Shown here piece after piece: positions 1 through 39,888 of a DNA stretch of 39,888 nucleotides (positions are counted from its first letter, which is position 1; each line of letters begins with the position of its first letter). The notes beneath the pieces are model-generated. The model made no database searches and had not been told where the DNA came from. It saw nothing but the letters and a program-made list of their open reading frames with translations. Source of the stretch: Bacteroidota bacterium (GTDB lineage: Bacteria > Bacteroidota > Bacteroidia > Bacteroidales > Prolixibacteraceae); NCBI GenBank assembly GCA_030698405.1, contig JAUYMU010000104.1, forward strand, positions 1 through 39,888, read 5' to 3'. Both the position numbers and the translations under genes were made by a program.

Positions 1-1
1 G

Positions 2-45
2 GAGAACTGTAGTATTATAGTTCTCTTTAAACACCTCTGGTGTTT
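2..45 (+). terminator. Two tandem hairpins, possible terminator
   Basis: Two short stem-loops lie side by side. GAGAACT (2-8) pairs with AGTTCTC (19-25) and is followed by TTT. AAACACC (29-35) pairs with GGTGTTT (39-45) over a 3-nt loop. They may end a gene to the left of the window. The U tract is short, so termination is only inferred. Confidence 0.3.
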
Positions 46-94
46 ATAAATAGTGTTGAAAATAAGAATAATATGCTGGATTAAAAAACAGGAT

Positions 95-205
95 TTAACT
101 TCTGCGTTTGCGGTATAAAAAGAAGAAATAAACAAAAATAACAGCAAGTGCAAGAATCCAGGCTCCCCAGCCAATGCCCCAACCCCATGAGTAATCGTTC
201 ATCAT
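95..205 (-). CDS. Small single-pass membrane peptide (36 aa)
   Basis: A 36-codon frame starts with two consecutive ATG codons (205 and 202) and ends with TAA at 95-97. The peptide opens with a Trp/Gly-rich stretch (SWGWGIGWGAW), continues with about 15 hydrophobic residues (WILALAVIFVYFFFLY) and ends in a basic tail (RKRRS). That is the layout of a single transmembrane helix with a cytoplasmic positive C-terminus. An A-rich stretch precedes the start, as is usual in Bacteroidota. It lies about 175 bases downstream of the desaturase gene on the same strand, too far to assume co-transcription. No family was recognised and no function is proposed. The composition and the topology signal argue against a chance frame. 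Confidence 0.5.
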   Translation of the reverse strand: MMNDYSWGWGIGWGAWILALAVIFVYFFFLYRKRRS

Positions 206-379
206 CTTTTTAGTTTTTAGTTATTGAATTTTAGTTTCTGAAATTTTGATTTCCTGATGTAAAGTTGAAACTATTCGTTCCGGGAATCGTTACATAAATC
301 TGTTTGAAATTTACATGATTCACACATTTGAAATTGAATGACAATACCAAAATTACAGATATTCATTAACTAATTACGG

Positions 380-1393
380 TCAGTTGGTAGCAGTTACATT
401 TCGGAAACGCACCAGTTGACGGTTTGCTTCGTCCCACAAGCTAAGATTTAGAGCCTTAAAAGTTGAAAATAAAGTTACCGGTTTCACCGTCCTGAACAAA
501 TCGTTCTCGTTGTGGCATTTCTGCAGGTTATAATTGGGGATTCTAGGACTTAAATGATGCAAATGGTGAAAGCCGATATTTCCGCTAAACCACTGTAAAA
601 CAGCCGGTAATTTCAGGAACGAACTGCCTTCGATGGCTGCTGTCTTATAATCCCAGTTGATGTCCCTGTTCCACGAAACATCTTCGAACTGGTGCTGAAT
701 GTAAAACAACCAAAGTCCTGCCACATGCGAAATAAGCAGCACAGGTATCTGGATTAAAAGATAAGCTTTCAGGCCGATAAGCAAACTCATGCCGGTAGCC
801 ATTATTACTACCACAATGTTTGTGAAATATACGTTCCAACGAGTTTTCCGGTCCATTGTTTTTTTTGTGAACCGGTTTTGCACCAGGATCATAAACAAAG
901 GCCCGATGGTAAACATCAGGAAGGGGTTTCGAAATGCCCGGTAAACAAGCCGTTTCCATTTCGAGGAATTCCGGAATTCGTCCAATGTCATTGTCCATAC
1001 ATCGCCAAGTCCGCGTTTATCAAGATTGACGGATGTTGCATGGTGATCAAAATGCTGGTTGTGCCACTTGTTGTAAGGAGTAAACGAGAGTATGCCAAAG
1101 GTCATACCAACGATATTATTAGCTCGCTTTGACTTGAAAAAAGATCCGTGGCCGCAATCGTGAAAAATAATGAATAACCTGATCAAAAAGCCGCTCGCAA
1201 TAACCGCCAGTATAAGTGTTATCCAATACGAAACCTCTAAACTTTGGATCATTAAATACCACAAACCCAAATAGGGCAGCAGCGTATTGATGATTTGCCA
1301 GATGCTTTTACGTATATCGGGTTGCGTGTATTTCATGATCGCCTTTTGCCATGACCTATCAATTACCTGTTGATTTTTTGCTGTTGTTTCCAT
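380..1393 (-). CDS. Membrane fatty acid desaturase
   Basis: Integral membrane di-iron acyl-lipid desaturase that would introduce double bonds into membrane fatty acids. Counted from ATG 1393 (337 aa), the three histidine boxes are all present: HDCGH at about 78-82, HNQHFDHH at 111-118 and HHLHH at 276-280. Hydrophobic pairs lie at about 35-75 and 190-235. This fits the delta-12/omega-3-like desaturase superfamily, but regiospecificity cannot be read from the sequence. A longer frame begins with TTG at 1417, but that codon sits inside a good -7 promoter box, so ATG 1393 is preferred. The gene appears monocistronic, with LytTR upstream on the same strand after a 146-base gap. Desaturases of this type often serve temperature or envelope adaptation; nothing here shows which. 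Confidence 0.88.
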   Translation of the reverse strand: METTAKNQQVIDRSWQKAIMKYTQPDIRKSIWQIINTLLPYLGLWYLMIQSLEVSYWITLILAVIASGFLIRLFIIFHDCGHGSFFKSKRANNIVGMTFGILSFTPYNKWHNQHFDHHATSVNLDKRGLGDVWTMTLDEFRNSSKWKRLVYRAFRNPFLMFTIGPLFMILVQNRFTKKTMDRKTRWNVYFTNIVVVIMATGMSLLIGLKAYLLIQIPVLLISHVAGLWLFYIQHQFEDVSWNRDINWDYKTAAIEGSSFLKLPAVLQWFSGNIGFHHLHHLSPRIPNYNLQKCHNENDLFRTVKPVTLFSTFKALNLSLWDEANRQLVRFRNVTATN

Positions 1394-1414
1394 CGCTTCA
1401 AAATAAAATTTCGG

Positions 1415-1446
1415 CAAAGGTAGGCCTCATTTGTATTCTTTTAAAA
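1415..1446 (-). promoter_or_regulatory. Bacteroidota-type promoter of the desaturase
   Basis: On the minus strand TACCTTTG (1422-1415) matches the Bacteroidota -7 consensus TAnnTTTG exactly. A TTTT run (1446-1443) stands 20 bases upstream in place of the -33 TTTG. Transcription would start near 1408, about 15 bases before ATG 1393. This supports the shorter start of the desaturase. Confidence 0.45.
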
Positions 1447-1539
1447 AACAAGGGATTAATGGTGAGAATTAGTGGCTGAATGAAGTTCAGGGTGGCCATT
1501 GTTACAATGCGGGGGCGATTGGTATTCGCCCCGGCCGGC

Positions 1540-2382
1540 CTAAATGGCATCTTTAAGCTTCAGTAAATATTGTCGCGAAACCGGAATTTGCTCCTGATGA
1601 TTCTTTATGGTCAACCAATGATTGTTGTATTGCCTGTTGAGTTTTTCAATGCAGTGAATATTGACGATACATGTCCGGTGGCACCGAATAAAGTTTGGGA
1701 AAGGTCTCATCTGGTGTTCAATATTTCTAAGGGTGTTGCGAATCAGCTTTTTTCTTAAATGCTCACCTTCCTTATAGGCAATTTCCACATAATTATCGGC
1801 CGATTTTATAAATGCAACATCGGCAACATGAAGCGATAAATTTTCGGCGCTGTTATCAGAAATAAATTCGATGGATTGGTTCAGGTAATCTTCTTCGTAT
1901 TTTATGACCTGCTTGCCAATGATTTCTTTTTCGATCAGTAGCAATTCGTTTTGTTGCCTTAATTCCTTTATATCATCAAAAATCCCTAGAACGATTGGTG
2001 GAACGAGACAGATAAAAACAACTTTCGACATTACAAAAAAGGTGATCTCAACCAATCCTACATACCGCAGGTAGAACGCAAAAGCAACCGAGCTCAGTGC
2101 CATGATAATGAATCCGCCAAGATAGGAAGGAAAGGTAGGTAAATTGTTGCTATGGTTGTATGACTGCATTATCCAGAGTGAAGCCGCACGAACCAAAACC
2201 AGAAACAATAAAACGATGCCACCTAACCCGGCAACGATTAATAACCTGTTATTGGAATCAAAACTTTCGAGTGGAAACGGCTGGAAAAATAGGATAAATA
2301 GAAACACACCAAAACTCATACTAAGAAAAAGCTTTCGATCCTCTTTTAATAATTGTAATATTTGATCAGTTTCTTTGTTCAT
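1540..2382 (-). CDS. Membrane-anchored LytTR-family DNA-binding regulator
   Basis: A transcriptional regulator of 280 aa. The first ~135 residues contain about four hydrophobic segments (roughly 20-38, 47-68, 88-106, 112-133), followed by a Glu/Leu-rich linker likely to form a coiled coil (135-165). The C-terminal ~100 residues are a LytTR DNA-binding domain, with the hallmarks ADNYVEI, FIRCHRTCIVN and IPVSRQYL. There is no receiver domain, so this is a membrane-bound LytTR protein rather than a classical response regulator; its signal is unknown. It is transcribed divergently from the CotH/T9SS gene, with 258 bases between them, and could act on that region. That link is inferred from position only. 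Confidence 0.85.
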   Translation of the reverse strand: MNKETDQILQLLKEDRKLFLSMSFGVFLFILFFQPFPLESFDSNNRLLIVAGLGGIVLLFLVLVRAASLWIMQSYNHSNNLPTFPSYLGGFIIMALSSVAFAFYLRYVGLVEITFFVMSKVVFICLVPPIVLGIFDDIKELRQQNELLLIEKEIIGKQVIKYEEDYLNQSIEFISDNSAENLSLHVADVAFIKSADNYVEIAYKEGEHLRKKLIRNTLRNIEHQMRPFPNFIRCHRTCIVNIHCIEKLNRQYNNHWLTIKNHQEQIPVSRQYLLKLKDAI

Positions 2383-2589
2383 AATTTAGCTTCATCTAAT
2401 AAAAATCCTTGTATTGAAAAAAAACTTCGCTGGAGCAAATGTTTGTTAGGTTTACGTTATTTGTTTAATATATGTTTGGCTATTATTCCTGATATCGGCT
2501 TTCTTCAAAAATGGTTACAGCTTTTTCAACAAATCCTTCAAATGATGCCGTAATTCAACCATTTTTAAATGTTACAGTCCTTTCTAAAG

Positions 2590-2606
2590 TATGTTTGCTA
2601 ATTTTG
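2590..2606 (+). promoter_or_regulatory. Candidate -7 boxes upstream of the CotH gene
   Basis: Two overlapping matches to TAnnTTTG occur: TATGTTTG (2590-2597) and TAATTTTG (2599-2606), 35-50 bases before ATG 2641. No clear TTTG at -33 was found, so the assignment is tentative. The rest of the 2383-2640 gap is AT-rich without further recognisable signals. Confidence 0.35.
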
Positions 2607-2640
2607 TAATTACTATACTAAAATCAACTGTTTACTGACC

Positions 2641-5600
2641 ATGAAGTTTCTCTTATTGGCTTTTTGCCTTACTTTCCCTTTTTTATTTTCGGCTGCTCAA
2701 CCGTTTCGTATCAATGAAGTTATGAGTTCCAACGGTGGAGCTTTGACCGACAGTGACGGTGATTCTTCCGACTGGATCGAATTCTTCAATTCAGGAACTA
2801 CTTCGGTAAACCTGAAAGATTTTGGTTTGTCGGATAAAAAGACTAATCCGTTTAAATGGCTTTTCCCCGACCTTACCGTTAATCCGGGCGAATACCTGAT
2901 TGTTTTTGCTTCAGGAAAAGATCGCAGGGACATGCCTGTAAACTGGAATACACTTGTATCTCAGGGCGATGATTGGAAATACCTGGTTCCGACAACAGAA
3001 CCGACAGCCAATTGGCGATTGGCCGGTTTCGACGATGTTAGCTGGAAAACCGGTAAAAGTGGTTTTGGGCAGGGCGATAACGACGATGCAACGGTGGTCA
3101 CGGTTCCCAGATCTATCTTTCTGCGAAAAAAAATCAATATCACAAATGCTGCGTCAGTAAGGCAATTGGTGTTGCACATGGATTACGATGATGGTTTTGT
3201 GGCTTACCTGAACGGTGTGGAAATTGCCCGTGAACAAATGTTGGGAAAAGGTGCGTTACCGCGATTCGACGAGACAGCCTCCGGTCAACACGAAGCATTG
3301 ATATATCAGAATCTGGCGCCCGAAAAATTCCTGATTAGCAATCATTCAGCAATCCTGAAATCAGGAGAAAATATACTGGCAATTCAGGTACACAATGTAA
3401 ATACCACTTCTTCCGATTTGTCTGCAATTCCGTTTTTATCGGTTGAAACCATCGAAAAACCAGTAAATCCGCGGGTTATTGGACTTTTAAACCTCGGGAA
3501 AAATGAACTTCATACCAACTTTAAAATAAGTGCTAATGGTGAATCGCTTTATCTGACAAACCCTTCGGGTATTTTGGCTGATAGCGTCAGGATTGGCGCT
3601 TTACAAACGAATTATTCTTATGGACGAACTTTAAAAGACCCAACTGTTTGGAACGCTTTTGACACATCTACACCGGGTCAGGAAAATTCAGGAGGTGGGG
3701 TTTCCGGTGAAGATCCGGGAAAACCGGTTTTCAGTTTGCCGGGCGGTATCTATTCAGGTGCGACGAAAATCGTTTTGACTGCCCCTACCACAAATGATAC
3801 GATTTATTACACAACCGATGGTTCCGTCCCGACCCGATCATCATTGAAGGCTGGTCGCGAAATTGACATTCCCGGTTCCAGGGTTGTCAGGGCGCGAATT
3901 TTAAAATCGGGTATGTTGCCGGGCAAAACGGTTACCAATTCGTACATTATCTACGGAAATAAAAAAATGCCGGTCGTTTCAATATCAATGAACCCTGCCG
4001 ATTTGTGGGATTACAACACCGGGATTTATGTTTTGGGACCCAAAGCCGAGACAACGAATCCGAATTTTGGAGCCAACTTCTGGATGGATTGGGAAAAAGC
4101 CGCTCATTTTGAACTGATGGAAACAAACGGAAACAAGGTGATCGACGTAGATGCAGGAGTGAAAATTTACGGAAACTGGTCGCGGGCCAATGCGCAGAAG
4201 TCGATGGCTTTCTATTGCCGCAAAGCTTACGGTTCGGATGAAATGAAATATAAAATTTTTCAGGAAAGGCCATTTAACGAGTTTAAAACCATTGTTTTAC
4301 GTAACTCCGGAAACGATTGGAACAATACAATGTTCCGCGATGGTTTGATGACAGGCCTTACCCTCGGGTTGGATGTTGACCAGCAGGCTTTCCGCCCGGC
4401 AACCATTTTCCTGAATGGCGAATATTGGGGGATTCTTAACATACGCGAAAAAATCAACGAACATTTTATCGCAGCCAATCACGATGTCGATTCTGATGAA
4501 GTTATATTGATGGAAAACAACGGAACCGCGATAAACGGAAGTCCCGATGAATGGTTGAACCTATATTCGTTTATTGGCAGTAATAATTTAAGCTTGCAGC
4601 CGAATTACGATCAGGTTGTTTCGAAAATTGACCTTGGCAATTACATTGATTACACCGCTTCCCAGATTTTTTATGCGAACCACGACTGGCCCGGAAACAA
4701 CATTAAATACTGGAAAACTACTGCTTCGGAAAGTCGCTGGCGCTGGATCATGTTTGACACCGATTTTGGTATGGGCATCTGGAATAGGCCTGCCAGCCAA
4801 AACTCGATCGAGATTGTTACCGCGACCAATGGCACAGAGTGGCATAATCTGCCATGGTCAACGCTGATGTTGCGCAAGATGCTCGAAAATACCGGATTCA
4901 GAAATCAGTTTGTAAACCGTTTTGCAGATTTGATGAATTCAACATTTTTATCTGAGCGGGTACATAAGGCCATTGATCTGAAAAGGGATGCGATCACTGA
5001 CGAAATTTCCAGTCATTTGTACAAATGGAATGGCGGATCAAAAAGTGGTTGGCTTTCGAATGTTCAGATGATGAAAAATTTTGCAACCGACCGACCATAT
5101 TATATGTTTACCCACCTTCAGCAGAAATTTAAGTTTCAAATTCCTCAGCATATTGAGGTACTTGCTGATTCTTTGGCCGGTTCTGTTCAGTTAAATTCAT
5201 TAAAGCTGACTAAATTTCCATGGAACGGCTCTTATTTTCAGGAGGTTCCAATTACGCTTACAGCCATTCCAAAAGCTGGGTTCCGGTTTCTGAAATGGGA
5301 AGGTGTTACCAGTAACAGCAGTTCTGTTACCATCAGCCTCGCCCCAAAGTCTCAAATGAAAATAACCGCGGTATTCGAGAGTGATGGCAGTCATTACGAA
5401 AATATTGTGATCAACGAAATTAGTTTTAACAACAATGCAGCTACTGATCCCGGCGACTGGATAGAACTTACCAACAAGGGTGCGTTTGACGTTGATATTT
5501 CTGGTTGGAAGCTGACCGATTCAGATCCGAACCATCAGTTTATTTTCGCAGCCAATACCATAATCAAAGCCAACGGATACCTGGTTATTGCCAACGATCT

Positions 5601-6192
5601 GGCAAAGTTTAAAGCTGTTTTTGGAAGCATTGTAAACCTGCACGAACCGTTTGCCTTTAATTTTGGCTTGTCGAACACGGTCGATGCCGTTAAATTATAT
5701 TCAGGAACCGGACAGTTGATTGATGAAGTAAACTATAAGAACTCAGAACCATGGCAAACTTACTCTTTTGAAGAACTTTGGTCGCTCGAATTAATAAATC
5801 CCAATAAAAATAACAACTCCGGATTAAACTGGGTACTGTCGGAGCGAAACGGTACTCCCGGTTTGCGAAATACTCCTGTTATTATTGATGCAGTAGAAGA
5901 TTTACCTGTTGCGCAGAATGCAACTGAATTATTGCAGAATTACCCGAATCCTTTCAATGGAGGAACTTACATCGAATTTAAACTCGACCGACCCGGGAAA
6001 TACAATGTTTCAATACTCGATGTGAATGGCCGCACGCTCCGTGTTCTGAGCGGCGACAATCCGTTTTCAACCGTTCATACCATTTATTGGGATGGCAACG
6101 ACAACTCCGGAAAACCGGGTGCAACGGGTGTCTATTTTTACCGGCTCGAATCCAACGGCTTCAGCGAAATGAAACGAATGGTGAAGATGTAG
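2641..6192 (+). CDS. CotH-kinase / lamin-tail multidomain protein, T9SS cargo
   Basis: Large exported protein of 1183 aa. A signal peptide (residues 1-20, ending SAAQ) is followed by a lamin-tail domain (about 22-92), a jelly-roll-like insert (110-270), a chitobiase-C-terminal-like module (362-400, YYTTDGSVPTRS) and a CotH kinase domain (about 443-765). The latter shows GVKIYGNWSR, FRDGL, WGILNIREKINE and the metal-binding-like DTDFG near 706-710. An InlB/fibronectin-like repeat follows (865-920), then a second lamin-tail domain (925-1035). The type IX sorting domain (1095-1183) has LLQNYPNPFN and the GVYFYRL ending. CotH proteins are atypical protein kinases; the substrate here is unknown. 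By family knowledge it would be moved through the outer membrane by T9SS and anchored or released. Start ATG 2641 is fixed by the signal peptide. Confidence 0.88.
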   Translation: MKFLLLAFCLTFPFLFSAAQPFRINEVMSSNGGALTDSDGDSSDWIEFFNSGTTSVNLKDFGLSDKKTNPFKWLFPDLTVNPGEYLIVFASGKDRRDMPVNWNTLVSQGDDWKYLVPTTEPTANWRLAGFDDVSWKTGKSGFGQGDNDDATVVTVPRSIFLRKKINITNAASVRQLVLHMDYDDGFVAYLNGVEIAREQMLGKGALPRFDETASGQHEALIYQNLAPEKFLISNHSAILKSGENILAIQVHNVNTTSSDLSAIPFLSVETIEKPVNPRVIGLLNLGKNELHTNFKISANGESLYLTNPSGILADSVRIGALQTNYSYGRTLKDPTVWNAFDTSTPGQENSGGGVSGEDPGKPVFSLPGGIYSGATKIVLTAPTTNDTIYYTTDGSVPTRSSLKAGREIDIPGSRVVRARILKSGMLPGKTVTNSYIIYGNKKMPVVSISMNPADLWDYNTGIYVLGPKAETTNPNFGANFWMDWEKAAHFELMETNGNKVIDVDAGVKIYGNWSRANAQKSMAFYCRKAYGSDEMKYKIFQERPFNEFKTIVLRNSGNDWNNTMFRDGLMTGLTLGLDVDQQAFRPATIFLNGEYWGILNIREKINEHFIAANHDVDSDEVILMENNGTAINGSPDEWLNLYSFIGSNNLSLQPNYDQVVSKIDLGNYIDYTASQIFYANHDWPGNNIKYWKTTASESRWRWIMFDTDFGMGIWNRPASQNSIEIVTATNGTEWHNLPWSTLMLRKMLENTGFRNQFVNRFADLMNSTFLSERVHKAIDLKRDAITDEISSHLYKWNGGSKSGWLSNVQMMKNFATDRPYYMFTHLQQKFKFQIPQHIEVLADSLAGSVQLNSLKLTKFPWNGSYFQEVPITLTAIPKAGFRFLKWEGVTSNSSSVTISLAPKSQMKITAVFESDGSHYENIVINEISFNNNAATDPGDWIELTNKGAFDVDISGWKLTDSDPNHQFIFAANTIIKANGYLVIANDLAKFKAVFGSIVNLHEPFAFNFGLSNTVDAVKLYSGTGQLIDEVNYKNSEPWQTYSFEELWSLELINPNKNNNSGLNWVLSERNGTPGLRNTPVIIDAVEDLPVAQNATELLQNYPNPFNGGTYIEFKLDRPGKYNVSILDVNGRTLRVLSGDNPFSTVHTIYWDGNDNSGKPGATGVYFYRLESNGFSEMKRMVKM

Positions 6193-6353
6193 CGGAAGCA
6201 TTTGCTTATTCAGGATTTCATTCCACATCTTTTTAAAGGTTGCCAATTCGTTTCTTTTGAATTTAGGTTAATCCATTTTTTTTTGTTTTGAACGATAGGT
6301 AGTTCAATGCAAAAAAACCTTATTTTCACAGTTCATTCTAAACTAAACCTACC

Positions 6354-7877
6354 ATGAAATTCATTTATTTATTCTCATTTATCCTTTTAATTCATTCAGG
6401 GATGGCACAGACAAAGCCAATTGGCATTTTTCAGTTCAACAAAGACATTGGCAACCCGAAAATTGCCGGATCGGCCCAGTATGATAACGCCAGTCAGGTT
6501 TATACACTTAAAGGAGCCGGTTATAATATCTGGTTCGAAAGAGATGAACTGAATTACCTTTTCAACAAAATTTCAGGTGACTTTATACTGACTGCCAATT
6601 TCGAGTTTGTGGGTGAAGGCACCGATCTGCACCGCAAAATCGGTTGGATGATCAGAGCTTCGGAGGACGAAAATGCACCTCACATAACCGCCACGCTGCA
6701 TGGCGATGGGTTAACGGTGCTTCAGTGGCGTGAATTAAAAGGCGCTTTTATGCGCGATCCCGAAGATGAGATTTTTTCGCCCAAATCAAATTATCAGATC
6801 ATTCAGCTTGAACGAAAAGACAGGGAAATTACCATGCGTGCTGCACATATTGGCGAACCGCTTCAGGTAATCGGTTCGCACGTGCTGGCAAGTTTACCGG
6901 GTGAAGTACTTGCCGGACTATTCATTTGTTCGCACAACGAAACTGTATTGGAAGAAGCACGGGTCTGGAATGTCAGGATCGATCAGCCCGTGGCAGACAA
7001 TTACAATACCGATCAGGGATGGCTGGGTTGTCGTCTTGAAACCATGAATGTTTTTGACGGCAAACGCAGAGTGATTTATGAAAAACCCGGCAGGTTTGAA
7101 GCGCCCAACTGGATGCCCGATGGGAAAAAGCTTTTATTCAATATGGATGGGTTCTTGTATAAAATTCCGGTGGAAGGTGGCGAGATTGAAAAGCTGAATA
7201 CCGGATTTGCCGACAGGAACAACAACGATCATGGAATTTCATTCGATGGAAAGTTGCTGGCGATAAGTCATCACCGGCAAGGAATGCCTGGCGGTGGCTC
7301 AACCGTTTATGTACTTCCGCTTGAAGGTGGCATCCCGCAAATGGTTGCGGAACATACTCCATCCTACTGGCACGGCTGGAATCCCAACAACAAGGAAGTG
7401 GCGTATGTGGCCCAGCGCGATGGCAAGGACATTTACAATATTTACAAGAATTCCATCAAAGGCGGTGCAGAAGTTGCTTTGACCGACAATAAAAAAGGCG
7501 AGCATGTTGATGGCTGCGAATATTCGCCCGATGGAAAATGGATTTATTACAACGGCAGTCAGTCGGGAACAATGCAAATATGGCGCATGAAACTTGATGG
7601 TTCAGCAAAAGAGCAGGTTACTTTTGACGAGTACAACGACTGGTTTCCGCATATTTCTCCTGATGGAAAATGGATTGCTTTTATCTCATTTCCTTCGGAT
7701 ATACCAGTAAATTCTCATCCATCCTACAAACGGGTCATGCTTCGGCTGATGCCTGCCAGCGGTGGTGCGCCCAAAGTGATCGCTTATTTGTATGGTGGTC
7801 AGGGTACCATCAATGTTCCGTCGTGGTCGCCCGATAGCAAGTCGATTTCATTTGTCAGCAATTCAGGAGTAAAGTAG
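6354..7877 (+). CDS. Exported PD40/TolB-like beta-propeller protein
   Basis: A 507-aa protein with a signal peptide (residues 1-19, MAQ end). Residues about 20-210 look like a concanavalin/LamG-type beta-sandwich (DUF1349-like). The C-terminal half (about 235-507) carries about six PD40/WD40-like TolB repeats, each with a variant of SPDGKWIxY (for example NWMPDGKKLLF, SFDGKLLA, YSPDGKWIYY, SPDGKWIAF, WSPDSKSISF). Such propellers in the periplasm or on the surface usually bind proteins or glycans; no catalytic motif was seen. It follows the CotH gene by 161 bases and precedes the DUF1080 gene on the same strand, so a shared surface or polysaccharide-related role is possible but unproven. Confidence 0.8.
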   Translation: MKFIYLFSFILLIHSGMAQTKPIGIFQFNKDIGNPKIAGSAQYDNASQVYTLKGAGYNIWFERDELNYLFNKISGDFILTANFEFVGEGTDLHRKIGWMIRASEDENAPHITATLHGDGLTVLQWRELKGAFMRDPEDEIFSPKSNYQIIQLERKDREITMRAAHIGEPLQVIGSHVLASLPGEVLAGLFICSHNETVLEEARVWNVRIDQPVADNYNTDQGWLGCRLETMNVFDGKRRVIYEKPGRFEAPNWMPDGKKLLFNMDGFLYKIPVEGGEIEKLNTGFADRNNNDHGISFDGKLLAISHHRQGMPGGGSTVYVLPLEGGIPQMVAEHTPSYWHGWNPNNKEVAYVAQRDGKDIYNIYKNSIKGGAEVALTDNKKGEHVDGCEYSPDGKWIYYNGSQSGTMQIWRMKLDGSAKEQVTFDEYNDWFPHISPDGKWIAFISFPSDIPVNSHPSYKRVMLRLMPASGGAPKVIAYLYGGQGTINVPSWSPDSKSISFVSNSGVK

Positions 7878-7939
7878 AATGTTGATTCTGTAACGATTGG
7901 TTGGGGTAATTAAATGGGGAATTGATTTATTTTTACAAC

Positions 7940-8052
7940 TTCATACTCACCCCGTCGCATCGTTCGATGCTCTCCCCCTCTCTTTTTAAAAGAGTCCCTA
8001 TGTTTGTAATTGAGGGGGAAAGGCCGCTTGCGGACTTCGGGGTGAGTATGAA
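7940..8052. repeat. Nested multi-arm palindromic intergenic element
   Basis: A 113-base element is closed by a perfect 14-bp inverted repeat, TTCATACTCACCCC (7940-7953) with GGGGTGAGTATGAA (8039-8052). Inside are TCCCCCTC (7973-7980) with GAGGGGGA (8012-8019), and small hairpins at 7957-7970 (GCATCG/CGATGC), 7980-7994 (CTCTTTT/AAAAGAG) and 8024-8033 (CCGC/GCGG). It lies just upstream of the DUF1080 gene. The form is that of a non-coding, MITE-like dispersed element; its transposase is unknown. Confidence 0.6.
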
Positions 8053-8093
8053 ATACTTGTTACAAATCTTAAAAACCAAAGTAAAAAACACAA

Positions 8094-8876
8094 ATGAAAA
8101 CTTCAATGATTATATCAGCATTCCTTCTGGCGTTTGCCGGATTGACAATTTCAATAAATGCTTCGGCTCAAATTGGTGTTGGGGCCAAATGTCCGAAAGG
8201 AGCAGTTTTGTATTTTGATGGGACTGCCGAAATGTTGCACAAGAACTGGGAATATTGGGAAGGTCCAAGGTTTTCGGCTGAAATGCCCATTAGATGGGAA
8301 ATTGTGGCTGATCCTGCCGGTTCCGGTTCGGCTGTTAGCAGCAACGATCCTGCTGCAGCAGGAGGCAAATACGGGGCGGCTGATATTGTCACGAAGCAAA
8401 AGTTCCGCGATTTCAGGCTGCATGTCGAGTTTCTTGTAGCGAACAAAGGTGGCAACAGCGGGGTTTATCTTCAGAACAGGTACGAAATCCAGATTCTCGA
8501 TGGCGATTCAACCGCACACGGATTGGCAGCAGTCATCAACGATGCGGCAGCGTCTTATTCAGCCTACAACGGAACCGGAAAATGGAATGCTTATGATATT
8601 GTGTTCAGGGCAGCCCGTTTTAAAGAAGGAAAACTTGTCGAAAATCCATTGGTCACCGTATATTTTAACGGCATAAAAGTTCATAAAAACCAACTCATTA
8701 AACAGGTTTATGGTGGCGTAAATTCAGGAATTGACGGCGGAAATGATGGGGGGAAAGGAATAACCGATACACCGGGAGGAATCAAATTGCAGGCCGAAGG
8801 TCATGAAGTGCTCTACCGCAATATCTGGGTAAAGGAAATCGAACTAAAAAAACAGGACACCGATGTGAAATTGTAA
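8094..8876 (+). CDS. DUF1080 (3-keto-disaccharide hydrolase-like) exported protein
   Basis: A 260-aa protein with a signal peptide (about residues 1-26, ending SASAQ). The rest is a single DUF1080 beta-jelly-roll domain, recognisable by the FDGT opening, KFRDFRLHVEF, the GGNSGVYLQNRYEIQILD block and the final FHEVLYRNIWVKE-like strand (here HEVLYRNIWVKE). Some members of this family hydrolyse 3-keto-glycosides, and many are annotated only as glycan-binding or unknown. ATG 8094 is chosen because it gives the signal peptide directly. A structured repeat stands 42 bases upstream. The reaction is inferred from family only. Confidence 0.85.
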   Translation: MKTSMIISAFLLAFAGLTISINASAQIGVGAKCPKGAVLYFDGTAEMLHKNWEYWEGPRFSAEMPIRWEIVADPAGSGSAVSSNDPAAAGGKYGAADIVTKQKFRDFRLHVEFLVANKGGNSGVYLQNRYEIQILDGDSTAHGLAAVINDAAASYSAYNGTGKWNAYDIVFRAARFKEGKLVENPLVTVYFNGIKVHKNQLIKQVYGGVNSGIDGGNDGGKGITDTPGGIKLQAEGHEVLYRNIWVKEIELKKQDTDVKL

Positions 8877-8990
8877 ACATTTATCTGCAAAGCTTGTTTC
8901 TAATTTTTGAATATGAAGTGATACACATTTTCTAATTTAAAGACTACTTTATCTTTTTATTAGCAATCCGAATAAAAATGTCTGTTTTAT

Positions 8991-9020
8991 TTTCATTTTA
9001 AAAAATAATGTTCATATTTG
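8991..9020 (+). promoter_or_regulatory. Candidate promoter of the leu leader
   Basis: CATATTTG (9013-9020) differs from the Bacteroidota -7 consensus TAnnTTTG at one position. A TTTC (8991-8994) lies 18 bases upstream as a weak -33. Transcription would begin near 9027, about 12 bases before the leader peptide ATG. The rest of 8877-8990 is AT-rich with no gene seen. Confidence 0.4.
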
Positions 9021-9038
9021 CAGCAAATTAATCAGAAA

Positions 9039-9110
9039 ATGACACGATTTAATAACATTTCCCTTCTAGGTCTCATTATCGGTATTCTCCTAATTTGGAT
9101 GCACGACTGA
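9039..9110 (+). CDS. Leu/Ile-rich leader peptide of the leu operon attenuator
   Basis: A 23-residue frame, ATG 9039 to TGA 9108-9110, contains the core LLGLIIGILLI. Five Leu and five Ile make up ten of 23 residues, and there is no Val. The content matches the end products of the operon behind it: leucine, and isoleucine if the second synthase makes citramalate. The stop codon overlaps an antiterminator strand and is followed 32 bases later by an intrinsic terminator, so ribosome position can decide the RNA fold. The peptide itself probably has no function beyond being translated. The frame is short, but composition, position and hairpins agree. Confidence 0.8.
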   Translation: MTRFNNISLLGLIIGILLIWMHD

Positions 9111-9155
9111 GAATGATATGGGTAAAACTATAAAGCTTAACAAAAAGCCATTCTC
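9084..9155 (+). promoter_or_regulatory. Attenuator pause/antiterminator segments (1:2 and 2:3)
   Basis: Segment 1, ATTCTC (9084-9089, Ile-Leu codons of the leader), can pair with GAGAAT (9109-9114). Segment 2, GAGAATG (9109-9115, overlapping the TGA stop), pairs perfectly over 7 bp with CATTCTC (9149-9155), which is the left arm of the terminator. A ribosome that finishes the leader would cover segment 2 and let the terminator form. A ribosome stalled at Leu or Ile codons would leave it free to form the antiterminator. The pairings are visible in the sequence; the mechanism is inferred from classical amino-acid attenuation. Confidence 0.7.
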
Positions 9156-9176
9156 AATAAAGGGGATGGCTTTTTT
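9142..9176 (+). terminator. Attenuator terminator before leuA
   Basis: AAAAAGCCATTCTC (9142-9155) pairs with GGGGATGGCTTTTTT (9162-9176), with two G-U pairs and a six-base loop, and ends in a run of six T. This is a strong intrinsic terminator between the leader peptide and leuA. Confidence 0.85.
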
Positions 9177-9180
9177 CATT

Positions 9181-9224
9181 AGCCCCCTCTAAATCTCCCC
9201 CAAGGGAGAGACTTAAAAAAGGCT
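9181..9224 (-). repeat. G/C-rich intergenic repeat, copy R1
   Basis: A C-rich arm, a small hairpin TCTCCC/GGGAGA (9194-9199, 9204-9209) and an outer AGCC/GGCT. On the minus strand it follows the pattern TTTAAG...CTCCC...GGGAG...GGGGGCT shared with copies R2 to R7. It forms a convergent inverted pair with R2 (9270-9310). Confidence 0.65.
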
Positions 9225-9269
9225 GAAATTAAACAAATTAAGAGGTTATATTGAAAAATCGTAATGCCT

Positions 9270-9310
9270 TTTAAAGCCCCCTCTTGTGGAGGGGGTTGGG
9301 GGAGGCTTCT
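9270..9310 (+). repeat. G/C-rich intergenic repeat, copy R2, before leuA
   Basis: CCCCCTC (9277-9283) pairs with GAGGGGG (9289-9295), followed by GGGGGAGGCTT ending at 9308, 16 bases before the leuA ATG. Together with R1 it makes an inverted pair around a 45-base spacer. Confidence 0.7.
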
Positions 9311-9323
9311 AAAAACAAATAAA

Positions 9324-10844
9324 ATGAGCGACAGATTGTACATTTTTGACACGACTTTGCGTGATGGTGAGCAGGTTCCGGGTTGTCAGTTGAACACCGT
9401 CGAGAAGATTGAGGTAGCAAGGGCTTTGGAAGAATTGGGCGTTGATGTGATCGAAGCCGGATTCCCCATTTCGAGCCCCGGCGATTTCAATTCAGTAGTT
9501 GAAATATCAAAAGCGGTTACATGGCCAACCATTTGTGCCCTTACCCGCGCAGTTGAAAAAGACATTGATGTGGCTGCCGAAGCACTCAAATTTGCCAGGA
9601 AAGGCCGCATCCACACAGGTATCGGAACTTCTTTTTATCACATTCATTACAAACTGAACTCCAATCAGGATGAAATTATTGAACGTGCCATCGCGGCGGT
9701 GAAATATGCCAAAAAGTATGTGGAGGACGTTGAGTTCTATGCTGAAGATGCCGGTCGTACCGAAAACGAATACCTTGCCCGTGTGGTTGAGGCGGTTATC
9801 AAAGCCGGTGCAACGGTGGTAAATATACCGGACACAACTGGATACACGATGCCGCACGAATTTGGCGCCAAAATCAAATACCTGATCGACAACGTGCCAA
9901 ACGTTCACAAGGCAATTTTATCGACCCATTGTCACAACGATTTGGGAATGGCTACCGCCAACAGTATTGCTGGAATCATGAACGGAGCACGTCAGGTGGA
10001 GGTTACCATGAACGGAATTGGCGAACGCGCCGGAAATACTTCCCTTGAAGAAGTGGTGATGATCCTGAAAAGCCGTTATGCGATTTTGAATATCGACACC
10101 AACATCAACACCAAAAATATTTACAAGACCAGCCGTTTGGTTTCGAACCTGATGAACATGCCGGTTCAGCCAAACAAAGCCATTGTAGGCCGCAACGCTT
10201 TCGCACATTCCTCCGGAATTCATCAGGACGGTGTGTTGAAAAACCGCGAAAACTACGAAATTATGGATCCTGCTGATGTGGGTATCAACGAATCGAGCAT
10301 CGTGCTGACTGCCCGTAGCGGACGTGCTGCATTGCGCCACCGTCTGGAATTAATGGGTTTCGAACTTGATAAGGAAAAACTGGACGAAGTTTACGATAAA
10401 TTTGTAAAACTGGCCGATAAGAAAAAAGACATCAAAGACGACGATGTAGCCGCGCTGTTGGGCGATGTAACCCAGAAAGAGCGCCGTGTGAAACTTGATT
10501 TCCTTCAGGTGGTTACCGGAAAAGGCTTGGTGCCGATTGCCAATGTCCGCCTGAATATAGCCGGTGAAATTCTGGATGCCACAGCTTCAGGAAACGGACC
10601 GGTTGACGCAGCGCTGAAAGCAGTGAAGAAAATCATTCACCGCAAAGTGGTGCTGGAAGAATTCCTGATTCAGGCAATTACCCATGGAAGCGACGATTTG
10701 GGAAAAGTGCACATGCAGGTGAAATTTGAAGACAACATTTTCCACGGATTTGGTGCCAACACTGACATCATCACCGCATCGGTTGAAGCCTTCCTGGACG
10801 CGATCAATAAAATTCCGGGCGGAACCAGAGCAAAGAGCGAGTAG
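9324..10844 (+). CDS. leuA: 2-isopropylmalate synthase LeuA
   Basis: Condenses acetyl-CoA with 2-oxoisovalerate, the first committed step of leucine synthesis. The 506-aa protein has the HMGL-like TIM barrel with DTTLRDGEQ near residue 10, the metal-binding HCHNDLG, and GNTSLEEVV. Its C-terminal LeuA regulatory/dimer domain (about 365-500) has the [12 protein letters not shown] segment that in the family carries leucine feedback inhibition. The length is normal. The open frame extends 20 codons upstream, but those codons lie in a G-rich repeat (R2), and the conserved N-terminus [11 protein letters not shown] fixes ATG 9324. It is the first structural gene behind the Leu/Ile attenuator, so transcription is probably controlled by charged tRNA-Leu/Ile levels. 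Confidence 0.95.
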
Positions 10845-10964
10845 GAGGACAAGTCGCAGTCGCAGTTTTCAGTCTCAAAAAGGTGCAGGGTTAATCATGT
10901 ATGATCAGCCTTGATCTAAAAAACGAAAACTGAAAAACTTAATATCGAAGCGATCTATCCTTTG

Positions 10965-10984
10965 CCGTTGGCTTTAGCCAACGG
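10965..10984. repeat. Perfect hairpin CCGTTGGCT/AGCCAACGG
   Basis: CCGTTGGCT (10965-10973) and AGCCAACGG (10976-10984) pair completely around TT. There is no T tract, so it is more likely a dispersed palindromic repeat than a terminator. Confidence 0.6.
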
Positions 10985-11007
10985 ACAAAATTTACAACAA
11001 AAGAAGT

Positions 11008-11053
11008 CGTCCGAAGTAAAATGATACACAAAACCAAAATGTTCTTTCGGACG
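11008..11053. repeat. Inverted repeat CGTCCGAA/TTCGGACG
   Basis: CGTCCGAA (11008-11015) and TTCGGACG (11046-11053) are perfect inverted copies 30 bases apart, directly after the 10965 hairpin. Confidence 0.5.
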
Positions 11054-11114
11054 GAACGGAAATAACCTCCGGAAATGAGGATATAAAAATTAAAATAAAT
11101 CATTATCGCAGCGC

Positions 11115-11155
11115 CAACTCCCCTCTTTTTTTGTGAGGGGTTGGGGGTGAGGCCT
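11115..11155 (+). repeat. G/C-rich intergenic repeat, copy R3, before leuC
   Basis: CCCCTC (11120-11125) pairs with GAGGGG (11135-11140), followed by TTGGGGGTGAGGCCT ending at 11155, 14 bases before the leuC ATG. No inverted partner was found upstream, unlike the other copies. Confidence 0.65.
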
Positions 11156-11168
11156 ATAACAAATAATA

Positions 11169-12569
11169 ATGGAAGCAAAAACTTTATTCGACAAAATTTG
11201 GGATTCGCACGTGGTGAAAGAGGTGGAAGGCGGCCCAAGTGTTTTATACATCGATCTGCATTTAATTCACGAAGTAACCAGCCCGGTGGCATTTCTTGGA
11301 CTTGATAAACGTGGATTGAAAGTGCTTCGTCCGGAGAAAACTGTTGCCACTCCCGACCACAACGTTCCAACCATCGATCAGCACCTGAGTATCAAAGACG
11401 AAATGTCGCGCAATCAGGTTGAAATGCTGAAGAAAAATTGCGCCAATCATGGCATTGTTTATCATGGATTGGGAAGCGAGGGCCACGGAGTGGTTCATAT
11501 CATTGGTCCTGAAATGGGTTTAACCAAACCGGGAATGACCATCGTTTGCGGCGATAGCCATACTTCAACGCACGGCGCTTTCGGAGCAATCGCTTTTGGA
11601 ATAGGCACCAGCGAAGTTGAAATGGTATTCGCGAGTCAATGCGTTATGCAACCGAAACCAAAGAAAATGCGCATTTCGGTGAACGGTGAACTAAACAAAG
11701 GTGTAACTGCCAAAGACGTTGCCTTATACGTTATCGCTCAGATTTCAACTTCAGGAGGAACCGGACATTTTGTGGAATTTGCCGGAACAGCCATCGAAAG
11801 TTTATCGATGGAAGGCCGCATGACGCTTTGCAACATGAGCATCGAATGTGGTGCTCGTGGCGGAATGATTGCTCCTGACCAAACTACTTTCGAATACGTT
11901 AAAGGCCGTCAGTTTGCGCCAAAAGGCGCCGATTGGGATACCGCTTTGGCATACTGGAAAACGTTGAAATCGGATGATGGTGCTGTTTTCGATACTGAAT
12001 ATTTCTATGATGCAGCCAATATTGAGCCGATGATTACATTCGGAACCAATCCCGGAATGGGAATTGGCATTTCTCAATATGTGCCAAACAGCAATAAACT
12101 GACAGGAAGCGATAAGCTGACCTACGAAAAATCGCTGAAATACATGGGCTACGATCAGGGCGAAAAAATGATTGGCAAGAAAATCGACTATGTTTTCGTT
12201 GGAAGTTGCACCAATGGCCGGATTGAAGACTTTCGTGCTTTTGCCGGTTTTGTGAAAGGAAAGAAAAAAGCTGATAATGTGACTGCCTGGATTGTTCCCG
12301 GATCGCGTGCTGTTGAGAAACAAATTATTGCTGAAGGTTTGGTGGAAATCCTGAATGCTGCCGGTTTCGAGCTGCGTCAGCCCGGATGTTCAGCTTGTCT
12401 GGCAATGAACGACGATAAAATTCCTGAAGGAAAATATTCAGTTTCTACCTCGAACCGCAACTTCGAAGGCCGTCAGGGACCAGGCGCCCGCACATTGCTC
12501 GCCAGTCCGCTCACCGCCGCCGCTGCTGCCGTATCAGGAAGGATTACTGACCCGAGAGAGTTTCTTTAG
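11169..12569 (+). CDS. leuC: 3-isopropylmalate dehydratase large subunit LeuC
   Basis: Aconitase-family large subunit (466 aa) that, with LeuD, isomerises 2- to 3-isopropylmalate and, in the citramalate route, citramalate to methylmalate. The [4Fe-4S] ligands are visible: Cys347 in GSCTNGR, and Cys407 and Cys410 in [10 protein letters not shown]. The substrate-site motif [13 protein letters not shown] is at about 128-140. The length is normal. ATG 11169 starts right after an A-rich stretch downstream of repeat R3. It lies between leuA and leuD in the usual Bacteroidales order. Confidence 0.96.
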
Positions 12570-12598
12570 GAAGCTTGGGTAGAATATTTACTATAGTT

Positions 12599-12788
12599 CA
12601 ACCCCTTCAGGGTTGTTGATACTTTGGTTCCGTTTTCCGTCCCGATAAATCGGGGCGGTTATTCAAATTAAATCCTTTCAGGATTTTTACGAAGCAAAAG
12701 TCCGAAGGACTTAAATCTGAATAACCGCCGGTGAAACCGGTGGAAAACCATACAGATAGAGGTTTTGGAACCCCGAAGTGGGTTCAAT
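12599..12788. repeat. Multi-hairpin intergenic repeat Q1, before leuD
   Basis: About 190 bases made of stacked hairpins: AAATCCT/AGGATTT (12670-12686), AAGTCC/GGACTT (12698-12712) and CCGCCGGT/ACCGGTGG (12725-12743, loop GAA). An inverted pair CGGTTATTCA (12656-12665) with TGAATAACCG (12718-12727) encloses the first two. The core ATAACCGC...TGG and the AAATCCT stem recur in Q2 (15165-15257). Confidence 0.65.
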
Positions 12789-12830
12789 GTTGATTGAAAA
12801 TGTTTTTCAGACGGATAAAAATTTAATCTC

Positions 12831-13442
12831 ATGAGTTACGATAAATTTACAACATTAACATCGCCGGCAGTTCCGCTGCCAATTGAAAATATTGATACTG
12901 ACCAGATTATTCCGGCCCGATTCCTGAAAGCCGTTGAACGCAAAGGTTTTGGCGATAATCTTTTCCGCGACTGGCGTTACGATAAAAGCAACCAGCCAAT
13001 TGCCGATTTTCCGCTGAATCAATCGAAATATTCAGGAAAAATACTGGTTGGAGGTAAAAACTTCGGAAGTGGTTCGAGCCGCGAACACGCAACCTGGGCA
13101 GTATATGACTATGGTTTCCGCGTGGTGGTGTCGAGCTTTTTTGCCGATATTTTTCAGGGAAATGCCCTGAACAGTGGCATCCTTCCTGTGGTGGTTTCTC
13201 CTGAATTTCTAGAGAAAATATTTGCCACCATCGAAGTAGATAACAATTCACAGTTTGAGGTTGATCTTCAGAATCAGAAATTCACCATTAAAGCAACCGG
13301 CGAATCGGCTGATTTTACAATCAACCCATACAAAAAACATTGTTTGGCAAACGGGCTCGATGATATCGACTATTTGGTAGATATGAAAGAAGAGATCGCT
13401 GCGTTTGAGGCCTCCCCCCATCCCTCCTTCAGAGGGGCTTAA
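12831..13442 (+). CDS. leuD: 3-isopropylmalate dehydratase small subunit LeuD
   Basis: Swivel-domain small subunit (203 aa) partnering LeuC. The family motif [18 protein letters not shown] is clear at about residues 79-96, with [13 protein letters not shown] near 22-34. The last ten residues ([10 protein letters not shown]) are encoded by G-rich repeat R4, which also supplies the TAA stop. The natural end was probably near [10 protein letters not shown]. The extension is short and beyond the folded domain, so activity is likely retained. The start ATG 12831 is preceded by repeat Q1. Confidence 0.95.
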
Positions 13443-13445
13443 GGA
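13408..13445 (-). repeat. G/C-rich intergenic repeat, copy R4, overlapping the end of leuD
   Basis: Same family as R1 to R7 in reverse orientation. It has a small stem CCCTC/GAGGG (13422-13426, 13432-13436). Its first 35 bases are translated as the C-terminus of LeuD. It faces R5 across a 40-base spacer. Confidence 0.65.
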
Positions 13446-13485
13446 AGCAATGTTCTTGAGAAATGACTTCATTTTGCATTTTGCC

Positions 13486-13523
13486 TTTTTAAGCCCCTCC
13501 CTGTGGAGGGGTTGGGGAGGCTG
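13486..13523 (+). repeat. G/C-rich intergenic repeat, copy R5, before the citramalate-synthase-like gene
   Basis: CCCCTCC (13494-13500) pairs with GGAGGGG (13505-13511), followed by TTGGGGAGGCT ending at 13522, 17 bases before ATG 13539. It is the inverted partner of R4. Confidence 0.7.
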
Positions 13524-13538
13524 TTTAAATTAATTTCT

Positions 13539-15077
13539 ATGACAGGAAAAGTAGTGGAAGTAAAAGATCAGATGCTTAGTATAATGGATACTACGCTGAG
13601 GGATGGTGAACAAACCTCGGGAGTATCGTTTACCGATAAGGAGAAACTGAGCGTTGCAAGGATTCTTCTGGAAGATGTAAAAGTAGATCGTATCGAAATT
13701 GCTTCGGCCAGGGTTTCGGAGGGAGAATTCGCTGCTGCCAAAAGGGTAATGGAATGGGCGAAAGAAAAAGGACGTTTGCACCAGGTCGAAATACTCGGTT
13801 TTGTTGACGGAAAAATTTCACTCGACTGGATCAATTCTGCCGGTGGAAAAGTCCTCAACCTGCTTTGCAAAGGTTCGTACAAACACGTTACCCAGCAACT
13901 GCGCAAAACTCCGGAACAGCATATTGAGGACATCAAAAAATCGATTGCTTATGCCGATGAACTTGGAATACGGGTAAATGTTTATCTGGAAGATTGGTCG
14001 AACGGGATGCGCAACTCTAAAGATTACGTGCATTTTATGGTTGGCGAACTGCTGAAATTGCATATCGACCGCATCATGTTGCCCGATACACTTGGTATTC
14101 TCGATCCGGATGAAACCTACGATTACTGCAAGGAAATGATCGAAACTTTTCCTGAAGCGCGTTTCGATTTTCATGCGCACAACGATTACGATCTGGCTGT
14201 TGGCAATGTCTATCATGCGATCAAGGCTGGTATCCGCTGTGTGCACACAACTGTCAATGGACTGGGAGAACGTGCAGGAAATGCACCACTTTCGAGCGTG
14301 ATTGCAACTGTGAAAGATCACCTGAAAATGCAAACGCTGGTCAACGAAACGATGCTGAACAAAGTCTCACGTTTGGTCGAATCTTTCTCCGGAATTCGTA
14401 TTCCGACCAATAAACCGCTCATCGGTGAATTTGTGTTTACCCAATGTAGCGGAATCCATGCCGATGGCGACAGCAAGAATAACCTGTATTTCAACGATCT
14501 GCTTCCTGAACGCTTTGGCCGTACCCGTGTTTACGCGCTTGGTAAAACTTCAGGAAAAGCAAATATTAAAAACAACCTTGAAGAACTCGGAATTGAACTT
14601 GATCCTGCATCTCTGAAACTGGTTACCGATCGGATCATTGAACTTGGCGACCGCAAAGAAACAGTCACCATTCAGGATCTTCCGTACATTGTTGCCGATG
14701 TGCTGAACGAAGAAAATACCGTGTCGAAAATTAAGCTGGTTAACTACTCTTTGTCACATGCAATGGGATTAAAGCCAACAGCAACAGTCAGTATCATTGT
14801 AAACGACAGTCAGTTTGAAGCAACAGCCGCCGGTGATGGGCAATACGATGCATTTATGAATGCCATTAAATCTATTTACAAGGAAGTTGGCAAAACGCTT
14901 CCGAAGCTGGTTGATTATTCGGTTTCAATTCCTCCGGGCGGAAAAACCGATGCTTTGGTCGAAACGCTCATTACCTGGGAATTGGACCGCGAATTTAAAA
15001 CGCGCGGACTCGACTCCGACCAAACTGCTGCAGCCATCAAAGCAACCTTCAGGATGTTGAATAATCTGGAAAACTAA
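13539..15077 (+). CDS. Citramalate synthase-like / second 2-isopropylmalate synthase-family enzyme
   Basis: A 512-aa HMGL-like TIM-barrel acyltransferase with [14 protein letters not shown] near the N-terminus, the HAHNDYDLAVGN metal/catalytic segment, NGLGERAGNAPL and a C-terminal LeuA-type regulatory domain (ATAAGDGQYDAF). It differs clearly from LeuA upstream. Within the family the HAHNDYDLA-type site and this operon position fit (R)-citramalate synthase, which feeds isoleucine synthesis from pyruvate and acetyl-CoA and then uses LeuCD and LeuB. Isopropylmalate or even homocitrate-type activity cannot be excluded from sequence. GTG 13503 would give a longer frame made of repeat R5, so ATG 13539 is chosen. 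The Ile codons of the operon leader support a role in isoleucine supply. Confidence 0.85.
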   Translation: MTGKVVEVKDQMLSIMDTTLRDGEQTSGVSFTDKEKLSVARILLEDVKVDRIEIASARVSEGEFAAAKRVMEWAKEKGRLHQVEILGFVDGKISLDWINSAGGKVLNLLCKGSYKHVTQQLRKTPEQHIEDIKKSIAYADELGIRVNVYLEDWSNGMRNSKDYVHFMVGELLKLHIDRIMLPDTLGILDPDETYDYCKEMIETFPEARFDFHAHNDYDLAVGNVYHAIKAGIRCVHTTVNGLGERAGNAPLSSVIATVKDHLKMQTLVNETMLNKVSRLVESFSGIRIPTNKPLIGEFVFTQCSGIHADGDSKNNLYFNDLLPERFGRTRVYALGKTSGKANIKNNLEELGIELDPASLKLVTDRIIELGDRKETVTIQDLPYIVADVLNEENTVSKIKLVNYSLSHAMGLKPTATVSIIVNDSQFEATAAGDGQYDAFMNAIKSIYKEVGKTLPKLVDYSVSIPPGGKTDALVETLITWELDREFKTRGLDSDQTAAAIKATFRMLNNLEN

Positions 15078-15081
15078 GAGA

Positions 15082-15116
15082 GTTTCAAGTTCCAGGTTCC
15101 AAGTTTCAAGTTTTGG
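15082..15116 (+). repeat. Imperfect heptamer tandem repeat
   Basis: Five consecutive 7-mers: GTTTCAA, GTTCCAG, GTTCCAA, GTTTCAA, GTTTTGG. This is low-complexity intergenic sequence right after the citramalate-synthase-like stop codon. Confidence 0.5.
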
Positions 15117-15164
15117 TCGCGAGTCGTATGGATATCGAATAACAAATTAGAAAATTTGAACGCG

Positions 15165-15257
15165 AAAAATCCTGAAAGGATTTAATTTCAATAACCGCGG
15201 GTGAAACCCGTGGTATAAAACGAGTGTAAGTCCAGAACCCTGAAAGGGTTCAATACC
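15165..15257. repeat. Multi-hairpin intergenic repeat Q2, before the methyltransferase
   Basis: AAATCCT/AGGATTT (15167-15183, loop GAA), CCGCGGGT/ACCCGTGG (15195-15213, loop GAA) and GAACCCT/AGGGTTC (15235-15251). This is the same family as Q1. One base pair of the GAA-loop stem is swapped (C-G in Q1, G-C in Q2), keeping the fold. Confidence 0.65.
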
Positions 15258-15291
15258 AAATAAATGGTTATATTTTCAGAATATTGAATTA

Positions 15292-16026
15292 ATGATTCCA
15301 CAACCTACAAAATCAACTCCTGAAGCCATTCGTGAGAACTTCGACCAACAGGTTGAACGGTTTTCCAATATTGAAACAGGTCAGTCAACCGCCATTGATT
15401 CGCCATTGTGCATGGAACTGGTTGCACGGTCGGCTGCTTTGCTCAATCCTGATGCCCGACGGGTAATGGATTTAGGTTGTGGCGGCGGAAATTATGCGGT
15501 TAAAGTAACTTCGTTTCTTCCTGAAGTAGATTGCACCTTGATCGACCTAAGCGCGAATATGCTGGCCAAAGCAGAAGACCGGGTTCGTGGAAACATTACC
15601 GGAACTGTAACTACAATTCAGGGTGATTACCGCGACATTGATCTTGGAGAGAGCCTTTACGATGTGATTACCGCCGGTACCACACTCCACCATTTACGCG
15701 AAGACCAGGAATGGGAATCGGTTTTCGGCAAAGTATATAAAGCCCTGAAAACTGGCGGAACATTCTGGATCAACGACATTGTAATCAGCGAAACTGAAGA
15801 AATCAGTCAGTTGATGATGGACGGATGGCTCAGTATATTGCAAAAGCAAATTACTCCTGAAGAAATTGAAATGTACATGGGGCGTTACGAGTCGGAAGAC
15901 ACACCGCGAACATTGAGTTATCAACTGGACTTAATGAAACAAGTCGGATTTTCAGAAACAATGGTTTTGCACAAACATTTTAACTTTGCCGCATTTGGAG
16001 CCAGGAAAGAAAAAAGCCTCCCCTAA
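15292..16026 (+). CDS. Class I SAM-dependent methyltransferase
   Basis: A 244-aa Rossmann-fold methyltransferase. SAM-binding motif I is VMDLGCGGGNYA, the acidic loop is TLIDLSANML, and motif IV-like DVITAGTTLHHL and TGGTFWINDI follow. The substrate is not evident. It sits between the citramalate-synthase-like gene and leuB on the same strand, so it is probably co-transcribed with leucine synthesis. Yeast Tmt1, an unrelated-context methyltransferase, methylates 3-isopropylmalate, so an organic-acid substrate is a conjecture. The stop codon and the last residues (KSLP) fall in G-rich repeat R6. ATG 15292 follows repeat Q2 by about 35 bases. Confidence 0.8.
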   Translation: MIPQPTKSTPEAIRENFDQQVERFSNIETGQSTAIDSPLCMELVARSAALLNPDARRVMDLGCGGGNYAVKVTSFLPEVDCTLIDLSANMLAKAEDRVRGNITGTVTTIQGDYRDIDLGESLYDVITAGTTLHHLREDQEWESVFGKVYKALKTGGTFWINDIVISETEEISQLMMDGWLSILQKQITPEEIEMYMGRYESEDTPRTLSYQLDLMKQVGFSETMVLHKHFNFAAFGARKEKSLP

Positions 16027-16054
16027 ATCCCCTCCGAAGGAGGGGACTTAAAGA
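16012..16054 (-). repeat. G/C-rich intergenic repeat, copy R6, overlapping the methyltransferase stop
   Basis: CCCCTCC (16029-16035) pairs with GGAGGGG (16039-16045) around GAA. The repeat starts inside the last codons of the methyltransferase and contains its TAA. It faces R7 across 127 bases that hold no gene. Confidence 0.7.
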
Positions 16055-16181
16055 GTGCTTCGAATAAAGGTCTTTGTTTTCTTAATTCTTTGCCCGAATT
16101 TACTTCGTCACAATGAAATTTGGTGGCAAGGGAATTTTGAAGCGTTAATAGATGAAAATAAAACGAAAAATGAACGCCTGA

Positions 16182-16229
16182 TTTTTAAGCCTCCCCCCTG
16201 TGGGGGAGGTTTGGAGGGGGCTTTAAAAA
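16182..16229 (+). repeat. G/C-rich intergenic repeat, copy R7, before leuB
   Basis: CCTCCCCC (16190-16197) pairs perfectly with GGGGGAGG (16202-16209), followed by TTTGGAGGGGGCTTT ending near 16224, 14 bases before the leuB ATG. It is the inverted partner of R6. Confidence 0.7.
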
Positions 16230-16237
16230 CCAAAAAT

Positions 16238-17302
16238 ATGAAACTAAAATTAGCCATTCTTCCCGGCGACGGGATCGGTCCTGAGATTATCGATCAGGCC
16301 ATGAAAGTAGTAAAGGCGGTAGCCGCCAAATTTAACCACGAACTGGAATACGAATTCGCATTAACCGGTGCATGTGCCATTGATGAATTTGGCGCTCCGT
16401 ATCCCGATTCTACCCACGAACTGTGTATGCAGGCAGATGCCGTATTGTTTGGCGCCATTGGCGACCCGAAATACGACAACAATCCGAAAGCGACCGTTCG
16501 TCCTGAACAAGGTTTGCTGCTGATGCGTAAAAAACTGGGTTTGTATGCCAACATTCGCCCGGTAGTAACTTTCCCATCGTTGTTGCACAAGTCACCGCTT
16601 CGTCGCGAACTGATTGAAGGCGCTGACTTTGTGGCCATCCGCGAACTGACCGGAGGTATCTATTTTGGAGAAAAAGGCCGCAAAGATGATGGTAACACCG
16701 CATTTGACGTTTGTGTTTATACCCGCATGGAAGTGGAACGTATCCTGAAACTGGCTTACGAATATGCCATGAAACGCAACAAAAAACTGACAGTTGTCGA
16801 CAAAGCCAATGTATTGGAAAGTTCACGCCTGTGGAGAGAAATTGCACAGGAAATGGCGCCGACTTATCCTGAGGTAACAACAGAATACATGTTTGTGGAC
16901 AACGCCGCAATGCAGATCATTCAGTGGCCGAAAAACTTTGACGTAATGGTTACCGAAAACATGTTCGGCGATATCCTGACCGACGAAGCTTCGGTAATTA
17001 CCGGCTCGCTTGGATTATCTCCATCAGCTTCTATCGGAATTCATACATCGGTGTTCGAGCCTATTCACGGTTCGTATCCACAGGCTGCCTGTAAAAATAT
17101 TGCCAACCCGGTGGCAACCATTTTGTCGGCTGCCATGATGTTCGAATATGCTTTCGATCTTCAGGCTGAAGGCGCCATCATCCGCAAAGCAGTGGATGCT
17201 TCACTGGATGCCAAAGTGGTAACCATTGATATTGCCGAGGAAAAAGCATATTCTACTTCGGAAGTAGGCGACTGGATTGCCGACTGGGTGGCTAAAAACT
17301 AA
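16238..17302 (+). CDS. leuB: 3-isopropylmalate dehydrogenase LeuB
   Basis: NAD-dependent oxidative decarboxylase giving 2-oxoisocaproate, and 2-oxobutyrate from methylmalate in the citramalate route. The 354-aa protein shows GDGIGPEI at the N-terminus, [27 protein letters not shown] and the metal-site segment [20 protein letters not shown]. The NAD site [24 protein letters not shown] follows. Upstream in-frame codons from 16055 pass through repeat R7 and are not conserved-looking, so ATG 16238 at [14 protein letters not shown] is the start. It is the last gene of the operon, with a structured element and a possible terminator behind it. Confidence 0.95.
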
Positions 17303-17303
17303 G

Positions 17304-17358
17304 GGGTGTTGCGGTTTTTAACCGCAAATTTTCACGGCGATTAAAAATCGCCACACCC
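17304..17358. repeat. Three-way-junction palindromic element after leuB
   Basis: Outer arms GGGTGT (17304-17309) and ACACCC (17353-17358) enclose two perfect hairpins, TGCGGTT/AACCGCA (17310-17326) and GGCGATT/AATCGCC (17336-17352), each with a 3-base loop. It begins two bases after the leuB stop codon. Confidence 0.6.
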
Positions 17359-17374
17359 GAGGAATATTCAATTG

Positions 17375-17404
17375 AAAGGCTTTTCGTTTCGATGAAAGGC
17401 CTTT
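17375..17404. terminator. Possible bidirectional terminator between leuB and the DUF4249 gene
   Basis: AAAGGC (17375-17380) pairs with GCCTTT (17399-17404), with a partly paired interior (CTTTTCG...CGATGAAAG). It lies between two convergent genes and is flanked by T-rich and A-rich stretches. Pairing is imperfect. Confidence 0.4.
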
Positions 17405-17452
17405 AATTATATGAATGAATTTACGGAATTTTCATTTTATTAGACATAGTGT

Positions 17453-18271
17453 TTATTCAATACCAATCGTTTTCTTTTTAGATGTATGTGCTTTGAAATA
17501 TCCCAATGCCCCATTGTTTAAGTTCGATGTTGGATTGGCTGGCGTAGCGCTCGATTGATTGATGTTTTCGTTTAAGCCAAAGAAATAATTATACACCGCC
17601 TTGTCGATACATTGCAGATCGATCGTTACAACATCGCCTTTGTCGGCTTTTATCCTTAACGGAAGATGCGATGAACTGCCATTGAACCCAACATCGTTTC
17701 GTATAAAAATATCATCCACTAATGTATCATTTCGGGTAACCTCAAATTGGTAGTAATTTATAAAGTTTAAAGGATCAGTATAATGCGGGATAATTTGGAT
17801 GGTTGACGAACCATGATCACTTCCAGGTCTGCCGGAGCCACCTGGTCCGCCGCCGGAATAGGAGCCAGCCAGGGTTTCCTGTACCAGCGAATCAAGATTT
17901 ACATTTAAGGGTATGGTGGAGATGGCTTCAAAAATTTCGTTACCAATAACCACCTTCAATGTGTAAGTGTGTCCTTCAATTCCAGTCAAACCAGGCTTAA
18001 TGTAAATTCCGGCAGTCGATTCGTCAAGAGTATCTGTTTGATTCCCCTTATTATCGGTTATTGTAACCAAAGCCCCACTGATTGCCGGATTTGCAATCGT
18101 TTCATCAAAATTGAGCGTCTTACTGATTTTGACTTTTGATTCACCTGCTATGTTGCTTAAATTACCTTCGATCACATACCTTGGATTGCTTTGATTGAGA
18201 TCAATATCAATTACTTTTTCGCAACTGATTAAAAAAAGAAACGCAAATGGTATAATGCTATATTTTTTCAT
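17453..18271 (-). CDS. DUF4249-family lipoprotein
   Basis: A 272-aa protein with a lipoprotein signal peptide (FLFLISC lipobox, Cys about residue 16) and a DUF4249 body: VIDIDLN, YVIEGNLSN, then Ig-like strands. A Gly/Ser-rich linker lies at about 137-153 (SGGGPGGSGRPGS). Family members are typically encoded next to a TonB-dependent receptor and are thought to be surface or periplasmic lipoprotein partners. Here it directly follows the receptor gene (5-base gap). The ligand is unknown. Confidence 0.8.
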   Translation of the reverse strand: MKKYSIIPFAFLFLISCEKVIDIDLNQSNPRYVIEGNLSNIAGESKVKISKTLNFDETIANPAISGALVTITDNKGNQTDTLDESTAGIYIKPGLTGIEGHTYTLKVVIGNEIFEAISTIPLNVNLDSLVQETLAGSYSGGGPGGSGRPGSDHGSSTIQIIPHYTDPLNFINYYQFEVTRNDTLVDDIFIRNDVGFNGSSSHLPLRIKADKGDVVTIDLQCIDKAVYNYFFGLNENINQSSATPANPTSNLNNGALGYFKAHTSKKKTIGIE

Positions 18272-18276
18272 TTTTT

Positions 18277-20574
18277 CTATTTGAATTTAAAGTTCCAGGA
18301 AACTGAAGGTATCCATCTGAATAATGAAGTTTGAACTGCAACAGTTTTATTAGGATCTGTATCACTCTGCTCAAACGTAATGGTGTAGGGATTTTCGCGT
18401 CCATAAGCATTGTAAAGGCCAAACGACAATTCAGAATTAAAACGTTTCCGTTCTTTAAGTTTGAAGGTTGCACCCAAATCCAGCCGGTGATAGGCTGGCA
18501 TCCGGTAGCCATTGCGTTCGGTATAAAGCCAGGTGGTTTGTCCGGCCACTTCGTATTTTCCACTCGGGAAAGTTATCGCATTGCCTGTTTGATACACCCA
18601 AACTGCCGACACATTCCACCGTTTTGAAATATCATACATCGTCACCACAGATATATCGTGGGTACGATCCTGACGGGCAGCATACCATTGGTTCTGATTG
18701 ATTCCGTCAATCTGTTTTTCGGTTCTGGAAAGGGTGTAACCTACCCAGCCGGTAAGTTTTCCCTGGTTCTTTTTAAGCAATAATTCCAATCCGTAAGCCC
18801 TGCCTTTGCCGTACAGCAATTGTGTTTCGATAACAGGCGCCCGTTCGTCAGCATTGTCTTTATAGTCGATTTGGTTTTGCATTAATTTATAATACGTTTC
18901 AGCGCTAAACTCAAACATATTGTTGTTGAAATTATGGAAATAGCCTATCGATACCTGATCGCCAATTTCAGGCTTAATAATATTGGTGTTCATGATCCAT
19001 TTGTCAGTAGGATTGGTGGTTACGGAATTGGTAATAAGGTGTAGATTTTGTGTATTGCGTGTGTAAGCCGCTTTCAGCGAACTGTTTTCGTTCAATGTAT
19101 AGCTTAACGAAAAACGTGGCTCAAAATTCAGATAATTTTTTACCGGATTGTTTTGACTAATGGTGTCGGTGATATTTTTATCGTCGTCCAACACATAGTA
19201 ATCGCTTCCACCAAGTACAACAAAATTGCTTAGCCGAAGTCCGTAGTTGATTTTTATCCTTTTGGTTGCCTGCCAGTCGTTGGTGGCATACAGTGCCGAT
19301 TCTAATCCGTTTTTAGTCTGGAATGGGTCGTCGGTGCTTTCTGCGTTCGTAATTTGACCGGGAGTAATGGTATGGAAAATAACGTTATAGCCAAATTTCA
19401 ATTCATTTTTGGTATTGGGGAAGTATTGAAACTCTTGTTTTAAGTTCCAGTCACGAATTCTTGAAAGGATAGAAAATGGATTGACATTGTTTTGAATTTC
19501 AATGTTATAGTCGTAATTACTATAAATAAAAGAGGTGTTCGAAAACAACTTGCTGTTAAAGAGGTGGTTCCAGCGTGCAGTTGCGGTTGCATTTCCCCAA
19601 TCGATGCCAAAACGATTGTTTAAGCCCAATCGGTCCCTGCCAAAGTAGCCCGAAACAAAAAGCCGGTCTTTATCCGAAAAGCGGTAGTTGAATTTTGCAT
19701 TCAGATCATAAAAAGACAAATTGTTGTCCTTAAACTGATCGGTTAATTTCAGGAAAATATCGGCATAAGTTCTTCTGCCGCTGATCAGAAACGAAGATTT
19801 ACCTTTTTGTACAGGCCCTTCAATGTTTAGTTTGGAAGAAATTAAGCCAATGCCTCCGCTAACACCATAGTTTTGATTGTCACCTTCGTTCATTTTCACA
19901 TCAACTACCGAAGATATGCGTCCTCCAAATTGTGCAGGCGCTGTTCCTTTATACAGCGTTACATCTTTAATGGCATCGGAATTAAAAGTAGAAAAGAAGC
20001 CTAACAGATGAGACGCGTTATAGACCGGGGCATCATCCAGCAGAATGAGGTTCTGGTCAATTGAACCGCCCCGAACCGTAAATCCACTCTGACCGTCGCC
20101 ACCCGATTTAACACCCGGCAATAGTTGCATTGTTTTCAGTATATCCTTTTCGCCAAAAAGTACAGGTAATTTGCTGATGGCTGCCACATTAACTTTCTCG
20201 ACTCCCATTTTTGACTGGCTGATTTTTTCGTTTACTTTGCTTGCCGAAACAACCACCTCACCAATGTTGGTACTAACCTCTTCCAAACCGATATTGATGG
20301 TTTTATTTTCAGTCAGGCTTACATTAATGGTTTGCTCCTTGTAGCCAATAAAAGAATACACCAACTCGTAGCTTCCCTGCGGCAATGTAAGCGAGTAAAA
20401 TCCATATTCGTTACTTGCTGTGCCTCTGTTTGCATTATTCCTGACAATGGTAACTGCCCCAATCAGGGTTTCACCATTCTTTTTGTCGCTAAGATATCCG
20501 CTTATTGTATAAGATTGCGCCAGAAGTATTGAAGGTAAGATGAATAAGAAAAGAAGAAGTGCTATTAATTTCAT
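18277..20574 (-). CDS. TonB-dependent receptor with carboxypeptidase-regulatory-like N-domain
   Basis: Outer-membrane receptor of 765 aa counted from ATG 20574. It has a signal peptide (MKLIALLLFLFILPSILLAQ), a CarboxypepD-reg-like beta-sandwich (about 20-105), a plug domain (about 115-230, SGFTVRGGSIDQNLILLDDAPVYN and KGTAPAQFGGRISSVVDV) and a beta-barrel to the terminal strand SVSWNFKFK. There is no anti-sigma interaction domain and no SusD partner; the DUF4249 lipoprotein takes the partner position. The frame extends 30 codons upstream into the ATPase gene, but the signal peptide fixes the start. It shares the operon with an ABC efflux system; the substrate is unknown. Confidence 0.9.
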   Translation of the reverse strand: MKLIALLLFLFILPSILLAQSYTISGYLSDKKNGETLIGAVTIVRNNANRGTASNEYGFYSLTLPQGSYELVYSFIGYKEQTINVSLTENKTINIGLEEVSTNIGEVVVSASKVNEKISQSKMGVEKVNVAAISKLPVLFGEKDILKTMQLLPGVKSGGDGQSGFTVRGGSIDQNLILLDDAPVYNASHLLGFFSTFNSDAIKDVTLYKGTAPAQFGGRISSVVDVKMNEGDNQNYGVSGGIGLISSKLNIEGPVQKGKSSFLISGRRTYADIFLKLTDQFKDNNLSFYDLNAKFNYRFSDKDRLFVSGYFGRDRLGLNNRFGIDWGNATATARWNHLFNSKLFSNTSFIYSNYDYNIEIQNNVNPFSILSRIRDWNLKQEFQYFPNTKNELKFGYNVIFHTITPGQITNAESTDDPFQTKNGLESALYATNDWQATKRIKINYGLRLSNFVVLGGSDYYVLDDDKNITDTISQNNPVKNYLNFEPRFSLSYTLNENSSLKAAYTRNTQNLHLITNSVTTNPTDKWIMNTNIIKPEIGDQVSIGYFHNFNNNMFEFSAETYYKLMQNQIDYKDNADERAPVIETQLLYGKGRAYGLELLLKKNQGKLTGWVGYTLSRTEKQIDGINQNQWYAARQDRTHDISVVTMYDISKRWNVSAVWVYQTGNAITFPSGKYEVAGQTTWLYTERNGYRMPAYHRLDLGATFKLKERKRFNSELSFGLYNAYGRENPYTITFEQSDTDPNKTVAVQTSLFRWIPSVSWNFKFK

Positions 20575-20581
20575 ATTAAGG

Positions 20582-21280
20582 TTATATTTTCTTGTCATGA
20601 TTAATAATTTTACCATCTCCCATTTCGATATTCCTGTCTGATTTAGATGCAAAATCATTATCATGAGTTACAGCAATAATGGTTTGTCCGAACTCTTTCG
20701 ATAGTTGTTGAAATGTTTCGAGAACAATTTCCGTATTTTTACTGTCGAGGTTCCCGGTGGGCTCATCGCACATAATAATTTTAGGAGAATTGATTAATGC
20801 GCGTGCAATTGCAACCCGTTGTTGCTGCCCACCCGAAAGTTTTGCGGCTGGCTTTAGCGCCTGATCTTTTATGCCCAAAAGTTCCAGTTTTTGATAGGCC
20901 TGTTCTTCAACTTCTTCGTATGAGTATTTTCCTAATTTCAGGGCAGGAATCATTACATTTTTCAGGCAACTGAATTCGGGCAGCAGGTAGTGAAACTGAA
21001 ATACAAACCCGATATTTTGGTTGCGGATTGCTGCAAGCTGATCTTGTTTCTGACCTGTTATTTTTTGACCAGCAATAAACAATTCGCCTTCGTAAGCCGT
21101 GTCCATTGTAGAAAGAATATAAAGTAAAGTCGATTTACCACAGCCTGATTTGCCAATCATAGTAACAAATTCACTTTCAAAAACTTCAAACGAGATATCA
21201 TTTAAAGCTTTAAATTTTACGGGCTCGTAAAAATATTTGGCAATACGATTTGTTTTAAGAATAACTTGTTTTTCCATCAT
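20582..21280 (-). CDS. ABC transporter ATPase, LolD/MacB type
   Basis: A 232-aa ATPase with Walker [10 protein letters not shown], signature [15 protein letters not shown], Walker [14 protein letters not shown] and H-loop AVTHD. It belongs to the MacB/LolD/FtsE class that drives FtsX-fold permeases by mechanotransmission, not classical import. Its start overlaps the permease stop by 4 bases (ATGA), which suggests translational coupling. It works with the permease encoded just upstream. Confidence 0.93.
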
Positions 21281-22512
21281 TTTCTAAATATTTCAATGGG
21301 ATCGATCTTCGCCGCGTTGAGAGCTGGGATATAGCCTGCGCCCAGGGTCACGAGCATACCAATAATAGCGCCGGCAATAAAAATTGATAACTCAAATCCA
21401 ATGGGGAAATACTCCCGGTCGCCACCGATATAAATTCCGCTGACTACCTTTATTAATCCGGCTGCCAACAGCAATCCGATTAATGTTCCAATAAAACCCA
21501 TGATTAAAGTTTCTTTGATAAATATATTTATTACATCTTTTCCTGAGAATCCTGTTGCTTTAAGAATTGCAATGTCATTTAGTTTCTCCTTTATCGTCAT
21601 GTTAATAATATTATAAATTCCAAAAGCTGCTACCAATAATATTGCCAGCGAAATTGCCCCAAACATTACCCCCCTGGTTTTCTTACTCGACATGGTTTGT
21701 TCATTGGCTGCCTGCCAGTCTTCCACCTTATAAATTGTGAGGGTTTTCAGCCTTTTTGAAAACACAGGCGCTTCGTTTGGATCCTTAATATTAACTAAGA
21801 TATCAGTTACATAACTGGAACTTTGATGAAGCAGTTGCTGTGACACCGCCAGGTTTACGTATGATTTTGTCAGATCGATGTTCGAATTGCTGGTTTTAAA
21901 TATCCCTTCAACCTTCATCACCTTAACAACTCCAACCGAAGAGGTTACATTAATATTGTCATGCAATTGAATGTTTAACTTTTTTGCAATTCCTACACCA
22001 ATTAATATTCCGTTTGGAGTGGCCACAAGATTTCGCACATCGCCAGCCAACATGGTCGATTGAATATTGAACATTGCATTGGCTTCCAGGATATTTACAC
22101 CAGAAGCGATTCCGTTTATCTGAGATGTGCCATTGTTGTAAAAAAGATTAACCGACACTTGTGGGGCAACAGTTACCACATCTTCCTGTTTGATTAAATC
22201 GGCCATTATTTTTTCCGGATTAATCAGGGCATTAGACAGATTAGTGATTTTTGGATTGACAATCACTGCCGTGTAGCCTGAATTACTCTGAGGAATCAGC
22301 GGCTGGCTTAATATATCATCTTTGTAAATCCGTAAATGTGGTGCAGCTTTGAATAAAGCTTCATCGGAATAGCGATTGAAGCCAACCACCAACGAAATCA
22401 TAAAAATAAATATTCCTATCCCCACAGTTACACCCATTGCAGCAATCAATGTTTGCTTTTTACGTGTAAGTAAATGGGTTAAGGCAATATCCGAATTTAC
22501 ATTTAGTTTCAT
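21277..22512 (-). CDS. FtsX/MacB-type ABC transporter permease
   Basis: A 411-aa permease with one N-terminal membrane helix (about 25-47), a large periplasmic MacB-like core domain (about 50-275) and three C-terminal helices (about 285-310, 330-355, 375-400). The conserved IDPIEIFRK-like end seen in the family is present ([12 protein letters not shown]). With the ATPase, adaptor and TolC it would form a tripartite exporter of the MacAB-TolC kind. Four-base overlaps join it to both neighbours. Confidence 0.9.
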   Translation of the reverse strand: MKLNVNSDIALTHLLTRKKQTLIAAMGVTVGIGIFIFMISLVVGFNRYSDEALFKAAPHLRIYKDDILSQPLIPQSNSGYTAVIVNPKITNLSNALINPEKIMADLIKQEDVVTVAPQVSVNLFYNNGTSQINGIASGVNILEANAMFNIQSTMLAGDVRNLVATPNGILIGVGIAKKLNIQLHDNINVTSSVGVVKVMKVEGIFKTSNSNIDLTKSYVNLAVSQQLLHQSSSYVTDILVNIKDPNEAPVFSKRLKTLTIYKVEDWQAANEQTMSSKKTRGVMFGAISLAILLVAAFGIYNIINMTIKEKLNDIAILKATGFSGKDVINIFIKETLIMGFIGTLIGLLLAAGLIKVVSGIYIGGDREYFPIGFELSIFIAGAIIGMLVTLGAGYIPALNAAKIDPIEIFRK

Positions 22513-23609
22513 TTTGTTTTGTCCGTTATAATTATTGAATTCTCATCTAAGCCTTTTACTATTTCGACCCAATCATTCGAAATAAAACCAGTTTCAACCG
22601 TTATTCCATCTAAGCCCTTGACTTTTACTTTATTGCCATACCCGAGGTAACTACGAGGAATAACCAACACATTCTTTTTGTTTCCGATGATGATATTTCC
22701 CTGAAGCTGGGTGCCTGATATCTTAAAATCAAGCGCATCTACAAATTCCACTTTGCAATAAAATGATTGCGATTGCTGGTCGAATGCCGGATATATTTCG
22801 GTTACCATTCCATTGTAGTTTTTTTGCAACTGAGTGTTCAGTTGAATGATTGCAGGCTGTTGCAGTTTTATTTTAGAAATATTGCTTTCGTCAACACTCA
22901 ATAAAGCATATAACTTTTCAGGACTTCCTATTACCGCAATGATATCGCCTTTTCGAACATAATCGCCCAGTTCTTTTTTCACTTCATATACCTTTCCGCC
23001 AATAACTGCTTTAATTTCGTTGAAATTTTTGGAAACATTATTCGCGTCTTTTTGCGATTTCTGTATAATTATTTGTTGATCTGCCTGTTGCTGAAGCAAT
23101 TTGTAATTCTCCTGAAGCGACAAAAGACTCGTTCTTGAATTTTCTAAACCAAGTACTGCATTTTCGTATTCTAATTTCGAAACACTGTTTGTCTCAAAAA
23201 GTCTTTTGTACCGTTCTGCCTGTTTTTCGTCCTGACTAAGTTTTTGAATGGCAAGTTCAAGATTGATTTTCGCCTGTTTTAACACCGGTGCATTGGGACT
23301 CGCATTACTATATGCGATGTCTAATAATTCGTTTGAACTTTTGGCATTTATGCTGCTTTGTTCGTTATCTACTATGGCCAAAAGCTGATTTGAACTGACG
23401 ATATCGCCCTCTTTAAACTTCATTTCTATGATATATCCATCCGATAACGAGGTTAAATTATATTGACTGTCAGGCACAAGGACACCCGAAGCGAAAACAG
23501 TTTCAGTAATATCCTTTCTTTCGGGTTTCGTTTCGGTTGTTTTTTTTCCACAAGAGCCTAATAATACCATGCTCAGAAAAAGCAAAGTAATTTTTGTTGA
23601 ATTCTTCAT
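22509..23609 (-). CDS. Periplasmic adaptor lipoprotein of the ABC exporter (HlyD/MacA-like)
   Basis: A 366-aa protein with a lipobox (LLGSC, Cys about 20), a barrel/lipoyl half (GDIVSSNQLLAIVDNEQ near 75-90), a long alpha-helical hairpin (about 105-190, rich in Gln/Lys), the second lipoyl half (GGKVYEVKKELGDYVRKGDIIAVIG) and a beta-barrel C-terminal part. It would link the FtsX-type permease to TolC. It overlaps its neighbours by 4 bases on each side. Confidence 0.88.
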   Translation of the reverse strand: MKNSTKITLLFLSMVLLGSCGKKTTETKPERKDITETVFASGVLVPDSQYNLTSLSDGYIIEMKFKEGDIVSSNQLLAIVDNEQSSINAKSSNELLDIAYSNASPNAPVLKQAKINLELAIQKLSQDEKQAERYKRLFETNSVSKLEYENAVLGLENSRTSLLSLQENYKLLQQQADQQIIIQKSQKDANNVSKNFNEIKAVIGGKVYEVKKELGDYVRKGDIIAVIGSPEKLYALLSVDESNISKIKLQQPAIIQLNTQLQKNYNGMVTEIYPAFDQQSQSFYCKVEFVDALDFKISGTQLQGNIIIGNKKNVLVIPRSYLGYGNKVKVKGLDGITVETGFISNDWVEIVKGLDENSIIITDKTK

Positions 23610-24922
23610 TTTATCGAGTTGTTTATTTTAATTTTTGATTCGGTATAAAGCATGTTTGCCAATGAATTGCTGTAGTTTAACCGACTAACGAGCATGTCGT
23701 TAAAAGAAACCAGCAACCTGTCGGAAGGAAGAATGGACGCTTTAAACTGGTTTAATGCCATACGATAGTTTTCTTCTTTCAGCAAAAATATTTGCTTTGT
23801 TGTACGAAACTGAGAAAATGCTTTTTCGTAGTCTAAATTCATTTGAGCATTGGTGATGTTTTCCTGAAGTTTAGTATGTTCAGCATTTTGCAAGGCAATC
23901 GTTTTATTGATATCCGAGCTTTTTGATAGCGTAAACCTGTTGATATCCGGGAAAGGCAAACTAATTCTTAGCCCGAAGTACTGTGAGTTTCTCCAATTTA
24001 CATTGTTGTCGAAAAACATATTCTTACTATTCTGCTGCCAGGCATCATAAGCAACCAACGAAACCGTTGGATACTGCGACAAGCGGTTGGTACTTAAATC
24101 GGCTTTTGATTGTTCAACTTTCAGGAGCGCTGATTGGTACTGCAATTGATTACTGGCTTGCATGCCAATGCTAAATTGCTGACTATAGTTTAACTTGTCG
24201 GTAATAACAACATGATCCGTTTCAGGTATATCGCACACTATTTTCAGTGCATAATATTGCTGGGTTAGCCCAATTTTCAATTGTTCCAACTTATCGGCCA
24301 GGGAAATTTGGTTAATCATAGCATCATTTAAATCCTGTTGACGAACAATTCCTTCGCTATACTTATTTTGCATGATCATTTGCAGCGTGTCGGCTGTCAA
24401 AAGATTTTGTTGGGTGATCTCAATTTGTTCGTTCAGGGAAATAATATTGAAATAACCCGCTGAAATAGATTCAAAAATCAATTTCCTGACGATTAGATTA
24501 TTTACATCAGTAAGTTCCGAATTGATATTTGCACTTTTTAGCTTAGCCCAACTTGCAGGATTAATAATATCAATTTGAGGCGCGATATTCAAATTGCCCA
24601 TGTATTGCTGACCCGTTGTTACTTCTTTAAAAGTTCCGGGCGTGCCGCCAAAAGCTTCGGCAGGCAAATAGGTTACCGGTAATTGGATGTTGTCAATCAG
24701 TGAAAATGATGTCAGAACTTTAAAATTCACAATCCCAGCTTGTGCCGAAATTTTTTGCCATTTTGCCAACAGAACCTGCTGTTTACCGGTTTTAATGGAA
24801 ATGCTGTGGTTTTCGGCATATTTAAAAAGAGAATCAATATTGTTAAACCTTAATTCGGTTTGGGCATTTACAAACTGACTGAAGAAAAACAAACTGAAGA
24901 TGATTAATACAAAATGCTTCAT
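23606..24922 (-). CDS. TolC-family outer membrane efflux protein (ABC system)
   Basis: A 438-aa protein with a signal peptide (about 1-20, ending NAQ) and two coiled-coil-rich TolC halves. Segments such as IISLNEQIEITQQNLLTADTLQ and FSQFRTTKQIFLLKEENYRMALNQF form the family helices. It is the first gene of the ABC exporter / TonB-receptor operon. A short palindrome lies 30 bases upstream of its start. Confidence 0.88.
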   Translation of the reverse strand: MKHFVLIIFSLFFFSQFVNAQTELRFNNIDSLFKYAENHSISIKTGKQQVLLAKWQKISAQAGIVNFKVLTSFSLIDNIQLPVTYLPAEAFGGTPGTFKEVTTGQQYMGNLNIAPQIDIINPASWAKLKSANINSELTDVNNLIVRKLIFESISAGYFNIISLNEQIEITQQNLLTADTLQMIMQNKYSEGIVRQQDLNDAMINQISLADKLEQLKIGLTQQYYALKIVCDIPETDHVVITDKLNYSQQFSIGMQASNQLQYQSALLKVEQSKADLSTNRLSQYPTVSLVAYDAWQQNSKNMFFDNNVNWRNSQYFGLRISLPFPDINRFTLSKSSDINKTIALQNAEHTKLQENITNAQMNLDYEKAFSQFRTTKQIFLLKEENYRMALNQFKASILPSDRLLVSFNDMLVSRLNYSNSLANMLYTESKIKINNSIK

Positions 24923-24951
24923 TCGATTTTTGTTAATGTATAATATTTACT

Positions 24952-24965
24952 GATAAATATTTATC
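24952..24965. promoter_or_regulatory. Palindrome GATAAATATTTATC upstream of the ABC exporter operon
   Basis: A perfect 14-bp palindrome begins 30 bases before the TolC ATG, among other TAAATATT-like words. It could be a repressor operator, but no consensus promoter was found around it and AT-rich palindromes arise easily. Confidence 0.3.
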
Positions 24966-25029
24966 TATTACTAATATTTTGCTTACTTTAAGCGGCTATT
25001 ACTTATTTTCCTGCTACTTTTTTCTGATG

Positions 25030-25704
25030 TCAGCCTAACAGATTCCTCTTCTTCAAAAACCGAATGGTTAGATAACTGACGAGCAATATTCCCCCAATAA
25101 TTAAGAAGTAAATGAAGCTGATGTGTTTTTGATACAACAACAGAAGCAGCAATCCGCCAAGATAGAGATAGAAAGAGTTATACTCTTTTCGGATCACCTT
25201 TTTCAAATTGAATTCCTGACCTTTGAATGCTTCTTTGATTTTTGTGAAATCAGGAATAATTGCATTGACATTCTTCTTGTAAAGTTTATATTCTTCTCCG
25301 AATTTATTTTCCAGAAATGATTGTTCAGCCAAAATAATTGCAGCGTACAAAAAAATAAAAATGGGAATTGTCACGAAAACAAAGAGCGCCGAATTTGCAA
25401 AAATACCGATTCCCAGCAGTATCAATATATTACCAAAGTACATGGGGTTTCTGCAAATGCTATATATGCCCGAAGTAACAAGTTTGTCAGCATAAATTTG
25501 CCTGTAAAGTCCACCCCGGACGATATACTCTAACCCAATTGTAATACCACGGGACATTACTCCAAATAAAAATATTGCCAGGCCCAGCCCAATTTGAATA
25601 CTCAAATCATCGGTAAGGGCAAACGAAGGAATGAACAACGTTGTATAAAAAAGAGCGAAAAACCAATTGCGGTTGTGAAAAACCCAATTCCCAAATTTGA
25701 CCAT
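25030..25704 (-). CDS. ICMT/PEMT-like integral membrane methyltransferase
   Basis: A 224-aa membrane protein with about five to six hydrophobic helices. The isoprenylcysteine carboxyl methyltransferase-type C-terminal motif is present: CRNPMYFGNILILLGIG (about 85-101), then AEQSFLENKFGEEYKLYKKNV (about 128-148), the SAM-binding region of ICMT and phospholipid N-methyltransferases. Bacteria usually lack prenylated proteins, so the acceptor is probably a lipid or small molecule; this is inference. The last ~35 residues add two more hydrophobic stretches. It is 8 bases downstream of the CmoA-like gene. Confidence 0.82.
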   Translation of the reverse strand: MVKFGNWVFHNRNWFFALFYTTLFIPSFALTDDLSIQIGLGLAIFLFGVMSRGITIGLEYIVRGGLYRQIYADKLVTSGIYSICRNPMYFGNILILLGIGIFANSALFVFVTIPIFIFLYAAIILAEQSFLENKFGEEYKLYKKNVNAIIPDFTKIKEAFKGQEFNLKKVIRKEYNSFYLYLGGLLLLLLYQKHISFIYFLIIGGILLVSYLTIRFLKKRNLLG

Positions 25705-25712
25705 AACTCAGA

Positions 25713-26438
25713 TTATTTAATTGCAATTATACCGGCAAAATTGTACCATTTAAAAAAGACTTCGGTTTTGCTAAATCCAGCTTCAGCCAGCATTTGCAGA
25801 TTTTCACTTAATTTATAAGGAATTAATACATTTTCAAGAGCTTCCCTCTTTTGCGAGATTTCCATTTCATCGTAGTTATTCCGGCGTTTTAAATCATAGT
25901 AATACTTAATAAACTGTCGGTTCAAGTTAGCATCTTCAGCTAAAATCTTTTCGATTAAAATCAAACAAGCTCCATCATTCATTTGCCGATAAATAGATTC
26001 AAGCATTTTCTGCCGGTAAACTGGCCTTATAAACTGAAGCGTCAGGCATAAGATCACAACCGATGCATTCTTAATCTCAAAAGGTTTGTAAAGATCGGCT
26101 GTAATCAGATCATACGGACGGGTAAGTCCGTTATTTCGGAAGTTGCTGTGCGAGTTTTCAATCATTTCTGCTGAAGAATCGACACCAACAAAACGGATCG
26201 TCTGATCCAGCCGCTTATCCAGCGAAAGAAGAGTTGTGCCTGTAGAGCAACCAAGATCATAGATTGATGTATTTGGTTGCACATAATCAGGAATAATTTC
26301 TGACATCATACGTTGCATTTCGAGATAGTAAGGAACCGAACGTCCAACCATATCATTAAATACATCAGCCACCTGTGCATCGAATTTAAAATCGGTTGAT
26401 TTTCCTATTGGCGCTTTAAATACCTGATCTGTTTTCAT
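25713..26438 (-). CDS. cmoA: CmoA-like carboxy-S-adenosyl-methionine synthase
   Basis: A 241-aa protein resembling E. coli CmoA along its whole length: KAPIGKSTDFKFD, VADVFNDMVGRSVPYY, YVQPNTSIYDLGCSTG (SAM motif), TLQFIRP and YDEMEISQKREALENVL. CmoA turns SAM and prephenate into carboxy-SAM. The arginine that binds the extra carboxylate (Arg199 in E. coli, SQKR) is present as Arg198, so carboxy-SAM synthesis rather than plain methylation is likely. CmoB, its usual tRNA-modifying partner, is not in the window. The gene instead sits between a TetR gene and a membrane methyltransferase gene, which hints at another use of carboxy-SAM. Confidence 0.85.
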   Translation of the reverse strand: MKTDQVFKAPIGKSTDFKFDAQVADVFNDMVGRSVPYYLEMQRMMSEIIPDYVQPNTSIYDLGCSTGTTLLSLDKRLDQTIRFVGVDSSAEMIENSHSNFRNNGLTRPYDLITADLYKPFEIKNASVVILCLTLQFIRPVYRQKMLESIYRQMNDGACLILIEKILAEDANLNRQFIKYYYDLKRRNNYDEMEISQKREALENVLIPYKLSENLQMLAEAGFSKTEVFFKWYNFAGIIAIK

Positions 26439-26465
26439 ATATCTAAATTATAAGTTGTTTATAAG

Positions 26466-26972
26466 CTATTGTAATGATTGTTCTATTGGATCACTTTTGC
26501 CCAGCAAATCCTGATTTATAATTTTTGAAAATTGCCTGTTAATCAGAAGTTTTAGAATCTCAAGGTTTTCAGGATAACTAAAAATGGAGGTAATCAGGTT
26601 ACTTATTTTATCGTTGGTTCGAATCATTTCTCTAATGAACTGATTATTGGTTCGGGTCTCGTTTATTAAAAACCAGGCTATCCTTTCAGCTTTTATGTTT
26701 TGGGTGACATCTGGAGTGAATGTTGCATTGGTTTTGTGAACAGAATAAAATTCAATGCGATTCAATGCCTCAAGAAGAAGTGAAAGGTTATTCAAAAGAA
26801 CAATGGAATAGATATTCTCTTTCGAGCGAAAATAGTAATGAATTGCAGCCGTATTAACTCCTGCTTTAGTCGCAATTTGCTGGACTGTAGTTCCATGATA
26901 TCCGAACTGAAGAAAGATACTATTGGCAGCTTCCAATATTTTAGCTTCGGTGCTTAACTCTGTATTTGTCAT
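26466..26972 (-). CDS. TetR/AcrR-family transcriptional regulator
   Basis: A 168-aa protein with an N-terminal TetR helix-turn-helix (about residues 8-55: ILEAANSIFLQFGYHGTTVQQIATKAGVNTA and HYYFRSKENI) and a C-terminal ligand/dimer domain that is short for the family. It is 10 bases downstream of the phospholipase-like gene and 27 bases upstream of the CmoA-like gene, so it is embedded in, and probably regulates, this cluster. Confidence 0.85.
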   Translation of the reverse strand: MTNTELSTEAKILEAANSIFLQFGYHGTTVQQIATKAGVNTAAIHYYFRSKENIYSIVLLNNLSLLLEALNRIEFYSVHKTNATFTPDVTQNIKAERIAWFLINETRTNNQFIREMIRTNDKISNLITSIFSYPENLEILKLLINRQFSKIINQDLLGKSDPIEQSLQ

Positions 26973-26982
26973 ATTTTTAGAT

Positions 26983-27879
26983 TTAAAACCTTAATTTTTC
27001 GGTCATTAACCCAAACCGGAGAATATCCAGCCTGTGACTGAAATACATGTTGTAATAATCCAACCCATGGTAATACTGGACAAAAAGCCCGATATCCTCC
27101 AGAAATTTTGGGTGATAATAAAAAGTAAAGCTCAGGTTTAGCCTGTCTGCCGAAATCCGATCCCAATTGTTCACATCGCCAAACATCCATGTAACTTCAG
27201 CTTTAACCGAGATATCTGCATTTTTTCTGGGATACCGGTCATTTTTAGCTGGAACCTTAAATATGGAAACCGCATTGTGCCAGCGAACTTTACTGTAAAT
27301 TCCGTCGAGTTCAGCGCTACTCGAACCTGGCGGATGGATTTCAACAGAAGTTTTGAAAAACTGGTAAGCATTTAGTTGTTTATTTATGTTTGTAATGATG
27401 AATCCAGGCTCAAAATAATTGGTGGCAAAATCTCCTGATTTTAAATTCAGATCGCCATTTTCCAGAAAAAAGTCACCTTCCTGACCGTTTGAATGATGTT
27501 GCAGCCTTACAAATAAACTTTTTGTGCGTGAACGCGATTGGTTTTTCAACTGATAATAGATGGTTATCTGTGGCATATAACTCGGAGTGTACACAGGAAA
27601 CGAAGGCTCATTATACATTCGGATGATAATCTGTGGTGTCAGAACTCCCATTAACCGGGAGTTTCTGCTTTCACGGAGGTAGAAATTCGGGATAACATTC
27701 CCTTCGAACCAGAGTGGTTCAATGTTACCAATATCAGTAGGAAAAGTGATATAACTATTCCCCTGATTGACCTGAGAAATTATAGAAAGCCCAATCTGGG
27801 GTATTGAGTCTCTGTCCTGTCCTAAACCTGAAAGGACAAGAAATAGTGAAATCAATATCATGAGTGAGCATCGTTTCAT
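26983..27879 (-). CDS. Outer membrane phospholipase A-like barrel
   Basis: A 298-aa exported protein (signal peptide about 1-20). The segment QHHSNGQ at 127-133 matches the OMPLA active site (E. coli His142-x-Ser144-Asn-Gly), giving His128 and Ser130 as catalytic candidates, with an Asn at 141 where Asn156 would be expected. The C-terminus FVQYYHGLDYYNMYFSHRLD...LRFGL resembles the last strands of OMPLA (QVYSGYGESLIDYNFNQTRVGVG). The likely role is calcium-dependent hydrolysis of misplaced outer-leaflet phospholipids. It lies between the DUF2141 and TetR genes with 5- and 10-base gaps. The assignment rests on motif recognition only. Confidence 0.68.
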   Translation of the reverse strand: MKRCSLMILISLFLVLSGLGQDRDSIPQIGLSIISQVNQGNSYITFPTDIGNIEPLWFEGNVIPNFYLRESRNSRLMGVLTPQIIIRMYNEPSFPVYTPSYMPQITIYYQLKNQSRSRTKSLFVRLQHHSNGQEGDFFLENGDLNLKSGDFATNYFEPGFIITNINKQLNAYQFFKTSVEIHPPGSSSAELDGIYSKVRWHNAVSIFKVPAKNDRYPRKNADISVKAEVTWMFGDVNNWDRISADRLNLSFTFYYHPKFLEDIGLFVQYYHGLDYYNMYFSHRLDILRFGLMTEKLRF

Positions 27880-27884
27880 TTTTT

Positions 27885-28334
27885 TTACATGTATATAATA
27901 CTAACCTTTATCTTCTTGTCACTCTGCAAATTAAAAGATGCTTTTGCAAAAGATGGCCGGTTTGAAAAACCGAAGGATTGAAAATTGGAAAAACCGATCC
28001 CCTCTTTGGGTAAGATGATTCCTTTTTTAATTTTCCCGTCATTGTTTTCATCGTGTAAAATATTCACTGCATATTTTCCTTCCGGCAGGTTTTTGAATGT
28101 TACAGTAGATGCCCCATTTACTATTTCCCCGGTAAGTTTTTTGAAATACTTTTTGTAATGCTCATCAGGGAATGCATCTTCACTGTTGTATAAGGCGAAT
28201 TGTACAGTGCCTTTTGAATTTCGCAATTCGCTCACATCAATGGTTAATGAGCATGTTTCCTGCTTTTGAATGCTAAATGAAGACAGTAGTCCGATAGCCA
28301 AAAACGATTGAAGGATTATGATTATTTTTTTCAT
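27885..28334 (-). CDS. DUF2141 exported protein
   Basis: A 149-aa protein from ATG 28334 with a signal peptide (about 1-20) and a DUF2141 beta-sandwich: LTIDVSELRNSKGTVQFALYN, then FKNLPEGKYAVNILHDENNDGKI, FGFSN and the final VSIIYM strand. The HDENNDGK stretch is Ca-loop-like. The molecular function of the family is unknown. The start is chosen for the signal peptide; a nine-codon upstream extension is disregarded. A 63-base perfect-stemmed repeat ends 14 bases upstream. It is the first gene of the phospholipase/CmoA cluster. Confidence 0.82.
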   Translation of the reverse strand: MKKIIIILQSFLAIGLLSSFSIQKQETCSLTIDVSELRNSKGTVQFALYNSEDAFPDEHYKKYFKKLTGEIVNGASTVTFKNLPEGKYAVNILHDENNDGKIKKGIILPKEGIGFSNFQSFGFSNRPSFAKASFNLQSDKKIKVSIIYM

Positions 28335-28347
28335 GAATAAAGTATTA

Positions 28348-28410
28348 AACCACATAGGCACATAGGAAACATAGTTTATCTTTCTATGTGAACTATGTGT
28401 CTATGTGGTT
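28348..28410. repeat. Long hairpin repeat between the RND permease and DUF2141 genes
   Basis: Three stacked stems: AACCACATAG (28348-28357) with CTATGTGGTT (28401-28410); CACATAG (28359-28365) with CTATGTG (28393-28399); CATAG (28370-28374) with CTATG (28384-28388). This gives 22 bp of stem in 63 bases. It could terminate or process the RND transcript and lies 14 bases before the DUF2141 start. Confidence 0.65.
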
Positions 28411-28442
28411 ATTTTTTATTTATGTTTTTTATTTGCGATTTT

Positions 28443-31400
28443 CTATTTAATCCTATCTACAACGTAATAAACCATCGGGACTAAATAAACTGTCAAAATC
28501 ATAGACGATAGCAAACCACCGATAATCACCCATGCCAGTCCGTTTTTCCACTCGCTGGCGGTGCCTTGTGCCAATGCAATGGGCAACATTCCGATTGCCA
28601 TAGCAAGCGTGGTCATTAAAATAGGGCGCATCCGTTCCTTGCCTGCAATGATTAATGCTTCTTTGTAATGCTTGCCCTGGGCTTTCAACTGGTTGGTAAA
28701 ATCCACAATCAGGATGGCATTTTTTGTTACAAGCCCCATAAGCATGATTAATCCTAACTGTGCAAACAAAGTCAGATGGTTGAGCGATAAATTTAACGCA
28801 AGGAAGGCGCCAATGGCAGCCATCGGGATGGCAAATAAAGCCACGAACGGATAAATATAGCTATCGTAAAGGGCTACCATGATCAGGTAGATCAGTATAA
28901 ATGAGATGATAAGAACCGAGCCCAAAGCCCCGAAACTTTCATCCTGTGTTTTGATATCTGCCCCCCAGGTTAATTTTACCCCTTCTGGCAATGGTTGAGT
29001 TTTCAGAAAGGCAATTGCTTCATCAGCAAGTGTTCCCGATGGCCTGCCAAACGATTCAGAAGTAATGGTTACTGAAGGTTGCCTGTCCAATCTTTCGAGC
29101 AACGAAGGCGAATTGTCTTGCTTCACTTCAGCAAATTGTGACACTTCAATGGGAATGTTCATTGGATTTACGATGGAAAGACGTTGTACGTCTTCGAAGT
29201 TTTTCCGGTCAAAGTCATCCAGCCATATCCTGACCGGATATTCTGTTCCATTTTCAGTTAATGTCGCATCATCATTTCCGGTAAAGGCAGTCCTTAAATT
29301 TAATCCCACGTATGCAGTTGTTAACCCCAGCCGCTGCATCTTATCTTTGTCGGGAATTACCTTGTATTCAGGGCTACCTTCTTTTACTGATAATTGAACA
29401 TTATCGGCGCCCGGTATTTTCTCAATAGCCGCTTTCAGGTCATCTCCGGTTTTCATTACCAAATTCAGATCGCTTCCGCTCAGGGTTATTTTGATAGGAG
29501 CCTGTTTTGGCAGTAAGCCTAAAACTGCCATTGAAAAGTTTACTCCCGAAAACTGCTTTTTCAGTTCCTCGCGAAGCGATTTCATAAACGCTTCGGTTTT
29601 AATGCCCCTTTCCTTTTCCGGCTTTAACTGAATGGTAAATTCCGAGATATTGGCAGAGCCCACCCCTAAACTTCCGATACCTGTACTTGGCCCGGCAATG
29701 TTGCTGAAAAGTGTGGCTACTTCAGGTTGCTGAAGGATAAAGTTTTCTACCCGCTGAGTTCTGATATTGTTTTCCTGAACGGTGGTTGTTTTATCATATT
29801 CCAGATTCAAACGAAACTTTCCCTGGTCGCCTGTTGACATCATTTCTTTTCCGATAATGCCTTGTTTCATCATCACCCCCGTCATTACCAAAAGGAAAAT
29901 AACGATACCGGTAAATATGAGTTTGTGGCTAAGTACCCATTCTAACTGACGGCCATACCAATCAATAAATGTTGTTAATTGCCTTTCAAACCAAAGCAGA
30001 AAACGGTTAATGATGTTGGTGGGTTGTAAATCTTCCTTTTTTCCGACTCGCGAAGCCAGCCAGGGTACCAGGGTAAAACCCACCAATAAACTGGTAAGTG
30101 TTGAAGTTATTACCACTATTGAGAACTGCTTCAGCATATCGGCCACAAATACCTGCAGAAACAGAATGGGTAAGAATACAACCACGTCAACCAGGGTAAT
30201 TGAAATGGCAGAAAATCCAATTTCCATACGTCCTTCCAATGCCGCGGTTTCTTTGTCTTTGCCCATATCGAGGTGCCGCTGAATATTTTCCAGAATTACG
30301 ATGGCATCGTCCACCAGGATTCCGATAATTAACGACATGGCCAGCAAGGTCATCAGGTTCAAGGTGAAACCCATCAGCCACATCACGGCAAACGCGGTAA
30401 TTAATGAGGTTGGGATTGCAATTAATACAATCAAGGAATTTCGGTAACTTCTTAAAAACAGGAACATAACCAATGAAACTAAGATCACCGCTAAAATCAG
30501 GTCATCAACCACTGAATTTACTGCTGCAATCGTCATATCTGTTGAATCATCGGCAACAACAAATTTTACCCCGTAGTTGGAGTTTGCACTTTCAATTTGT
30601 TTGAGTTTTGCGTGAACTAATTTTGAAACCTCCACCGCATTGGCATCGCCTTGTTTTTTTAACAGAAGCCCTATTCCGTTTACACCGTTGTAACGGCTTA
30701 CAGAACTTATTTCTTTCACCCCATCTATAACGGTTGCTACATCTTTTACATAGACCGGCATTCCCGGCGCAGGCATGGCAACCTGTACATTCATGATGTC
30801 ATTTACAGTCGCAAATTTTCCGGTCAGACGGACTGAATTACTTTCTTTATCGGTTTGCGCTTTACCGGCAGGCAAATCAATACCTGAGCGGTTAATGGCC
30901 TCAACCACCTGATAAAGTGATATTTTGTAAAGTTTCAGTTTATCCTGATTGGCCTTCACCTGAATTTCCCGTTCTTCGCCGCCAAGCAGCGTAATTTCGG
31001 CCACTCCTTTTAATTGCTGGATTTGCGGAAGATATTCGTCCTTCATTTTTTGATGAAATTCAGTCGCAGGCAAGCTACTTGTTGCACTGATCGAAATGAT
31101 TGGCAAATCGTTGGGCGAAACCTTGCTCATCACCGGACTCAAAATGTCTGCCGGAAGATCTTTTTTAATATTGTCGATGTAGCGCTGGGCATCCTGCATA
31201 GCAATGCTCAGGTTCGTTCCGTATTTCAGGTTGGCAATAATAACTGAGGCGTTGGGCATCGACTTGGTTTCCAGATAATCGACTCCTTCGAGATTCGATA
31301 AGGCATCCTCTATTTTTCTGGAAACAGAAGTTTCTACTTCATTCGGTTCGGCGCCAGGGTACATTGTTTTGATTACAACTACCGGCTGGTTGAAGTCAGG

Positions 31401-31511
31401 CAACAGTTCATACCCCAGATTTGTAAATCCAATGATCCCCAACAAGGCGAATACGCTGAAAAGAACGATGATCAGCGACGGACGATTGATTGCTATTTTT
31501 GTAATGTTCAT
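28443..31511 (-). CDS. RND-family efflux permease (AcrB/HAE-1 type)
   Basis: Inner-membrane proton-driven pump of 1022 aa from ATG 31511. It has the typical layout of 12 helices, with helix 1 at about 10-28 and two large periplasmic loops. The helix-4 motif has the acidic pair (ILVDDAIVILENIQRH), and NAILIVDFTNQLKAQG and KERMRPILMTTLAMAIGMLPIALA lie in the second half. It is the hydrophobe/amphiphile exporter type; the substrate is unknown. A TTG 9 bases upstream is less likely. It is the last gene of the TetR-TolC-adaptor-RND operon, separated from the adaptor by a four-helix-bundle gene. Confidence 0.93.
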   Translation of the reverse strand: MNITKIAINRPSLIIVLFSVFALLGIIGFTNLGYELLPDFNQPVVVIKTMYPGAEPNEVETSVSRKIEDALSNLEGVDYLETKSMPNASVIIANLKYGTNLSIAMQDAQRYIDNIKKDLPADILSPVMSKVSPNDLPIISISATSSLPATEFHQKMKDEYLPQIQQLKGVAEITLLGGEEREIQVKANQDKLKLYKISLYQVVEAINRSGIDLPAGKAQTDKESNSVRLTGKFATVNDIMNVQVAMPAPGMPVYVKDVATVIDGVKEISSVSRYNGVNGIGLLLKKQGDANAVEVSKLVHAKLKQIESANSNYGVKFVVADDSTDMTIAAVNSVVDDLILAVILVSLVMFLFLRSYRNSLIVLIAIPTSLITAFAVMWLMGFTLNLMTLLAMSLIIGILVDDAIVILENIQRHLDMGKDKETAALEGRMEIGFSAISITLVDVVVFLPILFLQVFVADMLKQFSIVVITSTLTSLLVGFTLVPWLASRVGKKEDLQPTNIINRFLLWFERQLTTFIDWYGRQLEWVLSHKLIFTGIVIFLLVMTGVMMKQGIIGKEMMSTGDQGKFRLNLEYDKTTTVQENNIRTQRVENFILQQPEVATLFSNIAGPSTGIGSLGVGSANISEFTIQLKPEKERGIKTEAFMKSLREELKKQFSGVNFSMAVLGLLPKQAPIKITLSGSDLNLVMKTGDDLKAAIEKIPGADNVQLSVKEGSPEYKVIPDKDKMQRLGLTTAYVGLNLRTAFTGNDDATLTENGTEYPVRIWLDDFDRKNFEDVQRLSIVNPMNIPIEVSQFAEVKQDNSPSLLERLDRQPSVTITSESFGRPSGTLADEAIAFLKTQPLPEGVKLTWGADIKTQDESFGALGSVLIISFILIYLIMVALYDSYIYPFVALFAIPMAAIGAFLALNLSLNHLTLFAQLGLIMLMGLVTKNAILIVDFTNQLKAQGKHYKEALIIAGKERMRPILMTTLAMAIGMLPIALAQGTASEWKNGLAWVIIGGLLSSMILTVYLVPMVYYVVDRIK

Positions 31512-31519
31512 GGCTTTCA

Positions 31520-31556
31520 ATTAAAAATTATGAATTACGAATTACGCATTATGAAT
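31520..31556. repeat. AT-rich flank downstream of the four-helix-bundle gene
   Basis: Contains AATTAAAAATTATGAATTACG and AATTACGCATTATGAATTGCG-type words. Together with 31911-31938 it gives imperfect inverted flanks around the four-helix-bundle gene, whose last codons and stop lie inside it. Confidence 0.45.
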
Positions 31557-31908
31557 TGCGGTTTTTAGTAGTTATTTGAATTTTACCAAGAATTTTACAG
31601 ATTTCTTCGGCATCATTAAACAGGGTTTCAAATTCGATTTTTGTGATATAATCGGTGGCATGTAAAAGTTTAAGCCAATAGATACTTTCTCTCGCTTCTT
31701 TGTAGGCAATTCCTAATTTGTTTAAAAAATCTTTGTCAGAAACGCCACCTATTGATTCTTCAACATTCGCTCCAATAGAAGTTCCGCTTCTTAGCAATTG
31801 CTTTGATAAAATGTATTCTTTCTTTTCTGCTATCAGGAATTTGTAGAAGTTTACAATTCTTATGGCAAAAGCAAATGACTTCTCTTGTACAATATTATCT
31901 GTTTTCAT
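31549..31908 (-). CDS. Four-helix-bundle protein (23S rRNA intervening-sequence type)
   Basis: A 119-aa all-helical protein of the S23/IVS four-helix-bundle family: FAFAIRIVNFYKFL, KEYILSKQLLRSGTSIGANVEES, DFLNKLGIAYKEARESIYWLKLL. Members occur inside 23S rRNA intervening sequences and, as here, as free-standing genes scattered in Bacteroidota; their function is unknown and nucleic-acid binding has been suggested. It is lodged between the adaptor and permease genes of an RND operon, flanked on both sides by related AT-rich sequence, which suggests it arrived as a unit. Confidence 0.85.
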   Translation of the reverse strand: MKTDNIVQEKSFAFAIRIVNFYKFLIAEKKEYILSKQLLRSGTSIGANVEESIGGVSDKDFLNKLGIAYKEARESIYWLKLLHATDYITKIEFETLFNDAEEICKILGKIQITTKNRNS

Positions 31909-31910
31909 TT

Positions 31911-31938
31911 TCGTAATTTTTAATTTTTAATTCGTAAT
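31911..31938. repeat. AT-rich flank upstream of the four-helix-bundle gene
   Basis: CGTAATTTTTAATTTTTAAT continuing into TCGTAATT, an inverted relative of the words at 31520-31556. The last four codons and the stop of the RND adaptor (SITN) fall inside it. Confidence 0.45.
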
Positions 31939-33000
31939 TGAAACGACATTTGCGCCATCAAAAAGATTGATAAACCCGTTGGTTATTATTACATCGCCTT
32001 CGGTTAAACCACTTGAAACCTGTACTTTATTTTGAAACCGGTTTGAAATGGTGATATTTTTCAGCACGGCTTTACCATTTTTGACCAGATAAACCTGTGG
32101 TTGAATGTTCGTACCCACAACTGCGGAAGCCGGGATAATGATATGTTCTCCTTCCTGATCGTTTTTCATCCCGATAGCTATCGGAAGTACTTTTCCAAAC
32201 ATCCCCGATTTGATTTTTAAATCGGCAGTGTTGTTTACTGAAAATTGTACCGGAAAACTATTTCCAACATTGGCTTTGCTCCCTGTCAGGATTACTTTTC
32301 CGGACAATGAAATTTCAGGATAAACATCTGCTGAAAGCGAATAAGTTTGATTGATCTGGAATTGATTTAATTCATTTTCAGGAATATTTACGGTAAATTT
32401 TAGTTTCGAAATATCTGTGATTTGTAGCAATGGAATACCTGGTGCAGCGAAAGCTCCTTCTTCTGAAAGTTTGGCAGTGACAATTCCGCTGAAAGGAGCT
32501 GTGATGGTGGTTTTATTGATTTGCTCCGCTAAAGTAGCCTTCTGTACTTTGGCTGATCTTAAAGCCAATTCAGTCTTTTCAAGCTGGACACCCTGAATGG
32601 CATCGGCATTGGCAAGTATGGTATAGCGTTTTACATCCGCTTCCAATCCTTCAATCTGAATTTCAACGGTTTGCAATTGGAGTTTCAGTAAGGAATTGTC
32701 CAGTTGAATCAAAGCCTGACCTTTTTTTACCGTGCTTCCAATATCAACTAAAACTGAGTTTATTTTACCCTGAATATCCGCGCTGATTCTTGTTTCTTTA
32801 TTGGGTTCAAAAGTCCCCGTGTATGAAATATCATTTTCAGGACTTTCAAGCTTCAGGGTAATGGCCTGCACATTAATTGCCTGCTCTTTATCGTATTGAT
32901 AAACCCTGCTGACAGTGATTTCTTTATTGGTTTTCAGTTTGTAAACTGTAAACGCAACCACGGCAAGCGCCAGAACGATATAAATTATCTTTTTTAACAT
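31927..33000 (-). CDS. RND periplasmic adaptor (membrane fusion protein)
   Basis: A 357-aa adaptor with one N-terminal hydrophobic helix (about 5-20), a lipoyl half (INSVLVDIGSTVKKGQALIQLDN), a short helical hairpin (about 100-150), the second lipoyl half (TITAPFSGIVTAKLSEEGAFAAPG), a beta-barrel and a membrane-proximal domain ending at SGLTEGDVIITNGFINLFDGANV. It connects the RND permease with TolC. The end of the gene lies in the AT-rich flank of the inserted four-helix-bundle gene. Confidence 0.9.
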   Translation of the reverse strand: MLKKIIYIVLALAVVAFTVYKLKTNKEITVSRVYQYDKEQAINVQAITLKLESPENDISYTGTFEPNKETRISADIQGKINSVLVDIGSTVKKGQALIQLDNSLLKLQLQTVEIQIEGLEADVKRYTILANADAIQGVQLEKTELALRSAKVQKATLAEQINKTTITAPFSGIVTAKLSEEGAFAAPGIPLLQITDISKLKFTVNIPENELNQFQINQTYSLSADVYPEISLSGKVILTGSKANVGNSFPVQFSVNNTADLKIKSGMFGKVLPIAIGMKNDQEGEHIIIPASAVVGTNIQPQVYLVKNGKAVLKNITISNRFQNKVQVSSGLTEGDVIITNGFINLFDGANVVSITN

Positions 33001-33011
33001 GATGGTATTTT

Positions 33012-34367
33012 TTAGTTTTTTATTGAAATATTTCCTGTTAATTTTTTCAGCTCCAAATCGGCTTTCAGGTAGTCGATGATGGCGGTTAGCTGGTTTTGCT
33101 GTGCTTCGCGGAGTGCATTGTCGGCCAGTAAAATTTCAGTAAGACTGGACGTTCCTTGCTTTTGCTGCAAAACCATTTCGTCGTAAACCGTTTTTGCCAG
33201 GTCGATTTGATTCGTTGTATTTTTGATGGTTTGTTGTGTAACAAATCTTTTACGCGTGGCATTTTCAATCAGCATATTGTTTTGTTCGGCCACATTGTTA
33301 ATTTGCAGCTCACTGTTTTGGATTTCAATTTTTTTCTGGTTGATTTTTCTTTTAGTAACCATTCCGTTAAAAATCGGGACTGACAGCTGTAAACCTGCAA
33401 AACTGACAGGGTAAAATTTCAGAAAATCATTTGGCTTTTCATCATAACCAAACCCGGTTTGCCCATAACTTCCGTATAACGAAACAGAGGGCAGACGGGA
33501 ATTTCTCAGAGTACCCAGTTCGCTCGACAGCAGTTTATTTTGTGTTAACGCAATTTTCAAATCAATGGGCTGGTTGAGCGAATATTCAGTAGCCGATTGG
33601 TGTAAAATTTCTGTTTCAATCACCAGATTTTGCTGAATGGAAATTCCCATCGAAAATTTTAGGGCATTCATAACCTGGTCGAGGTTGCTTTTTACAAGTT
33701 CGCGTTGTGTCATTAATTGTTCGTTTTGCAGGGCAACTTTCGAAACATCACTTTTTTTAATCATTAGCTGGCTGTGGAGCAACTCAAGGTTTTCAAGTAG
33801 TTTTTGGGTATTTTCCAGGTTCCCTTCAATAAATTGTTGCTGATTAACCAGTATTTGTGCATTGTAGTACAGGTTCGAAATTTCAAAAAACACTTGTTCT
33901 TCGGTTTTTTTATACTGAAGTTCGCTTAACCCGGAAGCAATTTGCGTGGTCTGAATTGCTCCATATACCTGCGGATTATACAAAGGCATTGCCATCTGAA
34001 TATTAGCACTCATGTTGTGCGGTACTCCCATTTGCACTTCCTTAAACAAGCCCTCGGGGCCGCCAAACGCCAGTTGTGGCATCAGTTGATAGGGCAAATC
34101 AGTAAAGTATTTGTAATCGGCATTTAGATTTACTTTCGGAAGTAAATTAGATTTGGCTTCCTGCTGTCTTTCTGCACCAAGTTCGATGTTGTTGCGACTC
34201 ATTTGCAGATTTTTATTGTAAACCTGTGCGGTATCAATACATTGCTGCAACGACCAGATTTGGGCCTGCCCTGAAAGAGAAAGACTCAATAATGCAAGTG
34301 AAAGCACCCATACCTTAAATATGTGAATATTCACTAACTTTTTGTTCAAATTTTTTTTAGTTTCCAT
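33012..34367 (-). CDS. TolC-family outer membrane efflux protein (RND system)
   Basis: A 451-aa protein from ATG 34367. It has a signal peptide-like stretch after a basic N-terminus (VWVLSLALLSLSLSGQAQ), then two TolC halves with SLQQCIDTAQVYNKNLQMSRNNIELG and TSSLTEILLADNALREAQQNQLTAIIDYLKADLELKKLTG. It is the outer-membrane channel of the tripartite RND pump, with an 11-base gap to the adaptor and a 22-base gap to tetR. Confidence 0.9.
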   Translation of the reverse strand: METKKNLNKKLVNIHIFKVWVLSLALLSLSLSGQAQIWSLQQCIDTAQVYNKNLQMSRNNIELGAERQQEAKSNLLPKVNLNADYKYFTDLPYQLMPQLAFGGPEGLFKEVQMGVPHNMSANIQMAMPLYNPQVYGAIQTTQIASGLSELQYKKTEEQVFFEISNLYYNAQILVNQQQFIEGNLENTQKLLENLELLHSQLMIKKSDVSKVALQNEQLMTQRELVKSNLDQVMNALKFSMGISIQQNLVIETEILHQSATEYSLNQPIDLKIALTQNKLLSSELGTLRNSRLPSVSLYGSYGQTGFGYDEKPNDFLKFYPVSFAGLQLSVPIFNGMVTKRKINQKKIEIQNSELQINNVAEQNNMLIENATRKRFVTQQTIKNTTNQIDLAKTVYDEMVLQQKQGTSSLTEILLADNALREAQQNQLTAIIDYLKADLELKKLTGNISIKN

Positions 34368-34389
34368 TTGTATTGTAATCATTAATAAT

Positions 34390-34974
34390 TTACTTACTTA
34401 AAACTTTATTAATCATCTCTAAATGATTTTTGCCTTTTTCCAATAAGTTGAAACTGTGATTGCTTAATTCCCATTTTTTAACCAATAACCTGAATGATCC
34501 CATCGCGATTAAAGCAAGATCTTTTTCATCAATGTCTGTTCTAATATTGTTTTCATTTTGCCCCTTCAAGATAATAGTTTCAATGGTATTTGTGTGAAGG
34601 GTTACAATTTCATTTATTTTGGATTTTAGTGTTTCATCATTCTTGAAAATTTCTTCTGAAAAAATTACTGAAACCATTGAAGGTGTTTCCGAAAACAAGT
34701 CCAACATTCTTGAAAACAGAAAATCCAACTTTTCGGTTGCTACTGCATTATAGTTTTCAACTATTTCGGAAAGCATAATTGCCATTTCTTTAAAATTATT
34801 CAGAACACCCAGTATGATGTCTGATTTGCTGGTAAAGTGCCTATAGATTGCCGGCTCTGAAATTCCAATTTCTTTCGAAATATTTTTAATGGTTAACCCT
34901 TGAATTCCCTTTTTTCCAATAAGTTCCAAAGCTACAAGCAATATTTCTGTTTGTCTGTCTGTCTGATTATTCAT
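34390..34974 (-). CDS. TetR-family repressor of the RND operon
   Basis: A 194-aa protein with an N-terminal helix-turn-helix (GIQGLTIKNISKEIGISEPAIYRHFTSKSDI) and a C-terminal ligand-binding helical domain. It is the first gene of the RND operon. A perfect 20-bp palindrome lies 28 bases upstream, between and over the promoter boxes, so autorepression of the whole operon is the simplest reading. The inducer is unknown. Confidence 0.9.
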   Translation of the reverse strand: MNNQTDRQTEILLVALELIGKKGIQGLTIKNISKEIGISEPAIYRHFTSKSDIILGVLNNFKEMAIMLSEIVENYNAVATEKLDFLFSRMLDLFSETPSMVSVIFSEEIFKNDETLKSKINEIVTLHTNTIETIILKGQNENNIRTDIDEKDLALIAMGSFRLLVKKWELSNHSFNLLEKGKNHLEMINKVLSK

Positions 34975-34997
34975 GTTGCATTTATTTTATTTTCTGA

Positions 34998-35028
34998 CAA
35001 AGTTAGTTAATATTAACTAACATGCAAA
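34998..35028 (-). promoter_or_regulatory. Consensus Bacteroidota promoter of tetR/RND operon
   Basis: On the minus strand TTTG (35028-35025), a 19-base spacer and TAACTTTG (35005-34998) match the TTTG-N19-TAnnTTTG consensus in full. Transcription would start near 34991, 17 bases before ATG 34974. Confidence 0.75.
35002..35021. promoter_or_regulatory. TetR operator candidate, 20-bp perfect palindrome
   Basis: GTTAGTTAATATTAACTAAC is identical on both strands. It fills the spacer and overlaps the -7 box of the tetR promoter, the position expected for steric repression by the TetR protein encoded next to it. Confidence 0.72.
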
Positions 35029-35056
35029 TAGGAAATTACATTTTAACATTTCTTAA

Positions 35057-35692
35057 TCATTTTTTTTCGAAGTAGTTCACTGAAAGTGTTGAAAAATCGT
35101 AATGATTTCCCGGTTTCCATCCCTGCTCTTTTAAAATTCTTTTAAGCTCACGGTTTACCATTCCATGGGCTACAACAATCGTTATTTCATGCGTGCCTGT
35201 ATATTCCATTAACTTTTGTGAATAAACCCGGAGCTCCATTTTGCGGCACTGGTAATTCTCCATTTCCTTACCGTTTATTCCCATCATCCATGTTACACGC
35301 GAAATGAGTAACCAAACTTTAACTGGCAGTTGAACCGCCGGAAACTTTACAACCGGGTAGTCGAGCTCTGCAAGAACACTGTCTGTTTTAATTACCACGC
35401 TTTCCCCAAATATTATTGAAGCCGTTTCTGCCGCTCTTTTAAGCGGACTGCAAAAAACTGTATCCACGGTTTCGAAGTTTTCGATTTTTTTTTTGATTTC
35501 GTTGGCATTGAAATTCCGGATTGGCGACCGATTGTATTGCTTTTTGTATAAATGCGCAGCTTTTGAATTTCCCCAACCGGGGTTTTTAAGGTCAACCTTA
35601 GCGTGCCTGATTAAATATATTTTTGAGGAGGGCTGACTTTTACCCGGTAATATCAGTGCTGCAAAAAGCAGAAAAACAAAAATCTTTATCAT
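35057..35692 (-). CDS. Exported histidine phosphatase-family protein
   Basis: A 211-aa protein from ATG 35692 with a signal peptide (MIKIFVFLLFAALILPGKSQ). It is of the phosphoglycerate mutase-like/histidine phosphatase fold: the catalytic LIRHAK near 30, the second arginine region FCSPLKRAAETA, an acidic residue in LAELDYP, and the second histidine in VVAHG. It probably removes phosphate from a periplasmic substrate. It begins 2 bases after the stop codon of the large upstream gene, so the two are likely co-transcribed. The longer upstream frame overlaps that gene and is not used. Confidence 0.82.
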   Translation of the reverse strand: MIKIFVFLLFAALILPGKSQPSSKIYLIRHAKVDLKNPGWGNSKAAHLYKKQYNRSPIRNFNANEIKKKIENFETVDTVFCSPLKRAAETASIIFGESVVIKTDSVLAELDYPVVKFPAVQLPVKVWLLISRVTWMMGINGKEMENYQCRKMELRVYSQKLMEYTGTHEITIVVAHGMVNRELKRILKEQGWKPGNHYDFSTLSVNYFEKK

Positions 35693-35694
35693 GG

Positions 35695-38600
35695 CTAAAA
35701 CTGGTAGTTTACAGAGAAATTCACAAGCTGATCCTCGCTGCTGATTGCATAAGAAACATTTAGTGTGGCCATATCGAAGGGCGAAAACCAAAATCCAATG
35801 CCTGTGCCATTGTGCCAGCGTTTTGAGTTTTCACCTTCCAGCCAAACCCGACCCGTGTCGTTAAAGAATAAAACCCCAATAGTTCCATTCATAAGATAAG
35901 TTTGAAACTGTTTCATCCGTACCCTGATTTCAGCGTTTAAATAAAGGCTTGCATCTCCATAGAAACGGGTTTCGCGGTAAGCTCTTAAATTCTCTTTGTT
36001 TCCAAGTTTTGCCGCCTCGTGAAAAGCATAATTGCCAAAAAGTTTTTCACCACCCGCCCGAAGTGCATAAACAACCCGCGGCCTCTGCGAAAAACTCAGG
36101 TGGGTAATCCAATCGCCCGAAAGTTTAAAAAAATCATCGGTTCGCTGATTAAGCCCGGCAAAATAACCAGCCTGCGTTTTTATTTGCGTTCCACGGGTTG
36201 GAAACGCGGTACTTCCGGCGAATTCAGTTTCTGCTTTCTCTTTTTGCCCGACACCGGTATTTAATGTGTATTTAAAATAAATACTGGCATAGGAATGTGC
36301 CAACAAATCGTTATCGCTAAGGTTATTAGAGGGAAGAGATATAAACCTGTCGGGAGTCGCCTCTGCATCTGCAAACAAATACCGGATTCCCGGGCCGGCT
36401 TTATGAACTTCATTGTTGTCAATCCATTTTAAAAAATCCAACTGGACAAAACTCCGTTTCATCCGCAAACGGTAAAAATCGATGTTGTTTGTATCTGAAT
36501 TCCATGTGGTCTCATTACCCATTCCAAAATAATTTCCGGCATAAGTGCCTGAGTTGTACCCAGCGTTGAAATTAATGTCGAAATGCCGAAGAACGTAACT
36601 GTTACGAGCGTTAAACCGGAGGTTATAAGAATGGGTTGCCAGTGCATAATTTCCCAGGATTTCGTACCTGCGTTTTTGGTAGCGCGAATATTTGGTAAAA
36701 ATGGGACCTCCTCCAATATATATTCCATCATCAGGATTAAAACCGGAATAAATTCCCGGATACACAATATCGTATTCAAAATTTTCCCGGTCGTATTCTA
36801 ATAGGTCTTTATCAAATTTATTTTTTATTCTTCTCTGGGTTCCTTTGCTAACTGTTGTGCTTTTTTTGTCATAAAGAGAAACACCTTCCTGTACACTTAA
36901 ATTAAAGCCGACCACTTCATCATTATCTTCGCCCCCAATAATTTTTAATTTGATGTTGCCTGAACTGAATCCGTGCTTTTCAAACCGGTCGTTTCCCTGC
37001 AATCCATACAGGTTGATTATTTTGGTTTCGTCATTAATAAATTTTCGGTCAAAAAAATAATCTCCTTTTTCTCCGTTGTTCAATAATTTATACCCTCTAA
37101 TTTGCAGATTTTCATAGCCGTAAATAATTTCAAGAAAGTCATTTTTATTGGTTCCGAAAATGTTTACTTCTTTGGCAAGCGACAAGTATAATTTACGGGC
37201 CATCGTTTCCAGGTTATCCAGACGGCTTTTTAAAATCTGTCCGGTTTCCTGGCCGCAAATGGAATAAACTTCAGGTGGGAAGGCCAAAATTGTCGAATCA
37301 ATTTTACCATTGCCAAGCAGAATTTTTAAGGTATCTATTTGGGAAAGCCAGTCGCTCCAACTGCAATTGGTTAAAAAAGTACGGTCGAAATAACGTGCGT
37401 TAAACGATTGTCCATCCATGTTTTCTGTCATTTCGTCGAAACCCTGAATTTTTGGAAGCAACCATTTTCGTGCGCTTATCCAGGGCAATATTCCTTCGTT
37501 TAAGAAAAATGCCTGATCGCGGTCGCGGGGAATCGGTTTATAAATTGTTTTATCGTTTTGCTCAATTCCAGCCCATCTCCACTGGTCATCGTGCCGGTCC
37601 CAATCGTTGATAAGAATATCGAAAAGACGGGCACGAACCACGGCATTTTTATCGAAGGTATAATTATGGTTTTTGGTAATTTTCTCCACAAGGTCTTCGG
37701 TTGAAATAATTTTTGCAGAAATTCCGGCACTTTCATTCATCCGGTAATCGTTATCGGGCCGTTCTTCAAAAAGAAAAAGTTGGTTTGCTACATCGTTTCT
37801 GTAAATACCAAAACGCGGGTCATCTGGCACATAAAATATTTCGGGGTTTGTGTGTAAAACCCGGGCCTGGTTGGCAAGCCTTGCCACAACAGGCGCTACA
37901 TAAGGGTTTGAAGCTGAAATCTGGTCTTGTACGATATCAACCGCAAAAGTATTTCGCAGCTCTTTTGGCAAGGCTCCATCCACATTTTTATCGACTGATC
38001 GAAGCACATATTGCGCACCATTGGCATCTTCAAGCCGCAACGAATAGGTTTGTTGCCCGCCGCCACGTTTTATAATTCTCAGCCCGCCATTTTTACTCCC
38101 AATGTCGAAAACCGGAAATTTCACCGGTGTTTCCCACACATCGCGGTAATTCTTACCCAGCCATTTGTATTTTGATTGCGAAATTTTGTACCGGCTGCTG
38201 GCAATTTTGCTTACACTGTCGGGCAACAAAAGGTTTTCGGCTGTGCTTTGTTTTTCAGCCGACAAAGTTTTATTGTAAATTATTTTATTGAAAAGAACCT
38301 CCGTTCCACTGGAAAAAGTTAATGAACATTCGCCGTTGGTGTTAAAATCAAGCCGGGCAAAACCGGTTTGACTGGCGCCAAATTCAGCAAGATTTTTTCT
38401 CACATATTCCGGCTTGCCCCATGCTCCGGAAATAACAAAATGCGACTTTTTATATTGAAAATACTGCAAATTGGCTTCACCGCCCGAAACATATAAAACA
38501 TCGGGATATTTTTCAAGAATGGAAAGGACACCATTTCGGAATCCCCTGAAATCAGGATGTTGGTTGTCGATATTTGTACCAGGCAATTTTCTGAAGAAAG

Positions 38601-39207
38601 TTTTAGGAGTTTCAAGCAACCATTGTTTTAGCGAAAAATAACCACTTGTATTCCCAAAACTTTTTAATGAATGAGAACCTGCTAAAACAACATGTTTTGA
38701 CGAATAATTCCGGCGAATGGCATCTTCAATCTGTAACAAAACATCGGATTGAGATTCGATGCCGCACTTGTTGAAACGCCTGTCGAATTTATGTACCCAC
38801 CAATACGTATCGAGTAAAATTACCACTACATGTTCATCCAAAATAATTTCTTTTGGCCCCGGACAGGCAGCTTCAGGAAGATATACCGGCATTTCGAATT
38901 TCTCTGGCAATTCAGTCTCCAACTGAATGAGGAATTCTTTCCCGTTGCCCGTGCCATTCAACCATTCTGCCTTTCCCGGAGCAATTAAAATTGGAATTTC
39001 AGAATCAGTACCATCAACAGGCAATTGTGGGTTTCCTTTGCTATTGATGGTATTTCCGGTAAATAAACAAGCAATGTTGTTTGATTCGTTCAATTGTTTT
39101 TGCCATTCGGCCCGCAAAGAACTGTCGTTGAGTTCATCGTTTGTGTTTCCGGTAATCAGGATGCTGAAACAATCAGTCTGCTGCGCATAAATATTGCTGC
39201 TAAAGAA
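35695..39207 (-). pseudogene. Phosphoesterase-like / outer-membrane barrel fusion, 5'-truncated
   Basis: A frame of about 1170 codons, open from after the TAG at 39208-39210, with no ATG or GTG near its beginning. The first codons read FFSSNIYAQQTDCFSILITGN, like the end of a signal peptide followed by the first phosphoesterase strand, so the true start is missing. Counted from TTG 39117: residues 1-240 are a calcineurin-like phosphoesterase fold with LLDTYWWVHKF and SGGEANLQYF; the middle (about 310-600) has a kinase-like NDWDRHDDQWRW and PIPRDRDQAF; the end (about 770-1140) is a BamA/surface-antigen beta-barrel. The metal-binding residues expected in the phosphoesterase part are replaced. 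Translation from TTG 39117 or ATT is possible, but export would then be doubtful. Confidence 0.7.
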
Positions 39208-39208
39208 C

Positions 39209-39368
39209 TAACATTTCGGAGGATCTAAATGCTTGATAATCAGCATTTGCATATTATTATTAAATAACGTTAAATATCTGATATTTAATGAATTAAATTT
39301 ACTAAAAAGTTGCATATTTCGACATAAGTCACTATATTTGAAGTGATTATAAACAAAAGTCGTAAAAT
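39209..39368. other. AT-rich junction between the broken gene and the transposase
   Basis: 160 bases with no gene. It contains the near-palindrome TTAAATATC-T-GATATTTAA (39270-39288) and two TTGCATATT words (39247-39255 and 39311-39319). It probably includes the left end of the insertion element, but terminal repeats could not be defined without the other end. Confidence 0.4.
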
Positions 39369-39888
39369 ATGAGAAATATGCAACACAACAAAAGTATAAC
39401 TAATTTTTCAGAGATAGGAGTATTTGCAAAGGATTCTGAAACGCTTTCCAGTACCTTGTCGGAAGTTATAGGTAAATTCAAGTTGAAAAGTCATCTTGCC
39501 ACTTTCGATGCATTAAAAAGCAAGGGATTGGCAATTTCAAGCATCGTAAGTGTTTTAACATTGTTGCCCTTTTATGGTGTGTCAAGCGTTTATGCGTTTA
39601 TTAAAAATGGAATTAAGGCGTCTGATATTAGGGGTAAGAAGGACGTATATTACGATGTGAAGAATAATGAGTTCATCGATTGGCGAACGCTGCTGTTGTT
39701 ACACGCTAAACGTTTTCGATACCTGATGTTACAAAATCAGAATACTTGCCGTCAAGCCTGCTCTTTTGGGTACAAAGTAACTTATCTTGGAATGCTGCGG
39801 TTTCTGGAAATGATTACCCAGTCACGAATCGATGGAACCTTTGTAAAACAAATCAACAAGTTCGAAAAAACAGATATTCTCATCCTCG
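39369..39888 (+). CDS. Chimeric transposase fragment (DDE/IS4-like N-terminus, IstB-like continuation), partial
   Basis: A frame opens at ATG 39369 and runs off the window (173 codons). Residues 1 to about 122 resemble the N-terminus of Bacteroidota DDE (IS4-type) transposases: FSEIGVFAKDSETLSSTLSEV, IGKFKLKSHLATFDALKSKG, LPFYGVSSVYAFI, DVKNNEFIDWRTLLLLHAKRF. From about residue 125 the text changes to an IstB-like ATPase segment of IS21 elements: RQACSFGYKVTYLGMLRFLE, IDGTFVKQINKFEKTDILIL, where Walker B would follow. The two parts are in one frame with no stop. It reads as a deletion or insertion junction between two elements. Family names are from memory of motifs. Confidence 0.65.
   Translation, partial: MRNMQHNKSITNFSEIGVFAKDSETLSSTLSEVIGKFKLKSHLATFDALKSKGLAISSIVSVLTLLPFYGVSSVYAFIKNGIKASDIRGKKDVYYDVKNNEFIDWRTLLLLHAKRFRYLMLQNQNTCRQACSFGYKVTYLGMLRFLEMITQSRIDGTFVKQINKFEKTDILIL

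Follow-up and report, generated by a model that had tools for sequence, protein, structure and literature searches.

A predicted leucine- and isoleucine-sensing attenuator in front of leuA in Bacteroidales

The leuA-leuC-leuD-cimA-leuB operon of a Prolixibacteraceae bacterium is very probably preceded by a classical ribosome-mediated attenuator, predicted from its sequence, that would read the supply of both leucine and isoleucine. The operon lies in a 39,888-nucleotide stretch of DNA (hereafter the window; positions below refer to it), whose relevant features are collected in Table 1. We favor an attenuator because of the conservation of the arrangement, the counts in shuffled and control regions, the pairing of each strand 2 with its own partner, a scan of ribosome positions, the spacing between sensor codons and strand 2, the codon bias, and the leaders matched to other amino-acid operons.

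Table 1. Coordinates of the leuA leader region and of the operon behind it in the window.
Feature	Positions	Strand	Basis or remark
Imperfect inverted repeat CTTTTTATT-N9-AATAAAAAT, 5' of the promoter; possible operator or UP element	8953..8979	+	Same-genus comparison
Probable -7 promoter element CATATTTG	9013..9020	+	TATTTGCA at the same place in 12 same-genus loci
Leader peptide frame MTRFNNISLLGLIIGILLIWMHD, 23 codons	9039..9110	+	ATG 9039-9041, stop TGA 9108-9110; kept in 12/12 same-genus loci
Strand 1, TCTCA; partner 9108-9112 in the best 1:2 fold	9071..9075	+	Folding
Strand 2, GAGAATG; starts within the stop codon	9109..9115	+	Sequence, folding
Small hairpin, 5 pairs, enclosed by the antiterminator	9117..9132	+	Folding
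Terminator left arm; strand 3 = 9149-9155	9142..9155	+	Folding
Terminator right arm (strand 4, 9162-9175) and T run 9171-9176	9162..9176	+	Sequence, folding
leuA, 2-isopropylmalate synthase	9324..10844	+	Pfam HMGL-like, HCS_D2, LeuA_dimer
leuC	11169..12569	+	Pfam Aconitase
leuD	12831..13442	+	Pfam Aconitase_C
Second LeuA-type synthase, probably citramalate synthase (cimA-like)	13503..15077	+	Pfam HMGL-like, LeuA_dimer
Methyltransferase gene, between second synthase and leuB	15292..16026		Pfam Methyltransf_25
leuB	16055..17302	+	Pfam Iso_dh

A sequence-only reading of the window had named the leader frame and its stop codon, the segments GAGAATG (9109-9115), CATTCTC (9149-9155) and ATTCTC (9084-9089), and the six T at 9171-9176, all of which are present as described. 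The leader peptide holds five leucines and five isoleucines among its 23 residues; that reading had counted all ten within the string LLGLIIGILLI, which does contain the five leucines, while it has four isoleucines, the fifth being residue 7. The terminator comprises 14 pairs (9142-9155 with 9162-9175; -18.2 kcal/mol and z -5.5 when folded alone), and strand 3, the inner half of its left arm, is fully complementary to strand 2. In the alternative fold, the antiterminator (9109-9155; -13.0 kcal/mol, z -4.4) encloses two small hairpins; at the site of the one at 9117-9132, a locus of the same genus (L011) carries TATGG...CCATA. Since the terminator is the more stable of the two structures, switching between them must be kinetic. 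Folding of the whole of 9027-9180, which had been proposed as a check, gave -36.3 kcal/mol (z -4.06), a value equalled by none of 200 shuffles. A 1:2 fold can also form (-13.0 kcal/mol, z -2.7, matched by 2 of 200 shuffles), with an outer stem other than the one first suggested: the best fold uses TCTCA (9071-9075) and TGAGA (9108-9112) in place of ATTCTC at 9084-9089.

The leader region thus has the parts of a classical attenuator: a frame, predicted to be translated, that is rich in codons for products of the operon; a conserved intrinsic terminator between leader and leuA; an antiterminator that by computation, including the own-partner test described below, excludes the terminator; and a stop codon placed to mask strand 2, which the sensor codons precede by roughly half the width of a ribosome. 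When leucine and isoleucine are plentiful, the ribosome would reach the stop codon and cover strand 2, so that the terminator would halt the polymerase ahead of leuA. If charged Leu-tRNA (mainly the reader of CTA and CTC) or Ile-tRNA runs short, the ribosome would stall in the Leu/Ile block. Strand 2, 16 nt downstream of the start of the last Leu/Ile codon (9093-9095), should stay free during the stall, pair with strand 3 as this emerges, and let the polymerase continue into leuA. Without translation, the 1:2 fold could form first, which would favor termination in the group of leaders to which the window belongs. Translation, stalling and termination would all have to take place in the cell as outlined here.

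Transcription of the leader probably starts near 9026, as judged from the probable -7 element (ATATTTGC; Bacteroidota promoter consensus TAnnTTTG). The inverted repeat 5' of the promoter is present, with at most two mismatches, at 9 of the 12 same-genus leuA loci, the others being L009, L010 and L011, and its pattern was not found at the ilvD, hisG and trpE loci of the same genome. Between the terminator and leuA (9177-9323) lie two G/C-rich short repeats. This stretch has 34 matches in its own genome, itself included, which marks these as dispersed repeats 3' of the attenuator; they are absent at this place in some congeners (e.g. L005 and L008).

The genes of the operon, named after their Pfam families, follow in the order leuA, leuC, leuD, second LeuA-type synthase, methyltransferase and leuB. 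Conservation in relatives places the start of leuA at 9324, and not at the in-frame ATG at 9264. The second synthase is 31% identical to LeuA, and its substrate is presumed to be that of a citramalate synthase.

To follow the leader beyond the window, LeuA was searched in 20 relatives and the genome itself, in 198 genomes of the order, and in named genomes. The upstream regions collected number 162: a same-genus set of 12 loci including the window (among 12 congeners, G002 yielded no leuA and G007 yielded it in two pieces), 71 genomes of the order with LeuA at E<=1e-200, the window's own included, and the best 80 matches among named genomes. The window counts in both the same-genus and the order set, and the loci are not independent, as 12 come from one genus and the named and unnamed sets may share species. 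Under a strict test (within 420 nt, a terminator of -9 kcal/mol or lower plus a frame that starts with ATG, spans 12-40 codons and has seven or more Leu+Ile residues, these making up at least 33%), 70 of the 162 regions pass, compared to 3 of 972 dinucleotide shuffles. The same test was passed by none of 381 regions upstream of other frames. These frames had at least 150 codons and were taken from either strand of the window and of the 80 named loci; operon-internal and spurious ones are among them. By set, strict passes amount to 12/12 same-genus loci, 31/71 order genomes and 28/80 of the best-matching named loci. With the Leu+Ile threshold lowered to 25%, they rise to 12, 35 and 37 of the best 80, respectively, or 83/162 overall against 9/972 shuffles.

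A terminator with a short frame was not found within 420 nt of leuA at 65 of the 162 loci, which include 29 of the 71 order genomes; at several of these another frame ends 12-50 nt before leuA, so that a leader could sit farther upstream. Outside the order, where leuA may be operon-internal, none of 27 leuA loci passes the strict test (179 genomes gave a match, members of the order included), and the sole relaxed pass (L192, 10 Leu/Ile of 32 residues) has a 2:3 pairing of merely -2.4 kcal/mol. Within the genus, the comparison with relatives called for by the sequence-only reading bears it out in peptide content, terminator, 2:3 pairing and spacing, and beyond the genus the same features recur with different letters in many families of the order. 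The nearest named relative among the matches listed is a Prolixibacteraceae genome. One locus labelled Odoribacter sp. (L059) encodes a LeuA 93% identical to that of the window behind a leader of the genus type, and is perhaps a mislabelled bin.

The 2:3 pairing is kept while its letters change. In the group of the window, strand 2 is GAGAATGG and strand 3 is CCATTCTC; leaders such as those of Bacteroides and Phocaeicola have GGAAGTGAG and CTCACTTCC, and further combinations are GAGAGAAAGG/CCTTTCTCTC, GAGTGCGG/TCGCACTC, AGGGGGTT/AGCCCCCT and GAAGCGGG/CTCGCTTC. Because best pairs were selected here, a fair test exchanges the partners. Over the 83 leaders, the own 2:3 duplex averages -12.08 kcal/mol, compared to -7.04 with permuted strand 3 (sd 0.37, lowest of 5000 -8.52). 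With leader types kept apart (78 leaders in nine coarse types, one of which holds 63 of the 78), own pairing averages -12.41 kcal/mol versus -5.20 across types; the own partner beats the cross-type mean in 74/78 leaders and every cross-type partner in 54/78, and none of 5000 type-level permutations is as low. When the left arm alone is used (83 leaders), the values are -7.75 for own and -5.20 for permuted partners (sd 0.29, lowest of 2000 -6.26), and the own strand 3 is the top partner in just 5/83 because related leaders share arms. The 78-leader tests, here and for the 1:2 fold and codon choice, omit five leaders dropped by eye for an implausible frame or pairing (L054, L092, L118, L144 and L159), a choice that favors the attenuator reading; the spacing and partner tests were repeated on all 83.

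Alignment within types adds less. For the leader type of the window (22 of the 24 leaders listed, L141 and L039 being left out), the 2:3 pairs hardly vary (98.8% paired): changes are to G-U on one side only and no pair is doubly changed, so that pairwise covariation is uninformative; the window itself lacks, through A at 9116, one 2:3 pair found in most congeners. In the Bacteroides type (20 of 33 leaders listed, picked for a strand 2 inside the last codons), 92.9% of 2:3 positions are paired, a level reached by none of 500 shuffles, and the one doubly changed pair is no excess over shuffles (200/500). The 3:4 pairing of this type is kept at 98.7%, and double changes affect three pairs, in seven cells (0/500 shuffles for cells). 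In Bacteroides-type leaders such as L048, L070, L076, L104 and L123, strand 2 falls within the final codons GGA AGT GAG (peptide ...GSE...) and not at the stop codon, which makes for a second layout of the same device.

The position of the Leu and Ile codons relative to strand 2 favors the attenuator reading. We placed a ribosome on each of the 1910 codons of the 83 leaders and folded the RNA as it stands prior to the synthesis of strand 4. Where 2:3 can form (P>=0.5), 54% of the codons are Leu or Ile, compared to 10% elsewhere; for Val the shares are 0.3% and 7.5%, respectively. The last Leu/Ile codon starts 12-18 nt before strand 2 in 65/83 leaders, compared to 16% when strand 2 is placed at random within the same search range, and the median distance from the start of this codon to strand 2 is 15 nt (quartiles 14 and 18). 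Roughly this distance separates the A-site codon from the leading edge of the ribosome. Codon choice is skewed as well: CTA and CTC supply 32% and 21% of the Leu codons in 78 leaders but 1.9% and 11.5% in the leuA genes behind them, and their joint share is greater in the leader than in leuA at 61 of 66 loci with enough leuA sequence. The leaders were selected for Leu+Ile content, so their total share of these residues is no evidence, while position, spacing and codon choice are.

The sequence-only reading had proposed 1:2, 2:3 and 3:4 folds. A 1:2 fold is present in most leaders of the window's group and missing in the Bacteroides-type leaders examined, and a general three-state model was dropped except for the window's group. 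Across 78 leaders, 1:2 pairing lies weakly above that of synonymous recodings (mean z -0.43, Wilcoxon p 0.014), a null that uses the codon usage of the window, so that the CTA/CTC preference of the leaders may itself raise the pairing. Individual z values in the genus are -1.6 for the window (L001), -1.2 (L003), -1.9 (L004), -2.5 (L006), -2.4 (L011) and +0.3 (L002); in other families they range through -3.1 (L013), -2.5 (L158), -1.5 (L016), -0.7 (L162), -0.4 (L076), +0.5 (L087) and +0.8 (L012 and L048).

The attenuator might instead sense leucine only, the Ile codons being hydrophobic filler or tolerated neighbors of the Leu codons, but we consider this unlikely. Isoleucine accounts for 20% of residues and valine for 2% in the 78 leaders, selected as they were for Leu+Ile, and Ile codons cluster at the positions that allow 2:3 (26% versus 5% elsewhere in the ribosome scan). 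Their identity speaks more for the leucine-only alternative, as 79% of the 360 leader Ile codons are ATT, which is also the commonest Ile codon in the genes of the window (55%), whereas rare codons are used for Leu. Which genes the operons contain bears on the same question. At the 39 leader loci with a linked cimA-like gene, from 22 families, every leader has at least two Ile. Two genomes in which cimA was not matched at E 1e-60 (G020 and G037) have no Ile in the leader, and in one family without linked cimA the leaders have none (G176) or two of ten Leu+Ile (G070). The exception is family f5 (G016 and G135), which retains five and four Ile codons although cimA lies elsewhere, as the leucine-only alternative would allow. 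Counted by family, Ile is few or absent in 3/4 families without linked cimA versus 0/22 with it (hypergeometric 0.0015), a post hoc figure from few families, since both the idea and the cut-off (Ile/(Ile+Leu) of 0.2) were set after seeing the leaders and the linked and unlinked classes were assigned by hand from gene positions. This count sets aside three leaders with implausible frames (L147, linked; L054 and L157, unlinked) and three genomes made undecidable by contig ends (G008, G023 and G067), as well as the 80 named loci, whose 3-kb flanks can end too early for cimA; with the doubtful L054 (four Ile) included, it becomes 3/5 versus 0/22 families (0.003). The earlier expectation that Leu and Ile codons match an operon with leuA and a citramalate-type synthase is supported by few families, and one family is an exception.

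Leaders of matching content precede other amino-acid operons in the relatives set. Val-rich leaders such as MKNISIISLVIVSVVVLLRAR stand before ilvD at 15/17 loci (21 genomes; 17 of 22 matches used, the best per genome, with one of the two remaining loci cut by a contig end), His leaders such as MNNTITHYGHHHVILSAGRQ before hisG at 14/15, and leaders with at least two Trp, mostly WWW or WLPWW, before trpE at 14/15. For thrA, a short frame with a terminator was not found upstream in the five genomes examined (5 of 21 matches). In the genome of the window, ilvD (L209) has a Val/Ile/Leu leader, a terminator and a 2:3 candidate of -6.3 kcal/mol, and hisG (L232) a His leader, a terminator and a 2:3 candidate of -8.8 kcal/mol. 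Its trpE (L245, G000:C69) has tandem Trp leader and terminator units, MIQNTNTIWLPWWGLLSKK and MKNIWWWHRNFSQYRGRK, with T runs 291 nt and 144 nt before trpE, respectively. The same tandem pair occurs in G010 and G008, and another pair in G018. In the second unit, 2:3 pairing against the left arm of the terminator reaches just -1.6 kcal/mol, so the switch there must be laid out differently.

These leaders also bear on whether the frame could encode a functional small membrane peptide, followed by an ordinary constitutive terminator of the upstream transcript. The leader peptide is strongly hydrophobic and resembles a single membrane helix, but its letters diverge across loci while codon choice and the spacing to strand 2 persist, and His and Trp leaders occupy the same place before hisG and trpE. 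Moreover, in congeners G001 and G003 the gene upstream of the leader points away from leuA, with no intervening frame of at least 60 aa, and so cannot own the terminator. We regard such a peptide as highly improbable. We see equally little chance that a ligand- or protein-binding RNA switch drives the terminator, the short frame being incidental. The conserved inverted repeat 5' of the promoter and the small hairpin between strands 2 and 3 could be parts of such a switch, but both the bias toward rare codons and the distance between codons and strand 2 make sense only with translation. In addition, no Rfam family other than rRNA reaches its threshold at 20 leuA loci, and all 14 Rfam 15 hits in 8500-9700 of the window lie under the gathering threshold; the families covered include the leucine leader and the T-box. 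The sub-threshold hits, among them Phe_leader, Thr_leader, PyrR on the minus strand and Prevotella-2, were taken as chance.

The attenuator reading would extend classical amino-acid attenuation to the leucine operon in many families of an order that includes human gut bacteria. It offers predictions of the amino acid sensed at each operon and of the codons that matter, and the way in which leader codons vary with the genes of the operon amounts to a natural experiment. Short RNAs ending before leuA, ilvD, hisG or trpE in Bacteroidales transcriptomes could be attenuated leaders. We tentatively suggest, as a conjecture with slightly less than even prospects, that the Bacteroidales leader is a running record of the products of its operon, in which Ile is kept when cimA is in the leu operon and tends to be lost otherwise, hence a two-input Leu/Ile sensor, and that Bacteroidales control branched-chain, His and Trp synthesis mainly by attenuation and not by a repressor.

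Leader-peptide attenuation is textbook knowledge in Proteobacteria. We found no report of a leuA attenuator in Bacteroidales in the open-access literature; cases in this phylum may already have been predicted by Lopatovskaya et al. (2010). According to a 2010 account, except for the erm leader no case of attenuation had been demonstrated beyond Proteobacteria and Actinobacteria, and new ones were presented in Firmicutes (PMC2965389). A transcriptome of B. thetaiotaomicron contains short frames described as reminiscent of leader peptides (PMC7366714). In the same phylum, a 2021 study of Flavobacterium psychrophilum describes hints of leader-peptide attenuation in front of amino-acid operons. 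It lists conserved 5' elements, those of pheA and hisG included, without calling these two leader peptides, and leuA and ilv are not among the candidates in its main text (PMC9723704). What seems new here is the spread across the order, the Leu+Ile content along with cimA, and the codon bias.

The leuL leaders of Escherichia coli and Salmonella precede leuA with a mutually exclusive antiterminator and terminator, as here. The likeness extends to a leader peptide with Leu codons in which CUA is preferred, and in the Salmonella leu attenuator replacement of CUA by CUG lowered sensitivity (PMC1183508). Unlike leuL, the leader described here combines Leu with Ile codons before an operon with a second LeuA-type synthase, has no Rfam match, and lacks a general 1:2 fold. 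The ilvGMEDA and ilvBN leaders of Gammaproteobacteria are multivalent and respond to several branched-chain amino acids, Val included. In contrast, the leuA leader here does without Val, which abounds in the ilvD leader of the same genus.
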